Part shown: positions 1 through 64,000 of the stretch, one piece after another
How positions within the stretch are numbered: position 1 is the stretch's first letter
How the letters are laid out: every line of letters starts with the position of its first letter
DNA from: Sanguibacter keddieii DSM 10542
GTDB lineage: Bacteria > Actinomycetota > Actinomycetes > Actinomycetales > Cellulomonadaceae
NCBI RefSeq assembly: GCF_000024925.1
Contig: NC_013521.1
Location: forward strand, 2,170,001 to 2,234,000
DNA length: 64,000 nt
Direction: 5' to 3'
Notes under the pieces: model-generated
What the model saw: only the letters and a program-made list of their open reading frames with translations
Database searches by the model: none
What the model was told of the DNA's origin: nothing
Position numbers and translations under genes: made by a program

Positions 1-507
1 GCCGCCGGCCGGGCCATGTCGGCCCGCGGCTCAGGCGCGATCATCAACGTGTCCAGCCTGCAGAGCCTGTTCACCACCGGCTCCTACGCCGCGATGAAGG
101 CGTGGGTGACGTCGTACTCCCAGGGCCTCTCGGTCGAGCTGCACGGCACCGGCGTCACCGTGACCGCCGTGCTGCCCGGGTGGGTGCGCACCGACTGGCA
201 CGCGCGCGACGGCGAGCGACGCAGCTCCGTGCCCGGCTGGCTGTGGACCGAACCAGCCGACGTGGCCCTCGCCGCGCTCCGCGACTCCGCCCGGGGACGG
301 GTCGTCTCGGTCCCCTCCCGGCGCTACCGCGTCATCGGATGGCTCGCCCGGCACCTGCCGCGCGCGACGGTCCGGCAGATCTCGGGCAGAATCTCGTCGA
401 GCAGACGGGACTCCCCGCCCGACACCAGCCCGCCCACCGCCAGCCCGCCCACCGCCAGCCCCGGCACCGACGCCCCCACCCGCACCGTACGAACCGAGGA
501 CTCCTGA
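1..507 (+). CDS. Short-chain dehydrogenase/reductase, 3' part only
   Basis: The gene runs in from before the window, so the N-terminal Rossmann nucleotide-binding part is missing. What remains shows the SDR catalytic layout: the strand ending INVSS, then YAAMK (the YxxxK tyrosine/lysine pair) and the following helix and strand VTVTAVLPGWVRTDW. The C-terminal tail is Pro/Thr/Ser/Ala-rich, with a short repeated PPTAS unit, and is unlike an SDR core. Its TGA stop overlaps the ATG of the acyltransferase gene by one base, so the two are translationally coupled. Given the neighbours (PlsC-like acyltransferase and alkyl-DHAP synthase), a role as the ketone reductase of an ether-lipid pathway (1-alkyl/acyl-DHAP reductase) is reasonable, but that is inference. 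The SDR family call is firm; the substrate is not. Confidence 0.85.
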   Translation, partial: AAGRAMSARGSGAIINVSSLQSLFTTGSYAAMKAWVTSYSQGLSVELHGTGVTVTAVLPGWVRTDWHARDGERRSSVPGWLWTEPADVALAALRDSARGRVVSVPSRRYRVIGWLARHLPRATVRQISGRISSSRRDSPPDTSPPTASPPTASPGTDAPTRTVRTEDS

Positions 508-1196
508 TGGTCGACCGCTTCAGCTCCAAGGGTGTCGCAGCGGTCCGGTTCGTCGCGCAGCGCGGGTTCCTCAAACCCGTGGTGCGCTCGACCGTCAAGG
601 TGTCGGTGCACGGTCAGGACCACCTGACGCACCTGCGCCCGCCGTTCATCGTCGTCGCGAACCACGCGAGCCACCTCGACGCGCCGCTGATCCTCGGGTG
701 GCTGCCCCGCAAGCACTCCCGGTACCTCGCTGCCGGCGCGGCCGCCGACTACTTCTTCGACGTGTGGTGGCGCAAGGCGCTCACCACCCTCTTCTTCAGC
801 GCCTTCGCGGTCGAGCGCAACGGTGAGCGCAAGCGCGGCGGGACGTCCCGCAAGCTGCTCGAGCGCGGCGTGCCGCTGCTCATCTTCCCCGAGGGCGGTC
901 GGACCAAGTCCGGGGCGATCCGCCCCTTCAAGAAGGGCGCCGCGGCTCTCGCCATCGCCACCGAGGTGCCCTGCGTGCCCGTGGCGCTCGTCGGGACGGC
1001 GACGGCGATGCCGAGCGGCGTGAGCTGGCCCAAGCGCGGCCGGCCCCCGGTCGACGTCGTGTTCGGCGCGCCCATGCTCCCCCAGCCCGACGAGACCCCG
1101 GCGGAGTTCTCCGCCCGCCTCGCCGACGAGATCCACCGACTCCATGCCTCCGTGCCCTCCGGCGCCCTGGTGCACGTCCAGAAGGGAACACGATGA
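507..1196 (+). CDS. 1-acyl-glycerol-3-phosphate acyltransferase-like (PlsC family)
   Basis: A 229-residue member of the PlsC/LPLAT acyltransferases, which move an acyl group from acyl-CoA or acyl-ACP to a lysophospholipid at the membrane. The HX4D catalytic motif is NHASHLD at about residues 52-58. The substrate-binding FPEGGRTKSG motif is near 128-137, and a VPVALVG block follows. The length is normal for a single-domain LPLAT. The start was chosen because the ATG overlaps the preceding TGA by one base. The stop overlaps the next ATG by four bases. It sits between a reductase and an alkyl-DHAP synthase, which suggests it acylates an ether- or acyl-glycerol intermediate. A generic PlsC role cannot be excluded. 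Confidence 0.88.
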   Translation: MVDRFSSKGVAAVRFVAQRGFLKPVVRSTVKVSVHGQDHLTHLRPPFIVVANHASHLDAPLILGWLPRKHSRYLAAGAAADYFFDVWWRKALTTLFFSAFAVERNGERKRGGTSRKLLERGVPLLIFPEGGRTKSGAIRPFKKGAAALAIATEVPCVPVALVGTATAMPSGVSWPKRGRPPVDVVFGAPMLPQPDETPAEFSARLADEIHRLHASVPSGALVHVQKGTR

Positions 1197-2866
1197 CCGA
1201 CACCGTCAAGCACATGAAGTGGTGGGGCTGGGGCAACGAGGGCGTGGGGTTCCACCACGAGGACAAGCCCGGCTTCGCCCCCTTCGTGGAGAAGGCTGTC
1301 GGGCTCGACCTCGGCTCCGCGACGCGCGCGAGCGAGCCGTCCTTCGAGGACGTCGACGTCCCGGCCAGCCGCGCGTCCGAGGGCTTCGTCCGTGAGCTCA
1401 CGGCCATCGTCGGCGGCGAGCACGTGACGACCGACGACATGGTCCGCGTCATCCATACCTACGGCAAGGGCCTGCGCGACCTCGTGCGCATCCGCGGGAA
1501 CCAGATCCTGCGCTCCCCCGACGTCGTCGTGTACCCGGCCGACGAGGCGCAGGTGCAGCGCGTGGTCGACGCGGCCGTCGCCGTCGACGCCGTGATCATC
1601 CCCTTCGGCGGGGGCAGCAACATCGCCGGCAGCCTCGAGCCGCTCCCCGCCGAGACCCGCACCGTGGTGTCCCTCGACCTCGGTCGGCTCCGCGAGGTCG
1701 TCGACATCGACGCCGACTCCGGCCTCGCCCGCGTGCAGGCCGGCGCCCAGGGCCCCGACCTCGAGGCGCAGCTCAACGCGAAGGGCTGGACCATCGGGCA
1801 CTTCCCCGACAGCTTCACGCACTCGACCGTCGGCGGCTGGGTCGCGACCCGCTCGACCGGCATGCAGTCCGACAAGTACGGCGACATCGCCGACATCGCC
1901 CGCGGCCTGCGCGTCGTGCGCCCCGGCGACGTCCTCGTGCTGCGCCCGCTGCCCAGCACGTCGAGCGGGCCGAGCGTCCGCGAGATGATCCTCGGCAGCG
2001 AGGGCCGCCTCGGCGTCATCACGGAGGTCACCGTCCAGGTGCACCGCATCCCCGAGAAGCGGAACATCTACGCGTACTTCTTCCCCACCTGGGAGGCGGG
2101 CGTCGCCGCGATGCAGGCGATCTCCGAGTCCGACGCGTCGCCGTCGATCACCCGCATCTCCGACGCGCGCGAGACCGCCTTCACGCTCGCGACGAGCAAG
2201 AAGCGCAGCGGGTTCTCCAAGTTCACCGCCGAGACCGCCCTGCCCAAGATCATGTCCTCCAAGGGCTGGGACCTCGACACGATCTGCCTGTCGTTCATCG
2301 GCTACGAGGGCGGCGTCGCGCACGCCAAGCACCAGAAGAAGCTCGTCGACGCGATCGTCAAGAAGCACGGCGGCATGGGCGTCGGCGAGGGCCCTGGCCT
2401 GCTGTACGACCAGAAGAAGTTCGACACCCCGTACCTGCGCGACTTCTTGCTCGACATGGGCGCCGCCGGCGACGTGTCGGAGACCGCGGCGCCGTGGTCG
2501 AGGCTCAACCAGGTGCACGACGCCGTCTACGAGGCCGCGCACAAGGCCTACGCCGAGATCGGCGTGACCGGCTGGATCATGTCGCACCTCTCGCACTCGT
2601 ACCACTCCGGCGCGTGCCTGTACTTCACCTTCGCCTTCGTGTTCCAGGACGACCCGCTCACCGAGTACGACACGGTCAAGAGCGCCATCCAGCAGGCCTT
2701 CGTCGACAACCACGCGACCATCTCGCACCACCACGGCGTGGGACGCGAGCACTCCGCGTGGCTGGAGCAGGACATCTCCCCCGAGGGCGTCAAGGTGATG
2801 ACGGCGCTGTTCGAGGGCGCGGACCCCGGGGCGCACTTCAACCCGAACAAGGTGGTCGCGGACTAG
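1193..2866 (+). CDS. FAD-binding oxidase, alkyl-dihydroxyacetonephosphate synthase-like
   Basis: A 557-residue flavoprotein of the PCMH-type FAD family with the layout of alkyl-DHAP synthase (AGPS), which exchanges the acyl chain of acyl-DHAP for a fatty alcohol to make the first ether lipid. The N-terminus carries MKWWGWGNEG, as in AGPS. The FAD pyrophosphate loop PFGGGSNIAGSLEP is at 137-150. The C-terminal block contains SHLSHSYHSGACLYF and then SHHHGVG at about 511-517, the triple-His signature of AGPS active sites. The ATG overlaps the acyltransferase stop (ATGA). Glycolate-oxidase-type flavoproteins lack this His-rich block, so AGPS-like is preferred. A different O-alkyl substrate remains possible. 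Confidence 0.85.
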   Translation: MTDTVKHMKWWGWGNEGVGFHHEDKPGFAPFVEKAVGLDLGSATRASEPSFEDVDVPASRASEGFVRELTAIVGGEHVTTDDMVRVIHTYGKGLRDLVRIRGNQILRSPDVVVYPADEAQVQRVVDAAVAVDAVIIPFGGGSNIAGSLEPLPAETRTVVSLDLGRLREVVDIDADSGLARVQAGAQGPDLEAQLNAKGWTIGHFPDSFTHSTVGGWVATRSTGMQSDKYGDIADIARGLRVVRPGDVLVLRPLPSTSSGPSVREMILGSEGRLGVITEVTVQVHRIPEKRNIYAYFFPTWEAGVAAMQAISESDASPSITRISDARETAFTLATSKKRSGFSKFTAETALPKIMSSKGWDLDTICLSFIGYEGGVAHAKHQKKLVDAIVKKHGGMGVGEGPGLLYDQKKFDTPYLRDFLLDMGAAGDVSETAAPWSRLNQVHDAVYEAAHKAYAEIGVTGWIMSHLSHSYHSGACLYFTFAFVFQDDPLTEYDTVKSAIQQAFVDNHATISHHHGVGREHSAWLEQDISPEGVKVMTALFEGADPGAHFNPNKVVAD

Positions 2867-2886
2867 CAGGGCTGCGACTCGGAGGA

Positions 2887-2941
2887 CCGGGACTCGCAGG
2901 GCCCGCGGGGTAGGTGACCTCGCGGGCTCTCGTGGTCCCGG
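2887..2941. terminator. Nested hairpin between convergent genes
   Basis: An inner stem GCCCGCG (2901-2907) pairs with CGCGGGC (2921-2927), and an outer stem CCGGGAC (2887-2893) pairs with GTCCCGG (2935-2941). It lies between the convergent AGPS-like gene and the TetR gene and could serve both strands. No clear U-tract is seen. Confidence 0.55.
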
Positions 2942-2965
2942 GCTCAGGCGGCGCAGCGACCGTGG

Positions 2966-3511
2966 TCAGACAGGCTCGAGCGCCGGCCAGACGAGGGCGA
3001 GGACCGTCTCGACCCAGGCGGCGTCCGTGGGGCGGCCGCGGACCAGCTCGGCGACCACGGCGCCGAGCAGCATGCTGATGACCAGCTCGATGTCGAGGTC
3101 GCGCTTGATCTCGCCGCGCTCGGAGCGTGCCCGCAGGTCGTCGCGGAACGGGCTGGCCGACGTGCGGATGAGGCCGCGGAGCAGCGTCGTGAAGGCAGGG
3201 TCGGCGTCGACGAGGACCGCGGCGACGGTGCCGCGCCCCACGACGTTCTCGATGGTGTCCGTGGCGTGCCGCAGCACCCACCGGATCGCGTCGTGCGCGG
3301 AGAGGCTCTCGGGGATCTCGGTCTCGGCCGCGATGGAGGCGACAGCGGCGGTGAGCATCTCGTCGCGGTTGGCGTACCGACGGTAGATGGTCGTCTTCGC
3401 GACGCCGGAGGCGGCGGCCACCGACTCGACGCTCACGGCGAGCGGACCGCGGCTGCGGAGGATCTCGAGCGCGGCGACGAAGATCTTCTGCTCGACCTTC
3501 GTGCGCACCAT
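2966..3511 (-). CDS. TetR/AcrR family transcriptional regulator
   Basis: A 181-residue one-domain regulator. The N-terminal helix-turn-helix is clear: about residues 20-50 include SVESVAAASGVAKTTIYRRY, the standard TetR recognition helix. The remaining 130 residues form the variable ligand-binding/dimer domain, including LLRGLIRTSASPFRDDLRAR. The ATG at 3511 was chosen because the HTH begins just after it; longer in-frame starts add unstructured Ala/Pro sequence. It is convergent with the lipid operon and not obviously its regulator. Target and ligand are unknown. Confidence 0.88.
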   Translation of the reverse strand: MVRTKVEQKIFVAALEILRSRGPLAVSVESVAAASGVAKTTIYRRYANRDEMLTAAVASIAAETEIPESLSAHDAIRWVLRHATDTIENVVGRGTVAAVLVDADPAFTTLLRGLIRTSASPFRDDLRARSERGEIKRDLDIELVISMLLGAVVAELVRGRPTDAAWVETVLALVWPALEPV

Positions 3512-3572
3512 GCGGCAATGGTAGCCCGCGGCCTGAGCAGGCATTCCTGCTGGGGCGCCCGGACGGGCCTGC

Positions 3573-4202
3573 TCACCAGCGAGAACGCTCGGCGTCGCGA
3601 GAAGGCTTCTCGAAGCGCGCACGCTTCGCGGCGAGGAGGGCGTCGTACGCCGGGCCGACGAGGACGATCATCGGGGCGTTGAGCGTCGTCTTGCGTCGCG
3701 GCCCCCAGGTGAGGCCGACGTAGGCAGTGCGATCCGCGGCGGCGGTCCAGATGCGCAGGCCCGAGTGTCCGCGCTTGTCGCGCTCGGGCATCGGGGTGTA
3801 GCGCGTGGGGTCGCCCGAGGCGAGCCGTGCGTGCAGGTCCTCGAAGAACCGGGCGTCGCCGAGATACCAGCCCTCGTACAGGGAGCGCAGCCGCGTCCCG
3901 GTGTCCGTGCGCGTCCAGGGGCGGGCGTCGACCAGCAGGTACCGGATGCAGTACCCGACCAGGAAGAACCCTGCGAGGTACAGCATCGGGACCATGAGCC
4001 CCGCGCCTGCGCGGTAGCGTGCTCGCGACGAGTCCTGGAGTCCGTCGCGGGCCCACTCCGCAACCGTCAGGACGTTCTGCGAGAGGAGCACCAGGCCGAC
4101 GAGCACGAGGACCAGACCGACCGCGGCGCCGACGGTATGGGGAGTCGAGCGGCGACGCTCGATGCCGGGCGTCGCGGCGAAGGTGGGGTCGAAGAGTGTC
4201 AC
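3573..4202 (-). CDS. Hypothetical two-helix membrane protein
   Basis: About 209 residues from the GTG at 4202; a longer frame reaches a GTG at 4283, 18 bases after the lipoprotein stop. Two hydrophobic helices are visible, TVGAAVGLVLVLVGLVLL near the N-terminus and LMVPMLYLAGFFLVGYCI about 35 residues later. A soluble basic C-terminal region follows with WGPRRKTTLNAPMIVLVG. I recognise no enzymatic motif. It is co-directional with the siderophore-binding lipoprotein gene and may be read from the same transcript, but nothing in it points to iron uptake. Confidence 0.6.
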   Translation of the reverse strand: MTLFDPTFAATPGIERRRSTPHTVGAAVGLVLVLVGLVLLSQNVLTVAEWARDGLQDSSRARYRAGAGLMVPMLYLAGFFLVGYCIRYLLVDARPWTRTDTGTRLRSLYEGWYLGDARFFEDLHARLASGDPTRYTPMPERDKRGHSGLRIWTAAADRTAYVGLTWGPRRKTTLNAPMIVLVGPAYDALLAAKRARFEKPSRDAERSRW

Positions 4203-4301
4203 GGGACCATCTTGCCGGGTGACGAGTCCCGTGCGCGGGATGCTCGTCGAGACGGTGCCGCTCGTCGAGAAGGAGCCGAGCACCCCGCGCAGGTTCTTCG
4301 G

Positions 4302-5345
4302 TCAGGCGTTCGCGTCGATGGCGGCCTGGACCTCGCCGAGCAGCGCTTCGAGGTCGTCGAGGTTCTCCGTCGCCCAACCGTAGGAGCCGGTCGGCGACAG
4401 CGGGATGTACTCGAAGACCAGACCGTCCTGGACCGCGGGCAGGCTGGTCCATATCCCGTTGGACTCGAGGCGGGCCATCACGTCGGTGTCGACCTTCGGC
4501 AGCACGAAGACGACGTCGGCGTTCGAGAGCCGGTCGAGCCTCTCGTAGGAGAACCAGCTGGGGAAGCCGTTCTCGTTGACCTCGTCGTCCTCCTGCTCGC
4601 GGAAGGTCGCGCCGAGGTCGCGGAGGATCGGGGTGGAGAAGTGTGTGTCGGCGTACGTCCCCCACTCGTCGGGCTCGGGGGCCAGCACGGTGACGGCGTA
4701 GCTGTCGAGGATGTCGGCGTACTCGTCCTTGATCGCGTCACGGCGAGCCTCGTACTCCTCGACGAGCGGCTGCAGCTCGTCCTCCTTGTCGAGGATCACG
4801 GCGAGCTCGGTCGCACGCGTCCGCCAGCTGTCTCCGTCGCGGGCGGTGAAGGTGAGGATCGGGGCGACCTGCTCGAGCTTCTCGCGCATCGGGTCCTCGA
4901 TGGGCAGGAAGTCGTCGGTCGCGATGATCAGGTCCGGGTCTGCCGCGACGATCGCCTCGAGGTTCAGCTCGTAGTACTCCCCGATCGACCCGATGCCCTG
5001 CTCCGCGACCGCCTCGGTGTACTGGCCGGGGATGGCGGCTCCCTCGGTGTCGGTGAGGTAGGTGTTGACGACGCCCACCGGCGTGACACCGAGGTCCATC
5101 AGGGCGGCGGGGGTGTAGAAGTCGACGGACACGATCCGCTCGAGGTTCTCCGGGATCTCGACCGGACCGAAGTCGCTCTGGTAGGTCCAGGTGCCGTCGG
5201 GCTCGTCGGAGGGCGCCGCATCGGACGAGCAGGCGCTGAGGAACAGCGTCGACACGAGGGCCACGGCTGCGAGGGCACGGCGCTGTTGACGGCGGTGGCC
5301 ACGAGGGTCGAGAGACGCGCTGCGGGCGCGCGGGAGCGAGGACAT
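4302..5345 (-). CDS. Iron-siderophore ABC transporter substrate-binding lipoprotein (FecB/FepB-like)
   Basis: A 347-residue exported lipoprotein. An Arg-rich n-region and hydrophobic core end in the lipobox LSAC, with the lipidated Cys at residue 39. The mature part has the periplasmic-binding-protein type III pattern: GPVEIPENLERIVSVD, LEAIVAADPDLIIATDD, and a C-terminal ending DDLEALLGEVQAAI. These proteins capture ferric siderophores at the cell surface and hand them to a FecCD-type permease. No permease or ATPase genes are adjacent, so it is an orphan binding protein. The ATG has a GGAG six bases upstream. An IdeR/DtxR-type iron box lies about 43 bases before the start, predicting repression under iron-replete conditions. 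Confidence 0.87.
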   Translation of the reverse strand: MSSLPRARSASLDPRGHRRQQRRALAAVALVSTLFLSACSSDAAPSDEPDGTWTYQSDFGPVEIPENLERIVSVDFYTPAALMDLGVTPVGVVNTYLTDTEGAAIPGQYTEAVAEQGIGSIGEYYELNLEAIVAADPDLIIATDDFLPIEDPMREKLEQVAPILTFTARDGDSWRTRATELAVILDKEDELQPLVEEYEARRDAIKDEYADILDSYAVTVLAPEPDEWGTYADTHFSTPILRDLGATFREQEDDEVNENGFPSWFSYERLDRLSNADVVFVLPKVDTDVMARLESNGIWTSLPAVQDGLVFEYIPLSPTGSYGWATENLDDLEALLGEVQAAIDANA

Positions 5346-5387
5346 GGGTCTCCAGGGAGGTGAGGACCGCGAGCGCGGCCAGCAAGG

Positions 5388-5406
5388 TTTGGCTTGCCTA
5401 ACCTAA
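5388..5406 (-). promoter_or_regulatory. IdeR/DtxR-type iron box
   Basis: The 19-base sequence TTTGGCTTGCCTAACCTAA matches the known IdeR/DtxR operator consensus TTAGGTTAGSCTAACCTAA at about 15 positions, with a perfect right half. It lies just upstream of the siderophore-binding lipoprotein and touches the last codon of the AraC-type gene. Regulation by an iron-dependent DtxR-family repressor is inferred. Confidence 0.75.
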
Positions 5407-6332
5407 CTCGGTACCCGTGTCGCTCGGGGGACGACTTCCTTCTGTTTCTGCACGTCGTGAGCCTCAGGACCGCGCACGTGGTGAGCCCCAGGTCCGGGCT
5501 CGTCCACCACCGGTGCCGGGCGGCCCACGTACGCGGTCGGCGTCTGCCCCGTGAGCTCGCGGAAGTGCGCGAGGAACGCGCTGGGGCTGCGGTACCCGAC
5601 CTGCCGCGACACCGCGAGCACAGGCGCCCCGAGCGCCAGCTCGCGGATGGCCCACTGCATCCGGGCGAGGATCCGCCACCTCGTGAAGGTGACACCGGTC
5701 TCGGCGTGGAACTGCCGCGCGAGGGTACGCGGGTGCAGGCCGCAGCGGCTGGCCCACTCCTCCGTGGTCCGCCGGTCCCCCGGGTCGGCGAGGATCGACT
5801 CCGCGACCCACCGCAGGTGGCCGGTCCGCGGCAGCAGCAGGTCGAAGGACTCGTGGGGCACGGGGACCAGCAGGTCGAGCACCACGCGGTGGAGCCGGCG
5901 CCGTGCGGCGTCGTCGAGGTCACGTAGGTGGTTGTGCATCAGCAGGACGCGCACCGCGTCGGTCATCGCGACGCCCGTGACGACGTCCGGCACGTCCACG
6001 AGCCGTGTGGCGGCCACGTCGAAGAACGTCGCACGGACCAACGAGCCGGCTGCCGCGCCCGCGGCGTTCCGGACACCCGCAGGGACCCACACCGCCAGGC
6101 TCGGCGGGATCGTCCAGCGGCGACCGTCGGCCTCGAGGCTCGCCGACCCCGACGCGCACCACAGCAGCTCGCTCTCCGCGTGCTCGTGCGCCGGCCACGT
6201 GACCTCGCCGTCGACGACGTACTCCTCGGTGGTGAGGATGTACCCCTCGGCGATCCGCCTCGGAGACTGCACGGGTGCGGTCCCGGCGCTGGTTGCGGGG
6301 TCGGTCGGTCGCACGTGCTCAGGGTAGGTCAC
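5403..6332 (-). CDS. AraC family transcriptional regulator with N-terminal cupin
   Basis: A 309-residue regulator. Residues about 30-110 resemble an AraC N-terminal cupin (WPAHEHAESELLWCASGSAS, then WTIPPSLAVWVPAG). The C-terminal half has the two AraC helix-turn-helices: TEEWASRCGLHPRTLARQF and LAVSRQVGYRSPSAFLAHFR, the latter close to the family signature. The tail is charged and low-complexity. It reads from a GTG. It lies directly upstream of, and in the same direction as, the siderophore-binding lipoprotein, so it probably responds to a siderophore or related signal and activates uptake. That role is inferred from context. Confidence 0.87.
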   Translation of the reverse strand: MTYPEHVRPTDPATSAGTAPVQSPRRIAEGYILTTEEYVVDGEVTWPAHEHAESELLWCASGSASLEADGRRWTIPPSLAVWVPAGVRNAAGAAAGSLVRATFFDVAATRLVDVPDVVTGVAMTDAVRVLLMHNHLRDLDDAARRRLHRVVLDLLVPVPHESFDLLLPRTGHLRWVAESILADPGDRRTTEEWASRCGLHPRTLARQFHAETGVTFTRWRILARMQWAIRELALGAPVLAVSRQVGYRSPSAFLAHFRELTGQTPTAYVGRPAPVVDEPGPGAHHVRGPEAHDVQKQKEVVPRATRVPS

Positions 6333-6543
6333 CGGCCGTGACGCCTGTCGGCCGGTCTTGCTATCGTGGCTGGCGGCACCTCGTGTGCCCTCACGCAGTC
6401 GATGACGAAGTGCTCGTCTGACACGTCCGCAGAGAGGACTGGCCCCGGCCAGGACACGTCCGCGGTGGAGATTGCGCAGCCGACCCGACCGGGGAGGCTG
6501 TCGTCACCATGCCGCGGTGCGGCGCGAGAGAAGGGCGGACCCC

Positions 6544-6942
6544 ATGTCCACGACCAAGTCCAGCACGGAACCGACGACTGCCAAGGCGTCGAAGCCGGAC
6601 AAGGCGACGCAGGACCTCCAGGACGTCGTCGACAAGATCGCCGGGTGGCCCGAGCCCTACGCCACCATCGGAGCACGTCTGCACGAGACGATCCTCAGTG
6701 CCGGCCCGAAGCTCAAGCCGCGCATCTGGTACGGCATGCCCGGGTACGCGACCAGCCGGACCGCGCCGGTCGTCGTGTTCTTCCGGCTCGACGACGGCAA
6801 CATGTCGCTCGGCCTCTCGGAGAAGGCCACCGTGGCCCGTGAGCCCGGCACCACGCTGCACCCCTCGGCCTGGTTCCTCACCGAGATCGACGACCCGACG
6901 CTCGCCAAGGTCAGCGAGCTCGTCCGCACCGCCTTCTCCTGA
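6544..6942 (+). CDS. DUF1801 family protein (YdhG-like)
   Basis: A 132-residue small protein resembling the DUF1801/YdhG fold. After a Lys/Thr/Ser-rich N-terminal 25 residues come VVDKIAGWPEPYATIGARLHETI, PKIWYGMPGY-like PRIWYGMPGY, and APVVVFFRLDDGNMSLGL. The ATG at 6544 was chosen because the family similarity starts shortly after it. DUF1801 proteins include a proposed iron chaperone in Bacillus, but the function here is unknown. It is divergent from the AraC gene. Confidence 0.75.
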   Translation: MSTTKSSTEPTTAKASKPDKATQDLQDVVDKIAGWPEPYATIGARLHETILSAGPKLKPRIWYGMPGYATSRTAPVVVFFRLDDGNMSLGLSEKATVAREPGTTLHPSAWFLTEIDDPTLAKVSELVRTAFS

Positions 6943-6958
6943 CCGGAGCCCACCCACT

Positions 6959-7024
6959 CTCATGCTCGGGGCGCGATCCCGTGGTGCTCCGCGGAGGGGT
7001 GCGGCGGCGCGCCTCGGGCATGAG
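6959..7024. terminator. Long inverted repeat between convergent genes
   Basis: The 17-base arms CTCATGCTCGGGGCGCG (6959-6975) and CGCGCCTCGGGCATGAG (7008-7024) pair at 15 of 17 positions. They lie between the convergent DUF1801 and quinone oxidoreductase genes, consistent with a bidirectional terminator. Confidence 0.65.
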
Positions 7025-7043
7025 GGAGGGCGGGTCCGGGCGG

Positions 7044-7841
7044 TCAGCCGGGCTGGACCCGGTGGATGCCGAGGTCGGTGCGGCCGGGGGCGAGGTCGTC
7101 GCGGAGGGCGCGGGTGCCCTGGTAGTCGCCGTCGCGCAGACGGCGGTACGGGTGGACGTTCTCGGTACTCAGGCCAGCGATCCTGCTGCGGAGGCGCTCG
7201 GTCTCGCGGTCGACGGCTGACGCGTCGAGGGTGTCGGCGTCGGTGACCACGTGCAGGTCGAGGGTCTCGATCCCGGTGTACCAGAGCGTGCCGTGGGTCA
7301 GCGGGAACAGCAGGGCGTCGATGTCGCCGCTGATGCCGCGCGGGCCGATGGTGCGCTCGTCCTCCCCCGCCGTGACGACGACGAGGGCCTTCCGTCCGGT
7401 GAGGCCGCCGTCGCCGTAGCGGCGCGGGACACCGAGCTCGGGGTCCATGTCGCCGTAGGCGAATCCCGCGGTGAGGACGCGGTCGAGCCAGCCCTTGAGG
7501 ATGGCCGGCGGGCCGTACCACCAGAGCGGGAACTGAATGACGAGCAGCTCGGCGGCGGCGAGCTTGGCCTGCTCGGCGCGGACGTCGTCGGGGAGACGGC
7601 CCGCAGAGAAAGCCTCGCCGACCTGCTCGGCGATGTTTCCCGGGGTGTCGGCGAGGTCGCCGAGGTCACGCGTGCTCAGCACCGGGTCGAAACCCTGGGC
7701 GTACAGGTCAGAGGTGGCGACGTCGCGCGTCGCGGAGAGGGCCTCGGTGCCGGCCTGGAACAGGAGGTCGTTGAAGGAACCTCGGCGGGGGTGGGCGTAG
7801 ACCCAGAGGGCGCTGCCAGGGGTGGGCGGGTTCTCGATCAT
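7044..7841 (-). CDS. NAD(P)H dehydrogenase (quinone), flavodoxin-like fold
   Basis: A 265-residue NQO1/MdaB-type flavoprotein. The N-terminal VYAHPRRGSFNDLLF is the typical FMN/FAD phosphate-binding loop of the flavodoxin_2 family. FPLWWYGPPAILKGWLDRVLTAGFAY is the family hallmark around the flavin and quinone. TAGEDERTIGPRGI gives the later nucleotide-contact loop. Such enzymes reduce quinones by two electrons, often as detoxification. The TetR gene 138 bases upstream on the same strand is the likely regulator; repressor-quinone reductase pairs are common. Its C-terminal 40 residues are longer than the minimal family core. Confidence 0.88.
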   Translation of the reverse strand: MIENPPTPGSALWVYAHPRRGSFNDLLFQAGTEALSATRDVATSDLYAQGFDPVLSTRDLGDLADTPGNIAEQVGEAFSAGRLPDDVRAEQAKLAAAELLVIQFPLWWYGPPAILKGWLDRVLTAGFAYGDMDPELGVPRRYGDGGLTGRKALVVVTAGEDERTIGPRGISGDIDALLFPLTHGTLWYTGIETLDLHVVTDADTLDASAVDRETERLRSRIAGLSTENVHPYRRLRDGDYQGTRALRDDLAPGRTDLGIHRVQPG

Positions 7842-7979
7842 GGGGGGCTCCTAGGGCTGGTCATCGGGGTGGGGGCTGGAGAGGTGGCGTCGCAGTCGGG
7901 CGCGGCGAAGCTGCCCGAGCGGCGGTGCGGCTGGGCTTGTGGGGTGGTGGGGGCTGAAGCGAGGGGCTGAGCGCCGGGG

Positions 7980-8597
7980 TCAGGCGGTCGCGTCGGAGGG
8001 GGTTGGCATTTCTCCGGATGCCAGCGCGGTGACCACCTTGGTCAGCGCAGCTCGAGCACGGTCGGCGCCGATGCGGCCGGTGATGGCTGCGCGGCCGAGG
8101 GCATCGCCGGCTCCGACGATCCCGACGAGGCCCGCGGCGTCGAGCGCGCTCGAGTGCGGTGTGAGGGCGTCGCGACACATGGCGAGGTACTCGTCCTGCG
8201 CCTCCTGGCGGAGCGCGTCGAGGGTGGGCGAGCCGGCGAGCGCGGACACGACGTCGGCGAGCTCGCGGCCCTCGGCGATACAGCAGTCGACGTAGGCGCT
8301 GGCGACGATCGCGGCCACGTCAGGCAGGGCCGGTCCAGCACCGTCGAGGGCTGCGGCAAGGGTGTTGCGCTGGCGGGCCTCGAAGGCGCGGTAGAGCTCG
8401 GCGAGGACGCCGGACCTGTCGCCGAAGTGGTCGTAGACCAACGGCTTCGTGACGCCCGCGCGGTCGGCGAGGCGGGCGAGGGTGAGCTCGTCGGTGCCGT
8501 CGTCGCGGATGAGGTCCCGGGCGACGTCGAGGAGCTGGGCGTGGCGGGCGTCTCGAGAGAGGCGTGTGCGTGGGGGTGGGAGGGAGTCGGCAGTCAC
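7980..8597 (-). CDS. TetR family transcriptional regulator
   Basis: A 205-residue regulator from a GTG start. The N-terminal HTH reads LTLARLADRAGVTKPLVYDHF at about residues 38-58. The C-terminal effector domain has TetR-type helices and an Ala-rich end. It precedes the quinone oxidoreductase on the same strand, and a strong 29-base palindrome sits 47 bases before its start. Autorepression and control of the downstream reductase are therefore expected. The ligand is unknown, possibly a quinone or electrophile. Confidence 0.88.
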   Translation of the reverse strand: MTADSLPPPRTRLSRDARHAQLLDVARDLIRDDGTDELTLARLADRAGVTKPLVYDHFGDRSGVLAELYRAFEARQRNTLAAALDGAGPALPDVAAIVASAYVDCCIAEGRELADVVSALAGSPTLDALRQEAQDEYLAMCRDALTPHSSALDAAGLVGIVGAGDALGRAAITGRIGADRARAALTKVVTALASGEMPTPSDATA

Positions 8598-8643
8598 GGT
8601 GTCCTCCGGCGGTCGATGTGGTGGGGCGGCGACGCCCCTTCTA

Positions 8644-8672
8644 CTTACCTACCGTAACTTACGAATGGTAAG
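8644..8672. promoter_or_regulatory. Palindromic operator upstream of TetR gene
   Basis: A concentric palindrome: the core CGTAACTTACG (8653-8663) is perfect, and outer arms CTTACC (8644-8649) and GGTAAG (8667-8672) share the same centre at 8658. Three base pairs between core and arms do not match. Size, symmetry and position fit a TetR-dimer operator. Confidence 0.65.
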
Positions 8673-8714
8673 AAGCGCTAGCCCGTGCTCCACCCCGCGC
8701 GCCGCCGATGAGGA

Positions 8715-9998
8715 CTACTCGTCGTAGCCAGGATCCTCAGATGTCTTCTCGACCGCCTGCTCACCCTGGTCGCCTCCGCGAAGACGCGCCAGGCGCCGCG
8801 CTGCGCCACCGGCCGCTCTGCCTGTCATCGACCTGGTCCGGCCGACCGTGTCGTTGCCGAGCTTTGCCGCGACGGCGACCCCGACCATCCCCGTCTCCAT
8901 CGTCCTGTCCCGGACGTCACCGACCGCGTCTCGCCAGCGGCGCGCTTCGAGAGCGCCGCGCTCCCCGTCGACGCCGAGACGGAGCTGGAAGTCGAGGACG
9001 TCACGGGTCACGTGGTTCCCTACCTGGACGACGGTCCGAGCTGCCACCGGGTGCAGCAGCACCTTCGTGTTGGCGGACTGGGACGCAGCGTCGACACGCT
9101 CCAGCAGGCTCTGGGTGCTCCGGACGATGAGCTGGACCCGGTCGCGACGGGCCGCCAGTACGCCAGACCGGTGCGTCTCCAGATCTTCGGGCGAGGAGTC
9201 CAGCACGCGGTCGAGCTCCAGCACCGCGATGCCGTCCTGCAGCGCACAGCACCGCGCGAGGACCGCGAGCCAGTCCAGCACCTTTGCGCGCGACGTGGCT
9301 GAGAGACTCGCGATCTCACCGACCTGGACCTGCTTCTCGAGTTTCTCCGAGATGCCCTTGATCTCACCGAGCGCGTAGGCCTGGGTCCTGGCGATCGAGA
9401 AGGACGTGGACTGCACCTTCGACCAGGTCACGTCAGAGACCCGGCCCGTGTGCTCACGCAACGTCATGGCCTCCGCGAGGATCAGGTCGACGCCGATCAT
9501 GTCGGCCAGGACGGCGTTCTCCTGAGCCCGCAGCACGTCGTCGACCTTCGCGTCGATCACAGCCAGGTAGTCGTTGATCTCGTCCATCGCCTGCTGCATT
9601 GCCACCTGCGCCATGATGCCGGACACGCCGGCGAGCATCGCGGGATTGGTGAGGATCGACGCAGGGGTCTGGACGATCTCCAGGATGCCCTTGATCTTGC
9701 CGCCGTTCTCGGTGAGGACAGCCCTGCTGACTCCTGTGCTCGATCCCTTCATGAGGGTGGACTGCTTCAGTGCAGCGGCGGACTTCTCCGTGAGCTTCAC
9801 CCACCGTCCAGAGCTGGCTGCGATACCGGAGCCCGCCTGAGCGATGCCGGCCGCTGCGCTCATCGACGCCCCGAGACGTCGTGTCGGGAGCTCCTTCGAC
9901 TCCAGACCCACCGAGCTGAGGTACTGCTCGACGACCGCGGGGTCGCCCAAGATCGCGACACCCTCACCATCGTTGATGATCTCGATCTCGTCGCTCAT
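8715..9998 (-). CDS. Conserved actinobacterial protein of unknown function
   Basis: A 427-residue mainly helical protein, no enzyme motif seen. The N-terminus is an acidic stretch, EIEIINDGEGVAILGDP. A Ser/Ala-rich part (SGRWVKLTEKSAAALKQS) leads to a mildly hydrophobic Ala/Gly/Met segment (ILTNPAMLAGVSGIMAQVAM), then MDEINDYLAVIDAKVDDVLR, which looks like coiled coil. The C-terminus is Arg/Gly-rich. I recall proteins of similar layout in many actinobacteria without assigned function, but cannot verify it here. The ATG at 9998 has GGAG seven bases upstream, preferred over a GTG four codons earlier. It is monocistronic. Confidence 0.7.
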   Translation of the reverse strand: MSDEIEIINDGEGVAILGDPAVVEQYLSSVGLESKELPTRRLGASMSAAAGIAQAGSGIAASSGRWVKLTEKSAAALKQSTLMKGSSTGVSRAVLTENGGKIKGILEIVQTPASILTNPAMLAGVSGIMAQVAMQQAMDEINDYLAVIDAKVDDVLRAQENAVLADMIGVDLILAEAMTLREHTGRVSDVTWSKVQSTSFSIARTQAYALGEIKGISEKLEKQVQVGEIASLSATSRAKVLDWLAVLARCCALQDGIAVLELDRVLDSSPEDLETHRSGVLAARRDRVQLIVRSTQSLLERVDAASQSANTKVLLHPVAARTVVQVGNHVTRDVLDFQLRLGVDGERGALEARRWRDAVGDVRDRTMETGMVGVAVAAKLGNDTVGRTRSMTGRAAGGAARRLARLRGGDQGEQAVEKTSEDPGYDE

Positions 9999-10316
9999 CG
10001 CTGTCTCCACACGCCACGGAACACCACTGGGTCACGTGGAATGTAGCGGACCTGTCCCGAGCGACAGGGCGAGACGCGCAGCCACGCTGGATCGCACCGG
10101 GTGAATCACGGGCCTGCGCTCGAGAGCACCTCGACCCGACGCGCACCTGCAACCCGCGGAGCCTCCGTCAGCACAGGCGGTCGGTGGACCGGGAGGGCCC
10201 TGGTGTGACCGTCCGCGGGTGCTCATCCGTCGCTCCTCGCGCGGGACGACCTGCACCACATCAGCCCCAGACGGAGATCGGCTCCTCCGGGGTATTCGTC
10301 GGGCCTGCCTGCAGAA
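9999..10316. other. Intergenic stretch without a supported gene
   Basis: This lies between the end of the acyltransferase gene and the start of the unknown 427-residue protein gene, both on the minus strand, so it should carry the latter's promoter. The one structure seen is a small hairpin, CCTGTC (10051-10056) with GACAGG (10063-10068). Open frames here have no coding character. Confidence 0.4.
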
Positions 10317-11522
10317 CTACCGCCACCGCCGGATCACGAGCGACAATCCAGCCGCGTACCCGGCACCTGACGTCCCGAGGTACGTCCGGTACGCACGCCT
10401 GAGCATCGGCTGCGCCTTGTACGACACCCCGGCAACCACGGCCCCCAGCGCCAGCGCCCGGGCGCCCCGCGCGCCGAGCGCGTGCGCGGCGAGCGGTGCG
10501 AGGGGGATGCGTCGGCGTCCGGCCTCGGCGGCGTAGACCTTTACCGGGACGCCGTTGAGCGCCTGTCGCCAGATGCCTTGCGCGCCAGCAGCCATGTGGT
10601 CCGCGGCCGCGGTGCGCATGCCGGCGGTGGTCAGCGGCGCCGGCGGGGTGCGGTCGTGCCGCGCGCAGACGGCGGTGAAGACGACCCCTGCCACGGACCC
10701 GACCGCGAGCCAGCCGGCTGCGGGGAGGACCTTGCGGGGGTGGGCGGCGGCGAACACCGACAGGAACATCTCCGCGGTGACGGGCCAGCTGATGGCCTCG
10801 GCGAAGCCCCAGGCCGCGGCGGCACCCATGCCGGCCTTCGACTCCATGAGGCGGTGCAGGGCGGTCCACGCGGGGTCGTCGGGCGCGGTGGGCTCGCCGC
10901 GGGACAGCAGGTCGGTGATCTGGTCGACCACCGGGCTCATGTCCCCGTCGACGAGGTCTTCGGGCTGGATCGGCTCGCCGAGCCGCACCTCGATGGGTCC
11001 CGGAGTGAACCTCCCGCCCTTGGGGAGCAGGTCACGGGTGCCGACGAGCGCGACGGGGAGCAGCGGTACGTCGAACTCCTTCGCGATCCGCAGCGCACCG
11101 GAGCGGAAGTCGCCGAGCTGCCCGTCGAGGCTGCGGGTGCCCTCGGGGAAGATGAGCAGGCTCGAGCCCTTGCCGAGCACCTGCTGCGCGCTCTCGACGA
11201 GGTCGTCGTACGCGCCACCGGACCGGCGGACCGGGACGGCACCGATGGCGATGCGCAGCAGCGCGCGGTGCCACACGTCGGAGAACCAGTAGTCGTCCGC
11301 GGCGACGACCACCGGCTTGTACGGCGACGGGAACGCGGCGAGCAGCGCCGGGGTGTCGGCGTGGGAGGAGTGGTTGGCGACGATGACCATCGCCTCGTAG
11401 GGCGCGCTCCCCCGCACCCGGTACCCACCGACCACGGTGAACAGCTGGCGCCACATCCCCCGACGCAGGGCCCCGGCGACGTTCGGTCCGCGCGGGATGC
11501 CTACGCGCCGACGCGCGGTCAT
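10317..11522 (-). CDS. PlsC-type acyltransferase fused to a DedA/YqaA-like membrane tail
   Basis: A 401-residue protein. Residues about 1-225 are an LPLAT acyltransferase: NHSSHADTP (HX4D) near 49-57, [10 protein letters not shown] near 125-134, then [16 protein letters not shown]. About 175 extra residues follow. They include [20 protein letters not shown] and a hydrophobic [20 protein letters not shown], which recalls the re-entrant/membrane pattern of YqaA/DedA-like proteins, and end in a second Ala-rich hydrophobic stretch. The ATG overlaps the CdsA-like stop by four bases. With the two upstream genes it forms a phospholipid-synthesis operon. The tail assignment is tentative; the acyltransferase is firm. 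Confidence 0.85.
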
Positions 11523-12442
11523 GCGAGCACCGCCGCGAGCGGCAGGACGAGCAGCAACGAGTCGACGCGGTCGAGGATCCCGCCGAAGCCGGGGAGCCAG
11601 GTACCCGCGTCCTTGACCCCTGCGTGACGTTTCACCATGGACTCCAAGAGGTCTCCTCCAACGCTTCCGACGACGACAGCAACGACGAGCCCGACCGACA
11701 GCGAGCCGAGGAGGGCGAGGACAAGAACAGTACCGACCAGCGCACCGACGACCCCGCCGACGGTCTTGCTCGGGCTGAGCGGCGACAGCGGGCGTCGCGC
11801 CCAGCCGAGGCGGCGCAGCCCGTTGCCGCCGCACCAGGCGGCGACGTCGGCGGCCGCGGCCGCGAAGCAGATGAGGTACGCGTCGCCCCACACCAGCACG
11901 AGGTTCGACAGCGACCAGCAGATCCAGATGGACCCGAAGGCTGTCATGGCGCCGCGTCGGACCCCGTCGGTCGTGTCGGCGCTGAGCAGCGCCGGGGCGG
12001 CGCAGAGCAGGGCGATGAGCGGGACCAGGGCGAGCAGGCTCGGGTCGAGCCACGCGGCCACCGGGTACCCGACGGCCAGCGCGAAGAGGATCCACGTCTC
12101 GGGCTTCGGGAGCGCCGCGAGCCGGGAGAACTCGCGCACCGCCTGGATGCCGATCGCGGCGGCGAGAGCGGCGGTGGTCCCGGCCCCGAACCAGATGGGC
12201 ACGCCGATGATCGGCAGGATGCACGCCCACGTCGTCCAGCGGCGCCGCAGCTCGGCCTTCCCCGAGAGGAACACCGGCACGGCGGCGACACCGATGATCA
12301 CCACCGAGACGAGCAGCAGGAACACCGCGCGCCCCTCGAGGAAGACGTGCCACGGGCCGAGGTGCACGTCGATGGTGAACGCAGCCCGGTCGAGGCCGAA
12401 CCACGCGGCGACGGGGTCGGCGCCTGCCCCGAAGGGGTTCAC
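11519..12442 (-). CDS. Phosphatidate cytidylyltransferase (CdsA-like)
   Basis: A 307-residue integral membrane enzyme that would activate phosphatidic acid with CTP to CDP-diacylglycerol. At least seven hydrophobic helices are visible. The C-terminal CDS signature is clear: [12 protein letters not shown], then [20 protein letters not shown] followed by GILDRVDS, matching the S-x-x-K-R..KD...PG.GG..DR.D pattern. It starts at a GTG overlapping the phosphatidyltransferase stop by four bases, and its own stop overlaps the acyltransferase ATG. Because a housekeeping cdsA is expected elsewhere, this may be a second, specialised copy. That is inference. Confidence 0.87.
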
Positions 12443-13068
12443 GGGGTGCCGGCCGAGGTGCTCGCGGGTCCGGCAGGCGCGGTCGAGAGGACGCGGTGGA
12501 TGCTGCGGAGCCGGAGAGCCGTGGTCACCAGCGAGCCGACGACGATCACGACGCTGATCACCGGGATCCACGCGGGGACAACGGTCGCGACGACGACGGC
12601 AGCGCACCGTTCGGTCTTGCCGAAGGGGCCACCGTTGAGCCGCTGGGCACCGGCGCCAGCGCCCGAGAGGGAGGCGAAGGTCGGGAGGGTCGCGCACACC
12701 GCGGCCACCAGCACCCACCCGGTCCCCCAGTCGAGCGAGTCGGTCCGCGCCGCGAGGACCGCCAGCCCGGCGAACATCGCGAGGTCCCCTGCGCGGTCGC
12801 CGAGCTCGTTGAGGACGAAGCCCCACGGGCGGCTCACCCCCTGGGCGCGGGCGACCGCGCCGTCGAGGTTCGCCCCGGCCAGGCGTCCGGCCAGCAGCAC
12901 CAGGGCGATGATCCAGCTGCCGAAGGCGATCGCAACACCAGCACCGAGCGCGCTCACGACGCCGACGGCGGTGAACACGTCGGGCGAGACGTCCCGGGCG
13001 ACCGCGAACCGCAGGACGGACGCCAGACGGTTCGTGTACCAGGGTTTGAGTGCATAGAGTCCGCGCAT
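12439..13068 (-). CDS. CDP-alcohol phosphatidyltransferase family protein
   Basis: A 209-residue membrane enzyme of the CDP-OH-P family, which joins a phosphatidyl group from CDP-diacylglycerol to an alcohol. The signature appears at about residues 69-95 as [16 protein letters not shown] then [12 protein letters not shown]. In the usual D-G-x2-A-R-x8-G-x3-D-x3-D the third acidic position is Asn here. NELGD-type sequences are, as I recall, typical of one subgroup and so not necessarily inactivating. Four to six hydrophobic helices surround it. It is first in the operon with the CdsA-like and PlsC genes, overlapping the next by four bases. The alcohol acceptor is unknown. Confidence 0.85.
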
Positions 13069-13193
13069 CCGGTCAACGTAGCGCGGAACACGCTCTGACC
13101 TGGATGGGGAGAACTATCGGGGGACGGCCGACGCCTGCGCAGCGAGGGCCCCAGGCGCGGCTGGGAACGGCGTCGAGACCAGGCGCTGACCGG

Positions 13194-14255
13194 TCAGCGC
13201 CTGTAGGGAACAGCCGGGCACGGGATCGGCGTGGGGTTCTGCGCGACCCACACCACGGCGAGCTCGTCGAGCCGGTCGAGGACCTCGTCCGGCGCGCTCC
13301 CGCGCTCGAACTGGTGCGTGAGGGCGCGCAGCTCGTCGAGGTGCTCTGCGCCGAGCGGGACGCCCGAGCTGCAGAGCTCGACCAGGACGTCGAGCATCCG
13401 GCGGAAGTCGCGGTCCCAGTTGGCACCACCGTTGCGGAACACCTCGTCGTGGACGCGACCGGTGATCCGGATCGCCTCGCCCTGCGCGGTCTGCGCCGCG
13501 CCCTTGGAGGGGACGAGCAGCTCCCAGAACGCCGCGTGCTGCGCCTGCCAGGTGCCGGCGGGCACGTGGATGGGAGCGACACCGTCGTGCACGACGCGTT
13601 CCGGTGCGGGCTCCGCGCCGAACAGGCGGTACAGCTCCCGCAGGCCGGCATCGGTCTCGGGCAGGAAGTCGGCGTTGAAGCCTGCGCGGTGGAACTCGAA
13701 ACGTTCGCCGATGCGCTCGACCAGGGAGCGCATCGAGTCGTCGACCTCGGCGCCCGCCTCGAGGAGCAGCCTCGCGACGTCGGCCATCGCGGCGATCGAC
13801 GCGTTGGTCGTGCTGACCAGGCCGCGCTTGAGGGGCGTGTCGCCGCGGTCGGTCGTCGCGCGGACGTCCGCGCCCGCACGGAGGAGCGCCTCGACCGTGG
13901 CGTCGCGCTGGTTCTCGGCCGCTGCGTGCAGCGGCGTCACCCCGCCCCGGGTCGTGTGGTCACGGTCCGCCCCGAGGCTCAGCAGCAGCGGGATCTGCTC
14001 GGGCCGGCCCCTCGCTGCCCGGGTCCAGAGCGGCGTCGCGCCGTAGGTGTCGACCGCGTCGACGTCGGCGCCCTGGTCGACGAGCCAGCGGACCAGCCCG
14101 TCGGGGCAGTCCACGAACCCGAGAGCCGTGCTCTTGGTGTGACCGCCGGTGGCGTCGACCGCGCAGCGGTCGAAGACCGCCACGAGCTCGTCCAGCGACG
14201 ACGAGCGCAGCAGGTCGGCGAAGTCCTTGGGCAGAGTCGTGCGTAGGCGAGCCAT
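13194..14255 (-). CDS. Ankyrin repeat protein
   Basis: A 353-residue soluble protein. Ankyrin repeats cover about residues 35-190: LVRWLVDQGADVDAVDTYGA, TPLWTRAARG..., GVTPLHAAAENQRDATVEA and LLRAGADVRATTDRGDTPL each fit the TPLHxAA...LLxxGA consensus. The C-terminal half is not repetitive and has no motif I recognise. No signal peptide is visible. The ATG at 14255 precedes MARLRTTLPKDFADLL; there is no good Shine-Dalgarno, and a longer frame exists to 14336. It is divergent from the UvrA-like gene. Partner unknown. Confidence 0.82.
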   Translation of the reverse strand: MARLRTTLPKDFADLLRSSSLDELVAVFDRCAVDATGGHTKSTALGFVDCPDGLVRWLVDQGADVDAVDTYGATPLWTRAARGRPEQIPLLLSLGADRDHTTRGGVTPLHAAAENQRDATVEALLRAGADVRATTDRGDTPLKRGLVSTTNASIAAMADVARLLLEAGAEVDDSMRSLVERIGERFEFHRAGFNADFLPETDAGLRELYRLFGAEPAPERVVHDGVAPIHVPAGTWQAQHAAFWELLVPSKGAAQTAQGEAIRITGRVHDEVFRNGGANWDRDFRRMLDVLVELCSSGVPLGAEHLDELRALTHQFERGSAPDEVLDRLDELAVVWVAQNPTPIPCPAVPYRR

Positions 14256-14361
14256 AGGAGCATCGTGCCAGGCGGTGGTCGCTGCGTCCGCTCGGAGTGA
14301 CCTTCGACCCGAACCGCGCACCCAGGTCGCAGCCACCCGAGGCCCGGCCTAGGGTCGCACG

Positions 14362-16953
14362 ATGCTCAACAACACCCCCACCACCCCCGACGCCTTCGTC
14401 CGTGTCCGCGGCGCGAACGAGAACAACCTGCGGGACGTGGACGTCGACGTGCCCCGCGACGCCATCGTCGCGTTCACCGGGGTGTCGGGGTCGGGGAAGT
14501 CGTCGTTGGCCTTCGGGACCATCTTCACGGAGGCACAGCGCCGGTACCTCGAGTCGGTCGCGCCGTACGCACGACGGCTCATCCAGCAGGGGCACGACCC
14601 GCACGTCGAGTCCATCACCGGCCTGCCGCCCGCGGTCGCGCTGCAGCAGCGACGCGGTGCGCCGAGCTCACGCTCGAGCGTCGGGACGGTGACCACCCTG
14701 TCGAACTCGCTGCGGATGCTGTTCTCCCGCGCGGGCACCTTCCCCGAGGGCTACGCGACGCGCCTCGACTCGGACGCCTTCTCCCCCAACACCGTCGCCG
14801 GCGCCTGCCCCGAGTGCCACGGCGTCGGTGTGGCACGGACCGTCACTGAGGACACGCTGGTCGCCGACCCGTCGCTGAGCATCCGCGACGGCGCCATCAC
14901 CGCGTGGCCGGGAGCGTGGCAGGGCAAGAACCTGCGCGACATCGTCATCGCGCTCGGGTACGACGTCGACCGACCGTGGCGCGACCTGCCCCGGGAGGAC
15001 CGCGACTGGTTGCTGTTCACCGACGAGCAGCCCGTCGTACAGATCACCCCGCAGCGCGACCGCGTGGCCAAGCCGTACAACGGGCGGTTCTGGAGCGCGC
15101 AGAAGTACGTCCTCCACATCCTCGCGGACTCCTCCAGCCAGACGATGCGCGCTAAGGTGCTGCAGTTCGTCAGGTCCGGGCCGTGCCCGGTGTGCGGCGG
15201 GACGGGGCTGCGACAGGAGGCGCTGGCGGTGACCTTCGCGGGGCGGACCATCGCCGAGATGAACGCGCTGCCGCTCACCGAGCTCGCGGAGGTCATCCGG
15301 CCGACGACGCAGCTGACGGACGCCGCGCCGGCACTGCCGACGAACCGGTCCGGTGAGCACACGGACGTCGCCGTCGCGATCACCACCGACCTGCTGGCGC
15401 GCATCGGTGTCCTCACCGACCTCGGTCTCGGGTACCTCGGGCTGGGACGCGTGACGACGACGCTCTCCCCCGGCGAGATGCAACGGCTGAGGCTCGCGAC
15501 GCAGCTGCGGTCAGGGCTGTTCGGGGTCGTGTACGTCCTCGACGAGCCGTCTGCTGGGCTGCACCCCGCGGACGCGGAGCCGCTGATGGAGGTGCTCGAG
15601 CAGCTCAAGGAGTCCGGGAACTCGGTGTTCATCGTCGAGCACAACATGGACCTGGTCCGGAAGGCCGACTGGGTGGTCGACGTCGGTCCTGCGGCGGGGA
15701 CCGGCGGTGGCGAGGTGCTGTACAGCGGCGCTGTGGCTGGGCTGGCCGATGTCGAGCAGTCGGTGACGCGGCCGTTCCTGTTCCCTGAGCAGGGTGATGG
15801 CGCGGTGGAGCGCCCGGTCCGTGAGCCGAAGGGCTGGTTGACGGTCGAGGGCGTGACGGTGCACAACCTCGACGGGCTCGACGCGAGCGTCCCGCTCGGG
15901 ATGCTGGTCGCGGTGACCGGGGTGTCGGGGTCGGGGAAGTCGACGCTCGTGAGCCGGGTACTGCGCGATGTCGTGCGTGACCACCTCAACGGGGACGGGC
16001 TGCCAGGCGGGTCGGTGGCGGTAGACGAGGACGTCGACGGTGCCGAAGGGACGGCCGAGGAGTCGGAGGAGGCCGGCCTGTCCGAGGCGGTGCTCCCGGA
16101 CGCGCGTGCCGACGTGCTTACCGTCCGCGACGCCCAGGGGCTGGAGCACGTCGACCGTCTGGTGCAGGTCGACCAGAAGCCGATCGGCCGCACGCCCCGG
16201 TCCAACCTTGCGACGTACACCGGCCTGTTCGACGCGGTGCGCTCGGCCTTCGCGGCGACCGACCTCGCCCGCGAGCGCGGGTACACCGCCGGCCGGTTCT
16301 CGTTCAACGTGGCCGGTGGCCGCTGCGAGACGTGCCTGGGCGAAGGCTTCGTGTCCGTCGAGCTGCTGTTCCTCCCCGGGAGCTATGGCAAGTGCCCCGA
16401 GTGCCACGGTGCGCGGTACAACGACGAGACGCTCGAGGTGACGTACGACGGGCGCAGCATCGCGGACGTCCTCGCGCTGACTGTCGAGGACGCTGCCGAG
16501 GCGCTGAGCGGGATCCCCGCTGCGGCGCGCAGCCTGCGGACGCTGCTCGACGTGGGTCTCGGTTACCTGCGTCTCGGGCAGCCGGCGACCGAGCTGTCAG
16601 GTGGGGAGGCACAGCGCATCAAGCTCGCCACCGAACTGCAGCGGGTGCGTCGTGGGCACACGCTGTACCTGCTCGACGAGCCGACCACGGGGCTGCACCC
16701 GGCGGACGTGCGGCTGCTGCTGGGGCAGCTCGAGTCGCTGGTCGACTCCGGGGACAGCGTCGTCATCGTCGAGCACGACATGGACGTGGTGGCGTCGGCG
16801 GACTGGGTCGTGGACCTCGGACCGTCGGGCGGGGACGCGGGTGGACGGGTCGTGGCATCGGGGACGCCGGTTGATGTCGCCGCCGAGGCGGGCAGCCGGA
16901 CGGCGCCGTACCTCGCGACGGCGCTGGGCGAGAGGGGTCCGACGTCGAGGTGA
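14362..16953 (+). CDS. UvrA2-like ABC ATPase (excinuclease subunit A paralogue)
   Basis: An 863-residue tandem ABC ATPase of the UvrA class. It has two Walker A sites (GVSGSGKSS near 40-48 and again near 520-528), two LSxGE signatures (TLSPGEMQRLRLA and ELSGGEAQRIKLA), Walker B YVLDEPSAGLHP and YLLDEPTTGLHP, and zinc-binding Cys pairs (CPEC/CPVC in the first half, CETCLGEG...CPEC around 655). It is shorter than the usual 940-1000 residues of repair UvrA and seems to lack the UvrB-binding insertion, as in the UvrA2/DrrC-type proteins linked to DNA-drug resistance. No uvrB or uvrC is adjacent, so it acts apart from the standard operon. Confidence 0.9.
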   Translation: MLNNTPTTPDAFVRVRGANENNLRDVDVDVPRDAIVAFTGVSGSGKSSLAFGTIFTEAQRRYLESVAPYARRLIQQGHDPHVESITGLPPAVALQQRRGAPSSRSSVGTVTTLSNSLRMLFSRAGTFPEGYATRLDSDAFSPNTVAGACPECHGVGVARTVTEDTLVADPSLSIRDGAITAWPGAWQGKNLRDIVIALGYDVDRPWRDLPREDRDWLLFTDEQPVVQITPQRDRVAKPYNGRFWSAQKYVLHILADSSSQTMRAKVLQFVRSGPCPVCGGTGLRQEALAVTFAGRTIAEMNALPLTELAEVIRPTTQLTDAAPALPTNRSGEHTDVAVAITTDLLARIGVLTDLGLGYLGLGRVTTTLSPGEMQRLRLATQLRSGLFGVVYVLDEPSAGLHPADAEPLMEVLEQLKESGNSVFIVEHNMDLVRKADWVVDVGPAAGTGGGEVLYSGAVAGLADVEQSVTRPFLFPEQGDGAVERPVREPKGWLTVEGVTVHNLDGLDASVPLGMLVAVTGVSGSGKSTLVSRVLRDVVRDHLNGDGLPGGSVAVDEDVDGAEGTAEESEEAGLSEAVLPDARADVLTVRDAQGLEHVDRLVQVDQKPIGRTPRSNLATYTGLFDAVRSAFAATDLARERGYTAGRFSFNVAGGRCETCLGEGFVSVELLFLPGSYGKCPECHGARYNDETLEVTYDGRSIADVLALTVEDAAEALSGIPAAARSLRTLLDVGLGYLRLGQPATELSGGEAQRIKLATELQRVRRGHTLYLLDEPTTGLHPADVRLLLGQLESLVDSGDSVVIVEHDMDVVASADWVVDLGPSGGDAGGRVVASGTPVDVAAEAGSRTAPYLATALGERGPTSR

Positions 16954-16960
16954 GCCTCGG

Positions 16961-17827
16961 TCAGCTCCGCCCGTCGGCCCCGCTGCGCACCTGCGCGTCC
17001 GCAGTCCAGCTGGCCAGAACCGGCAGGACCCGTGCCGTGGGCGAGTCGGGTTCGACGGTGTAGACGACCAGGCGCTGCTCCGGGTCGTGCGGTCCGACGA
17101 CCGACTCGATGCCGAAGACGAGCGGCCCGGCGGTGGGGTGGGCGACGTGCTTGGTCACCGAGGTGCGGAAGGTCACGCGCTGGTCGTCCCACCACCGCGC
17201 CACGTCCGGGTCGCCCGAGCGCAGCTCCTCCACCAGGTCGGCGAGCTGGCGGTCGTCGGGGTGCCGTCCGACCTCGTAGCGCAGCGAACCCACGGCAGGG
17301 GCGGCGAAGTCGGCCCAGTTGACGATCCTCGTCCGCGCGTCCGGGTCCAGGAACAGCCACCGCACGAACGACGTCCCCGGCTCCATCGCGGTGCCGAGCA
17401 CGCTGCTGAGCAACGTGTTGCTCGCGAGTACCTCTGAGCGGCGCCCCAGGAGCAGCGCCGGGACGTGGTCGAGCGTCGACATCAGGCGGAGCATCCCCGG
17501 GTCGGGGCGCTGCGGGGCTTCTGGCCCGGCCCATCGTCGACGCGACATCGGGGCGGCGAGGTCACGGAGGTGCGCACGCTCGACGTCGTCCAGCTGCAGC
17601 GCGTGCGAGAGAGCCCGCACGACCTCGTCGGTGACGTTCTGCTGGCGGCCCTGCTCCAGACGGCTGTAGTGGTCCGGGCTCAGCCCGGCGAGTACCGCGA
17701 GCTCCTCCTTGCGGAGGCCCGGCACGCGCCGCGGGCCTGGGAACGCCGTGATGCCTGCCTGCGACGGCGTGAGGCGGTCACGGCGAGAGCGCAGGAAGGC
17801 CCCGAGGGCGGCACGGTCAGCAGGCAC
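16961..17827 (-). CDS. XRE-type regulator with MmyB-like ligand domain
   Basis: A 288-residue regulator. The N-terminal HTH is at about residues 35-65, GLRKEELAVLAGLSPDHYSR followed by LEQGRQQNVTDEVVRALSHAL, the typical form of actinobacterial helix-turn-helix/MmyB proteins. The C-terminal 170 residues carry the MmyB-like domain (PALLLGRRSEVLASNTLLSS, FVRWLFLDPDARTRIVNWAD), a PAS-like pocket proposed to bind fatty acids in this family. It starts at a GTG and is divergent from an SDR gene, with a perfect inverted repeat between them. Repression of the SDR is the natural reading. Confidence 0.88.
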   Translation of the reverse strand: MPADRAALGAFLRSRRDRLTPSQAGITAFPGPRRVPGLRKEELAVLAGLSPDHYSRLEQGRQQNVTDEVVRALSHALQLDDVERAHLRDLAAPMSRRRWAGPEAPQRPDPGMLRLMSTLDHVPALLLGRRSEVLASNTLLSSVLGTAMEPGTSFVRWLFLDPDARTRIVNWADFAAPAVGSLRYEVGRHPDDRQLADLVEELRSGDPDVARWWDDQRVTFRTSVTKHVAHPTAGPLVFGIESVVGPHDPEQRLVVYTVEPDSPTARVLPVLASWTADAQVRSGADGRS

Positions 17828-17859
17828 TCACCTAGCGTAGGAGCGCAGGGCGACGTGGA

Positions 17860-17880
17860 CCTGGTCATGTCGTGACCAGG
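17860..17880. promoter_or_regulatory. Inverted repeat between MmyB-like regulator and SDR gene
   Basis: Perfect 8-base arms CCTGGTCA and TGACCAGG separated by five bases. It sits 33 bases before the regulator start and 50 before the SDR start, the expected place for a shared operator of the divergent pair. Confidence 0.6.
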
Positions 17881-17929
17881 CTGCACGCACCCTGGTGCGT
17901 GTGGTGCGACACCGGGTCCACTGAGACAC

Positions 17930-18715
17930 ATGACTACCACCGAGCACACGCGCACCGTCCTCGTCACCGGCTCCACCAGCGGCATCGGCGCCGCGACCGC
18001 CCGCACCCTCGCCGCCCAGGGGTGGCGCGTGATCGTCACCGGTCGCGACAGGTCCCGCGGGGACGCCGTCGTCGCGGAGATCGACGACCTCGCCGCGGCG
18101 GGTGACGGCGTCGACGTCCCGCACGCCGTCTTCGTCCCCTCCGACCTGGCTGCCGCGCCCGACGTCCTGCGTGAGCTCGCCGCCGCAGTGACTGAGGTGG
18201 CTGGCGGGCGGCTCGACGCGATCGTGCACAACGCCGCACTGTGCCCATCCGTCGACACCGTCTCCCTCACCGACGCCGACCTCGAGGCCACCCTCGCGGT
18301 GAACGTCCGCGCACCCCACGTCCTCACCGCCGCACTCGCCCCGGCGATGGCCGAGCGCGGCCACGGGGCCATCGTCGTCATCGGGTCGTGGATGGCCCAC
18401 ATCGGGCACCCCATCGTCGGGCTGTACTCAGCGTCCAAGGCCGCCGAGATCCAGCTCGCCCGCAGCTGGGCCGCAGAGTTCGGGCCCCGCGGGGTGCGCG
18501 TCAACACGGTCTCCCCCGGTGCGACCCGGACGCCGATCAACGCGACTGATGGGGACGTCATCGCTGCGATGACCGCTCCGACGCCGGCTGGGCGACCTGG
18601 GACGCCTGAGGAGGTTGCTGATGCTGTGGCGTGGCTGCTCTCCGACCGGGCTGGGTACATCCACGGAGCGGAGATCGCGGTGGACGGTGGGATTACGGCG
18701 GCGCGGACTGCTTAG
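17930..18715 (+). CDS. SDR family oxidoreductase
   Basis: A 261-residue classical SDR with the complete set: TGSTSGIG (TGxxxGxG, about residues 14-21), HNAA (NNAG variant), catalytic Ser in VIGSW, YSASK (YxxxK) and the PG motif VNTVSPGATRTPI. The C-terminal VDGGITA closing is typical. It is an NAD(P)-dependent dehydrogenase/reductase of unknown substrate. It is divergent from the MmyB-type regulator, an arrangement common for regulator plus SDR target pairs. Confidence 0.9.
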   Translation: MTTTEHTRTVLVTGSTSGIGAATARTLAAQGWRVIVTGRDRSRGDAVVAEIDDLAAAGDGVDVPHAVFVPSDLAAAPDVLRELAAAVTEVAGGRLDAIVHNAALCPSVDTVSLTDADLEATLAVNVRAPHVLTAALAPAMAERGHGAIVVIGSWMAHIGHPIVGLYSASKAAEIQLARSWAAEFGPRGVRVNTVSPGATRTPINATDGDVIAAMTAPTPAGRPGTPEEVADAVAWLLSDRAGYIHGAEIAVDGGITAARTA

Positions 18716-18790
18716 GGCGGATACACGGTGCTCGGCGAAGCGCACGCGGGTGTGGAAGCGCGGGCATCGACAGGAGTTTCGGTCTCGGTG

Positions 18791-19513
18791 TCAGACCTTC
18801 TCGGCCAGGCGCGATGACAGATGCTCGCACCACGCGGCCTCGTCATCGGTGCGGGTTTCTCCATGGGCTCCTGGTCTGGCCCGCATGATCTTCTCCGGTG
18901 ACGCGAACAGATCGAACAGCTGGAGCTGTCCGCCGCGAGGAAAGACCTCGTCGTCCCACTGGACGTGGTGCAAGACAGGCGCGGTGATCTCGGCCGCCGA
19001 AGTCCGCAAGAGGTCGTCGGCGGCCATCGCCACCATCATGGGATCGTCCGCTGCCAGGCCGAACGTGCCGATCACCGCGGCCTGCAGCCGGGCGCCCAAC
19101 GCCGCGCAGACCCCGAGCCCGTAGCGCGACCCCATCGACAACCCGAGGTAGCCGACAGCGTCCCCGTCGAGCGACCATTCTTCCGACGCTGCAGCGAGCA
19201 CGGTCAGCCAGTCCTGGGACATTCGATCGTGCACCGCGGCGGGTCCTTCTGCGACGACCCGTTGTTGGTAGTCGAGCGGACCGTCGCCTGGGACGGCGCG
19301 GTCTCCGTGGTAGGGACCGTCGATCGCCAGGCAGGCCACGCCTGAACCGACGACCAACCGGAGGGCGAGTCGATGATGCCGGTCGATGGCTTTGTGCCCG
19401 CTGCCGCCGTGGCCGATCAGGACGACCGACGCGTGCCGTCGCCCGGTCGGCAACCACGCGAAGGCGGGGACCTGAAGTCCGTCCCGCTCGACGGAGAACA
19501 GCACCTCAGACAT
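18791..19513 (-). CDS. Alpha/beta hydrolase
   Basis: About 240 residues from the ATG at 19513 (a further in-frame start exists at 19558, without a better ribosome site). The fold is visible: VVLIGHGGSGHK is the oxyanion strand-turn, GYLGLSMGSRYG holds the nucleophile elbow (GxSxG), VLHHVQWDDEVFP provides the acidic residue, and PGAHGETRTDD the catalytic His. It resembles dienelactone hydrolase/acyl-peptidase-like family members. No signal peptide is seen. It is convergent with the SDR gene. Substrate unknown. Confidence 0.82.
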   Translation of the reverse strand: MSEVLFSVERDGLQVPAFAWLPTGRRHASVVLIGHGGSGHKAIDRHHRLALRLVVGSGVACLAIDGPYHGDRAVPGDGPLDYQQRVVAEGPAAVHDRMSQDWLTVLAAASEEWSLDGDAVGYLGLSMGSRYGLGVCAALGARLQAAVIGTFGLAADDPMMVAMAADDLLRTSAAEITAPVLHHVQWDDEVFPRGGQLQLFDLFASPEKIMRARPGAHGETRTDDEAAWCEHLSSRLAEKV

Positions 19514-19799
19514 GGCACCGTGCGCCTGATCTCGCCGAGAAATCTCCAGCTCGCCCATCTGGCCAGTACAGCACGTCGGCTGAGCGACGTGGTCGAAGTG
19601 GCGGGGTGCCCGATATCCAGGTCAGCCGCTCAGGTCGACGGGACGACTTCGACGGTTGTCGTCACTGTGGCGCGCCGTTCTGCGATTACCCGCAAGACTT
19701 TCATGTCCAGTGAAGCGTCCCGAGGAGACGTCCCGTTGATCGTTCCTGGGGCGCGCCGCCACCGGCCGTCCGCGGAGCAACCGGAATGTAGGGTGCAGC

Positions 19800-20504
19800 A
19801 TGTCGTCGTCCTTGCGTCCCGCCACGCTTCACGTCGTCGAGCGCCTCTGGGAAGAGCGGATGCGCGCACAGGACGGTGCGTTGAGCGCGTCCGAGGTGTC
19901 GTTCGTGGAATGGCCGCGCTTCACGGCCGCCGTCATCGTCGACATCGGTGGCTCCGTGCTCGTCGCGGGACCCGCTGAAGCGATCGGTTGCCTGCACGGG
20001 CTGCCACGACACGAGCTTGTCGATGCTCGTGCTGCCGAGTCAGCACTGGTCGACCTGCGACCACTGCTCATCGGGCAGGCACTCCTCGGGTACGCCGACG
20101 AGTCGACGTTCACTCCGGCGCCCGCAGTGCACGTGGTGCGCCGGGCAGACCGAGGTGCCGTAGAATGGGCGATCGCTCACTGTGAACCTGAAGACCGCGA
20201 CGAGAGCGGTCTGTCGGAGATGAGCACCTGGTTCGTGGCGGAGGACGAAGGCGTCCCGGTCGCCGCGGCAGGGTACGAGAGCTGGCCACGAAGCGTCGCA
20301 CACTGCGGTGTCGCTGTCGGCGCGGAGCACCGAGGTCGAGGCCTGGGGCGCGCAGCTGCCTCAGGGGCAGTCGAGCACGCACTTCGTGAGCACACCGTGG
20401 CACAGTGGCGATCGCGCGACACCAACGCGGCGTCGACCCGGGTCGGAGAGCGACTGGGATTCGTCCGTATGGGCACTCAGACGGCTTTCGAGCTGCGCAC
20501 CTGA
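19800..20504 (+). CDS. GNAT family N-acetyltransferase
   Basis: A 234-residue protein. The C-terminal 110 residues have the GNAT core: STWFVAEDEGVPVAAAGYES, CGVAVGAEHRGRGLGRAAAS (the R/Q-x-x-G-x-G/A acetyl-CoA loop), then RDTNAASTRVGERLGFVRMG. The first 120 residues are a less familiar domain (VSFVEWPRFTAAVIVDIGGS) that may bind substrate. Acetyl-CoA transfer is implied, the acceptor is unknown. Confidence 0.82.
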   Translation: MSSSLRPATLHVVERLWEERMRAQDGALSASEVSFVEWPRFTAAVIVDIGGSVLVAGPAEAIGCLHGLPRHELVDARAAESALVDLRPLLIGQALLGYADESTFTPAPAVHVVRRADRGAVEWAIAHCEPEDRDESGLSEMSTWFVAEDEGVPVAAAGYESWPRSVAHCGVAVGAEHRGRGLGRAAASGAVEHALREHTVAQWRSRDTNAASTRVGERLGFVRMGTQTAFELRT

Positions 20505-20569
20505 GCCGACCGATACGTGCCCCGTGCCCGCAGCCCGCGATGCGCAGGCGAGCGCCGTACCGTGGCGAC

Positions 20570-21382
20570 ATGACCATCGCGCCCTCGCCGACCCCCGCGA
20601 CGCTCGCCGCCTTCGGGGTAGCCGGGACGCCGGTGACGCGGCTCGACGGCGGTCGAGGTCTCACCTGGCGTGCCGGCGACGTCGTCCTGCGAGCCCACGA
20701 CGCTCTCGACGAGGCTCGCTGGAAGTCACACGTGCTGAGCAGGATCGAGCACACCAGCTCGTTCTGCACAGCGCGGCCCGTCGCGTCCGCGACCGGCGGG
20801 TGGGTGCACGACGGCTGGGAAGCCTGGACCTGGCTGCCTGGTGCGGCAGCAGAGGACCGGGTCGTCGATGTCATCGCGGCAGGGCGGGCCTTCCACGCAG
20901 CAGTCGCCGGGCTGCCCCGTCCAGCGTTCCTGGACGAGTCCGACAGTCCCTGGAGCATTGCTGACCGTATGGCGTGGGAAGAGGTGGCCCACCCTGGCGG
21001 GCCGATTCTCTCTCGACTCGCGCGGGAGTTCCGCCCGGTCCTGGGACCAGCGCAGCTCATCCACGGCGACCTCCTCGGGAACGTCCTGTTCTCACCAGCG
21101 AGGCCGCCCGCCATCATCGACTGGGCCCCGTACTGGCGACCCGTCGGACTCGGTGACGCCATCGCGGCCGTCGACGCCGTCTGCTGGCACGGCTGGCCCG
21201 CCGACCGCGTCTTCGAGCTCGGCCACGACGTGCCTCAGTGGTCTCAGCTGCTCTTGCGGGCCCTGTTCTTCCGCATGGCGGTGCTGCATCTCCTCGACGC
21301 GCTCGACGACGACATGGCAGCGCGGCACGAACCGCTGACGCGCGTCCTGCTCGCTGCGCTCGGTGACCAGTCGTCTGACTGA
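20570..21382 (+). CDS. Aminoglycoside phosphotransferase-like kinase
   Basis: A 270-residue member of the APH/choline-kinase superfamily. Kinase-like features are LIHGDLLGNVLF (Brenner motif HGDxxxxN, catalytic Asp and Asn) and AIIDWAPYWRP (metal-binding Asp in place of the DFG). The N-lobe has VVLRAHDALDEARWKSHVL. It is close in style to uncharacterised actinobacterial APH proteins rather than to known resistance enzymes. The ATG at 20570 is favoured because similarity starts at TPATLAAFG. No resistance claim is justified. Confidence 0.8.
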   Translation: MTIAPSPTPATLAAFGVAGTPVTRLDGGRGLTWRAGDVVLRAHDALDEARWKSHVLSRIEHTSSFCTARPVASATGGWVHDGWEAWTWLPGAAAEDRVVDVIAAGRAFHAAVAGLPRPAFLDESDSPWSIADRMAWEEVAHPGGPILSRLAREFRPVLGPAQLIHGDLLGNVLFSPARPPAIIDWAPYWRPVGLGDAIAAVDAVCWHGWPADRVFELGHDVPQWSQLLLRALFFRMAVLHLLDALDDDMAARHEPLTRVLLAALGDQSSD

Positions 21383-21407
21383 AGCTGACGCTCAGGAAGA
21401 ACCAGGT

Positions 21408-21452
21408 TGTCAGCCTAGGTTGACGCCCATCAGGTGTCAGCCTAGGCTGACA
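21408..21452. promoter_or_regulatory. Tandem palindromic operators of the HTH/Clp-N pair
   Basis: Two related 18-base sites lie 27 bases apart centre to centre: TGTCAGCCTAGGTTGACG (21408-21425, imperfect) and TGTCAGCCTAGGCTGACA (21435-21452, perfect palindrome). The second ends two bases before the HTH gene's ATG, so binding would block ribosome access or a leaderless start. Autoregulation by the encoded HTH protein is inferred. Confidence 0.75.
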
Positions 21453-21454
21453 GC

Positions 21455-21697
21455 ATGAACTTCTCAGCGATGGAGACCGAAGCCACCTCGGTCGAACCCA
21501 CCGAAGGCCTCCGGACGGTCGTGGCCCTCCGACGGCTGGCGTCGCGCCTCGAAGATCTGCACGTAGCGCGAGCCCGCGCCGCAGGGATGTCGTGGGCCGA
21601 CATCGCCGCCTGCTTGGAAGTGACCCGCCAGACAGTCCACAAGAAGCACGGCCGCACCCGCGGCTCTCGACGATGGGACGACGATGCTGATCTATGA
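21455..21697 (+). CDS. Small helix-turn-helix DNA-binding protein
   Basis: An 80-residue protein that is little more than one HTH: LEDLHVARARAAGMSWADIA then ACLEVTRQTVHKKHGRTRG, where WADIAACLEVTRQTVHKKHG is the sigma-70-region-4-like recognition helix pair. It has no Shine-Dalgarno; the ATG follows a perfect palindrome by two bases, so the mRNA may be leaderless. Its end overlaps the Clp-N gene by 14 bases. The pair recurs, as I recall, in many actinobacteria. The HTH protein probably binds the two TGTCAGCCTAGG sites. Confidence 0.85.
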   Translation: MNFSAMETEATSVEPTEGLRTVVALRRLASRLEDLHVARARAAGMSWADIAACLEVTRQTVHKKHGRTRGSRRWDDDADL

Positions 21698-22289
21698 CGA
21701 CACTTTCACCGATGTCATGACTGCCATGCAGCACGAGGCCACGGCGCTCGGAGCGCACGTCTACGGCTCCGAGCACGTCCTGCTCGGCCTGCTCGCGACA
21801 GGAGGTCTTCTCGCTGACGCGGTCACCGCCGTCACCCCCTCGTTGACCTACGCCGCAGTCCACGACGCCGTAGAGCGCTCGGCTGACGACGCGCCTCTCA
21901 TCGGGAGCCTCGGCCTCTCGACGGTCGCAGCGCAGGTGGCCGAGGCGCCACGCCCGATCCGGACCCCTCGTAACCGACACACGCCAGAGCTGCAGTCAGC
22001 GCTGAACACCGCATCAGCCGGGTGGGGCCAGCTCCGCAAGAACGGCTCCCTTCCCAAGGAGAGCAAGCTGACCAGCACGGTCCTCTGGCTCGCAGCCCTG
22101 GAACCCACCGCCCGCGCGTCACGACTCCTGCAGGCACTCGACGTCGACGTCGACCAGGTCCGTGCGGAGGTGCTCGCCGCCGCAGCCACCCCTGGCGCAC
22201 CGGCGCCGACCTGGCCGACCGAGGTGCGGACCGGGCCGGTCACCCGGCTGGTGCAGCGGATCTTCAGCCGCGCGAGCACGGCAGGCTGA
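21684..22289 (+). CDS. Clp amino-terminal domain protein
   Basis: A 201-residue protein built of Clp-N-type repeats without any AAA+ domain. The first repeat is MTAMQHEATALGAHVYGSEH then VLLGLLATGGLLADAV, the second is around TPELQSALNTASAGWGQL with LTSTVLWLAALEPTASRAS-like text (VLWLAALEPTARASRLLQAL). Clp-N domains bind substrates or adaptors of ClpA/ClpC. A free-standing Clp-N protein could act as an adaptor, decoy or sensor. Overlap with the upstream HTH gene (14 bases) implies co-translation. Confidence 0.82.
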   Translation: MLIYDDTFTDVMTAMQHEATALGAHVYGSEHVLLGLLATGGLLADAVTAVTPSLTYAAVHDAVERSADDAPLIGSLGLSTVAAQVAEAPRPIRTPRNRHTPELQSALNTASAGWGQLRKNGSLPKESKLTSTVLWLAALEPTARASRLLQALDVDVDQVRAEVLAAAATPGAPAPTWPTEVRTGPVTRLVQRIFSRASTAG

Positions 22290-22291
22290 CC

Positions 22292-23149
22292 TCACCAGTC
22301 GCCCGTCGTCTTCCAGGCATTCACACGGCACTGCCCGTCGTCGTCGTTCCCTGTCGCGAGGACGGTCCCGTCAGCACGCAGCCCGAGCGTGTGGGTCGAC
22401 CCCGCGGCGACCTCCACCACGTCCCGCCACTGCTCGACGTCGCACTGACCGCGACTGTTGTCCCCTGCCGCCAGCACCCGTCCCCCGCCGAGGACCGCGA
22501 CGACGTGGTGGCTCCCTGACGCCACGGCGAGGACGTCACGCCAGGCAGTGGCGTCCTCGATGCCAGCGGAACGATCACCGGTCACGACGACCCGGCCGTC
22601 CTGCGTGAGGGCGGCGGTGTGGAGGTACCCCGCAGTGACCGCAGCGATGCCCCGCCAGCCTTCGACGTCGAGCTGTCCCCTGCGGTTGTTCCCGGTCGCC
22701 ACGACGGTCCCGTCGCGCCGGAGACCGACCGAGTGCCAGTCTCCTGCAGCCACGGCGACGAGGTCGGTCCACCCGTCGAGGTCGCAGGCCCCTTCGGCAC
22801 GTCGACCGGCAGCGCGGGCTGTCCCGTCGGCGACGACGGCCAGCGTGCGTCGCCAGCCGGCAGCGATGGCGACGATGTCGCGCCACTCGTGGACGTCGCA
22901 CTGCCCGTCCTTGTCCCACCCGGTCGCCACGACAGTCCCGTCGCGCCGGAGACCGACCGAGTGGGACCGACCGGTGTTGGGTGCGGCCTGCACGTTCCCT
23001 GCGGCGACCGCGACGACGTCGCTCCAGCCGGTCGTGCGCAGCTCCTCCGCACCGGGACGCCCGGCGGTCACGACCGACCCGTCCGCGCCGACCCCGAGCG
23101 AGTGCCGTCGACCGGCGGCGATGCGGGAGCGAACCGGAGAAGAGGTCAT
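22292..23149 (-). CDS. RCC1-repeat beta-propeller protein
   Basis: A 285-residue protein made almost entirely of about seven RCC1-like repeats of roughly 38-40 residues, each of the form W.DVVAVAAG..HS.GLRADGTVVATG.N..GQCDV. Examples are HSVGLRRDGTVVATGNNRRG and HTLGLRADGTVLATGNDDDG. No signal peptide or catalytic motif is present. RCC1 propellers serve as protein- or nucleic-acid-binding scaffolds, and bacterial ones are mostly uncharacterised. The start MTSSPVRSRIAAGRRHS begins the first repeat. It ends 2 bases after the convergent Clp-N gene and is divergent from a methyltransferase gene. Confidence 0.88.
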   Translation of the reverse strand: MTSSPVRSRIAAGRRHSLGVGADGSVVTAGRPGAEELRTTGWSDVVAVAAGNVQAAPNTGRSHSVGLRRDGTVVATGWDKDGQCDVHEWRDIVAIAAGWRRTLAVVADGTARAAGRRAEGACDLDGWTDLVAVAAGDWHSVGLRRDGTVVATGNNRRGQLDVEGWRGIAAVTAGYLHTAALTQDGRVVVTGDRSAGIEDATAWRDVLAVASGSHHVVAVLGGGRVLAAGDNSRGQCDVEQWRDVVEVAAGSTHTLGLRADGTVLATGNDDDGQCRVNAWKTTGDW

Positions 23150-23202
23150 CGGTGCATGCTCCCAGATTGCGGTCCGCTCCCTCGACCGGACACCCTGGAC
23201 CG

Positions 23203-23805
23203 ATGAGCGAGGAACGACCGGTCCGGTGGAACCACAACATCCACTACCACCGTCGGATCCTCGACGTCGTCCCGGCGGGAGCGCAGACCGCCCTCGACGT
23301 CGGCGCCGGTGACGGGCTCCTCGCGTCGGAGCTCCGCGAGAGGGTGCCGCACGTGACCGGCCTCGATCTCGACGCCACAGCGCTCGAGTCAGCACGACGC
23401 CGTGACCCGGACGTCACCTGGGTCCAGGGGGACGCCATGACGGTCCCCCTCCCGACGGGCTCCTTCGACGTGGTCGCGTCCATCGCGACGCTCCACCACC
23501 TCCCCGGCCTCGACGAGGCGCTCCAGCGTCTCGTCGACCTCACAACCCCCGGTGGCGTCGTCGCCGTCGTGGGTCTGGCGCAGAACTCACGCCCGCTCGA
23601 CTACGTGTACGAGGTCGTCGGACTCCTCCAGCACCGACGCCTCGCCCGCCGCCACGGCCACTGGGAGCACTCCGCTCCGACCGCGCCGCCGCCTCACACC
23701 TATGCAGACGTCCGGCGCAGCGCAGCCCGGGTGCTCCCGGGAGCGCGCTGGCAGCGACTCGCCCTGTGGCGGTACTCGCTCGTCTGGACGAAGCCGACGC
23801 ACTGA
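23203..23805 (+). CDS. Class I SAM-dependent methyltransferase
   Basis: A 200-residue methyltransferase. Motif I is ALDVGAGDGLLASEL (about residues 30-44), the acidic ribose-binding end of strand 2 is GLDLDATAL, motif II DVTWVQGDAMTVPLP, and motif IV FDVVASIATLHHLPGLDEAL, all as in the Methyltransf_11/UbiE-like group. The C-terminal part after VVGLAQNSRPLDYVYE is variable and decides the substrate, which is not evident. It is divergent from the RCC1 gene and overlaps no neighbour. Confidence 0.87.
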   Translation: MSEERPVRWNHNIHYHRRILDVVPAGAQTALDVGAGDGLLASELRERVPHVTGLDLDATALESARRRDPDVTWVQGDAMTVPLPTGSFDVVASIATLHHLPGLDEALQRLVDLTTPGGVVAVVGLAQNSRPLDYVYEVVGLLQHRRLARRHGHWEHSAPTAPPPHTYADVRRSAARVLPGARWQRLALWRYSLVWTKPTH

Positions 23806-23906
23806 CCCTCGTCACGCGCCTGTCTCCTCGCGACGGTGTCTGCGCCCTGATGCTCCAGGCTGTCAGCGACCGCGGCCTCAAGTTCTCCATCGCGCGCAGG
23901 TCTGGC

Positions 23907-24437
23907 ATGCTCCGACGCGTGAATCGCATCCGTCTCGTCTCGCGCACCGACGCCGACGCCCTCTCCCAGCTGCTCCAGACCCACCGTGCCTTCCTCGCTC
24001 CGTGGGAACCCGTGCGGAGCGAGGACTACGTCACCGCTGCCGGGCAGCTCGCCGATATCGAGGCTGCTCTGGGACGGCACGAGCAAGGCGCCGCGGCACC
24101 GTTCGTGATCCTCGACGACGACGGGAGCGTCGCGGGTCGGGTCACGCTGAGCGGGATCGTCCAGGGCCCGTTCCAGTCCTGCAGCATGGGCTACTGGCTC
24201 GCGGAGGACCGCACTGGTCGAGGTCTGGCGACGCAGGCCGTGGCCGCCGCCGTCGAGCACGCCTTCACGACCCTGGGGCTCCACCGGGTCGAGGCCGCGA
24301 CGCTCCTGGCCAACACGGCGTCGCAGGGTGTTCTCGCCCGCAACGGTTTCGAGGAGTTCGGGATGGCGCCCCGCTACCTCAAGATCGCGGGCGAGTGGCA
24401 GGACCACCGCATGTTCCAGCGGCTCGCCGAGGACTGA
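23907..24437 (+). CDS. RimJ/RimL-type N-acetyltransferase
   Basis: About 176 residues. The pattern RIRLVSRTDADALSQLLQTH then RAFLAPWEPVRSEDYVT is that of ribosomal-protein-alanine acetyltransferases. SMGYWLAEDRTGRGLATQAV holds the acetyl-CoA pyrophosphate loop, followed by LHRVEAATLLANTASQGVLA and NGFEEFGMAPRYLKIAGEWQ. Start codon is uncertain: ATG 23907 is used, with a GTG four codons later; no convincing Shine-Dalgarno. Whether it modifies a ribosomal protein or another target is unknown. Confidence 0.82.
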   Translation: MLRRVNRIRLVSRTDADALSQLLQTHRAFLAPWEPVRSEDYVTAAGQLADIEAALGRHEQGAAAPFVILDDDGSVAGRVTLSGIVQGPFQSCSMGYWLAEDRTGRGLATQAVAAAVEHAFTTLGLHRVEAATLLANTASQGVLARNGFEEFGMAPRYLKIAGEWQDHRMFQRLAED

Positions 24438-24501
24438 GCGTCGTGGGCTGCGTGCGACGCCGCAGGACGCTGTAGCTGGTCATCCGTTGCCCGAAGGCTC
24501 G

Positions 24502-25440
24502 TCAGGCTGGGCCGACAGTGATCGGCAGGCCGGCGAGCTCTTCGACCTCACGCCACAGTCGCTCTGCTGCGCCGCCGTCCGGAGCGGCAGTCCTGGCGGG
24601 TGGCGGGACGGAGACCGGGGCACCACGCAGCGACCCGCTGGGTGAGAAGTACTCCCCACCGCGCACGTCCGGGTCGGTGACCGCCCTGACGGCAGACCAC
24701 GCGGCGGTGTCCTTGCCCTGCGCCCACGGGGTGTACGGGTTGCGCTGGTAGGGCGTCGTGGCGTCGCGGATCCCGGGGCGCTCAGGCGTCTTCGCGTCGA
24801 CACCCACCCCGGGTCGCGTCACGACGGACGCGACGGGCAGCCCGTGCGCGCGGAGTCTGCGGTCCAGCTCGAAGGCGAAGACCTCGGTCGCGGTCTTGGC
24901 CTTCGTGTACGCCGTGATGCCGAGTCTGGGGACCCGCCGCAGGTCGTCGACGCCCACTCGCAGCTGCTGGACAAAACCTGTCGAGGTGTGGACCACCCGG
25001 CTCAGGCTGCCGTGCGCGTCGGCGGAGGCGACGAGCGCCGGGAGCAGCCGGGCGACGAGCCTCGCGTTGGCGGCGACGTGGGTCCCGAGGATGAGCGGGA
25101 GGCCGTCCTCGGTCACGGCGCGGCGGTCCATGCTCATGACTCCCCCGTTGAGCAGGACGGCGTCCAGGCGGGGCAGCGACGCGAGCTCCTCGGCCGCGGC
25201 GTCGACCGATGCCAGCGAACCGAGCTCGAGCACGACGGATCGCACCGACGCGTGCGGGACTGTGCTGTTGATGGCGTCGGCGGCCTGTCGGAGCTTGTCC
25301 TGCGAGCGGGAGGCGAGGACGACGTCCGCTCCGGCGGCGGCGAGCTGTTCCGCGGCGAAGTAGCCGATCCCGGCGGTCGCTCCGGTGACGACGACGGTGC
25401 GTCCGGTCTGGTCTGGCAGTCGTGCGGGGTCCCAGGGCAT
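24502..25440 (-). CDS. SDR family NAD(P)-dependent oxidoreductase (retinol-dehydrogenase-like)
   Basis: A 312-residue SDR. The NAD(P) motif is VVVTGATAGIG (about 15-25). Catalytic residues appear as VVHTSTGF (Ser) and TAYTKAKTA (YxxxK). LNGGV replaces the usual NNAG. Length and sequence resemble the retinol-dehydrogenase/WW-oxidoreductase-like SDRs. The ATG at 25440 has GAGGA upstream and is preferred over the TTG at 25458. It diverges from a TetR gene across a paired palindrome, so the TetR protein very probably represses it. Substrate unknown. Confidence 0.87.
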   Translation of the reverse strand: MPWDPARLPDQTGRTVVVTGATAGIGYFAAEQLAAAGADVVLASRSQDKLRQAADAINSTVPHASVRSVVLELGSLASVDAAAEELASLPRLDAVLLNGGVMSMDRRAVTEDGLPLILGTHVAANARLVARLLPALVASADAHGSLSRVVHTSTGFVQQLRVGVDDLRRVPRLGITAYTKAKTATEVFAFELDRRLRAHGLPVASVVTRPGVGVDAKTPERPGIRDATTPYQRNPYTPWAQGKDTAAWSAVRAVTDPDVRGGEYFSPSGSLRGAPVSVPPPARTAAPDGGAAERLWREVEELAGLPITVGPA

Positions 25441-25456
25441 GCTGTCCTCGTCTCTC

Positions 25457-25510
25457 AAGTGGATAGACTATCCGCCTAAACGCTAGCACAGACGGATAGG
25501 TCATCCACTT
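25457..25510. promoter_or_regulatory. Paired inverted operators between SDR and TetR genes
   Basis: The left site AAGTGGATAGACTATCCG (25457-25474) and the right site CGGATAGGTCATCCACTT (25493-25510) are near-inverted copies of each other. The left one also contains the perfect dyad GGATAGACTATCC. They lie between divergent start codons, consistent with a TetR dimer at each promoter. Confidence 0.72.
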
Positions 25511-25526
25511 GCCGTAGGCTGGGGTC

Positions 25527-26075
25527 ATGTCAGCCCTCCGCTCCGACGCAGCCCGCAGCAGGGCGCGCATCCTCGACGCCGCCCGGACGCTCGACCGGGC
25601 GACCCTGCGGCTCAACGACGTCGCCCGCGAGGCCGGTGTCGGCGTCGGGACGGTGTACCGCCACTTCCCGACGGTCCACGCGCTCGTCGAGGCCCTCTCC
25701 GCCGACACCCTCGACACCATGCTCGCCACGTCTCGGCGCGCTGCAGCAGACCCTGACCCGGGCGACGGGCTGGCGCTCTACCTGCGCTCCGCGCTCACGC
25801 TCCAGCTCGAGGACGGCGGTCTTCAGGCCGTGCTCCTCTCCCCCGACGACGAGGCCGAGTCCGTCCGGACCGCCAAGCGCGAGATCTTCGAGTCCTTCAC
25901 CTCCGTCCTCGAGTCCGCCCGCGCCGCCGGCATCGTCCGCCCCGACCTCACGGTCGACCACCTGGCACACCTCGTCTGCGGCATCGAGCACGCAGTACGA
26001 CTCGGCACGCCCGACGACTTCCCCCTGCTCCTGCAGGTGATGCTCGACGGGCTGAGGCCCCCAGCCAGCCGTTAA
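25527..26075 (+). CDS. TetR family transcriptional regulator
   Basis: A 182-residue regulator with HTH LRLNDVAREAGVGVGTVYRH at about residues 27-46. The C-terminal domain (DPGDGLALYLRSALTLQLED, FTSVLESARAAGIVRPDLT) matches the TetR_C type found beside oxidoreductase genes. It is divergent from the SDR gene and separated only by two operator-like sites. Control of the SDR and of itself is the straightforward inference. Confidence 0.9.
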   Translation: MSALRSDAARSRARILDAARTLDRATLRLNDVAREAGVGVGTVYRHFPTVHALVEALSADTLDTMLATSRRAAADPDPGDGLALYLRSALTLQLEDGGLQAVLLSPDDEAESVRTAKREIFESFTSVLESARAAGIVRPDLTVDHLAHLVCGIEHAVRLGTPDDFPLLLQVMLDGLRPPASR

Positions 26076-26111
26076 GGCTGGCCATAGGCAGTAGTCACGG
26101 CTCCACCGCCG

Positions 26112-26807
26112 CTAGACGAGGCCGGCGCGGAACGCGACGACGACCATCTGCGTCCGGTCTCGCACGTCGAGCTTGGCCATGGCGTGGCCGAGGTGCGTCT
26201 TCACGGTGTGCGGGGAGATGTGGAGCTGACGGGAGATCTGGAGGTTGTCGAGGCCCTGCGCGGCCTGCTTCACGATGGTCCGCTCACGCGGGGTGAGGCT
26301 CGCGACCTGCTGCGCGAGCACAGGGTCCGGCTCGGCGGGTCGCGGTGCCCGTGCGACGTGCTGGACGACGGCGCGGGTCGCCGTCTGCGACAGCATCACG
26401 TCGCCGGCTGCGACACCCCGGACCGCGTCGACGAGCTCGGCCGGTTCGGCGACCTTGCTGAGGAACCCGTCAGCACCCGCTTGGAGCGCCGCCAGGACGT
26501 CGGGGTCGTCGTCGAAGGTCGTGAGCACCAGGATCCGCAGCGACTCGAGGTCGGGCATGCTCCTCAGCCGTCGGATCGCCTCGATGCCGTCCAGGACAGG
26601 CATCCGCAGGTCCATGAGGACCACGTCGGGCCGCAGGCTGGCGCACATGCGCACACCGGTGTCCCCGTCCGCGGCCTCGCCGACCACGCTGAGGTCCGGG
26701 GCGCCCTGGAGGATCCCCCGGACACCGGCCCGGATCATGGCCTGGTCGTCGACCACCACCACGGTGGTCACCTGCCCGGCGCTCGCACCGGGAGTCGTCA
26801 CACTCAT
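26112..26807 (-). CDS. NarL/LuxR-type response regulator
   Basis: A 231-residue two-domain regulator. The receiver has the acidic pair D20-D21 (VVVVDDQAMIRAG), phosphoacceptor D66 in VVLMDLRMP, Thr in LVLTTFDDD, and Lys in FLSKVAEP. The C-terminal LuxR HTH reads LTPRERTIVKQAAQGLDNLQ then ISRQLHISPHTVKTHLG. Its ATG overlaps the stop of the kinase gene by four bases, so the two form a standard pair translated together. With the MMPL transporter upstream on the same strand, it may control a lipid- or drug-export response. Confidence 0.93.
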   Translation of the reverse strand: MSVTTPGASAGQVTTVVVVDDQAMIRAGVRGILQGAPDLSVVGEAADGDTGVRMCASLRPDVVLMDLRMPVLDGIEAIRRLRSMPDLESLRILVLTTFDDDPDVLAALQAGADGFLSKVAEPAELVDAVRGVAAGDVMLSQTATRAVVQHVARAPRPAEPDPVLAQQVASLTPRERTIVKQAAQGLDNLQISRQLHISPHTVKTHLGHAMAKLDVRDRTQMVVVAFRAGLV

Positions 26808-28024
26808 GCTGACGGCCTCGCACTCTCGATCGGGAGGTCTGCGACGACCTCGAAACCCTGCTCGGTGTCCCCCACCGACAGGTGACCACCCGCTGCTGAC
26901 ACCCGCTCGTGCATCCCCACCAGACCGAAGCCCGCACGCCCAGGCTCGTCCGGCGACGACCCGTGCTGGTTGACGACGCGCACCGTCACCGACTGGTCGT
27001 CCCGGACGACGCTGGCCTCGACGCGACCGTCTCCGTACCGCACCGCGTTGGTGAGGCCTTCTTGCAGGACCCGGAACACCGTCACGTCGACGACCTGCGG
27101 CAGCTCCACACTGCTGTTGTGCTGCGCTGCGCCGTCGTGCTCTCCGGTCCCGACCCGTTCGGTGTAGGAGACCTGGACACCGGAGGCACGCACCGACCGG
27201 AGGAGGTCCGGCACCGCCGCCAGGCCCGGCACGGTGCGGCCCCGCGCCTCACGAGGCTCGCCCTCGTCGCGGAGCAGCTGCACGATCTGCTGCATCTCCC
27301 CCACGACGGTCCGGGCGGCCGAACGGATCGCACCGAGCGACGCGGCCGAGTCGTCCGGGGACGTCCGCAGGTTCTGCTCCGCGGCGCCGGCGTGCAGCGC
27401 GATGACCGCCACGGTGTGGGCGACGGCGTCGTGCAGGTCTTGTGCGATCCGCAGGCGCTCCTGGGTGAGGCGCTGCCCGACCTCCCGCTCCCGGTCGGCG
27501 GCCTCCGCACGGTTCTTGGCCTCGAGGGCGGCGATGTGCTCGCGCTGGGCGCGGACCGCGAGCCCGGCGCCGAGCACCGCGGCGGTCCACGTGATCAGCG
27601 CGAAGCTCAGCAGGTCGACCACGGAGTTCGACTGGGCGATGGTGCTCTGCGCGACCAGTGCGACGGCGAGCGTCCCCGCGGCCCACGCCGCGACCTGCCG
27701 GTCGTCCCGGAGCGCCACGCTGAACAGGCACACCTGGGTGATGACCCAGAAGGCGAGCGTGAGCCACATGGAGCCGGGCCAGGCGAAGCCGGCAGCGGTG
27801 GCCGCGACGGCGGAGACCATCCACGCCGGGCGCGGTGCGCGGCGTCGTGCGACGAGGCTGAGTGCTGCGACGGCGAGCAGGGCGAGCCCTGCGGGTGGGA
27901 CTGGTTCCGTCTGGCCGACGGCGGAGACCACGGCGATGACACTCACAACGTCGAGCAGGCCCTCCCACAGCCGGGTCGACCGGATCTGCAGCCGGGCTGC
28001 TGACTGCGTCTCGGGGGTGGGCAC
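26804..28024 (-). CDS. Sensor histidine kinase (HisKA_3/NarX-like)
   Basis: A 406-residue membrane kinase from the GTG at 28024, just after an AGGG. Five or six hydrophobic helices occupy residues about 22-155. A coiled linker (REHIAALEAKNRAEAADRER) leads to the HisKA_3 phosphoacceptor box ERLRIAQDLHDAVAHTVAV with His 198. The HATPase part has EGLTNAVRYG (N box) and GFGLVGMHERVSAAGG (G box). No extracytoplasmic sensor domain exists, so signal sensing is intramembrane, as in DesK/LiaS-like kinases. It is 80 bases after the MMPL gene and overlaps its response regulator. Confidence 0.9.
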   Translation of the reverse strand: MPTPETQSAARLQIRSTRLWEGLLDVVSVIAVVSAVGQTEPVPPAGLALLAVAALSLVARRRAPRPAWMVSAVAATAAGFAWPGSMWLTLAFWVITQVCLFSVALRDDRQVAAWAAGTLAVALVAQSTIAQSNSVVDLLSFALITWTAAVLGAGLAVRAQREHIAALEAKNRAEAADREREVGQRLTQERLRIAQDLHDAVAHTVAVIALHAGAAEQNLRTSPDDSAASLGAIRSAARTVVGEMQQIVQLLRDEGEPREARGRTVPGLAAVPDLLRSVRASGVQVSYTERVGTGEHDGAAQHNSSVELPQVVDVTVFRVLQEGLTNAVRYGDGRVEASVVRDDQSVTVRVVNQHGSSPDEPGRAGFGLVGMHERVSAAGGHLSVGDTEQGFEVVADLPIESARPSA

Positions 28025-28104
28025 GGCCCTAGGGTCCCATCTCGGCGGCGCGTCCGGTGACGACCGCCGGGCGACGCGCCGACCGGAGGGCCGTGCCCCT
28101 GCCG

Positions 28105-30303
28105 TCACAGGCTCTGACCTGCCAGCTCCCGCTGCTGCGTCTCGACGCTGGTGGGGCTGTCGTCGAGCGCGTGGCCTTCCGGGTCGAGGTCGGGCAGGAT
28201 GCGGCCGAGCCAGCGCGGGATCCACCAGGCCTTCTCACCGAGCAGGGCGAGGAGGGCCGGGACCACGACCATCCGCACGACGAAGGCGTCGGCGAGCACC
28301 CCGACCGAGAGCGCCAAGGCGATGGACCCGACGAGCGGGTCGAGGCCGAGGGCGAAGCCGCCGAAGACCGCGGCCATGATCGACGCCGCAGCCGCGACCA
28401 CGGTGGCGCTGCGCCGGAAGCCCTCGACGATGGCGTCGGACGGTGCCATGCCTGCCCGGTGGGCTTCGTGCATGCGGGAGACGAGGAACACCTGGTAGTC
28501 CATCGCGAGCCCGAAGAGGATCCCGACCACGAGGATCGGCAGCAGGGACGGCACCGGGTCTCCCTGCGGCGCCTGGATGAGTGCGTCCAGCCACCCCCAC
28601 TGGAACACCGCGACCATGACCCCGAGACCGGCGCCGAGCGACAGCAGGAACCCGACGGTCGCGACCAGTGGCACGAGGAGCGACCTGAACAGCAGCACGA
28701 GCAGCACCAGCGACAGCCCGACGACCACGAGGAGGTACGTCATCAACGCGGAGGTGAGCAGCGCGGCGATATCGAGGGCGAAGGCGGTCGTCCCAGTGAC
28801 GAGCATCTGGACACCGTCGACGGAGGTGCCGCGGATCGCCTCGACGAGATCATCGGTGGCGGGGTCGATCGCGCCGGTGGTGGGCACCACCGTGACGATG
28901 GCGGTGGTGCCGTCCGGGGAGGTCTGCGCCGGGGCGACCGCCGAGACACCGTCGAGCGCAGCGAGGGCTGACTCGACACTGGGGAGCGCGGACTGCAGGT
29001 CAGCGCCGTCGGGTTCGACGAGGACGACGAGCGGGCTCTGGGCTCCGGCCCCGAACGCGTCGGCGACCATCTCGTAGGCGGCGCGCTCCGTCGAGTCGGG
29101 GTCGGGACCGCCGGGGGTGGTGAGGGCGGTCTGGAGCGAGAGCACCGGGACGGCCAGGAGGAGCAGGATCGCGGTGGCCGGGACGAGTGCCGTCAGCGGG
29201 CGGCTGACGACGCGGCGACCCCAGCGCTCGAGGAAGCTCGTCCGCGTCGGAGCCGCCGGCACGTCCGGGCGACCGTGTGCGCGCTCTGCGCGTGGCAGGG
29301 CGCGGCGGCCCATCCAGGACATCAGGCCGGGCAGGAGCGTCAGTGCCATGAGGACAGCGACCAGGACGGCGGAGGCTGCGGCGAGCCCCATCTCGGTGAT
29401 GGTCGGGATGCCGACGACGGTCAGGCCGGCGAGGGCGATCATCACGGTCGCGCCGGCGAACACCACCGACGTCCCGGCGGTGCCGGTCGCCCGACCCACC
29501 GCATCCTCGACGTCGCGCCCGTCGCGGAGCTCTGACCGGAACCTCGCCAGGATGAACAGACCGTAGTCGATGCCGACGGCCAGGCCCAGCATGATCGCCA
29601 GGATCGGGGTGACGGAGCCGACCGGGACGAGCGCCGAGAATGCGAAGATGCCCACGGTCCCGACGATGACGCCGAGGAGCGCGACGATCATATTCGCGCC
29701 CGCGGCAGCGAGCGAGCCGTAGGTGACGAGCAGGACGAGGAACGCGACGGTCGCACCGACGGCCTCGGTCGGGCCGATGAGCTCGACCGGTTCGACCGAG
29801 AGGGAACCGCCGACCTCGGCGGTCAGCCCGGAGGCACGGGCGGACGCTGCGAGGTCCTCCGTCGCGTGCTGGGCTGCTGCTGCAGCGTCTAGGTCGTCGG
29901 ACAGGTCTGTGAAGCTGATCTGCACGACGGCCGTCGTCAGGTCTTCGGAGACGAACGGTGTCTCTGGAGCCAGCGGGTCCGCGACCGATGTCACGCTGGG
30001 GAGCGCCTGAGCGTCAGCCACCAGGCCTCGCACGACGGATGCTGCGGGGTCCGACGTGATGTCGTCCGCGACCAGCACCAGCTGGAGCTCGGAGAGGGAG
30101 TCGGCGGCCGGGACGCCGAACTGTGCTTCGACGATGTCGAGCGCCAGACCCGACTCGGTCTCCGGAAGCCCCTCTTCTTCGGACAGCTGAGCGCTGGTCG
30201 CGGCGATGCCGCCGAGACCGAGGAGGGCGACGGTCCACACCAGGAGGACCACGAGACGGTGCCGGGCGCTGAGCACACCCAACCTGTAGAGCAGCCGAGC
30301 CAT
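28105..30303 (-). CDS. MMPL family RND transporter
   Basis: A 732-residue export protein of the MMPL/hydrophobe exporter family. The topology is typical: one N-terminal helix (LVVLLVWTVALLGLGGIA), a large external loop, five helices including GLAVGIDYGLFILARFRSEL (the proton-relay Asp-Tyr motif), then the second half with a similar loop and GILFGLAMDYQVFLVSRMHE. The ATG at 30303 has GAGAGGA five bases upstream; longer frames are rejected. Substrate unknown; relatives export lipids or toxic hydrophobic compounds. A two-component system lies directly downstream on the same strand. Confidence 0.92.
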   Translation of the reverse strand: MARLLYRLGVLSARHRLVVLLVWTVALLGLGGIAATSAQLSEEEGLPETESGLALDIVEAQFGVPAADSLSELQLVLVADDITSDPAASVVRGLVADAQALPSVTSVADPLAPETPFVSEDLTTAVVQISFTDLSDDLDAAAAAQHATEDLAASARASGLTAEVGGSLSVEPVELIGPTEAVGATVAFLVLLVTYGSLAAAGANMIVALLGVIVGTVGIFAFSALVPVGSVTPILAIMLGLAVGIDYGLFILARFRSELRDGRDVEDAVGRATGTAGTSVVFAGATVMIALAGLTVVGIPTITEMGLAAASAVLVAVLMALTLLPGLMSWMGRRALPRAERAHGRPDVPAAPTRTSFLERWGRRVVSRPLTALVPATAILLLLAVPVLSLQTALTTPGGPDPDSTERAAYEMVADAFGAGAQSPLVVLVEPDGADLQSALPSVESALAALDGVSAVAPAQTSPDGTTAIVTVVPTTGAIDPATDDLVEAIRGTSVDGVQMLVTGTTAFALDIAALLTSALMTYLLVVVGLSLVLLVLLFRSLLVPLVATVGFLLSLGAGLGVMVAVFQWGWLDALIQAPQGDPVPSLLPILVVGILFGLAMDYQVFLVSRMHEAHRAGMAPSDAIVEGFRRSATVVAAAASIMAAVFGGFALGLDPLVGSIALALSVGVLADAFVVRMVVVPALLALLGEKAWWIPRWLGRILPDLDPEGHALDDSPTSVETQQRELAGQSL

Positions 30304-30891
30304 GAGAGTCCTCTCGAAGATGATGCCCACGCTCGAGACGAGGGGGCTGGCATCAGCCTCGTCGGGTGTGTGGGGCTGGGGCATCGCCTTGGTGGAGGGT
30401 GGGGACTCATTCATCTGGGTGAGGTAGCGCGGGCTGGCGATACGTTTGTCGCTTGAATCAATATATCGATCAGGGCTGGAGGTCGGGAGGGACAAGGCAC
30501 GGCGCCCTGCCGACGACTACAGGATGGCCACCTGGCCGAGATCCGCCACGACGAGGTGCTCCAGCTCGAACAGTTGGCGCTCGCCCCGACCGCCCCAGAC
30601 ACAGTCCGGCCACTCCCTGACCTAGGAGGGCACGTGTGGGTTCGAGTGAGCCGGCCGCAGCACGCCAACTCGGGGAGACTGGGAAACCCCATAACGTTTA
30701 CACAAGTGATAAAACAGCGGTGATCGGCGACGCCCGTCGAAAAACAAAAATGATTCTGGACTGAAACACCCGCTTCACCGAAAAACACCGAGAAGAAACG
30801 GACGCAGAGTTCATCGAGTTGGAGCCGGCAACGGACCGACTACTCACAGGACCGCCTAAAGGCAATCTTACACTAATTCCCGGCCCGCAAA
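30304..30891. other. Intergenic stretch spanning the left island junction
   Basis: No coding sequence is supported. The right-hand part (from about 30660) shifts to lower G+C with A-rich tracts, marking the edge of the island; the left part is high-GC and should hold the MMPL promoter. An AT-rich palindrome lies at 30457-30470. No tRNA fragment, integrase, insertion element or long repeat was seen. Confidence 0.5.
30457..30470. promoter_or_regulatory. AT-rich palindrome upstream of the MMPL gene
   Basis: ATCAATATATCGAT is symmetric at six of seven pairs and stands out in high-GC surroundings about 155 bases before the MMPL start. It could be an operator or a promoter -10 region; no regulator gene of obvious match is adjacent except the downstream two-component system. 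Confidence 0.4.
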
Positions 30892-31797
30892 TCACCAACA
30901 CTCGCGATACTCCCAACCACCTTCGATGTAGTCACTCCTCGTACTGAGCCCGAACGAGGCCGCGACACGAATCAGGTCAACAAACATAGGTAAGGGCTTC
31001 GGTTTCCAAGTTTCCACGCGGTCGAATCCGACACCCGACGAAGATGGCAAGTGCAACGTGTAACTGGCAAAATATCGCGGCAGGTCGTAAGCAACGCGCC
31101 CGTCTTCAACTAAATACACCATTGGGTGATGTTTATCAACCGTCACGGTAACGGGCACGTTATCTCCCGGAGTGCGAACCCCCTCACAATCTACCGAGAC
31201 CAGAAAGACTTCAACTTTAACGACGCTGGACGAACCCGAAACGCCGAGACTGGGAACGAGCATCCCGACAATGATAGTAGCCGCCACTCCGGCAGCCGCC
31301 CAACTCACGGAACGACGCTCGTTGCTCGACATTGCGCGCCGACGAAGAATCTGAAAGACCCTAACGGACACCACAATCACAGAGACTCGAGCCAAAAAGG
31401 TGATAAGTGGTATGCCGACTTCGGCCGGCAGAGCCAATCTAACTCGAACGGAAAGCACCAGGAGCCCTGCGCATACCAGCACACACAAACCTCCAGTCAG
31501 CAGTAGAGGCCAAATTTGAAGCTTTTCAAGACTGGCAATGAAAACGGCGCACAGCAAGAGATTCGAGACGCTTAGGATCCAACCAACAATCGACAACTGG
31601 CCGTTGCCGCTATCCAGAACGAGCGCGGTGGCCCATGAAGCGAAAACCACCAGAGGCCACACATACAAGGTAGACTTCCAGATCGAACGTCTGCCCGCCT
31701 CACTCTCCAACCGCCGCGAACGCCGACTGGACGCCACTGAGTTATGCTCTGATTCAAGTTGGCCTTCGGCGTTGACGCTACTTTTACCCGGAATCAT
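30892..31797 (-). CDS. Five-helix membrane protein in the Hachiman operon
   Basis: A 301-residue protein I do not recognise. A basic/Ser-rich N-terminal 40 residues (ASSRRSRRLESEAGRRS) would lie in the cytoplasm. Hydrophobic helices follow at about 43-61, 69-90, 95-115, 128-150 and 165-185. The last 115 residues form a soluble, probably external, beta-rich domain with VKVEVFLVSVDCEGVRTPGD, VTVTVDKHHPMVYLVEDG, and a Trp-containing end (WKPKPLPMFVD, YIEGGWEYRECW). Its ATG is only four bases after the hamB stop, so it is almost certainly co-translated. Codon and base use match hamA and hamB. A membrane effector or accessory of the defence system is inferred. Confidence 0.75.
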   Translation of the reverse strand: MIPGKSSVNAEGQLESEHNSVASSRRSRRLESEAGRRSIWKSTLYVWPLVVFASWATALVLDSGNGQLSIVGWILSVSNLLLCAVFIASLEKLQIWPLLLTGGLCVLVCAGLLVLSVRVRLALPAEVGIPLITFLARVSVIVVSVRVFQILRRRAMSSNERRSVSWAAAGVAATIIVGMLVPSLGVSGSSSVVKVEVFLVSVDCEGVRTPGDNVPVTVTVDKHHPMVYLVEDGRVAYDLPRYFASYTLHLPSSSGVGFDRVETWKPKPLPMFVDLIRVAASFGLSTRSDYIEGGWEYRECW

Positions 31798-31801
31798 CTC
31801 T

Positions 31802-34360
31802 TCACTGCTCGCTTAGGCTAGGTGGTTCGAGTCGGGCCAGGCCGGAGCGAAGAGCAAGCACTTCTTTCTCCACTATCTTCGGCAGAGGAAGCCGTTTGAT
31901 GTCAAAGTTGGAAAGCCAGTTCAGGGCTTCATCACCCATCCACGGTTCGACAGGAACATAGGCGGCGAGCGCTACGGTCGACGTTCGCGAAAGCCCCAAA
32001 GTGGTTAGAGCCACCTCGTTGGGCTTCGACACGCCGAGCTCGAGCAACATCACCACGTCGGGCCGACTACTCGGAACCGGCTGCCCCCGCCTTAACGCCT
32101 CAACACGAACCAGGTCCTCATACAGAGCCAAGTGTTTTGGTGCGTGGAATCTGACGATGTTTTCAACGTCAGAAAGTACACCCCTGATTGCCGCGGGGAT
32201 ATTTTTCCTTTGGTAGATCCGCTGATCAATGAGCATTGGCAACGGCACCCCGAGCATCCAATTCACAATTAGGTTCGCCAGTTGCCATTTTCTCTTGTCT
32301 GAATCGGGAGACATCGCCACGGAACCAAAGGCCGTAGTGACGTGTTCACCAATTCGACAGAGCGCGCGCTGATATTTCAGCTTCGAATCCCCCTCGGTTG
32401 GACCTGGCAGCCAGAGATTCTCAAGATCGCTCTCTGCCGAGAACGACGCCAGCAATCTCTCCATTGCGAATGGAGATACACCCGAATGGCGAGAGATGAT
32501 CTCCTTCGGGAAGGGAGCATTGTCGACCACCGCACCGATACGATTACGAAGCTCGTCCCTCAGAGATTCCTCGGGGACTTTAGAAAGCATGTCAGTCAGA
32601 TCGCGGCCCGCAGCATAGCGGGAACAAAGGTATGAAAAAAGATATTCTTCAGGACCAGATATCGCCGATCGCTCGGACCGATCGATATACTCAAGAAGAT
32701 CGGGAGTCCGTGCGAGGCCTTGCGTGGTCGCCAGAATCAGTTTAGATCTTTTGCGAACAAGTGGAAGGTTCTCCCAAGTACCAGAGACGTCAGTATCGAT
32801 GCAAACAACATTGCCCTGAAATTCTTTCCCCCAACGACCAGCCCGTCCAGCCAGATTCCAGAAGTCGCTTTCAGTGAGCGGGTTACCTACGCCCTTCTTC
32901 GGATTCCGCATGAAAATGTTACGACACGGAAGATTCACCCCCTCGAGCAGCGTTGAAGTACATACCAAGTAGCCAATATGGCCACTGCTAAAAAGCCTCT
33001 CGATCTCCGATCGAACCACTAAAGGCATGTTGCCGTAGTGGAATGCGATCCCGGCGTTCAAAGCGTCGATTAAAGCGTAGTCCGGATGCACGACAGTCTC
33101 CAGGAGTTTCTGCAGATTGCGAACCTCATCATTCTGAATCGATTTTCTGTTAAGTTGCGCGAGCACTGCTGAGACTTTTTCTGCTTCACTTGCCCCATTT
33201 ACATAGACTATATTGCCGCCCGATTTCCCACCTAGAGCAAAAGCAACATTGGCTATTCGCTCCGGCAAAGAATTCGGGCGTTCAGGAAGTTCAATATGGC
33301 CAAGGTTTCTAATAGTCCCTTCGTGCGCGTACCTGACGGCACGAAGTAGCGGCTTTCCCTTGACTGCCTCGACTCGCAGCAAGTTCTGGTTGACAGTTAC
33401 TGCCTCAGATACGAAATGCTCTGATGAAACTTCTTTGGGCCTGTGTGTAAGATGAATGTCTGGGTTAGAACTTAGTGGACTTGCAAAAATTACCTGCATT
33501 CTTGCATTCGCGGCCACTGCTCGGTCGATCACCTGCTGCAGCAGAATTCCGCGCTCCACTGCGCCCAGCCCTTGAGCCTCGTCGACGAACAGCAGATCGA
33601 CCTTGAAGTCAGAGAATTTCTCTTGCACAAGGTGCAGGCGCTCTTGTGTTAGCACTAATACTCGTTTGTCGCCTTCCGAGATCTTAGGATCCCAAGGCAT
33701 TGTGAAGACACCTGTGTTTATCGGTACGCTACTCCGGTAATCAGCCGAGACTTCCTCGACTAGAGCCCGGGTCGGGCAAAGGTAGACCGCCGTCAAGCGG
33801 GGCGTTTCTCGAAGCAGTTCGAGAAACCATTCACGCACAATTCTCGACTTGCCCGCAGATGTCGGAGCAGAAACACTGATCCACTGATTCGACTGCGCAA
33901 TCTGCCAGACTTCTCGCTGGAACCTGTTGACTTCAAGGCGCTCGCCGCTTGCTATTGGAATAACGCGGGCCATGGATCCGCGTATCGATTCCAATCGTAG
34001 AAGCGGAGGCAGTGAAGCTGGCACTTGCGGTTGGACCAGGCCTTTTGCTGCCGCCATTTGGACCGTCCGAGAATTTCCAATTCTGTTTAGCAGTAGCACC
34101 GCTGCTTGCTTTTGGGATTCATCGGTGTTTTCGTTCGTGAGGCAGGACGTTGCTACTCGAAGAACGGAAGCCTCGGAGCGTTCGGTCCGAAAGGACGAGA
34201 TTGCGCTCGCGCAAAAAATCAGAAAGTTCCAGTCCAAGACAGCCGGATCAGCCTCCCCATCGTTCACAACCATGGGGAATTCTCGACGCAACTCTTGCCG
34301 CCTCATTTCGTGAAAACTATCACGAAAAGTACTGTTTTCTAGAACGTCGTCCTCGTTCAT
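31802..34360 (-). CDS. hamB: Hachiman helicase HamB-like (SF2 DEAD/DEAH family)
   Basis: An 852-residue SF2 helicase. Motif I is APTSAGKS (165-172), Ia CPTRALVEEV, motif II VDEAQGLG (DEAQ, about 260-263), III FASPLSS, V CTSTLLEGVNLPC, and VI WNLAGRAGRWG (arginines near 507-510), the Ski2/RecQ-like layout seen in HamB. The C-terminal 330 residues have no further motif I know. In Hachiman, HamB is thought to survey DNA and hold the HamA nuclease until phage damage triggers it. The ATG overlaps the DUF1837 gene by four bases. Identification rests on the pairing as much as on sequence; a lone helicase of this kind would be ambiguous. Confidence 0.87.
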   Translation of the reverse strand: MNEDDVLENSTFRDSFHEMRRQELRREFPMVVNDGEADPAVLDWNFLIFCASAISSFRTERSEASVLRVATSCLTNENTDESQKQAAVLLLNRIGNSRTVQMAAAKGLVQPQVPASLPPLLRLESIRGSMARVIPIASGERLEVNRFQREVWQIAQSNQWISVSAPTSAGKSRIVREWFLELLRETPRLTAVYLCPTRALVEEVSADYRSSVPINTGVFTMPWDPKISEGDKRVLVLTQERLHLVQEKFSDFKVDLLFVDEAQGLGAVERGILLQQVIDRAVAANARMQVIFASPLSSNPDIHLTHRPKEVSSEHFVSEAVTVNQNLLRVEAVKGKPLLRAVRYAHEGTIRNLGHIELPERPNSLPERIANVAFALGGKSGGNIVYVNGASEAEKVSAVLAQLNRKSIQNDEVRNLQKLLETVVHPDYALIDALNAGIAFHYGNMPLVVRSEIERLFSSGHIGYLVCTSTLLEGVNLPCRNIFMRNPKKGVGNPLTESDFWNLAGRAGRWGKEFQGNVVCIDTDVSGTWENLPLVRKRSKLILATTQGLARTPDLLEYIDRSERSAISGPEEYLFSYLCSRYAAGRDLTDMLSKVPEESLRDELRNRIGAVVDNAPFPKEIISRHSGVSPFAMERLLASFSAESDLENLWLPGPTEGDSKLKYQRALCRIGEHVTTAFGSVAMSPDSDKRKWQLANLIVNWMLGVPLPMLIDQRIYQRKNIPAAIRGVLSDVENIVRFHAPKHLALYEDLVRVEALRRGQPVPSSRPDVVMLLELGVSKPNEVALTTLGLSRTSTVALAAYVPVEPWMGDEALNWLSNFDIKRLPLPKIVEKEVLALRSGLARLEPPSLSEQ

Positions 34361-35268
34361 CGGCCTCCCAACTTCCTACGAACAGCTTTTCGTAGTTCTG
34401 CAACGCTTGGAAAAGGTATGCAGAACACGTCAATTTCGATGTCGACCAGAGAATGCTCTGAGACTCTGCGCTTCACGGCATTCTCCCATCGGTTGATCTT
34501 TGCCGATAGCTCCGCTCGCTCCGCCTCCACAAGGCACGATGTATTCGGGTAGGCCTCTAAGTCGAAACCAATAAGGCAGACACCTCCCCACTTCACTTGG
34601 AGCGCCTGCGGATCGGAGGTGGTGAAATAGCGGACCAAGTGCGTGGCTAGCTCTGGGTGATCGACATTGATGTTGTCGCGCACGAGTTGGAGATCTCGAC
34701 GTCTAGCGTCGTGGCCGTCCGGAGCAAGAAAAGGCTTAATGCTATTAAAACAGTCCCTGAAAGCGTCTGTACTTGATTTGTAGAGCTTCGACTCGCCCCA
34801 AAAGACGTTAAGGATTCCTTCGTCATCGATCCGGGCATGAACGCCGTCCGCACCGTGGACGTGCATCTGCGAACTTGTCTTCAAAGGCATTTTGGCGATG
34901 ATTTGTGGGAGGCCAAGGAGTTGCTCGCTCAGAAGGAAGAGCAGGAGTTCCCCACCTTCTCCAGATTCATCCGCATCCACAAAGAGTTCTTGCGCTTCCT
35001 GCTGAAGGCTGGCAACGTGCATCGTACTTCGAGTCCGCTGGTAGTGGGCGTTGGCCGCCTCAATCCGCTCTCTGGGTACACAGAAATCGACCACGGCGTA
35101 TGCCATTGCTGAGCTCAAAAGATCAACTGCAGGCGTACCTGTGGAGTCGGTGGTCACGAAGTGGGTCCGTACCGTAGATCGAGTCCCGTCAAGCTTCTTT
35201 GGCTCTCCGAATGCACCGACTAGGTGTAGAAAGTCCGACGTGTCTCCTCGCACTAGAGAATCCATCAT
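34357..35268 (-). CDS. hamA: Hachiman HamA-like, DUF1837 domain protein
   Basis: A 303-residue protein with the DUF1837 hallmarks: ESGEGGELLLFLLSEQLLG (about 101-119), PQIIAKMPLKTSSQMHVHGADGVHA split as IIAKMPLKTSSQMHVHG and ADGVHARIDD, then NVFWGESKLY with Glu159-x-Lys161. An Asp before and E-x-K after are the PD-(D/E)xK nuclease pattern described for HamA/Cap4-like enzymes, so the active site looks intact. The start is uncertain: ATG 35268 is used, an upstream TTG at 35298 keeps the frame, neither has a good Shine-Dalgarno. It is the first gene of the island operon and overlaps hamB by four bases. Confidence 0.88.
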   Translation of the reverse strand: MMDSLVRGDTSDFLHLVGAFGEPKKLDGTRSTVRTHFVTTDSTGTPAVDLLSSAMAYAVVDFCVPRERIEAANAHYQRTRSTMHVASLQQEAQELFVDADESGEGGELLLFLLSEQLLGLPQIIAKMPLKTSSQMHVHGADGVHARIDDEGILNVFWGESKLYKSSTDAFRDCFNSIKPFLAPDGHDARRRDLQLVRDNINVDHPELATHLVRYFTTSDPQALQVKWGGVCLIGFDLEAYPNTSCLVEAERAELSAKINRWENAVKRRVSEHSLVDIEIDVFCIPFPSVAELRKAVRRKLGGR

Positions 35269-35449
35269 CTCTTGGAACACGAATCCGTCGGGAGGCAAGG
35301 TCTGGGCCTGTCTGTTTTAGGGCGATCCTGTCCCGCCCCATGCTAAGTGAGGTCGGCTCATGTGCCCTGAACAGAGGGGGGTGAAGTCATGCGGGTGGGC
35401 TCGTGGGCCTCGCTCCGCTTGCACCTACGTTCGATGCTCCTGAATCGCT

Positions 35450-35485
35450 AGAGGGCGATCCCGGATTACTCCGAAACCGCCCTCT
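35450..35485 (-). terminator. Hairpin downstream of tRNA-Pro
   Basis: Perfect 8-base arms AGAGGGCG (35450-35457) and CGCCCTCT (35478-35485) lie 17 bases beyond the tRNA 3' end on the transcribed side. It could terminate the tRNA transcript before the island; there is no run of U. Confidence 0.55.
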
Positions 35486-35502
35486 TCGACGTACTTCAAT
35501 GC

Positions 35503-35579
35503 TGGTCGGGCTGACAGGATTTGAACCTGCGACCCCCTGACCCCCAGTCAGGTGCGCTACCAAGCTGCGCTACAGCCCG
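35503..35579 (-). tRNA. tRNA-Pro (anticodon GGG)
   Basis: The minus strand folds as a standard cloverleaf. Acceptor arms CGGGCTG and CAGCCCG, D-loop region AGCGCAGCTTGGTAGCGC, anticodon stem CCTGA/TCAGG around loop CTGGGGG (GGG at positions 34-36), and T-arm GCAGG-TTCAAAT-CCTGT. The discriminator is A and the 3' CCA is encoded (35503-35505). It reads proline codons CCC and CCU. The island lies just past its 3' end. Confidence 0.95.
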
Positions 35580-35668
35580 TGGGTTCTCTCGCCGGTCCGA
35601 AGACCGCCGGTGAGTACCTCACCAGCCCCGCAGGGCCGAGAAGAACATTACCCCATCCTGAGGGGTGC

Positions 35669-37066
35669 TCACGACACGTCGAGGCCGTCGGCGCTGATCG
35701 TGGTCCCGGACGGGACGGTTCCGGGCTGGCCCGGGTCGGTCAGCCGCGCCTCCCCCACAGCCGTCACGCCGGCCTCGAAGGTCCAGTCCCCCTCGACCCT
35801 CAGCGCCGTAGCCCTGACCAGCGACGGAGCCCCCTGGGCGAAGCGAGCGTCGAACTTCCCGATGGTCTTGTAGTGGTCGGGATCCAGGTCCACGTACGGG
35901 GCCTCGACGGCCGCTGTGAGCCTGTAGTCCTCCCCCAGCTCGTAGACGTCGCTGCGGAGCACCAGGAGGTCGTTGGTGGTCTTCACGGGCAGGAACCTGG
36001 ACCGGTCGACCTCCAGCACCCTGGCGCCCTCGAAGACTTCGATGGCGGCGCCCATGGCGGACTCGATCTGGATCACGGGAGTGGACGACGCGTCGGAGGG
36101 GTCCACGGTCTTGGAGTTCTTGATCAGCGGCAGCTGCAGCACACCACCGGTGCGCTCGAGCTCGGCGGCGAGGGCCTTGAGGTCGAACCAGAGGTTGTTG
36201 GTGTTGAAGTACTTGTGCTTGGAGATGTCAGCAGCCGCTGCAGCGTCCTCGTCGAGGGTCTGGGCCGTCTCCCGCAGGACGATCCTCCCGTCGCTCTTGC
36301 GGACCACCTGGTGGCCTCCCTTGCGGTCTGCTGGCGTCCGCACGGCGACCTCCGCGCCGAAGGGCGCACCGGACTGCGCGAACCAGCCGGCGACGGCCGC
36401 GTCGGGTGACGCACCGAGGTTGTCGGAGTTCGACACGTGCGCGTACTCGAAGCCGGCCTCCAGGAGCGCTGTGAGCACCCCTGACGTCTGCAGGGCCGTG
36501 TACAGGTCCCCGTGGCCCGGAGGGCACCACTCGAGGCTCGGGTCGGCCTCCCACGTCACCGGGGTGAGGTCGTCGGCGCGCAGCTTGGGCTCGCGGTTCT
36601 GGATGAAGTCCAGCGGGACTCCGTCGACAGCCACGTCGGCGTGCTTGTCGAGGGCCGCGAGGGTGTCGTCACGCGTCCGGAAGCTGTTCATGAAGATCAG
36701 GGGCAGCCGCGCGCCCGACGTCGCCCGTGCGTGGCGTACCTGGCCGACGATGATGTCGAGGAACGTCTCGTCGCCGCGGACGGTCAGCAGCGACTTGGCC
36801 TTGTCCATGCCCATCGACGTGCCGAGGCCGCCGTTGAGCTTGATGATCGCCGTCTTCGCCAGGGCGTCCTTGCCCACCTGCTCCGGGACGTCCAGCTCCG
36901 ACTGCTTGTCGACGTCGACCAGAGGGTCCACGTCGGACTCGGGGATGACCCCCGTCTCCCCCGACTCGAGCAGCCGGTAGAAGTGGGAGAAGACGTCGAT
37001 CGCCGTCCCGGCCACCCCACCGTCGCGCATCTTCTGCTGGGCCTGGAGAAGTCCTGAGTCGCTCAT
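35669..37066 (-). CDS. UTP--glucose-1-phosphate uridylyltransferase (UGP2-type)
   Basis: A 465-residue enzyme of the eukaryote-like UDP-glucose pyrophosphorylase family, unlike the short bacterial GalU. The nucleotide loop is IIKLNGGLGTSMGMDKAKSL (about 73-92), with FMNSFRTRDDT, PPGHGDLY (PGHGD), HVSNSDNLGA (metal-binding Asp), and FNTNNLWFDL as family blocks. It makes UDP-glucose for glycans and trehalose/glycogen-related sugars. It is separated from der upstream by 218 bases with a strong hairpin, so it probably has its own promoter. The tRNA-Pro gene follows 89 bases downstream. Confidence 0.92.
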   Translation of the reverse strand: MSDSGLLQAQQKMRDGGVAGTAIDVFSHFYRLLESGETGVIPESDVDPLVDVDKQSELDVPEQVGKDALAKTAIIKLNGGLGTSMGMDKAKSLLTVRGDETFLDIIVGQVRHARATSGARLPLIFMNSFRTRDDTLAALDKHADVAVDGVPLDFIQNREPKLRADDLTPVTWEADPSLEWCPPGHGDLYTALQTSGVLTALLEAGFEYAHVSNSDNLGASPDAAVAGWFAQSGAPFGAEVAVRTPADRKGGHQVVRKSDGRIVLRETAQTLDEDAAAAADISKHKYFNTNNLWFDLKALAAELERTGGVLQLPLIKNSKTVDPSDASSTPVIQIESAMGAAIEVFEGARVLEVDRSRFLPVKTTNDLLVLRSDVYELGEDYRLTAAVEAPYVDLDPDHYKTIGKFDARFAQGAPSLVRATALRVEGDWTFEAGVTAVGEARLTDPGQPGTVPSGTTISADGLDVS

Positions 37067-37203
37067 GCCCCGACTGTAGTGAGAACGGACGCACGCGGAC
37101 AGCCGGGGCGCTGTGGACAGCGTCAGATCACACCAGGAGCCCTTCCAGGAGCCCTCCCAGGCGCCCCAGACAGCCCTCGACGCCCTCCCACCAGGTACGA
37201 CGA

Positions 37204-37243
37204 AGGCCGGGCCCCGCAGACGACTGTCTGCAGGTCCCGGCCT
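37204..37243 (-). terminator. Two-part hairpin after der
   Basis: AGGCCGGG (37204-37211) pairs with CCCGGCCT (37236-37243), and inside it GCAGAC (37216-37221) pairs with GTCTGC (37226-37231). It lies 42 bases beyond the der stop on the minus strand and likely ends the long ctaB-der transcript. Confidence 0.65.
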
Positions 37244-37284
37244 GGTCGGACGATCAGAGCGTTAGCGCTTGCGCGCTAGATCGC

Positions 37285-38880
37285 TCAGCGCTTGCGCTTC
37301 TCGCGGACGCGCACCGAGATGGAGATGGGCGAGCCCTCGAAGCCGAAGGTCTCGCGCAGGCGCCTCTCGATGAAGCGGCGGTAGCCGGCCTCGAGGAACC
37401 CGGTGGCGAAGATGACGAAGCGCGGCGGGCGCGTCGACGCCTGCGTCGCGAAGAGGATGCGCGGCTGCTTGCCACCACGCAGCGGGTGCGGGTTGGCGGC
37501 GACGAGCTCACCCATGAACGAGTTCAGGCGACCCGTCGAGATGCGGGTGTCCCAGGACTCGAGCGAACGCTCGAGGGCCGGCACCAGACGGTCGGTGTGC
37601 CAGCCGGTCGCGGCCGAGATGTTGACGCGCGGCGCCCACTGGACCTGCACGAGGTCCTTCTCGATCTCACGCTCGAGGAACGGACGACGGTCCTCGTCCA
37701 TGAGGTCCCACTTGTTGTACGCGATGACCACAGACCGACCGGAGTCGATGACCTGCGAGATCACGCGGGTGTCCTGCTCGGTGAGCTTCTCGCTCGCGTC
37801 GAGGAGCACCACGGCCACCTCGGCCTTCTCGATCGCGGCTTGCGTGCGCAGCGACGCGTAGAAGTCCGCACCCTGCGTCTGGTGCACGCGGCGACGGATA
37901 CCTGCGGTGTCGACGAACACCCAGTCCTTGCCCTTGAGCTGGATGAGCTCGTCGACCGGGTCGCGGGTCGTCCCGGCGGTCGGGTCGACGACGACGCGGT
38001 TGGAGCCGGCGACCTTGTTGAGGAGCGACGACTTGCCGACGTTCGGGCGGCCGACGAGGGCCACGCGGCGCGGGCCGTTCGGGACGGCCACGCCGTGCTC
38101 GGTCTTGGTGGGGAGCTTGCGCATCGCGGCGTCGAGCAGGTCACCGGTGCCACGGCCGTGCAGGGCCGAGACGGGGTGCGGCTCGCCGAGGCCCAGGCTC
38201 CACAGCTCCGAGGCGTCAGCCTCGGCGCGCGGCCCGTCGACCTTGTTGGCGCACAGCACCACGGGCTTGCCGGACTTGCGGAGCAGCTTGACGACCTGCT
38301 CGTCGGTCGCGGTCGGGCCCACGGTCGCGTCGACCACGAACATCACGGCGTCGGCGAGCGAGATGGCCACCTCGGCCTGCTCGGCCACGCGCGCCTCGAT
38401 GCCCGCGACGTCGACCTCCCAGCCACCGGTGTCGACGAGCATGAAGCGGCGCCCGCCCCACTCGGCCGGGTAGCTGACGCGGTCACGCGTCACGCCGGGC
38501 TTGTCCTCGACGACAGCCTCACGGCGGCCGATGATGCGGTTGACGAGCGTCGACTTGCCGACGTTCGGGCGGCCGACCACGGCCAGCACGGGCAGCGGCA
38601 CGCCGACACCCTCGCCAGAGCCGTCGTCGAACTCGCCGCCGAGGAGCGCGAGGTCCTCGTCGCCGAGCTCGTACTCCTCGAGGCCGACGCGGAGCGCGTG
38701 CTCGCGCTGGGCATCGTCGCCGTCGGACTCCGTGCCGTCGCTGAGGGGCACCTGCGGCTGCGTCGTCTCAGACGACTCCGTCTGGGCAGACTCGGGGACG
38801 TCAGACGTCGGCTGTGGCGCTGATGTGGGGTCCGCGGTCGTCGCGGTGTCCTCTGAAAGGTTCTGCTCAGGCGTGCTCAT
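37285..38880 (-). CDS. der: Ribosome biogenesis GTPase Der
   Basis: A 531-residue double GTPase with tandem G domains and a KH-like end. The first G1 GRPNVGKS is near 103-110, G3 DTGGWE, G4 NKVD; the second has [10 protein letters not shown]3 DTAGIRRR and NKWD. The KH-like end includes [10 protein letters not shown] and a basic KRKR terminus. Der is needed for 50S subunit assembly. The N-terminus carries an extra 95 residues, acidic and Thr/Ser/Pro-rich, before the first G domain. That is longer than the usual 440-490 residues but common in actinobacteria as I recall. It is last in the rluB-aroH-cmk-plsC-like cluster. Confidence 0.95.
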
Positions 38881-38967
38881 ACACCTATTCTCCCAGTCCT
38901 GCGGCCGATTCACGAACACGTGGGTGATCGGCTGCATCACATCTGGAGAATCCGGTCGAACCGGGTG

Positions 38968-39579
38968 TCAGCGGGGCGGCTGCGGGCGGGAGTACCGGCG
39001 GTTGCGCAGCTGCGCACGGAGGGCGATGACGGGCATCGCGGGCTTGAGGAGCGTGAGCTCGCCGGTGCGGTGCTCGCGGCCGCGCACCAGGCGCTCGGCC
39101 AGGTCGGGGCGGACTGCCCTCAGCATCTCGCGGGCACGGGAGGCGTGCGCCGCGGTGGACACGATCTTGATGCGGTCGGCGCCCTCGAGCACCGGGACGA
39201 CGTTCTGGACGTTCTCCCACGTCGACCGGCTCTCGGTCTCGACGAGCAACCGTCCGCGGTAGCCGAGGCTCCGTGCGTAGGCGGCCATCACCTCGGCCTC
39301 GGGGACGGAACCGGCGACGGCGCCGCCGGACATCACGAGGACAGTCTCGGCTTCCGGGTCCACCGACCGCAGGCCGGCGCGGACGCGCTGGCGGTTGACG
39401 ACGTTGGGCCGGGACCCGCGGTTGCGGTAGCCGAGGACGACCACCGCCTCGCGGTCGCCAGGGCCTGGTGCGCTGCCGAGGGCGCGGCGGCTCTCCCGCC
39501 AGTCGTAGACCTCCCCCGCGACCAGCACCGCGCCGAGCACGGCGATGCCGACCAGCGAGGCACGACGACGGTCAAGCAC
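38968..39579 (-). CDS. YdcF-like DUF218 membrane protein
   Basis: About 203 residues from the GTG at 39579, which overlaps the acyltransferase stop by eight bases. After one hydrophobic helix (LVGIAVLGAVLVAGEVY) comes the DUF218/YdcF pattern: EAVVVLGYRNRGSRPN, VLVMSGGAVAGSVPEAEVMA, and LVETESRSTWENVQNVVPVL. The function of the family is unresolved; SAM or nucleotide binding and a role in envelope sugar metabolism have been proposed for relatives. Its position between an acyltransferase and der hints at envelope work only weakly. Confidence 0.83.
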   Translation of the reverse strand: MLDRRRASLVGIAVLGAVLVAGEVYDWRESRRALGSAPGPGDREAVVVLGYRNRGSRPNVVNRQRVRAGLRSVDPEAETVLVMSGGAVAGSVPEAEVMAAYARSLGYRGRLLVETESRSTWENVQNVVPVLEGADRIKIVSTAAHASRAREMLRAVRPDLAERLVRGREHRTGELTLLKPAMPVIALRAQLRNRRYSRPQPPR

Positions 39580-40534
39580 CGTGCGAAGGGCCCTGGTCTG
39601 TCGCGTCGGGCACGTCGGCCGTGCTGCTCGCACCGGTGACGTCGGGGGCACCGGCTGCACCGGTCACCCCATGCACCGCAGCGGCTCCGGGTACTCCCGG
39701 ACCTCCAGGGATTCCCGGCGCCCCGGGGACCCCGGGCGCGGGCGGCTCGACGGCGAGCCCAGCGCCCTTCTCCCGGTTCGGGTCGTCGAGGGGCAGGCTG
39801 ATCCCGCTGCGCTCGACCGCTCCGGCCACGAGCTCGGCGAGGGCGTCGCGGATCTCGCGGTTGGCGGCCTCGAGGGTCGCCCGGCCGGAGACGCCGGGGG
39901 TGCGCTCGACGACGATGGGCTGACCCACCTCCACGTACAGGCGTCGGCGGAAGCCGGGGATCGCGCCGACCTTCTGGCCGGTACGTCGCGTCCCGAGGAC
40001 AGCCACCGGCACGACGGGCGCACCGGAGGTCAGCGCGAGCCACGCGACGCCGGCGCGGACCTCGGCGAGGTCACCGCGACCGCGGTTGCCCTCGGGGAAC
40101 ACCCCGACCGCTCCCCCGCGCTTGAGCACCGCGAGAGCGGTGGTGAGCGCCGAGCGGCCGCCCTCGCGGTCGACCGGGATCTGACCGGCAGCACGCAGCA
40201 CCGGGCCGAGCGGGCCGCGGAACATCGAGTCCTTGACGAGGATGTGCAGCGGGCGCCGGGCGACGCCGAGCACCACGGGACCGTCCATGAGACCGGTGTG
40301 GTTCGCAGCGACGAGCACCGGGCCGTCGAGGGGCAGGTTCGACCCGTTGACGACGCGCGTGCTCCACACGACCTTGGCGAGGAACCGGCCGACCCAGCGA
40401 GACCACGCCGGGCCCGCTGGCCCGGGGATCGTCGCGAGCGGCGGCTTCGTCACGTCGCGACGGACGGAGGCCTTGCCCGGGGCACCGTCGCCCCGGGACC
40501 TGCCTCCGCTCGCGCGTCCCCCTGCTGCAGCCAT
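39572..40534 (-). CDS. PlsC-type acyltransferase with collagen-like tail
   Basis: A 320-residue LPLAT. ANHTGLMDGP holds HX4D (about 78-84), FPEGNRGRGD and VPVAVLGTRRTGQK follow. The domain ends near residue 245. The remaining 75 residues are a Gly-Pro-Ala sequence, PGVPGAPGIPGGPGVPGAAA, then GVTGAAGAPDVTGASS, resembling short collagen-like triplets. In actinobacteria this gene recurs between cmk and der. The ATG overlaps the cmk stop by one base. The acyltransferase role is firm; the tail's function is unknown. Confidence 0.87.
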   Translation of the reverse strand: MAAAGGRASGGRSRGDGAPGKASVRRDVTKPPLATIPGPAGPAWSRWVGRFLAKVVWSTRVVNGSNLPLDGPVLVAANHTGLMDGPVVLGVARRPLHILVKDSMFRGPLGPVLRAAGQIPVDREGGRSALTTALAVLKRGGAVGVFPEGNRGRGDLAEVRAGVAWLALTSGAPVVPVAVLGTRRTGQKVGAIPGFRRRLYVEVGQPIVVERTPGVSGRATLEAANREIRDALAELVAGAVERSGISLPLDDPNREKGAGLAVEPPAPGVPGAPGIPGGPGVPGAAAVHGVTGAAGAPDVTGASSTADVPDATDQGPSHGA

Positions 40535-41460
40535 CAGCGCTGGCCGGTGCGCTCGACGACCTCCAGCACGGCCTGCACGGTCTGCTCGAAGTCGAGGTCG
40601 GAGGAGTCGACGGTCACGACACCGTCGGCTGCCACGAGGAACTGGGACACGGTCGAGTCGTCGCGGTCGCGGCGCACCACCTGGTCGCGCGTCGCCTCCA
40701 CGGACGACGCGTCGGCGTCGCCGTGCACGTCCTTGGCGCGGCGCGCCAGGCGTGCCTCCTCGCTCGCGGTGAGGAGCACGCGGACGTCGGCGTCGGGCGC
40801 GACGACCGTCGTGATGTCGCGGCCCTCGGCCACGACACCCACGCCACCGGAGAAGCCGGCGGTGCGCTCGACGTCGATGAGCTCACGCTGACGACGGCGC
40901 AGCTCCGCGCGCACCTCGAGGTTGGTGGCCACGGCGCTCACGGCCGTCGAGATCGACGAGTCGCGGATCGCCTCGGCGATGTCCGTGCCGTCCACGTGGA
41001 CCGTGGGGTCCGACGGGTCGACGCCGATCTCCAGCGGCATGCTCGCCACGAGGGCGGCCACGGCCGGCTGGTCGGTGAGGTCGACGCCCTGGTGCACGCA
41101 CCACCATGTCGCCGCGCGGTACATCGCACCGGTGTCGAGGTACGCCAGCCCCAGGCGGCTGGCCACCTGGCGGGAGACGCTCGACTTGCCCGAGCCCGAG
41201 GGCCCGTCGAGGGCGACGACCAGCGGGCGGGCGACGTCGGTCGTCTCCGCGTGGGCGAGGTCGTGCGCGATGCTCGCAGCAGCCACCGCGGCGCCGCTCG
41301 TGGCACCGACCGCGGCCGCACTCATGGCCGCGGCCGTCGCGCCGCTCAGGGCAGCGGTCGTGGCACCGTCAGCACTCGCCGCGCCGTCCTGCGACGCACC
41401 CGTCCCGCCCTCGAGGCTCTCAGGCGTTCCGCCGAGGCTGTCTGTCGCGCTGTGGCTCAC
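40534..41460 (-). CDS. cmk: (d)CMP kinase
   Basis: A 308-residue cytidylate kinase, phosphorylating CMP/dCMP with ATP for nucleotide recycling. The P-loop is DGPSGSGKSS (about 85-94), then YLDTGAMYRAATWW, the CMP-binding insert, VVAEGRDITTVVAPDADVRV, and the LID region RAKDVHGDAD. About 80 N-terminal residues are Ala/Ser/Thr/Gly low-complexity and precede the enzyme, which is usually 220-235 residues, so this is an unusual extension. The GTG start overlaps aroH's stop; ATG or GTG starts further in are possible. Confidence 0.93.
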   Translation of the reverse strand: MSHSATDSLGGTPESLEGGTGASQDGAASADGATTAALSGATAAAMSAAAVGATSGAAVAAASIAHDLAHAETTDVARPLVVALDGPSGSGKSSVSRQVASRLGLAYLDTGAMYRAATWWCVHQGVDLTDQPAVAALVASMPLEIGVDPSDPTVHVDGTDIAEAIRDSSISTAVSAVATNLEVRAELRRRQRELIDVERTAGFSGGVGVVAEGRDITTVVAPDADVRVLLTASEEARLARRAKDVHGDADASSVEATRDQVVRRDRDDSTVSQFLVAADGVVTVDSSDLDFEQTVQAVLEVVERTGQR

Positions 41461-41819
41461 TGGGCAAGGTCCTTCCGCAGGGTGGTCGCGCCGTGCAGGT
41501 AGACGTGCTGGACGTCCCTGCGCGGCACCTCGAGGTTGACGTGCGCCATGAGCCGGACGACCCGGGGCAGCGCGTGCGGCACGGCGATCTCCGTCGCGCA
41601 CATGAGGGGCACGTCGCCGAGCCCCATCTCCCGGGCGGCAGCGGCCGGGAAGTCCGACACGAGGTCGGGCGTGCACGTGAAGACGATGGAGATGAGCGCC
41701 TCGGTGTCGAGGTCGTTCGCCCGCAGCACCTCCTTGACGAGCTCCCTGGTGCGCTCGAAGAGGTGCTCGCGGTCGTCGACCTCGAGCTGCGTGGCGCCGC
41801 GGATCGCGCGCACCGTCAT
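41457..41819 (-). CDS. aroH: Chorismate mutase, AroH type
   Basis: A 120-residue protein of the AroH class, the monofunctional chorismate mutase that makes prephenate for Phe and Tyr. The family blocks are all present: VRAIRGATQLEVDDREHLFE, SIVFTCTPDLVSDFPAAAAR (active-site region), MCATEIAVPHALPRVVRLMA, and HVYLHGATTLRKDL. It is immediately upstream of cmk with a four-base overlap. The upstream 18-base tandem repeat lies in its leader. Confidence 0.93.
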   Translation of the reverse strand: MTVRAIRGATQLEVDDREHLFERTRELVKEVLRANDLDTEALISIVFTCTPDLVSDFPAAAAREMGLGDVPLMCATEIAVPHALPRVVRLMAHVNLEVPRRDVQHVYLHGATTLRKDLAQ

Positions 41820-41833
41820 GGTGTCTCCGTTCG

Positions 41834-41923
41834 GTCAGGCTGGGTGATGCGGTGAGGCTGGGTCGTGCGGTGAGGCTGGGGGCGCCGGTGACGCTAGGTG
41901 GTGCTGTGACGCCGGGTGGTGCC
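41834..41923. repeat. Five tandem 18-base units before aroH
   Basis: Five consecutive 18-base units start at 41834, 41852, 41870, 41888 and 41906, of consensus GTGAGGCTGGGTSGTGCG. Divergence between units is small. The array sits in the stretch between the rluB terminator and the aroH start. It is too short and spacerless for a CRISPR. Confidence 0.8.
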
Positions 41924-41935
41924 GTGGTGCGCAGA

Positions 41936-41959
41936 AGGCCGCCGGTCTCCCGGCGGCCT
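41936..41959 (-). terminator. Hairpin downstream of rluB
   Basis: A perfect 10-base stem, AGGCCGCCGG (41936-41945) and CCGGCGGCCT (41950-41959), with a four-base loop. It follows the rluB stop by about 14 bases on the minus strand. The downstream U run is short. Confidence 0.7.
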
Positions 41960-41972
41960 GTCTGCGGTGGTC

Positions 41973-42764
41973 TTAGAGCCCGACCTCGGCCATGAGCGTG
42001 CCGAGCTCGGTCTGACCGATGACGCGCACGCGACCCTGACGCAGGTCGCCCAGGCGGATCGGGCCGATCTTGGTGCGGACCAGCTGGGTCACGGGGTACC
42101 CGGCGGTCTCGAACATGCGGCGGATGATGCGGTTGCGGCCCTCGTGCAGCTCGACCTCGATGAGGCTGGCCTGCGGGGTCGCGTCGACCAGGCGGTACTT
42201 GTCGACGGTCGCGACGCCGTCCTCGAGCTCGATGCCCTTGAGGAGCGTCGTCCCGAGGTTGGCGGGCACGCGGCCCTCCACCTGGACCGTGTAGGTCTTG
42301 GTGATCTTGTACTTGGGGTGCGTCAGACGGTTGGCGAGCTCGCCGTCGTTCGTCAGCAGCAGCAGACCCTCGGAGTCGGCGTCGAGACGGCCGACGTGGA
42401 ACAGGCGCTCCGGACGGTCCGCGACGAACTGCGCGAGCGTCGGGCGACCCTCGGGGTCGTGCATGGTCGAGACCACGCCGAGCGGCTTGTTGAGAGCCAG
42501 CGTCAGCAGCGACATGTCGAGCTGGATGCGCAGCCCGTCGACGTGCACCACGTTCTTGTCGGGGTCGATGCGGACGCCGAGCTCGTGCACGGGCACGTCG
42601 TCGACCGTCACACGACCAGCCGTGATGAGGTTCTCGCACGCACGGCGAGAACCCAGCCCTGCCGTCGCGAGGACCTTCTGCAGGCGCACACCGTCGGGGA
42701 CGTGGACGTCGCGAGGTGCTTCCTGCGGGCGGGCTTTCTTGCGTCCGCCACGGGTGTTGCTCAT
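41973..42764 (-). CDS. rluB: 23S rRNA pseudouridine synthase, RluB/RsuA family
   Basis: A 263-residue enzyme. An N-terminal S4 domain (GVRLQKVLATAGLGSRRACE) precedes the catalytic part with LALNKPLGVVST, HVGRLDADSEGLLLLTNDG (the catalytic Asp in GRLDxxSEGL) and LHEGRNRIIRRMF. It isomerises uridine in 23S rRNA; RluB versus RluE/F target cannot be told by eye. The ATG at 42764 lies 4 bases past the scpB stop. A basic N-terminal tail (RGGRKKARPQ) precedes the S4 domain. Confidence 0.93.
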   Translation of the reverse strand: MSNTRGGRKKARPQEAPRDVHVPDGVRLQKVLATAGLGSRRACENLITAGRVTVDDVPVHELGVRIDPDKNVVHVDGLRIQLDMSLLTLALNKPLGVVSTMHDPEGRPTLAQFVADRPERLFHVGRLDADSEGLLLLTNDGELANRLTHPKYKITKTYTVQVEGRVPANLGTTLLKGIELEDGVATVDKYRLVDATPQASLIEVELHEGRNRIIRRMFETAGYPVTQLVRTKIGPIRLGDLRQGRVRVIGQTELGTLMAEVGL

Positions 42765-42768
42765 GTAC

Positions 42769-43443
42769 TCATTCCTCCAGTTGTGCCACAGCGGGCTGTT
42801 CTGCCGCCTCGGCGGGTCGGCCCTGCGCCCACCGCCCGGTGAGCTGTCCACGACCGGGGTCGTCGGGCAGCTCCAGGGCGTCGATCTCGGGCAGGTGCGG
42901 AGCCAGTGCGGGCAGCTCGTCGAGTGACGACAAGCCCATGCGCTCCATGAAGTATCCCGTAGTCCGGTACAAGAGCGCACCACTGGACTCGTCAGAGCCG
43001 TCCTCGACGATCAGACCGCGCATCGTCAGGGTACGCACGACGCCGTCGACGTTGACCCCACGGACGGCCGAGACCTGGCCACGGGTGACCGGTTGACGGT
43101 ACGCGATGACGGCGAGGGTCTCGAGCGCAGCCTGCGACAGGCGGGCCGACTGCCCCTCCGTCACGAACTGCCCGACCACGTCGGCGAACTCCGGTGCGGA
43201 GTAGACGCGCCACCCGCCACCGGACTCGCGCAACTCGAAGCCCGGACGACGCGCCGCAGACCGGTACTCCGTCTCCAGGCGCCACAGGTGGTCGGCGGTG
43301 CGGTCGACCGGGAGCCCGAGCGCAGCGGCCAGGCGCACCACGGAGACGGGCTCGTCGGCGACCATGAGGATCGCCTCGATCGCCGCGAGGACACCGCCGG
43401 GGCGGTCCTCGAGCGGGACGTGCTCGACGTCGTCAACGGTCAT
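42769..43443 (-). CDS. scpB: Chromosome segregation/condensation protein ScpB
   Basis: A 224-residue ScpB, the winged-helix partner of ScpA and SMC. Markers are AAIEAILMVADEPVSVVRLA, GFELRESGGGWRVYSAPEFA, LSQAALETLAVIAYRQPVTR and LLYRTTGYFMERMGLSSLDE. The ATG overlaps scpA's stop by four bases. A 40-residue Ala/Glu/Pro-rich end follows. It lies between scpA and rluB, the usual order. Confidence 0.95.
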   Translation of the reverse strand: MTVDDVEHVPLEDRPGGVLAAIEAILMVADEPVSVVRLAAALGLPVDRTADHLWRLETEYRSAARRPGFELRESGGGWRVYSAPEFADVVGQFVTEGQSARLSQAALETLAVIAYRQPVTRGQVSAVRGVNVDGVVRTLTMRGLIVEDGSDESSGALLYRTTGYFMERMGLSSLDELPALAPHLPEIDALELPDDPGRGQLTGRWAQGRPAEAAEQPAVAQLEE

Positions 43444-44483
43444 GAGGGTGACTCCGTCGGCTGCGCCGTCACTACCGACTGCGCCGTGCCTACCGACTGC
43501 GCTGTGCCTACCGGCTGCGCCGCCATCTGCGCGATGGTCTCGTCGGTCACGCTCTCGGCGGCCACCGTGACCTCGTCGGCGGGCTCGACCTCGTCGAAGT
43601 CGCCGCGGACCTCCACGTCGCCGTCGTCGTCGCCCGTCCAGCGGACCGTGAGCTCGGCGAGCGGGGTGATCTGGTCGAAGCCGACCACGCCCTCGCGGAA
43701 CAGCTCGAGGAGGGCGAGGAAGCGCGAGACCACCACGAGGACGGACTCGGCGTCGGACACGAGGTCGCGGAAGGTGAGGGCGCCACCGGCGCGCAGGCGC
43801 TCGACGACGATGGCCGCCTGGTCGCGGACGCTCACCGCGGGCGCGTGCAGGTGCGCGACGTCGACCGTCGGCGGGGCCGGCTTCGGTGCGAGGGCGTGCG
43901 CGGCCAGCGCGGCGAGGTCCTGCGGGGTGGTGGTCCACACGAGCTCGGGCAGCAGGGCCGCGAACTGCGTCTCCAGCGGGACCGAGCGCGGCGTGCGGCG
44001 CCCCTGCTCCGCCAGGCGCTCGGAGAACACACCCGCCAGCTGCTTGTACGCCCGGTACTGCAGCAGCCGGACGAACAGCAGGTCGCGGGCCTCGAGCAGC
44101 TCGAGGTCCTCGGAGTCCTCGACGTCGCCCGAGGGCAGCAGGCGTGCCGCCTTGAGGTCGAGCAGGGTCGCCGCGACGAGCAGGAACTCGCTCGTCGTCC
44201 CGAGGTCACGCTCCCCCGACCGCAGGTAGGCGATGAACTCGTCCGTCACCTGGGCCAGCGCGATCTCCGTCACGTCGAGCTTGTGCTTGGCGATGAGCGA
44301 CAGCAGCAGGTCGAAAGGACCCTCGAAGTTGTCGAGGTGCACCGCGAAGGCGGAGGACACCTGCTCCTGGGCTGGCACCACGACGTCGGTCGCAGAGGGC
44401 ACCGCGACGTCCGTCGCAGGAGACACCGCGACGTCGGTCGCGGCCGGTGCCTCAGGCAGCGTCGCCACGCGCGATGAGCTCAC
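43440..44483 (-). CDS. scpA: Segregation/condensation protein ScpA
   Basis: A 347-residue kleisin-like partner of SMC. Core: AVHLDNFEGPFDLLLSLIAK, EIALAQVTDEFIAYL, FLLVAATLLDLKAARLLP and a winged-helix end at FLALLELFREGVVGF. The ends are low complexity: an N-terminal ATDVAVSP-type repeat (three copies) and a C-terminal VGTAQS repeat of about 20 residues. It overlaps the parA-type gene by 32 bases from ATG 44483; a GTG at 44468 would shorten this. Confidence 0.93.
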   Translation of the reverse strand: MSSSRVATLPEAPAATDVAVSPATDVAVPSATDVVVPAQEQVSSAFAVHLDNFEGPFDLLLSLIAKHKLDVTEIALAQVTDEFIAYLRSGERDLGTTSEFLLVAATLLDLKAARLLPSGDVEDSEDLELLEARDLLFVRLLQYRAYKQLAGVFSERLAEQGRRTPRSVPLETQFAALLPELVWTTTPQDLAALAAHALAPKPAPPTVDVAHLHAPAVSVRDQAAIVVERLRAGGALTFRDLVSDAESVLVVVSRFLALLELFREGVVGFDQITPLAELTVRWTGDDDGDVEVRGDFDEVEPADEVTVAAESVTDETIAQMAAQPVGTAQSVGTAQSVVTAQPTESPS

Positions 44484-45333
44484 GGGCCAGCTGGCGGTAC
44501 GACGTCGCGCCCGAGTGGTTCGGGGCGTAGGTGGTGATCGGCTCGGCGGCCACCGAGGCGTCCGGGAACTTCACCGTGCGGCCGATGACCGTCTGCATGA
44601 GGGTGTCGCCGAAGGCCTCGTAGACGCGCGCCACGACCTCGCGGGAGTGCAGGGTGCGGGGGTCGAACATCGTCGCGATGATGCCGTCGACCTCGAGGCG
44701 CGGGTTGAGACGGTCACGCACCTTCTCGATGGTCTCCACCAGCAGCGCCACACCGCGCAGCGCGAAGAACTCGCACTCGAGCGGGATGAGCACGCCGTGC
44801 GCGGCCGTGAGGGCGTTGACGGTCAGCAGGCCGAGGGACGGCTGGCAGTCGACGAGGATCACGTCGTACTCGTCGAGCACGGGGCGCAGCACGCGGGACA
44901 GGACCGACTCGCGTGCCACCTCGCCGACCAGCTGGACCTCGGCGGCCGACAGGTCGATGTTGGCCGGCAGCATGTGCAGGCCCTCGACGTTGGTCGGCAC
45001 GATGATCTCGTGGATGTCGGCCGAGCGCTCCATGAGGAGGTTGTAGACCGTGCGGTCGAGCTCGTGGGGGTTGATGCCCAGGCCCACGGACGCGGCGCCC
45101 TGCGGGTCGAAGTCGACGATGAGCACCCGGCGCCCGTACTCCGCGAGGCACGCCGCGAGGTTGATGGTGGTGGTCGTCTTGCCGACCCCACCCTTCTGGT
45201 TGCACATCGCGATGATGCGCGCGGGACCGTGCCCCGAGAGCCGCTCGGGCTCGGGGAAGTCGGGAAGGAGGCGCCCGACCGGGTCGCGGCGGGGCTCGTT
45301 GATCTCGGTGCTGCTCGGGGCCTGACTACTCAC
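44452..45333 (-). CDS. ParA/Soj-type ATPase
   Basis: A 293-residue Walker-type partition ATPase. The deviant Walker A CNQKGGVGKTTTTINLAACL starts about residue 43, then LIVDFDPQGAASVGLG, and DVILVDCQPSLGLLTVNAL as Walker B. It starts at a GTG after the xerD stop. In this chromosomal position, next to scpAB, it is a ParA-like protein not linked to a visible parB; its partner may be elsewhere. It moves DNA or protein cargo by ATP-dependent DNA binding. Confidence 0.92.
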   Translation of the reverse strand: MSSQAPSSTEINEPRRDPVGRLLPDFPEPERLSGHGPARIIAMCNQKGGVGKTTTTINLAACLAEYGRRVLIVDFDPQGAASVGLGINPHELDRTVYNLLMERSADIHEIIVPTNVEGLHMLPANIDLSAAEVQLVGEVARESVLSRVLRPVLDEYDVILVDCQPSLGLLTVNALTAAHGVLIPLECEFFALRGVALLVETIEKVRDRLNPRLEVDGIIATMFDPRTLHSREVVARVYEAFGDTLMQTVIGRTVKFPDASVAAEPITTYAPNHSGATSYRQLARELIARGDAA

Positions 45334-45405
45334 GCGGCAACGCTACCGCAGGCGTGTCGCAAGGGCCTGCAAGCGCGCCGCGACGGTGGCGCGCCACGGC
45401 ACCGC

Positions 45406-46359
45406 TCAGGCGAGGGCTCGTGGGTGGGACTGGACGTAGACCTCGCGGAGCGAGTCGGCGGTGACCATCGTGTACAGCTGCGTGGTGGTCACCGAGGCGT
45501 GCCCCAGCAGCTCTTGGACCACGCGGACGTCGGCCCCGCCCGAGAGCAGGTGGGTCGCGAAGGAGTGCCGCAGGGTGTGCGGCGAGATGTGCTCGGCGCC
45601 GTCGAGCCCGGCGGTCTCGGCCGAGGTCCGCAGCACCTGCCAGGCGCTCTGCCGGCTGAGCCGCGCCCCGCGGGTGTTGAGGAACACCGCGGGTGTCCCC
45701 CGCCCTGCCGCCATGAGGACGGGGCGGGCGCGCACCAGGTACGCCTGGATCGCCTCGACCGCGAAGGACCCGACGGGGACCACGCGCTCCTTGCTGCCCT
45801 TGCCGAACAGCCGGACGGACTCGAGGCCCGGGGTGAGGTCGAGGTCATCGACGTCGAGGGTCACGGCCTCGGAGATGCGGGCACCCGTCGAGTACAGCAG
45901 CTCGAGCAGCGCTCGGTTGCGGACCGAGGCGACCGTGTCCCCCGCGCCGGCCGCGGCGAGCAGGCGCTCGACGTCGTAGGTGGAGATCGCCTTGGGCAGG
46001 CGCTTGCCCTGGCTCGGCGGCCGCACGCCCGCGGTCGGGTTCGCGGGGGCGAGGCCCTCGGCGACGCAGAAGGTGTGCCAGCCGCGGACGGCGGCGAGGC
46101 TGCGGGCCGCTGACCCGGCCGCGAGGGCCGAGCGCCCGTCGGACCCGGTGCGGACCACGGTGACGTAGTCCTCGACGACGGTGGTGGTCACGTCCTCGAG
46201 GGCCAGGTCGAGGGACTCGAGGTACGCGACGTAGCGGTCGAGGTCGCGGCGGTAGGCGGCGACGGTGTTCGTCGAGCGACCACGCTCGATGGTCAGGTGG
46301 TCGAGGTAGCCCTGGACGGCACGGCGGAGCCGGTCACCCCGGGCGTCCGCTGCGACCAC
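45406..46359 (-). CDS. xerD: Tyrosine recombinase XerD
   Basis: A 317-residue recombinase that resolves chromosome dimers at dif. The SAM-like N-terminal domain ([25 protein letters not shown]) leads to the catalytic part: [19 protein letters not shown] (first Arg), [12 protein letters not shown] (Lys), [20 protein letters not shown] (HxxR), and [15 protein letters not shown] (His, nucleophile Tyr). It reads from a GTG with GAGGTGA upstream, eight bases after ctaB. It precedes parA and scpAB, the standard actinobacterial order, so it is a housekeeping enzyme, not an island integrase. Confidence 0.94.
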
Positions 46360-46367
46360 CGCTCACC

Positions 46368-47345
46368 TCAGAAGGGCAGGAAGACGTCGACCGCGACGGC
46401 GACGAACAGGAGCGTGAGGTAGGTGATCGAGCCGTGGAACACCTTCATGGCGCCGAGCTTGCCGCGGCTGGGGTCGGCGGCGCGGCGGTACATGCCGATG
46501 CACTGACCGAGGAACCAGGCACCCAACAGCGAGGCGACCACGGCGTAGACCCAGGTCATGCCCTCGAGCGGGACGAGCGCGAGCGAGCACGCGATCATGG
46601 CGACCGTGTAGATGATCATCTCGCGGGCGACCTTGAGGTCGTCGGCGACGACGGGGAGCATCGGGACGCCGGCGTCGGCGTAGTCGCGGCGGAACTTCAT
46701 CGACAGCGGCCAGTAGTGCGGCGGGGTCCAGAAGAAGATCACGAGGAACAGCGCCACGGCGCCCCAGCTGAGGCCACCGGTGACCGCGGACCAGCCGATG
46801 AACACCGGCATGCAGCCCGCGATCCCGCCCCACACGATGTTCTGCGGGGTGCGGCGCTTGAGGATCATCGTGTAGCCGACCACGTAGATCGCGATCGCCG
46901 CGGCGGTCAGCAGCGCCGAGGCCATGTTGACGAAGACCGCGAACCACGCGAGCGACACGGCGCCGAGCACGAGGCCGAAGATCAGCGCGTTACGGGGCGA
47001 GACCTCGCCGGTGACGATCGGGCGACGCTTGGTGCGGTTCATCACCTCGTCGATGTCACGGTCGAGGTAGCAGTTGAGGACCCCCGACGCGCCGGCCGCG
47101 CCGGCACCGCCGACGAGGGTGGCGAGCACGAGCCACAGCGACGGGAAGCCGCGCTCGGCGAGCATCATCGTCGGGATGGTCGTGACGAGCAGGAGCTCGA
47201 TGACGCGCGGCTTGGTCAGGGCGACGTACGCCCCGATCCGGCGCCGCAGCACCGCGCCCCGGGTCGGCTGCCCAGCCGTGGGCAGCGCCTCACCTGCCAC
47301 GTCGGGGCTGGGGAGGTGTGCCGAGGCAGGGCTTGAGGTGTGCAC
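46368..47345 (-). CDS. ctaB: Protoheme IX farnesyltransferase (heme O synthase)
   Basis: A 325-residue UbiA-family membrane enzyme adding a farnesyl group to heme B, for cytochrome c oxidase. It shows [39 protein letters not shown] (the first DxxxD motif), [20 protein letters not shown] and DAGVPMLPV (second Asp motif), with eight or nine hydrophobic helices. GTG start at 47345 without a strong Shine-Dalgarno; the first 30 residues are non-membrane. It is divergent from tkt across a 465-base region, the classic actinobacterial ctaB-tkt arrangement. Confidence 0.95.
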
Positions 47346-47810
47346 GCGGGCCGATTTCCGTTCTGCGTCCGAGAGAAGCCGGCGCTCGTCGCGGGATCAT
47401 CCACGCCCAGGCCAGCACAACGTCCGACTCATCGTACGTGCCGTAGGTCCTGAGTCCCGGCCATCTGCGCGAGATTTCGACTGTGATCTGTTCGGCGACC
47501 TGTTCCGCGACACGATTGTTAACGTTCACACTCCCGTCGCCCGGACGCGCTATCGTGCCGGTGCGGGCCACAGCACGTCGACGGTCACCGGTGACCGTCT
47601 GCCGGACGTCACCGCCCAGACCGGGGCGTACGCGCGTAGTGTGGAACGCGGAATCCAGAGCGACCGACGGGCACGCCCGCCGAGGACCACGGCCTCGCCG
47701 CGGTCGTCCGGCGCACCAGCCCGCCAGCTGCTGACGTCCTCCGACGCCCCGCAGGCTCTGACCACGACAGATTCTGGCGTGCACGCACGCCACGACAGAG
47801 ATGAGGTCCG
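47346..47810. promoter_or_regulatory. Divergent ctaB/tkt control region
   Basis: 465 bases without a supported gene, between divergent ctaB and tkt. It contains the 14-base near-palindrome TGTTAACGTTCACA (47517-47530), with six of seven pairs matching, as in LacI-type operators. The rest shows no further repeat, RNA or riboswitch motif. Confidence 0.55.
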
Positions 47811-49988
47811 GTGAACTCCTTCACCCCAGCGCAGCAGCCCTTCGACTGGTCCGAGCTCGACGACCGCGCGGTCGCCACGATCAAGGCTCTCGCCGCCGAC
47901 GCCGTCGAGAAGGTCGGCAACGGCCACCCCGGGACCGCGATCTCGCTCGCGCCCGCCGCGTACACGCTCTTCCAGAAGGTCATGCGTCACGACCCGAGCG
48001 ACTCGCACTGGGTCGGTCGCGACCGCTTCGTGCTGTCTGCCGGTCACTCGTCGCTGACCATCTACCTCCAGCTGTTCCTCTCCGGCTACGACGTCGACAT
48101 CGACGACATCAAGTCGCTGCGCACCTGGGGCTCGAAGACCCCCGGTCACCCCGAGTACACGCACACCGACGGTGTCGAGATCACCACCGGCCCCCTCGGC
48201 CAGGGCCTCGCCTCCGCCGTCGGCATGGCCATGGCGGCCCGTCGCGAGCGCGGCCTGCTCGACCCGAGCACCGCCCCCGGCGAGAGCCCCTTCGACCACT
48301 CGATCTTCGTGATCGCCGGCGACGGCGACCTGCAGGAGGGCGTCACCTCCGAGGCCTCGTCCCTCGCGGGCCACCAGCAGCTCGGCAACCTCGTGGTCAT
48401 CTACGACCAGAACCAGATCTCGATCGAGGACGACACCAACATCTCGTTCTCCGAGGACGTCCTCGCTCGCTACGAGTCCTACGGCTGGCACACCCAGCGC
48501 GTCGACTGGACTCAGGGTGGCACCGGCTACGTCGAGAACGTCGAGGAGCTGCACGCCGCGCTCTCGGCCGCGAAGTCCGAGACCGGCAAGCCGTCGATCA
48601 TCGCGCTGCGCACCATCATCGGCTGGCCGTCGCCGAAGAAGCAGAACACCGGCAAGATCCACGGCTCGGCGCTCGGCGCCGACGAGGTCGCCGGCCTCAA
48701 GGTCAACCTCGGCCTCGACCCGGAGAAGTCCTTCGACGTCGCCGACGAGGTCCTCGCCCACGCCCGCGAGGTCGGTGCCCGCGGCGCCGAGGCCCGCAAG
48801 GCCTGGACCGTCGGCTTCGACGCGTGGAAGACCGCCAACCCCGAGGGCGCTGAGCTCCTCGAGCGCCTCACCACCCGCACCCTCCCCGAGGGCTGGGACT
48901 CCGTGCTCCCGACCTTCGAGGGCGGCAAGGACGTCTCGACGCGTGCCGCGTCGGGCAAGGTCCTCACGGCGCTCGCGCCGGTGCTCCCCGAGCTCTGGGG
49001 CGGCTCGGCCGACCTCGCCGAGTCCAACAACACCACGATGGAGGGCGAGCCGTCCTTCATCCCCGCCGAGCACTCCACGGCGGCCTGGACCGGCAACCCC
49101 CACGGGCGCACGCTGCACTTCGGCATCCGTGAGCACGCCATGGGCGCGATCCTCAACGGCATCGTGCTGCACGGCGGGACGCGCGCCTACGGCGGCACGT
49201 TCCTCGTGTTCTCCGACTACATGCGTCCGGCGGTCCGCCTCGCGGCCCTCATGCGCATCCCGTCGACCTTCGTCTGGACCCACGACTCCATCGGTCTCGG
49301 CGAGGACGGCCCGACGCACCAGCCGATCGAGCACCTCGCCGCGCTGCGCGCCATCCCCGGTCTCGACGTCGTCCGCCCCGCGGACGCCAACGAGGTCGCC
49401 TGGGCCTGGAAGACCATCCTCGGTCACACCGACCGCCCGGCCGGCATCGTCCTGACCCGTCAGAACGTGCCGACCTACGCCCGTGGAGAGGGTGCCGCCA
49501 CCGGCGAGACCTTCGGCTCGGCCGCTGGCGTCGAGAAGGGTGCCTACGTCCTCGCCGAGGCCCCGAACGGCACGCCCGACGTGATCCTGCTGGGCACCGG
49601 CTCCGAGGTCCAGCTGGCCGTCGACGCCCGCGAGGCCCTCAAGGCCGACGGCGTCAACGCCCGCGTGGTGTCCGTCCCGAGCCGCGAGTGGTTCGACCAG
49701 CAGGACGCGGAGTACCGCGAGTCGGTCCTCCCCGCCTCGGTCAAGGCCCGCGTGTCGGTCGAGGCCGCCGTGGCCCAGGGCTGGCGCGAGCTCGTCGGCG
49801 ACGCCGGCCGCTCGATCTCGATCGAGCACTACGGCGCCTCCGCAGACTTCAAGACGCTCTACCGCGAGTTCGGCATCACCACCGAGGCCGTCGTGGCCGC
49901 CGCCAAGGAGTCCATCGAGGCCGCGGGCTCCTCCGCCCCCGGCGCAGCCCCGCAGCCCTCCGAGGGCGGCACGGCCGACCGTCCCTGA
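47811..49988 (+). CDS. tkt: Transketolase
   Basis: A 725-residue thiamine-diphosphate enzyme of the non-oxidative pentose phosphate pathway. GHPGTAISLAPAAYTLF, HTDGVEITTGPLGQGLASA, and AGDGDLQEGVTSEASSLAGH (ThDP motif GDG...) lie in the first half; FGIREHAMGAILNGI and FSDYMRPAVRLAAL, THDSIGLGEDGPTHQP in the second. GTG start with GAGG upstream. First gene of the tkt-tal-zwf-opcA-pgl cluster. The last 25 residues are Ala/Pro/Ser-rich and not part of the fold. Confidence 0.96.
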   Translation: MNSFTPAQQPFDWSELDDRAVATIKALAADAVEKVGNGHPGTAISLAPAAYTLFQKVMRHDPSDSHWVGRDRFVLSAGHSSLTIYLQLFLSGYDVDIDDIKSLRTWGSKTPGHPEYTHTDGVEITTGPLGQGLASAVGMAMAARRERGLLDPSTAPGESPFDHSIFVIAGDGDLQEGVTSEASSLAGHQQLGNLVVIYDQNQISIEDDTNISFSEDVLARYESYGWHTQRVDWTQGGTGYVENVEELHAALSAAKSETGKPSIIALRTIIGWPSPKKQNTGKIHGSALGADEVAGLKVNLGLDPEKSFDVADEVLAHAREVGARGAEARKAWTVGFDAWKTANPEGAELLERLTTRTLPEGWDSVLPTFEGGKDVSTRAASGKVLTALAPVLPELWGGSADLAESNNTTMEGEPSFIPAEHSTAAWTGNPHGRTLHFGIREHAMGAILNGIVLHGGTRAYGGTFLVFSDYMRPAVRLAALMRIPSTFVWTHDSIGLGEDGPTHQPIEHLAALRAIPGLDVVRPADANEVAWAWKTILGHTDRPAGIVLTRQNVPTYARGEGAATGETFGSAAGVEKGAYVLAEAPNGTPDVILLGTGSEVQLAVDAREALKADGVNARVVSVPSREWFDQQDAEYRESVLPASVKARVSVEAAVAQGWRELVGDAGRSISIEHYGASADFKTLYREFGITTEAVVAAAKESIEAAGSSAPGAAPQPSEGGTADRP

Positions 49989-50001
49989 CGCACGCCCATG
50001 A

Positions 50002-50063
50002 CATGCCCGTGGCGCGTCCGCACAGCCCTCTCCGGAGGGCCTCGCGGGCGCGCCACGGGCATG
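50002..50063. terminator. Long perfect inverted repeat after tkt
   Basis: 15-base perfect arms CATGCCCGTGGCGCG (50002-50016) and CGCGCCACGGGCATG (50049-50063) with a 32-base loop holding a further small hairpin. It begins 14 bases after the tkt stop. It may terminate part of the tkt transcript or protect its 3' end. The following 200 bases to tal contain CAGCACGACC-type short repeats only. Confidence 0.6.
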
Positions 50064-50272
50064 AGTGGGGGTGTGAGCGACGAGACGCGCGCTCTGATCG
50101 CGGGCTGCGTCCTTCTCTGATTCGATGGAACAGGGACGGCCGCAGCCCGTCGTCGTCTCACCAGCACGACCCAGCAGCACCCAGCACGACCTAGCAGCAC
50201 CGCAGACCGCAGCACCCGCACGGCCCGCAGCACGAGCCCACAGCACGAGCAGCAGCAGGAGAGGTCATCCCC

Positions 50273-51409
50273 GTGTCAGAGAACGGCAGCACCCCCACCC
50301 AGTCCGAGGCGACGTCCCGACTCAGCAGCGAGGGGGTCGCCATCTGGCTCGACGACCTCTCGCGCGAGCGCATCACCACCGGCAACCTCGCCGACCTCGT
50401 CGCCACCCGCGACGTCGTGGGCGTCACCACCAACCCGACCATCTTCGCGAGCGCGCTCTCGAAGGGCGAGAGCTACGACGAGCAGCTCACCGAGATCGCC
50501 GCGCAGGGCACCGACGTCGACGACGCCGTCTGGGAGATCACCACCCGCGACGTCCGCGACGCCTGCGACGTGCTCCGCCCCGTCTACGACCGCACCGACG
50601 GTGTCGACGGCCGCGTGTCCATCGAGGTCGACCCCCGCATGGCGCAGGACCCCGACGCCACCGGCAAGCTCGCCGAGCGCCTGTGGTCGACGGTGGACCG
50701 GCCGAACCTGTTCATCAAGATCCCGGCCACCGAGAAGGGCCTCTCCGCCATCACCGCGGCGATCGCCCAGGGCATCAGCGTCAACGTCACGCTGATCTTC
50801 TCGCTCGAGCGCTACTCCGCCGTGATCGACGCGTACCTCACCGGGCTCGAGCAGGCGCTCGAGGCCGGCCGCGACGTCTCCGACCTCGCGTCCGTCGCGT
50901 CGTTCTTCGTGTCCCGCGTCGACGGCGCGATCGACAAGGAGCTCGAGGAGATCGGCTCCGACGAGGCGAAGGCCCTCCTCGGGAAGGTCGCGGTGGCCAA
51001 CGCGCGCCTCGCCTACGAGATCCACTGCGAGACGCTCGCCTCCGACCGCTGGAAGGCCCTCGAGGCCCGCGGTGCCCGTCCGCAGCGCCCGCTCTGGGCG
51101 TCCACGGGGGTCAAGAACCCTGACTACCCCGACACGCTCTACGTGACGGAGCTCGTGGCCCCGGGCGTCGTCAACACGATGCCCGAGAAGACCCTCCAGG
51201 CCGTCGCCGACCACGGCGACATCACCGGCGACACCATCACCGGCACCTACGACGACGCCCGTGCGACGCTCGACACGTACGCGCGTCTCGGCGGCGACCT
51301 CGCCGAGGTCACCCGTAGTCTCGAGGAGGACGGCCTCCAGAAGTTCGAGGCCAGCTGGGACGAGCTCCTGCAGACCGTCCGCGACGGACTCTCCGGAGCC
51401 TCGTCCTGA
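50273..51409 (+). CDS. tal: Transaldolase
   Basis: A 378-residue transaldolase of the larger actinobacterial type. [20 protein letters not shown] near the N-terminus, [16 protein letters not shown] with the Schiff-base lysine, and [20 protein letters not shown] mark the family. It transfers a dihydroxyacetone unit between sugar phosphates. It starts at a GTG preceded by AGGAGAGG. It is followed by two hairpins before zwf, so it may be read partly independently. Confidence 0.95.
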
Positions 51410-51414
51410 GACAG

Positions 51415-51480
51415 GCAGGACTCTGGTCCTAGAGTCCTGCTAGACATGACTGGTCTGCGGCGATGCGTCGCAGACCAGTC
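51415..51480 (+). terminator. Two tandem hairpins between tal and zwf
   Basis: First stem GCAGGACTCT (51415-51424)/AGAGTCCTGC (51431-51440), 10 bases, loop 6. Second stem GACTGGTCTGCG (51448-51459)/CGCAGACCAGTC (51469-51480), 12 bases perfect, loop 9. Terminator or transcription-processing site within the pentose cluster. Confidence 0.7.
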
Positions 51481-51544
51481 GCTCGACACGTGAAGATCGA
51501 CAAGTCAGACCGTGGGCGTGGCCCCAGTGCCACACCCGGAGAAG

Positions 51545-53098
51545 ATGGTGGCGCCCGTGAGACCCGCAAAGATCGAAGCCGACTCCAACCCGCTGCGCGA
51601 CGCGCGCGACCTGCGCCTGCCGCGCATCGCCGGACCGTCGGGTCTCGTGATCTTCGGCGTGACCGGCGACCTCGCCCGCAAGAAGCTCATGCCGGCGGTC
51701 TACGACCTCGCCAACCGTGGTCTACTGCCCCCCGGCTTCGCGCTCACCGGGTTCGCCCGCCGCGACTGGGAGGACCAGGACTTCGCCAAGGTCGTCCACG
51801 ACGCCGTCAAGGAGCACGCCCGCACGCCGTTCCGCGAGGACGTGTGGAACCAGCTCGCCGAGGGCATCCGGTTCGTCCAGGGGTCCTTCGACGACGACGA
51901 GGCCTTCGAGCGCCTGAGCCAGACCGTCGCAGCCCTCGACGAGGAGCGCGGCACCAAGGGCAACCACGCCTTCTACCTCTCGGTCCCGCCGAGCGCCTTC
52001 CCCGTCGTCTGCCGCCAGCTCGCCCGCTCGGGCCTGTCGAAGTCCCCCGAGGACGCCTGGCGCCGCGTGGTCATCGAGAAGCCCTTCGGCCACGACCTCG
52101 AGTCGGCCCGCGAGCTCAACGACGTGGTCTCCGAGGTGTTCGCCCCGGAGGACGTGTTCCGCATCGACCACTACCTCGGCAAGGAGACGGTCCAGAACCT
52201 CCTGGCGCTGCGCTTCGCCAACCAGATGTACGAGCCGATCTGGAACGCCAACTACGTCGACCACGTGCAGATCACCATGGCCGAGGACATCGGCATCGGC
52301 GGCCGCGCCGGGTACTACGACGGCATCGGCGCAGCCCGCGACGTCATCCAGAACCACCTGCTCCAGCTCCTCGCGCTCACCGCGATGGAAGAGCCCGTGT
52401 CGTTCGCCGCGGACGACCTCATCGCTGAGAAGATCAAGGTCCTCTCCGCGATGCGCCTGCCGCACGACCTCGGCAAGCACACCGCCCGCGGTCAGTACGA
52501 GTCCGGCTGGCAGGGCGGCGAAGAGGTCGTCGGCTACCTCGAGGAGGAGGGCACCGACCCCACCTCGACCACCGAGACCTTCGCCGCGATCCGCGTGGAC
52601 ATCGACACCCGTCGCTGGGCCGGCGTCCCGTTCTACCTGCGCACCGGCAAGCGCCTCGGCCGCCGCGTCACCGAGATCGCCGTCGTGTTCAAGAAGGCGC
52701 CGCACCTGCCCTTCGAGTCCACCGCCACGAGCGAGCTCGGGAAGAACGCGATCGTCATCCGCGTGCAGCCCGACGAGGGCATCACGCTGCGCCTGGGCGC
52801 CAAGGTCCCCGGCACCGCGATGGAGGTCCGCGACGTCACGATGGACTTCGGCTACGGCCACGCCTTCACCGAGTCCTCCCCCGAGGCCTACGAGCGCCTC
52901 ATCCTCGACGTGCTCCTCGGCGACCCGCCGCTGTTCCCCCGCCACGAGGAGGTCGAGCTCTCGTGGAAGATCCTCGACCCGATCACGGCCTTCTGGGAGA
53001 GCAAGGGCACCCCGGACGCCTACCGCTCGGGCACCTGGGGCCCGGACTCCGCCGACGAGATGCTCGCCCGCGACGGCCGGTCCTGGCGTCGGCCCTGA
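51545..53098 (+). CDS. zwf: Glucose-6-phosphate dehydrogenase
   Basis: A 517-residue NADP-dependent enzyme, first step of the oxidative pentose pathway. It has IFGVTGDLARKKLMPAVYDL (NADP loop), VVIEKPFGHDL, and the active-site RIDHYLGKETVQNLL. A GGAGAAG touches the ATG at 51545, which is too close for the usual spacing; GTG starts at 51548 and 51557 are alternatives. It is followed by opcA, its assembly/activity partner in actinobacteria. An additional in-frame GTG at 51512 is rejected as the family similarity starts later. Confidence 0.95.
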   Translation: MVAPVRPAKIEADSNPLRDARDLRLPRIAGPSGLVIFGVTGDLARKKLMPAVYDLANRGLLPPGFALTGFARRDWEDQDFAKVVHDAVKEHARTPFREDVWNQLAEGIRFVQGSFDDDEAFERLSQTVAALDEERGTKGNHAFYLSVPPSAFPVVCRQLARSGLSKSPEDAWRRVVIEKPFGHDLESARELNDVVSEVFAPEDVFRIDHYLGKETVQNLLALRFANQMYEPIWNANYVDHVQITMAEDIGIGGRAGYYDGIGAARDVIQNHLLQLLALTAMEEPVSFAADDLIAEKIKVLSAMRLPHDLGKHTARGQYESGWQGGEEVVGYLEEEGTDPTSTTETFAAIRVDIDTRRWAGVPFYLRTGKRLGRRVTEIAVVFKKAPHLPFESTATSELGKNAIVIRVQPDEGITLRLGAKVPGTAMEVRDVTMDFGYGHAFTESSPEAYERLILDVLLGDPPLFPRHEEVELSWKILDPITAFWESKGTPDAYRSGTWGPDSADEMLARDGRSWRRP

Positions 53099-53137
53099 CC
53101 TGCGCCCCGGACCTGAAGACCTGAAAAGAGAGATCAC

Positions 53138-54058
53138 ATGATCATCGACATGCCGGAGACGACCGTCAGCTCGGTCGCGCGCCGTCTCATCAAGATCCGC
53201 GAGGAGGGCGGCGCGATCGCCCTCGGACGCGTCCTCACCCTCGTGATCGTCGCCGACGAGAAGGAGATCGAGGAGGCGGTCGACGCGGCCAACGACGCGA
53301 GCCGCGAGCACCCGTGCCGCATCGTCGTCGTCTCGACCGCCGACGGCCGACCCGACCGCCTCGACGCGGAGATCCGCGTGGGCGGTGACGCTGGGGCGAG
53401 CGAGGTCATCGTCCTGCGCCCGTCGTCCGTCGTCGCCCAGCACCCCGACACGCTCATCATGCCGCTGCTGCTGCCCGACGCACCGATCGTCGCCTGGTGG
53501 CCCAACGAGGTCCCCGACAGCCCGTCGACCGACCTCGTGGGCCAGATGGCCAAGATCCGCATCACCGACAGCCTCAAGTGCTCGTCGCCGAGCGAGACGC
53601 TCGAGACGCTGCGCGAGAACCACCAGCCGGGCGACATCGACCTCTCGTGGACCCGCGTCACCGTCTGGCGCGGCCTGCTCGCGGCGATGCTCGACCAGCC
53701 GCCCTACGAGCCCGTCACCGGCGTCACCGTCGAGGGCTCCGAGTCGCACACGTCGGTCGACCTCCTCGGCGCCTGGCTCGCCGAGAAGCTCCGCTGCCCG
53801 GTGACCATCAACCGGAACCAGGACGAGCTCGCGATCACCCGCGTCGTGCTGCACCGCAAGACCGGCGACATCGTGCTCGACCGTCCCGACGGCCGCGTGG
53901 CCACGCTGACCCAGCCGGGCCAGCCGGACCACCGGATCACCCTCCCGGTGCGCTCGCTCCGCGAGTGCCTGTCCGAGGAGCTCCGGCGCCTCGACCCCGA
54001 CGAGGTCTACGGCGAGGTCCTCTCCAAGGGCCTGCCGCGTCTGACGGCCGACGCATGA
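53138..54058 (+). CDS. opcA: Glucose-6-phosphate dehydrogenase assembly protein OpcA
   Basis: A 306-residue OpcA. It is recognised by MPETTVSSVARRLIKIREEG at the start, VLTLVIVADEKEIEEAVDAA, and LPDAPIVAWWPNEVP, and by its place between zwf and pgl. OpcA promotes correct assembly and activity of Zwf in cyanobacteria and actinobacteria. It ends with its TGA inside the pgl start (four-base overlap). Confidence 0.94.
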   Translation: MIIDMPETTVSSVARRLIKIREEGGAIALGRVLTLVIVADEKEIEEAVDAANDASREHPCRIVVVSTADGRPDRLDAEIRVGGDAGASEVIVLRPSSVVAQHPDTLIMPLLLPDAPIVAWWPNEVPDSPSTDLVGQMAKIRITDSLKCSSPSETLETLRENHQPGDIDLSWTRVTVWRGLLAAMLDQPPYEPVTGVTVEGSESHTSVDLLGAWLAEKLRCPVTINRNQDELAITRVVLHRKTGDIVLDRPDGRVATLTQPGQPDHRITLPVRSLRECLSEELRRLDPDEVYGEVLSKGLPRLTADA

Positions 54059-54801
54059 GCCTGCAGTCACGGCTCGTCGTCGTCCACCCCGACGCGCAGG
54101 TGCTCGCCGAGGCGGCCGCGTCGCGCCTGCTGACGCGGATCCTCGACCTGCAGTCGGTCCGCTCCCCCGTCCACGTGGTCCTCACCGGCGGCACCGTGGG
54201 CATCAAGACCCTCGCGGCCGTCGCGGCGAACCCCGTACGGGACGCGGTCGACTGGACCGGCGTGCACCTCTGGTGGGGCGACGAGCGCTACCTCCCGGCC
54301 GGTGACGCCGACCGCAACGAGACGCAGGCACGCGAGGCGCTCCTCGACCACCTCGACGTGCTCCCCGCGGACAACGTGCACGCCATGCCGTCCACCGACG
54401 GTGAGCACGACGTCGACGAGGCCGCGGCCGCGTACGCCGAAGAGCTCGCGCGCTACGCCCCCGAGGGAGCCAGCGCACCGGTCTTCGACATCACGCTGCT
54501 CGGCATGGGCCCCGACGCGCACGTCGCGTCGCTGTTCCCCGGCCACCCCGGCGGGACCGTCACCGGTCAGAGCACCGTGGGTGTGCGGAGCTCACCGAAG
54601 CCGCCGCCCGAGCGCGTCTCCCTCACCTTCGAGACCATCCAGGCCTCGCACGAGGTGTGGATCATCGCCGCAGGCGCAGAGAAGGCCGACGCGGTGAAGG
54701 CCGGGCTCGACGGCGCCGACAAGGCCGAGGCTCCTGTCGCGGCCGCCGTGGGCGCGCAGCTGACGCTCTGGCTCCTGGACTCCGCGGCTGCCGGGCGCTG
54801 A
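54055..54801 (+). CDS. pgl: 6-phosphogluconolactonase
   Basis: A 248-residue DevB-type lactonase that hydrolyses 6-phosphogluconolactone. VHVVLTGGTVGIKTLAAVAA, VHLWWGDERYLPAGDADRNE (the WGDER catalytic block), and ITLLGMGPDAHVASLFPGHP are the family signatures. Start ATG overlaps opcA. It ends 58 bases before a 16-base perfect terminator stem. Confidence 0.95.
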   Translation: MSLQSRLVVVHPDAQVLAEAAASRLLTRILDLQSVRSPVHVVLTGGTVGIKTLAAVAANPVRDAVDWTGVHLWWGDERYLPAGDADRNETQAREALLDHLDVLPADNVHAMPSTDGEHDVDEAAAAYAEELARYAPEGASAPVFDITLLGMGPDAHVASLFPGHPGGTVTGQSTVGVRSSPKPPPERVSLTFETIQASHEVWIIAAGAEKADAVKAGLDGADKAEAPVAAAVGAQLTLWLLDSAAAGR

Positions 54802-54859
54802 CCGGTCTCACCTGAGGACCGGCACCGCACGACGACCCCCACAGCACCTGCTGCGCACG

Positions 54860-54899
54860 CGACGAAGGGCGAGACCTCTCACCGTCTCGCCCTTCGTCG
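54860..54899. terminator. Terminator after pgl
   Basis: A 16-base perfect stem: arms CGACGAAGGGCGAGAC (54860-54875) and GTCTCGCCCTTCGTCG (54884-54899) around an 8-base loop. It closes the pentose cluster and is palindromic, so it could act on both strands. Confidence 0.85.
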
Positions 54900-54948
54900 T
54901 GCGGGGGGGCTGAGCAGGCGTCGCGCAGACATCTCCCAGGACGACGGC

Positions 54949-54987
54949 GGGGCTGGTGCCGGCAGCGTGGGCTGCGGCACCAGCCCC
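54949..54987. terminator. Terminator after rbpA
   Basis: Perfect 13-base arms GGGGCTGGTGCCG (54949-54961) and CGGCACCAGCCCC (54975-54987), just past the rbpA stop on the minus strand. Together with the previous hairpin it makes a double barrier between convergent operons. Confidence 0.8.
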
Positions 54988-55010
54988 GTCGGGTGGTGTG
55001 GTGCGTCGGG

Positions 55011-55361
55011 TCAGCGGCCCCCGCGGCGGGCGCGCAGGGACGCGAGAGCCTCGTCGAGGAGGGCGACGCCGTCCTCCTCGGAGCGGCGCTCCTTCACGTA
55101 CGCGAGGTGCGTCTTGTACGGCTCGTTGCGCACGAGGGGCGGCGGGTTCTCCGCGTCCTGGCCGCCCGGGTAGCCGCACCGGGTGCAGTCCCAGGTCTCG
55201 GGGGCCTGGGCGTTGCTCTCGATCGAGAAGCTCGGACGGGTCTCGTGCCCGTTCGCGCAGTAGTAGGTGACGACGAAGCGTGGCGCCATGGCGCCGCGCT
55301 GCTCCTCGCCCATGGGTCCTGCTCCAACTCGCGATCCTCGGATCGCACTACCACCGGCCAC
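55011..55361 (-). CDS. rbpA: RNA polymerase-binding protein RbpA
   Basis: A 116-residue RbpA that binds the sigma-A/RNA polymerase complex and aids promoter opening. The start is the GTG at 55361, preceded by GGAG eight bases away, giving VAGGSAIRGSRVGAGPMGEE, the family's characteristic N-terminus; a shorter frame beginning at MGEEQRG would lose it. The zinc knuckle has VTYYCANGHETRPSF and WDCTRCGYPGGQDA. The C-terminal YKTHLAYVKERRSEEDG is the sigma-interaction region. Confidence 0.93.
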   Translation of the reverse strand: MAGGSAIRGSRVGAGPMGEEQRGAMAPRFVVTYYCANGHETRPSFSIESNAQAPETWDCTRCGYPGGQDAENPPPLVRNEPYKTHLAYVKERRSEEDGVALLDEALASLRARRGGR

Positions 55362-55392
55362 TGTGCCGCTCCTGCCAGAGATGGATGGGCGG

Positions 55393-55644
55393 TCAGATGC
55401 CCGTGTCGACCTTGGTGATGAGCCCGAGGAGGACCACCACGACGAACCAGGTGAGCGCGAAGCCCACGGTGATGCGGTTGAGGTTGCGCTCTGCGACACC
55501 CGAGGAGCCGACGCTGCTCGAGACGCCGCCGCCGAACATGTCAGACAGCCCGCCGCCCTTGCCCTTGTGCATGAGGATGAGCAGGATCAGGAAGCCGCTC
55601 GTGAGGACGAGCAGGACCTGGAGCGCGATACGCAGGATGTCCAC
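55393..55644 (-). CDS. secG: Preprotein translocase subunit SecG
   Basis: An 83-residue subunit of SecYEG. Two membrane helices, LRIALQVLLVLTSGFLILLI and ITVGFALTWFVVVVLLGLI, flank the conserved loop LMHKGKGGGLSDMFGGGVSS. It begins at the GTG at 55644 with GGAAGAAC upstream. It is the last of the gap-pgk-tpiA-secG run. Confidence 0.94.
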   Translation of the reverse strand: MDILRIALQVLLVLTSGFLILLILMHKGKGGGLSDMFGGGVSSSVGSSGVAERNLNRITVGFALTWFVVVVLLGLITKVDTGI

Positions 55645-55853
55645 AGACTTGTTCTTCCCTCTACATCGGTGAGGCGCTCCCGGAGGAGCACCGGTTCTCA
55701 GCGGCGGTGCGGCGGCAACCCGTGCCGTGCTGGACCAGCAGGTCCGGCGTGCGCAGGTGACGGACGCCACCGTCCGTGCCGTCTACCAGGATAGACCACC
55801 ACGCGCCCGTCGAGCGCGAGGCACCCCGGAGCCGTCCCCGGCCGGGGACGACT

Positions 55854-55887
55854 CAGGGGTGGCACCGGTCCCCCGGCACCACCCCTG
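55854..55887 (-). terminator. Hairpin downstream of tpiA
   Basis: 9-base arms CAGGGGTGG (55854-55862) and CCACCCCTG (55879-55887) follow the tpiA stop on the minus strand. A separate 16-base perfect palindrome GTCCCCGGCCGGGGAC lies at 55834-55849. Confidence 0.65.
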
Positions 55888-55899
55888 CGTCAGAGCGGG

Positions 55900-56694
55900 T
55901 CAGCTCGCGGCGGCAGCCTTGAACTGGGCGATCTTGGCGAACTCCTCGGCGTCGAGGCTGGCGCCTCCGACGAGGGCGCCGTCGACGTCCGTCTCCTTCA
56001 TGAGCTCGGCGATCGACGAGGACTTGACCGAACCGCCGTAGAGCACGCGGACGGCGTCGGCGACGTCGGCCGAGTAGAGCTCGGCGAGGCGGACGCGGAT
56101 CGCGCCGGCGACCTCCTGAGCGTCCTGCGGGGTGGCGACCTCACCGGTGCCGATGGCCCAGACGGGCTCGTAGGCGATGACGACCTTGGCGGCGTCTTCG
56201 GCCGAGAAGCCCTCGAGCGCACCGTCGACCTGGGCGAGCGTGTGCGAGACCTGGTCTCCGGCCTTGCGGACCTCGAGGGGCTCGCCGACGCAGATGATCG
56301 GGATGATGCCGTGGGCCAGGGCGGCCTTCGACTTCGCGTTGACGAGGGCGTCGTCCTCGTTGTGGTACTGGCGGCGCTCCGAGTGGCCCACGGCCACGTA
56401 GGTGACGCCGAGCTTGCTGAGGAACACCGGCGAGATCTCACCGGTGTAGGCGCCCGAGACGTGCTGCGAGACGTCCTGCGCACCGTAGGTGAGCTCGAGC
56501 TTGTCGGCGTCGACGAGCGTCTGGACGCTGCGGAGGTCGGTGAACGGCGCGAGGACGGTCACCTCGACCTGCGAGAAGTCGTGCTTGGCGTCCTTGAGGG
56601 CCCAGGCGAGCTTCTGCACCAGGTGGATGGCCTCCTGGTGGTCCTGGTTCATCTTCCAGTTGCCGGCGATGAGGGGCGTACGGGCGTTGGCCAT
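55900..56694 (-). CDS. tpiA: Triosephosphate isomerase
   Basis: A 264-residue TIM barrel interconverting DHAP and G3[10 protein letters not shown] (Asn, Lys), [12 protein letters not shown] (His), [18 protein letters not shown] (catalytic Glu) and [11 protein letters not shown] (phosphate loop) are all present. ATG at 56694 starts [11 protein letters not shown]. Confidence 0.96.
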
Positions 56695-56857
56695 GTGGTC
56701 CTGCCTTCGTGAGTCGGGATGGTGGGGCGAGGACAGCGCGGTCGGCTGTGCGTGCACAGGCCGCTGCGGCTGCCCTCGCCGGTAGTTCAGAGGTGCCGGT
56801 AGATCGGTGGAGCCGGTCGTTCAGGCGCCGGTCGTCCAGAGGTGCTGAGAGCTGGTC

Positions 56858-58057
56858 TCAGGAGTCGAGGACGGCGATCCCCGGGAGGGACTTGCCCTCG
56901 AGGAACTCGAGGCTCGCGCCGCCACCGGTCGAGATGTGGCTGAAGCCGGCCTCGTCGAAGCCGAGGATGCGCACAGCCGCGGCGGAGTCGCCACCGCCGA
57001 CGATCGTGAAGGCGCCGTTGCTGGTCGCGTCGACGAGCGCCTGGGCGACGGCACGGGTTCCACCGGAGAACGCCTCGAACTCGAACACGCCGGCCGGTCC
57101 GTTCCAGACGGCCGTCTTGGCGTCGACGATCTTCGACGCGAAGAGCTTCTGCGACTCGGGGCCGATGTCGAGCCCGATCTTGCCGTCGGGGATGGCGTCG
57201 GCGGCGACGACGGTCGCGGGCGAGTCTGCCTTGAACTCGTCGGCGACGAGGATGTCGACGGGCAGGACGATCTCCACGCCGGCCTTCTCGGCGTCGGCGA
57301 GGTAGCCCTTGACGGTCTCGACCTGGTCTTCCTCGAGGAGCGAGTTGCCCACCGAGTAGCCCTTGGCGGCGAGGAAGGTGAAGAGCATGCCGCCACCGAT
57401 GAGGAGGCGGTCTGCCTTGGTGATGAGGTTGCCGATGACGCCGAGCTTGTCGGAGACCTTCGAGCCGCCGAGGACGACCACGTACGGGCGCTCGGGGTTG
57501 TCGGTGGCCTTCTTCAGCGACTCGACCTCCTTGAGGACGAGCGAGCCGACGGCGGACGGGAGGACCTGGGCGACGTCGTAGACGGACGCCTGCTTGCGGT
57601 GCACGACGCCGAAGCCGTCGGAGACGTAGAAGTCCGCGAGGCCGGCGAGGTCGGCCGCGAGGCTCTTGCGCTCGGACTCGTCCTTGGAGGTCTCGCGCGG
57701 GTCGAAGCGGATGTTCTCGAGGAGGGCGACCTCGCCCTCGCCGAGGGCCGCGACGGTGGCCTTGGCGGACTCGCCGACGGTGTCCTCCGCGAGGGTCACG
57801 GGGGCGCCGAGGAGCTCGCCGAGGCGGGCTGCGACGGGCGCGAGCGAGTACTTGTCCTCGGGAGCACCCTTGGGGCGGCCGAGGTGCGCCGTGACGACGA
57901 CCTTCGCGCCGGCCTCGACGAGCGAGGAGAGGGTGGGGAGCGCGGCGCGGATGCGGCCGTCGTCGGTGATCGTGGTGCCGTCGAGCGGCACGTTGAAGTC
58001 GGAGCGGACGAGAACGCGCTTGCCGCGCAGGTCGCCGAGGTCCTTGATCGTCTTCAT
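56858..58057 (-). CDS. pgk: Phosphoglycerate kinase
   Basis: A 399-residue glycolytic kinase making ATP and 3-phosphoglycerate from 1,3-bisphosphoglycerate. [15 protein letters not shown] (RxDFNVP), [27 protein letters not shown], and [10 protein letters not shown] are the family's nucleotide and substrate loops. It lies 163 bases upstream of tpiA and 130 after gap, with a perfect hairpin before it. Confidence 0.96.
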
Positions 58058-58090
58058 GGGTACTCCAGGTTCAGGGGGCGGACATGAGAA

Positions 58091-58139
58091 CGTCCGCGTG
58101 AGTGACGGCGCCAGAAGGCTCTCATCACTCACGCGGACG
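58091..58139 (-). terminator. 15-base inverted repeat between gap and pgk
   Basis: CGTCCGCGTGAGTGA (58091-58105) and TCACTCACGCGGACG (58125-58139) pair perfectly with a 19-base loop. Being between gap and pgk it may terminate part of the transcripts or mark an RNA-processing site, allowing more gap than pgk mRNA. Confidence 0.65.
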
Positions 58140-58187
58140 GTTCAGCGAGCTCGGGTGGTCACCCGTGACTCAGGGATTCGCAGCGAG

Positions 58188-60659
<2,472 letters not shown>

Positions 60660-61631
60660 TCACCGCGTGAGCGCGCCGACGTCGCCCAGGAAGTCGTCGA
60701 ACACGTCGCGGTAGGCGGCGGCGAGCCGCAGCGCGTCGTGCCGGGGCGTGCCGTCGCCGCGGCGCACCTGCCGCATGAGCAGCTTGGCGCCCATCTGCTC
60801 GACCTCGACGAGCAGCAGCTCCGGGTCGTCGACGGCAGCGGGGTCGGCGACGACGGCGTCGACCTGGAGGTCGGGGGCGTGCCGGGAGAGCGCCCGCAGG
60901 TGCTCGACCGTGGTCATCCCGTGCGTCTCGTCGGTCTCGCTCGACAGGTTGAGGGTGAGGCACCGGCGCGCCCGCGTGGTCACGAGGGCCTCGGCGAGCT
61001 CGGGGACCAGCAGGTGCGGCATCACCGAGGAGAACCACGAGCCCGGGCCGAGCACGATCCAGTCGGCGTCCATCACGGCCTCGACGGCCTTGGGGTGCGC
61101 GGGCGGGTCCGCGGGGATGAGCCGGATGTTCTCGACGCGCCCGGCCGTCGACCCGACGGCCGACTGGCCGACGATCGTGGTGAGCGCGCCGTCGCGGAGC
61201 ACGTCGGCCTCGATGGACAGCGGCACGGAGGCCATCGGGAGGACCCGACCGCGGGCGCCGAGCAGACGGCCGACCCAGTCGAGACCCTCGACCGGGTCGT
61301 CGAGCAGCTCCCACAGCGCGACGATGAGCAGGTTGCCGACGGCGTGCTGGTCGAGGTCGCCCTTGGACGTGAAGCGGTGCTGGAGCAGGTCGCGCCACGT
61401 CCGCCCCCACTCGGAGTCGTCGCACAGCGCGGCGAGCGCCATCCGCAGGTCGCCCGGAGGGAGCACGCCGAGCTCCTCGCGCAGACGCCCCGACGAGCCG
61501 CCGTCGTCCGCAACCGTCACGACCGCCGTGAGGCGGTCCGACATGAGCCGCAGGGCCGACAGGCTCGCCGAGAGGCCGTGGCCCCCGCCGAGCGCGACGA
61601 CCGAGAGCGCGTCCCCCGACCCCACGGTCAT
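60660..61631 (-). CDS. yvcK: Gluconeogenesis factor YvcK (CofD-like)
   Basis: A 323-residue YvcK. VVALGGGHGLSASLSALRLM, VVTVADDGGSSGRLREELG and DWIVLGPGSWFSSVMPHLLV are the family blocks. In Bacillus it is a UDP-sugar-binding regulator of envelope and central metabolism. The ATG overlaps the rapZ stop by four bases. Confidence 0.95.
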   Translation of the reverse strand: MTVGSGDALSVVALGGGHGLSASLSALRLMSDRLTAVVTVADDGGSSGRLREELGVLPPGDLRMALAALCDDSEWGRTWRDLLQHRFTSKGDLDQHAVGNLLIVALWELLDDPVEGLDWVGRLLGARGRVLPMASVPLSIEADVLRDGALTTIVGQSAVGSTAGRVENIRLIPADPPAHPKAVEAVMDADWIVLGPGSWFSSVMPHLLVPELAEALVTTRARRCLTLNLSSETDETHGMTTVEHLRALSRHAPDLQVDAVVADPAAVDDPELLLVEVEQMGAKLLMRQVRRGDGTPRHDALRLAAAYRDVFDDFLGDVGALTR

Positions 61632-62572
61632 TCCTTGCCGAGGTCTCGCGCGGTGACCGCCACCCGGTGGCCGCGGTCGCGCAGGCGCTGGGCGATCTCC
61701 TCGCTGGTCGCGACCGAGCGGTGCTTGCCGCCGGTGCAGCCGATGGCGATGGTCACGTAGCGCTTCTCCTCGTTGAGGTACCCGGAGAGCACCGGCTCGA
61801 GCGCGTCGACGTAGCGCTCGATGAACTCGAGGGCGCCCGGGCGGGCCAGCACGAAGTCGCGGACCGGGGCGTCGCGGCCGGTGAGGTGGCGCAGCTCGGT
61901 GATCCAGTACGGGTTGGACAGGAAGCGCATGTCGACCACGTGGTCGGCGTCGAGCGGGATCCCGTACTTGAAGCCGAAGGACACGACGTTGATGCGCAGG
62001 GTCTCCTGCGCCTGGCCGGTCTCGGCGACGCTGCGGCGGACCTCGCGGGCGAGGTCGTGGACGTTGAGCTCGGAGGTGTCGATGAGGACGTCGGCGCGGT
62101 CGCGCATCGCCGAGAGCAGCTGGCGCTCGATGCCGATCCCGTCGAGGATGCGCCCCTCGCCCTGCAGCGGGTGCGGGCGGCGGACCTGCTCGAAGCGGCG
62201 GACGAGCACCTCGTCGGAGGAGTCGACGAAGAGGATGCGGTACGGGATGCCGCGCTTGCGGAACCGGGCGAGCACCTCGGTGAGGTCGTTGAAGAACTCA
62301 CGGCCGCGCACGTCGACGACGGCGCCGACGCGGGTGATCGCGGAGCCGGCGCGCGTCATCATGTCCACGAGCGGCACGAGCATCTTGGGCGGAAGGTTGT
62401 CGACCACGTACCAGTCGAGGTCCTCGAGGACCATCGCGGCACGCGAGCGACCAGCACCCGACATGCCCGTGATGATGAGCACCTCGCTCGTCTCCGGTTC
62501 CGGAGGGTGCGTGACGGCTTCGACCTGCGGGATCCCTGAGGGGACGGTCTTCGGAGCGACGTCGTCAGTCAT
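61628..62572 (-). CDS. rapZ: RNase adapter RapZ (YvcJ-like)
   Basis: A 314-residue nucleotide-binding protein. The P-loop is IITGMSGAGRSRAAMVLEDL (GxSGxGxS), DWYVVDNLPPKMLVPL follows, and FGFKYGIPLDADHVVDMRFL and IGCTGGKHRSVATSEEIAQR mark the C-terminal domain. RapZ binds small RNAs in E. coli; in Gram-positives its role is unsettled. It overlaps yvcK and follows uvrC by 59 bases. Confidence 0.95.
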   Translation of the reverse strand: MTDDVAPKTVPSGIPQVEAVTHPPEPETSEVLIITGMSGAGRSRAAMVLEDLDWYVVDNLPPKMLVPLVDMMTRAGSAITRVGAVVDVRGREFFNDLTEVLARFRKRGIPYRILFVDSSDEVLVRRFEQVRRPHPLQGEGRILDGIGIERQLLSAMRDRADVLIDTSELNVHDLAREVRRSVAETGQAQETLRINVVSFGFKYGIPLDADHVVDMRFLSNPYWITELRHLTGRDAPVRDFVLARPGALEFIERYVDALEPVLSGYLNEEKRYVTIAIGCTGGKHRSVATSEEIAQRLRDRGHRVAVTARDLGKE

Positions 62573-62631
62573 GCCCCAAGCATGCCAGGCATCGGGAGGT
62601 GACTCACCCGCAGGTCGGTCGCAGCCGCAGG

Positions 62632-64000
62632 TCAGCCTCGCGCCTCGGCGGTGCCGGGGACGTGGGTGACGGCCTCGGAGTCCTGGTGCTCGACCGGGTC
62701 GGCGACGACGGTGTCCTGCTGCGCGGCGGCGTCGGGTGCACCGGGAGCCTCGGGCGTGTCAGGCGTCGTCGCGTCAGGCGCTCCTGCCGGGTGCAGCGCG
62801 GCGACGACGGCCTCGGCGGTGCGCTGGCCCATGCCCTGGACGGTCGCGATCTCCTCGGCCGACGCGGCGCGCAGGCGCTTGAGCGAGCCGAAGTGCCGCA
62901 GCAGGGCGCCCTTGCGCGCCGGGCCGAGGCCGGGCACGGAGTCGAGCTCGGAGACGGTCATGCCCTTGCCGCGCTTCTTGCGGTGCGCGGTGATCGCGAA
63001 GCGGTGCGCCTCGTCACGGACACGCTGCAGCAGGTACAGCCCCTCGGACGACCGCTGCAGGATGACGGGGTACTCCTCCCCCGGGACCCACACCTCCTCG
63101 AGACGCTTGGCGAGCCCGCACAGCGCGACGTCGTCGATGCCGAGGTCGGCCAGGGCCTTGGCGGCCGCGGCGACCTGCGGCGGACCACCGTCGACCACCA
63201 CGAGGTTGGGCGGGTACGCGAAACGCTTGCGGTCCGTCGCCGGGGTCTCGGCGTCGACCTCCCCTCCGAAGGTCTCGAGCTCGATGTCGGAGGAGTCGGA
63301 GCGCTCGGCGAGGTAGCGCCGGAACCGGCGGGTGATGACCTCGTACATCGCGGCGGTGTCGTCGCGCGCGCCGTCGCCGTCGGGGCCCTTGACACCGAAG
63401 GTGCGGTACTCGCTCTTGCGGGCGAGGCCGTCCTCGAAGACCACCATCGAGGCGGCCTGGTGCGTGCCCATGGTCGTCGAGATGTCGTAGCACTCGATGC
63501 GCAGCGGGGCGCTGTCGAGGTCGAGGGCCTCCTGGATCTCGCGGAGCGCGAGGCTGCGGTTGGTGAGGTCTCCCGCGCGGCGGGTGCGGTGCAGCGCGAG
63601 GGCGTGCTCGGCGTTCTTGAGGACCGTGGCAGCCAGCTCGCGCTTGTCGCCGCGCTGCGGCACCCGGATGTCGACGCGCGCACCGCGCAGCCCGGAGAGC
63701 CACGTGGTCATCTGCTCGAGGTGCGCGGGCAGGACGGGGACCAGGACCTCGCGCGGGACCAGCCCGCTGTCGCGGGCCGCCTGGGCGTCGCCGCCAGCGG
63801 CCTCGTCCGCGGTGCCGTAGACCTGCTGGAGCAGGTGCTCGACGAGCTCGGCGTCGGTGAGGTCCTCGACCTTCTCGACCACCCAGCCGCGCTGACCGCG
63901 GATGCGTCCGCCGCGGACGTGGAACACCTGGACGGCTGCCTCGAGCTCGTCGCCGGTGAGCGCGAAGATGTCCGCGTCCGTGCCGTCCTGGAGCACCACG
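62632..64000 (-). CDS. uvrC: Excinuclease subunit UvrC, C-terminal part
   Basis: The 3' portion, about 455 residues; the N-terminal GIY-YIG nuclease lies beyond the window. The present part has the UVR-RNase H-like middle ([40 protein letters not shown]) and the second nuclease site, then the tandem HhH domain ([40 protein letters not shown]). A 50-residue Asp/Pro/Ala/Glu-rich tail follows. With rapZ-yvcK-whiA it forms the standard gene group. Confidence 0.95.

Follow-up and report, generated by a model that had tools for sequence, protein, structure and literature searches.

Among the closest described systems for ether-lipid synthesis is the peroxisomal pathway of animals and Dictyostelium, and the enzymatic roles of FAR1, GNPAT, AGPS and PexRAP are named in excerpts of PMC9131029. 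The myxobacterial ether-lipid genes (the elb cluster with ElbD, an AGPS homologue and CarF) constitute a counterpart from aerobic bacteria and include putative FAR, GNPAT/PlsC and AGPS domains (PMC9131029, PMC11948995; both in part). There, ElbD is a single multidomain protein and CarF a membrane desaturase with histidine motifs. Bacteria also possess an anaerobic route to vinyl ethers, the plasmalogen synthase PlsA/PlsR, which according to sections of PMC9702350 reduces diacyl lipids and has neither DHAP nor a long-chain alcohol as precursor. The same sections link bacterial plasmalogen genes to anaerobic and some facultatively anaerobic organisms, and report PlsA/PlsR for some Actinomycetales.

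The window analyzed here comprises 64,000 nucleotides of Sanguibacter keddieii DSM 10542 (NC_013521.1, positions 2,170,001 to 2,234,000) and opens with genes for an SDR oxidoreductase, a PlsC-like acyltransferase and an AGPS-like flavoprotein (Table 1). The coordinates of their open reading frames bear out the head-to-tail overlap of these genes, as well as the SHHHGVG motif, noted in a preliminary description: the SDR stop and the PlsC-like start overlap in TGATG, and the PlsC-like and AGPS-like genes in ATGA. The SDR gene is cut by the window edge, with its start 357 bases outside (whole gene at contig 2169644-2170507; L006:9644-10507). Pfam searches identified adh_short in the whole SDR (8.2e-35), Acyltransferase in the PlsC-like protein (7.3e-23), and FAD_binding_4 (1.1e-32) and FAD-oxidase_C (2.6e-34) in the flavoprotein. 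Different genera and families share the SDR-PlsC-AGPS order, indicating that this arrangement is not due to chance, and a comparison of loci revealed that both the SDR and the PlsC-like genes are conserved within the cluster. The compact ether-lipid operon proposed in the preliminary description is hence real in its gene order, but it constitutes only half of the unit. Divergently oriented, 57 bases upstream of the SDR gene and outside the window, lie genes for a fatty acyl-CoA reductase (FAR)/HAD fusion and for a pair of proteins with the ferritin fold: diironB, in which the diiron ligand set is complete, and diironA, in which it is not. With regard to the alkyl-ether core, we consider it highly probable that the trio is one arm of a horizontally acquired, putatively TetR-controlled ether-lipid cluster made up of two divergent three-gene operons.

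Table 1. Features identified at the start of the window, with their predicted functions.
Feature	Positions	Strand	Observations
SDR oxidoreductase, C-terminal 168 of 287 residues	1..507	+	Frame open from base 1, stop at 507; proposed acyl/alkyl-DHAP reductase, presumed substrate
PlsC-like acyltransferase, 229 aa	507..1196	+	Contains NHASHLD and FPEGGRT; proposed to acylate DHAP or alkyl-glycerol-phosphate (presumed substrates)
AGPS-like flavoprotein, 557 aa	1193..2866	+	N-terminal KWWGWG, C-terminal SHHHGVG; proposed alkyl-DHAP synthase
Stable hairpin in the gap separating AGPS from the convergent TetR gene	2867..2950	+	-52.2 kcal/mol, z -3.77; possible terminator, no T run
TetR-family regulator, 218 aa as listed	2966..3622	-	TetR_N 1e-9, TetR_C_11 1.5e-11; proposed cluster repressor

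Searches of the flavoprotein against solved structures returned AGPS as the best match (E 8e-114), versus 4e-18 for glycolate oxidase. The alignments to two solved AGPS enzymes were near full-length (2uuu, 384.7 bits; 4bby, 286.1 bits), followed by D-lactate dehydrogenase (79.8 bits) and glycolate oxidase (68.9 bits). NCBIfam matches were restricted to oxidase or dehydrogenase models, all of them under cut-off, with the GlcD model reaching 113.7 of the 567.9 bits required. A glycolate-oxidase-like identity, the outcome named beforehand as contrary to an ether-lipid role, was therefore rejected. Seven positions, equivalent to R419, R515, C576, Y578 and H615-H617 of the guinea-pig enzyme as counted on the structure-match alignment and presumably acting in the AGPS active site, are all retained in the flavoprotein and do not vary among the guinea-pig and Dictyostelium enzymes and 17 of 17 subfamily rows. 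Six of them are also kept in 10 of 10 rows of AGPS homologues with 33-36% identity, so these residues alone are no proof of the reaction. The latter homologues, which we take to be the Rv2251-like proteins of other actinobacteria, form a separate clade and present Ser or Ala at the Cys475 position in all ten rows. Sequence evidence hence supports an AGPS-like flavoprotein, for which we propose alkyl-DHAP synthase activity. We do not claim eukaryotic descent, since the two eukaryotic AGPS enzymes join the tree at 88/35 on long branches. That the flavoprotein is instead another FAD-linked enzyme (an alcohol or hydroxy-acid oxidase), in a cluster producing wax esters or free fatty alcohols, would be in line with its superfamily, which it shares with FAD-linked oxidases, with the NCBIfam matches and with the use of FAR-derived alcohols in wax synthesis. 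This alternative is very unlikely, given the near full-length AGPS matches and the checked residues, the SDR and PlsC partners, which suit DHAP-based glycerolipid chemistry, and the Pfam analysis, which detected no wax synthase among the six cluster genes.

The FAR domain of the divergent arm matches NAD_binding_4 (1.2e-45; 156.2 bits, cut-off 20.1) and the solved FAR 7eoz (2.6e-46), with a possible C-terminal Sterile (FAR_C) domain scoring under its Pfam cut-off (E 2.2e-7; 31.4 bits versus 35.4). The preliminary description attributed acyl-DHAP reduction, acylation and alkyl exchange to the trio, and these assignments are supported as far as sequence can indicate, but a source of fatty alcohol is missing from the trio and would be supplied by the neighboring FAR. 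In the proposed pathway, the FAR domain would convert fatty acyl-CoA (or -ACP) to fatty alcohol, and DHAP would be acylated by the PlsC-like enzyme or by a housekeeping one. The AGPS-like flavoprotein would then exchange the acyl chain for the fatty alcohol, yielding 1-alkyl-DHAP, and the SDR would reduce the ketone to give 1-alkyl-glycerol-3-phosphate. Attachment of the second chain by a PlsC-type enzyme would generate an ether phosphatidic acid, which could enter ordinary head-group pathways, and the HAD domain may act as a lipid phosphatase. DiironB and its ligand-less paralogue diironA would constitute an optional O2-dependent module for desaturation of the chain, with a vinyl ether as the most likely product.

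This scheme, by which aerobic soil bacteria would form ether lipids of the animal type, has in common with the animal and Dictyostelium pathway a FAR, an AGPS, an acyltransferase and a reductase candidate, here the SDR; PexRAP is presumably also an SDR. It differs from that pathway in its organization into two bacterial operons, in the fusion of FAR to HAD, in its single acyltransferase gene and in carrying a TetR gene together with a putative operator, and no TMEM189-type desaturase was found in a search for which a positive control was lacking. Compared with the myxobacterial systems, separate genes take the place of the multidomain ElbD, and a ferritin-fold pair that of CarF.

All 39 diironB rows keep the ligand set E, ExxH, E, ExxH, and E80, H83 and E174 are lost in all 31 diironA rows. 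The diironB model (pLDDT 88.1) has soluble acyl-ACP desaturases as its nearest folds (best match Z 18.8 over 236 residues, 13-19% identity), and shares both fold and ligands with this family (PF03405; plant SAD, M. tuberculosis DesA2). The VIA-align search also gave R2-like oxidases and RNR R2, with Z of about 15-16, so the reaction cannot be read from the fold by itself. In contrast to PF03405 members, diironB is paired with a ligand-less paralogue and located in an ether-lipid cluster; it scores 19.5 bits against that Pfam model, below the cut-off of 22.7, and diironA does not match it. The pair may represent a new family of oxygenases in which the active protein is accompanied by a pseudo-enzyme. 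We tentatively propose that it functions as a novel kind of plasmanyl desaturase, soluble and dependent on O2, with no relation to either CarF/TMEM189 or PlsA/PlsR. Such an enzyme would define a third plasmalogen route, in aerobic Actinomycetota. Assignment of the vinyl-ether step to these two proteins is quite possible, if short of probable.

All six cluster genes were identified together in 71 of 80 AGPS loci from named genomes. In a set of 21 loci of wider range, 8 contained all six, in three different arrangements. AGPS homologues, present at E<=1e-95 in 74 of 394 genomes, cannot be called rare in the class, contrary to the earlier impression that such genes are uncommon in bacteria, but the subfamily of this cluster is special in that respect (37 of 394). 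FAR/HAD was present in all 23 AGPS-subfamily genomes checked (E<=1e-60), although in seven of them the FAR is merely 45-48% identical and not linked to AGPS. Among 199 Microbacteriaceae, diironB was found in 53 of 55 AGPS-subfamily genomes, always 5.5-12.3 kb from AGPS, and 6 of the 59 genomes with diironB lacked the AGPS subfamily. Across the class, 15 of 37 AGPS-subfamily genomes had no diironB (E<=1e-20), 13 of them from one genus, and diironB occurred without the cluster's AGPS in 5 of 27 genomes (19 of 41 counting weaker relatives). The cluster could serve as a genomic marker of ether-lipid producers among actinobacteria. Outside the class, FAR/HAD was rejected as a marker of the AGPS cluster: none of 20 loci presented an AGPS or diiron match, 18 of them had a PlsC match, and the two loci with scanned neighbors contained genes for an alcohol dehydrogenase and a LarA-like protein in between. 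Plasmids were likewise rejected as the main carrier, with diironB in 1 of 72,556 plasmid records; of 13 plasmid AGPS matches at 1e-50, only that of Streptomyces sp. NBC_01450, in the same record as diironB, exceeded 60% identity.

These patterns also bear on a somewhat improbable alternative, in which the cluster produces only saturated alkyl ethers, diironB/A is a soluble desaturase of ACP- or CoA-bound acyl chains, forming for instance anteiso-15:1, and the vinyl ethers of carriers arise from another enzyme. Acyl-ACP desaturases, the nearest fold of diironB, act on ACP-bound chains. Three Agromyces-genus genomes encode both diironB and diironA but no FAR/HAD, and in two of these no AGPS homologue was detected at 1e-30 either. 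At locus L205 the neighbors of diironB are FAR/HAD, PlsC and a LarA-like gene, AGPS not being among them. Furthermore, anteiso-15:1 has been reported in Kineococcus (excerpts of PMC7472656). The linkage of diironB to AGPS in Microbacteriaceae argues against this alternative, as do the dimethyl acetals of carriers, which require a vinyl-ether-forming enzyme: the domain that we take to represent PlsA (DUF2229, PF09989) was detected in 0 of 33 carrier genomes, with a control positive in 4 of 14, and Lipid_desat (PF10520; CarF/TMEM189) likewise in 0 of 33, in a search whose control genomes gave no match either. The neighborhoods of Agromyces-genus diironA/B loci devoid of the AGPS subfamily were not informative on function; seven scanned neighbors comprised SelR, flavin reductase, PLDc_N, peptidyl-tRNA hydrolase and TRCF families and two proteins without matches.

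Dimethyl acetals, which serve as markers of plasmalogens, have been reported for Subtercola and Agreia (sections of PMC5945732, one table of which gives Agreia as ND) and for Frigoribacterium faeni (excerpts of PMC12823222). Genomes of all three carry the six genes (loci L190 and L193-L196; L151; L162-L163, respectively), with most acetals measured in strains other than those sequenced. Within the open-access literature searched, available in part, we found no gene proposed for the dimethyl acetals of aerobic actinobacteria, and no description of an actinobacterial cluster combining AGPS with FAR, of a plasmalogen desaturase of the ferritin type or of plasmalogens in Microbacteriaceae. The cluster provides these reports with a testable genetic basis, consisting of a six-gene candidate pathway and a likely regulator and operator. 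Acid methanolysis also converts free aldehydes to dimethyl acetals, and the FAR reaction proceeds via an aldehyde, so the acetals could in principle derive from free fatty aldehyde rather than from plasmalogens. This origin is quite unlikely, since acetals make up about 21-29% of the profile in four Subtercola species (sums from Table 2 of PMC5945732), which would far exceed a plausible free aldehyde pool. If diironB/A is indeed a plasmanyl desaturase, it would explain the acetals of these three taxa and perhaps further C14:0 2-OH peaks recorded in actinobacteria; in a Kineococcus study, one such peak proved to be a misread anteiso-15:0 dimethyl acetal.

Downstream of the trio, a canonical terminator was sought between the AGPS and TetR genes and none was found, the hairpin in Table 1 occupying this interval. 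TetR relatives with 43-71% identity accompany the cluster in 21 of the 80 loci. A perfect palindrome, CGCTACG-N5-CGTAGCG, precedes the SDR gene in all 21 of these TetR-bearing loci and in the locus analyzed here (L006:9612), and the TetR gene hence belongs to the cluster. This association points to the TetR protein as the likely regulator of the cluster and to the palindrome as its candidate operator. Translation of the TetR gene more probably begins at the ATG at 3511 than at the listed start.

Reading of the window sequence bears out the overlap of the SDR, PlsC-like and AGPS-like genes reported in the preliminary description, and their products carry the Pfam domains adh_short (SDR), Acyltransferase (PlsC-like) and FAD_binding_4 with FAD-oxidase_C (flavoprotein). 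The SDR gene crosses the left window edge, and its full length (287 aa) was taken from the source genome, a single contig of 4.25 Mb of which the window covers G000:C1:2170001-2234000. Three overlapping genes, encoding two paralogous proteins here termed diironA and diironB and a FAR/HAD fusion, lie upstream on the opposite strand, separated from the SDR start by 57 bases. Domain searches on the fusion gave NAD_binding_4 (1.2e-45) and HAD (1.6e-31), and among solved structures it matched a fatty acyl-CoA reductase (2.6e-46); it would provide the fatty alcohol needed by AGPS. A core ether-lipid pathway is the likely function of the cluster.

Coordinates of the cluster genes and of the proposed regulator gene (G000:C1, contig of the source genome)
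Feature	Coordinates	Orientation	Product
diironB	G000:C1:2165618-2166433	strand opposite to SDR	271 aa, ferritin fold
FAR/HAD fusion	G000:C1:2166423-2168759	strand opposite to SDR	778 aa, fatty acyl-CoA reductase + HAD phosphatase
diironA	G000:C1:2168756-2169586	strand opposite to SDR	276 aa, ferritin fold
SDR	window 1-507	+	
PlsC-like	window 507-1196	+	
AGPS-like	window 1193-2866	+	
TetR	window 2966-3622	convergent with AGPS	

Comparison with solved structures upheld the designation of the flavoprotein as AGPS-like rather than glycolate-oxidase-like: its best match was Dictyostelium AGPS (384.7 bits, residues 51-555), followed by guinea-pig AGPS (286.1 bits), versus 68.9 bits for glycolate oxidase. 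A GlcD identity was also rejected, the score falling far under the cut-off of the NCBIfam GlcD model. Counted along the alignment to solved AGPS, residues R321, R416, C475, Y477 and H512-H514 pair with guinea-pig R419, R515, C576, Y578 and H615-H617, which have catalytic roles. All seven are identical in both the guinea-pig and Dictyostelium enzymes and in 17/17 rows of the subfamily. These rows form a single clade (support 99/99), separate from ten other actinobacterial homologues (seven from the organism's own family and three from diironB-bearing genomes), in all of which the cysteine position is Ser or Ala and the six remaining residues are kept. BLAST scores were 374 bits for Dictyostelium AGPS, 291 for guinea-pig AGPS and 257-308 for the ten homologues; the position of the eukaryotic proteins in the tree is not firm.

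The SDR-PlsC-AGPS order is shared by several genera and families. Among the best 80 of 405 AGPS relatives from named genomes (65-87% identical), most belong by genus name to Microbacteriaceae (Salinibacterium, Subtercola, Agreia, Frigoribacterium, Herbiconiux and others); Streptomyces, Phytoactinopolyspora, Actinoplanes and Microlunatus account for some of the remainder. All six genes were found in 71 of these 80 loci, PlsC aligning as two pieces in three of them. Three further loci lacked only a PlsC match, two were cut by contig ends, a Naasia locus presented FAR with no diiron genes within 10 kb, and one Actinoplanes and two Microlunatus loci contained SDR-PlsC-AGPS only. A wider-range sample of 21 loci (20 picked from the 37 class genomes with the AGPS subfamily, plus a Streptomyces plasmid) yielded eight with all six genes, in three arrangements, six with FAR, SDR, PlsC and AGPS and no diiron genes nearby, one with SDR-PlsC-AGPS, five with AGPS alone and one cut by a contig end. 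The six-gene cluster at locus L116 (NZ_CP109481.1 1069074-1094732) resides on a linear Streptomyces plasmid of 2.35 Mb, which was classed as mobilizable.

Across 394 class genomes, the AGPS subfamily was detected in 37, diironB at 60% identity or above in 27 and both in 22 (Fisher p 1e-21, kinship ignored); counting all 41 genomes with a diironB relative (E<=1e-20), both still co-occur in 22 (p 2e-15, kinship ignored). Thirteen of the 15 AGPS-only class genomes belong to one genus. In 199 Microbacteriaceae, AGPS was present in 55 genomes (one, G973, as a partial match containing a stop), diironB in 59 and both in 53, where they invariably lie on one contig, 5.5-12.3 kb apart (start to start); completeness is 85% and 77% for the two genomes with AGPS and no diironB. 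FAR/HAD was found in 23/23 AGPS-subfamily genomes queried, in seven of them only 45-48% identical and distant from AGPS, and at 1e-100 in 85/396 genomes across the phylum.

Related loci of other composition were also observed. In three genomes of one Microbacteriaceae genus (L201, L202, L203), diironA and diironB occur together without FAR/HAD or the AGPS subfamily. In genus g303, diironB is present (L213, L214, L215, L217) and unlinked to the FAR-SDR-PlsC-AGPS operon (L105-L108); the diironB query returned no diironA there at E<=1e-20, a threshold that a divergent diironA could escape. Outside the class, 20 loci (L047-L066; for example L049:4214-10238 and L066:3952-10021) encode proteins 43-51% identical to FAR/HAD; PlsC is close by in 18/20 and AGPS in 0/20, and in the two loci scanned the intervening genes encode a zinc alcohol dehydrogenase and a LarA-like protein (Lar_N). 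These loci possibly define a different fatty-alcohol lipid pathway. At L205:8985-16026 (genome G530), diironB adjoins PlsC, a LarA-like gene and FAR/HAD, the genome has no AGPS at 1e-30, and the LarA-type gene may replace it.

Neither diiron protein matched a Pfam or NCBIfam model above its curated cut-off. Using L117 numbering (one higher in the source genome), the diironB ligands E48, E80xxH83, E144 and E174xxH177 are kept in 39/39 aligned rows, selected for diversity out of 72 extracted. In diironA (31/31 rows, selected out of 71), E80 is replaced by K/R, H83 by a hydrophobic residue and E174 by K/Q/R, a pattern that points to a probably non-catalytic partner. The pair of the source genome shows the same ligand pattern.

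Published lipid profiles bear on the role of this pair. PMC5945732 gives dimethyl acetals (DMA) for four Subtercola species (i-16:0 6.9-17.0%, a-15:0 3.2-11.0%), reports iso-C15:0 DMA in Agreia at up to 4% in its discussion yet as ND in a table, and describes Frondihabitans as lacking them. According to PMC12823222, anteiso-15:0 aldehyde/DMA occurs in the Frigoribacterium faeni type strain and strain D8 and is absent from two other Frigoribacterium species. For Kineococcus rubinsiae, GC-MS showed that what had looked like C14:0 2-OH was anteiso-15:0 DMA, which was read as a sign of plasmalogens (PMC7472656); C14:0 2-OH entries in actinobacterial fatty-acid tables may be anteiso-15:0 DMA misread, so that plasmalogens could be under-reported. 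All six genes are present in three Subtercola boreus strains, Subtercola sp. Z020 and a Subtercola MAG (L190, L193-L196), in Agreia pratensis (L151) and in two F. faeni strains (L162, L163).

The PlsA domain DUF2229 was detected in 0/33 AGPS-subfamily genomes (contigs of at least 3 kb; control positive in 4/14), a set that includes A. pratensis, F. faeni L162 and the three S. boreus strains. CarF (PF10520) was likewise found in 0/33 of the same genomes, in a search whose control genomes gave no hit either; PMC9131029 describes CarF as restricted to a small number of bacteria, chiefly myxobacteria (Cystobacterineae), Leptospira and some Alphaproteobacteria. Reports of plsA and plsR in some Actinomycetales (PMC9702350) count against a simple elimination of known plasmalogen routes.

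The boldest supported reading, which we put forward tentatively and as somewhat short of probable, is that diironB/A performs the vinyl-ether step, because the cluster contains no other pair of O2-activating type, the occurrence of diironB closely follows that of AGPS in Microbacteriaceae, and every dimethyl-acetal producer matched to a genome carries the pair. In AlphaFold models (pLDDT 88.1 for diironB, 88.0 for diironA), the closest folds to diironB were soluble acyl-ACP desaturases (Foldseek 7t63, E 7e-4; VIA Z 18.8, 3.3 A, 236 residues), followed by R2-like oxidases and RNR R2 (Z about 15-16); diironA resembled similar folds only weakly, with no hit reaching E<=0.001. Since this nearest fold acts on ACP-bound chains, and since both diiron genes occur without FAR/HAD in three genomes of the Agromyces seonyuensis genus, two of them without an AGPS homolog at 1e-30, an acyl-chain desaturase is a serious rival to the vinyl-ether assignment.

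A TetR relative was located close to the cluster in 21 of the best 80 loci. A perfect palindrome, CGCTACG-N5-CGTAGCG, is present in all 21 and in the source genome, starting 31-32 bases upstream of the SDR start as mapped. Only one of the 59 loci without a TetR match presents it (L136), on a contig that stops 330 bases beyond AGPS, so that a TetR gene there would be out of view. L124 has another copy of the palindrome, 76 bases upstream of the TetR match, as TetR autoregulation would predict. The palindrome is a candidate operator, through which TetR would repress both operons.

Within the organism's own family, AGPS matches at 1e-60 were obtained in 8/61 genomes, the source genome included, the other seven being 35-37% identical; none was found in the three other genomes of the genus, and diironB was confined to the source genome (1/61). 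Yet the window AGPS shares 87% identity with its counterparts in Microbacterium sp. EST19A and K24, from a different family. Acquisition from Microbacteriaceae would be the simplest account. Further along the window, on the minus strand, a periplasmic binding protein gene (4302-5345; PF01497, often of iron-siderophore type) adjoins an AraC-type regulator gene (5403-6332; HTH_18).
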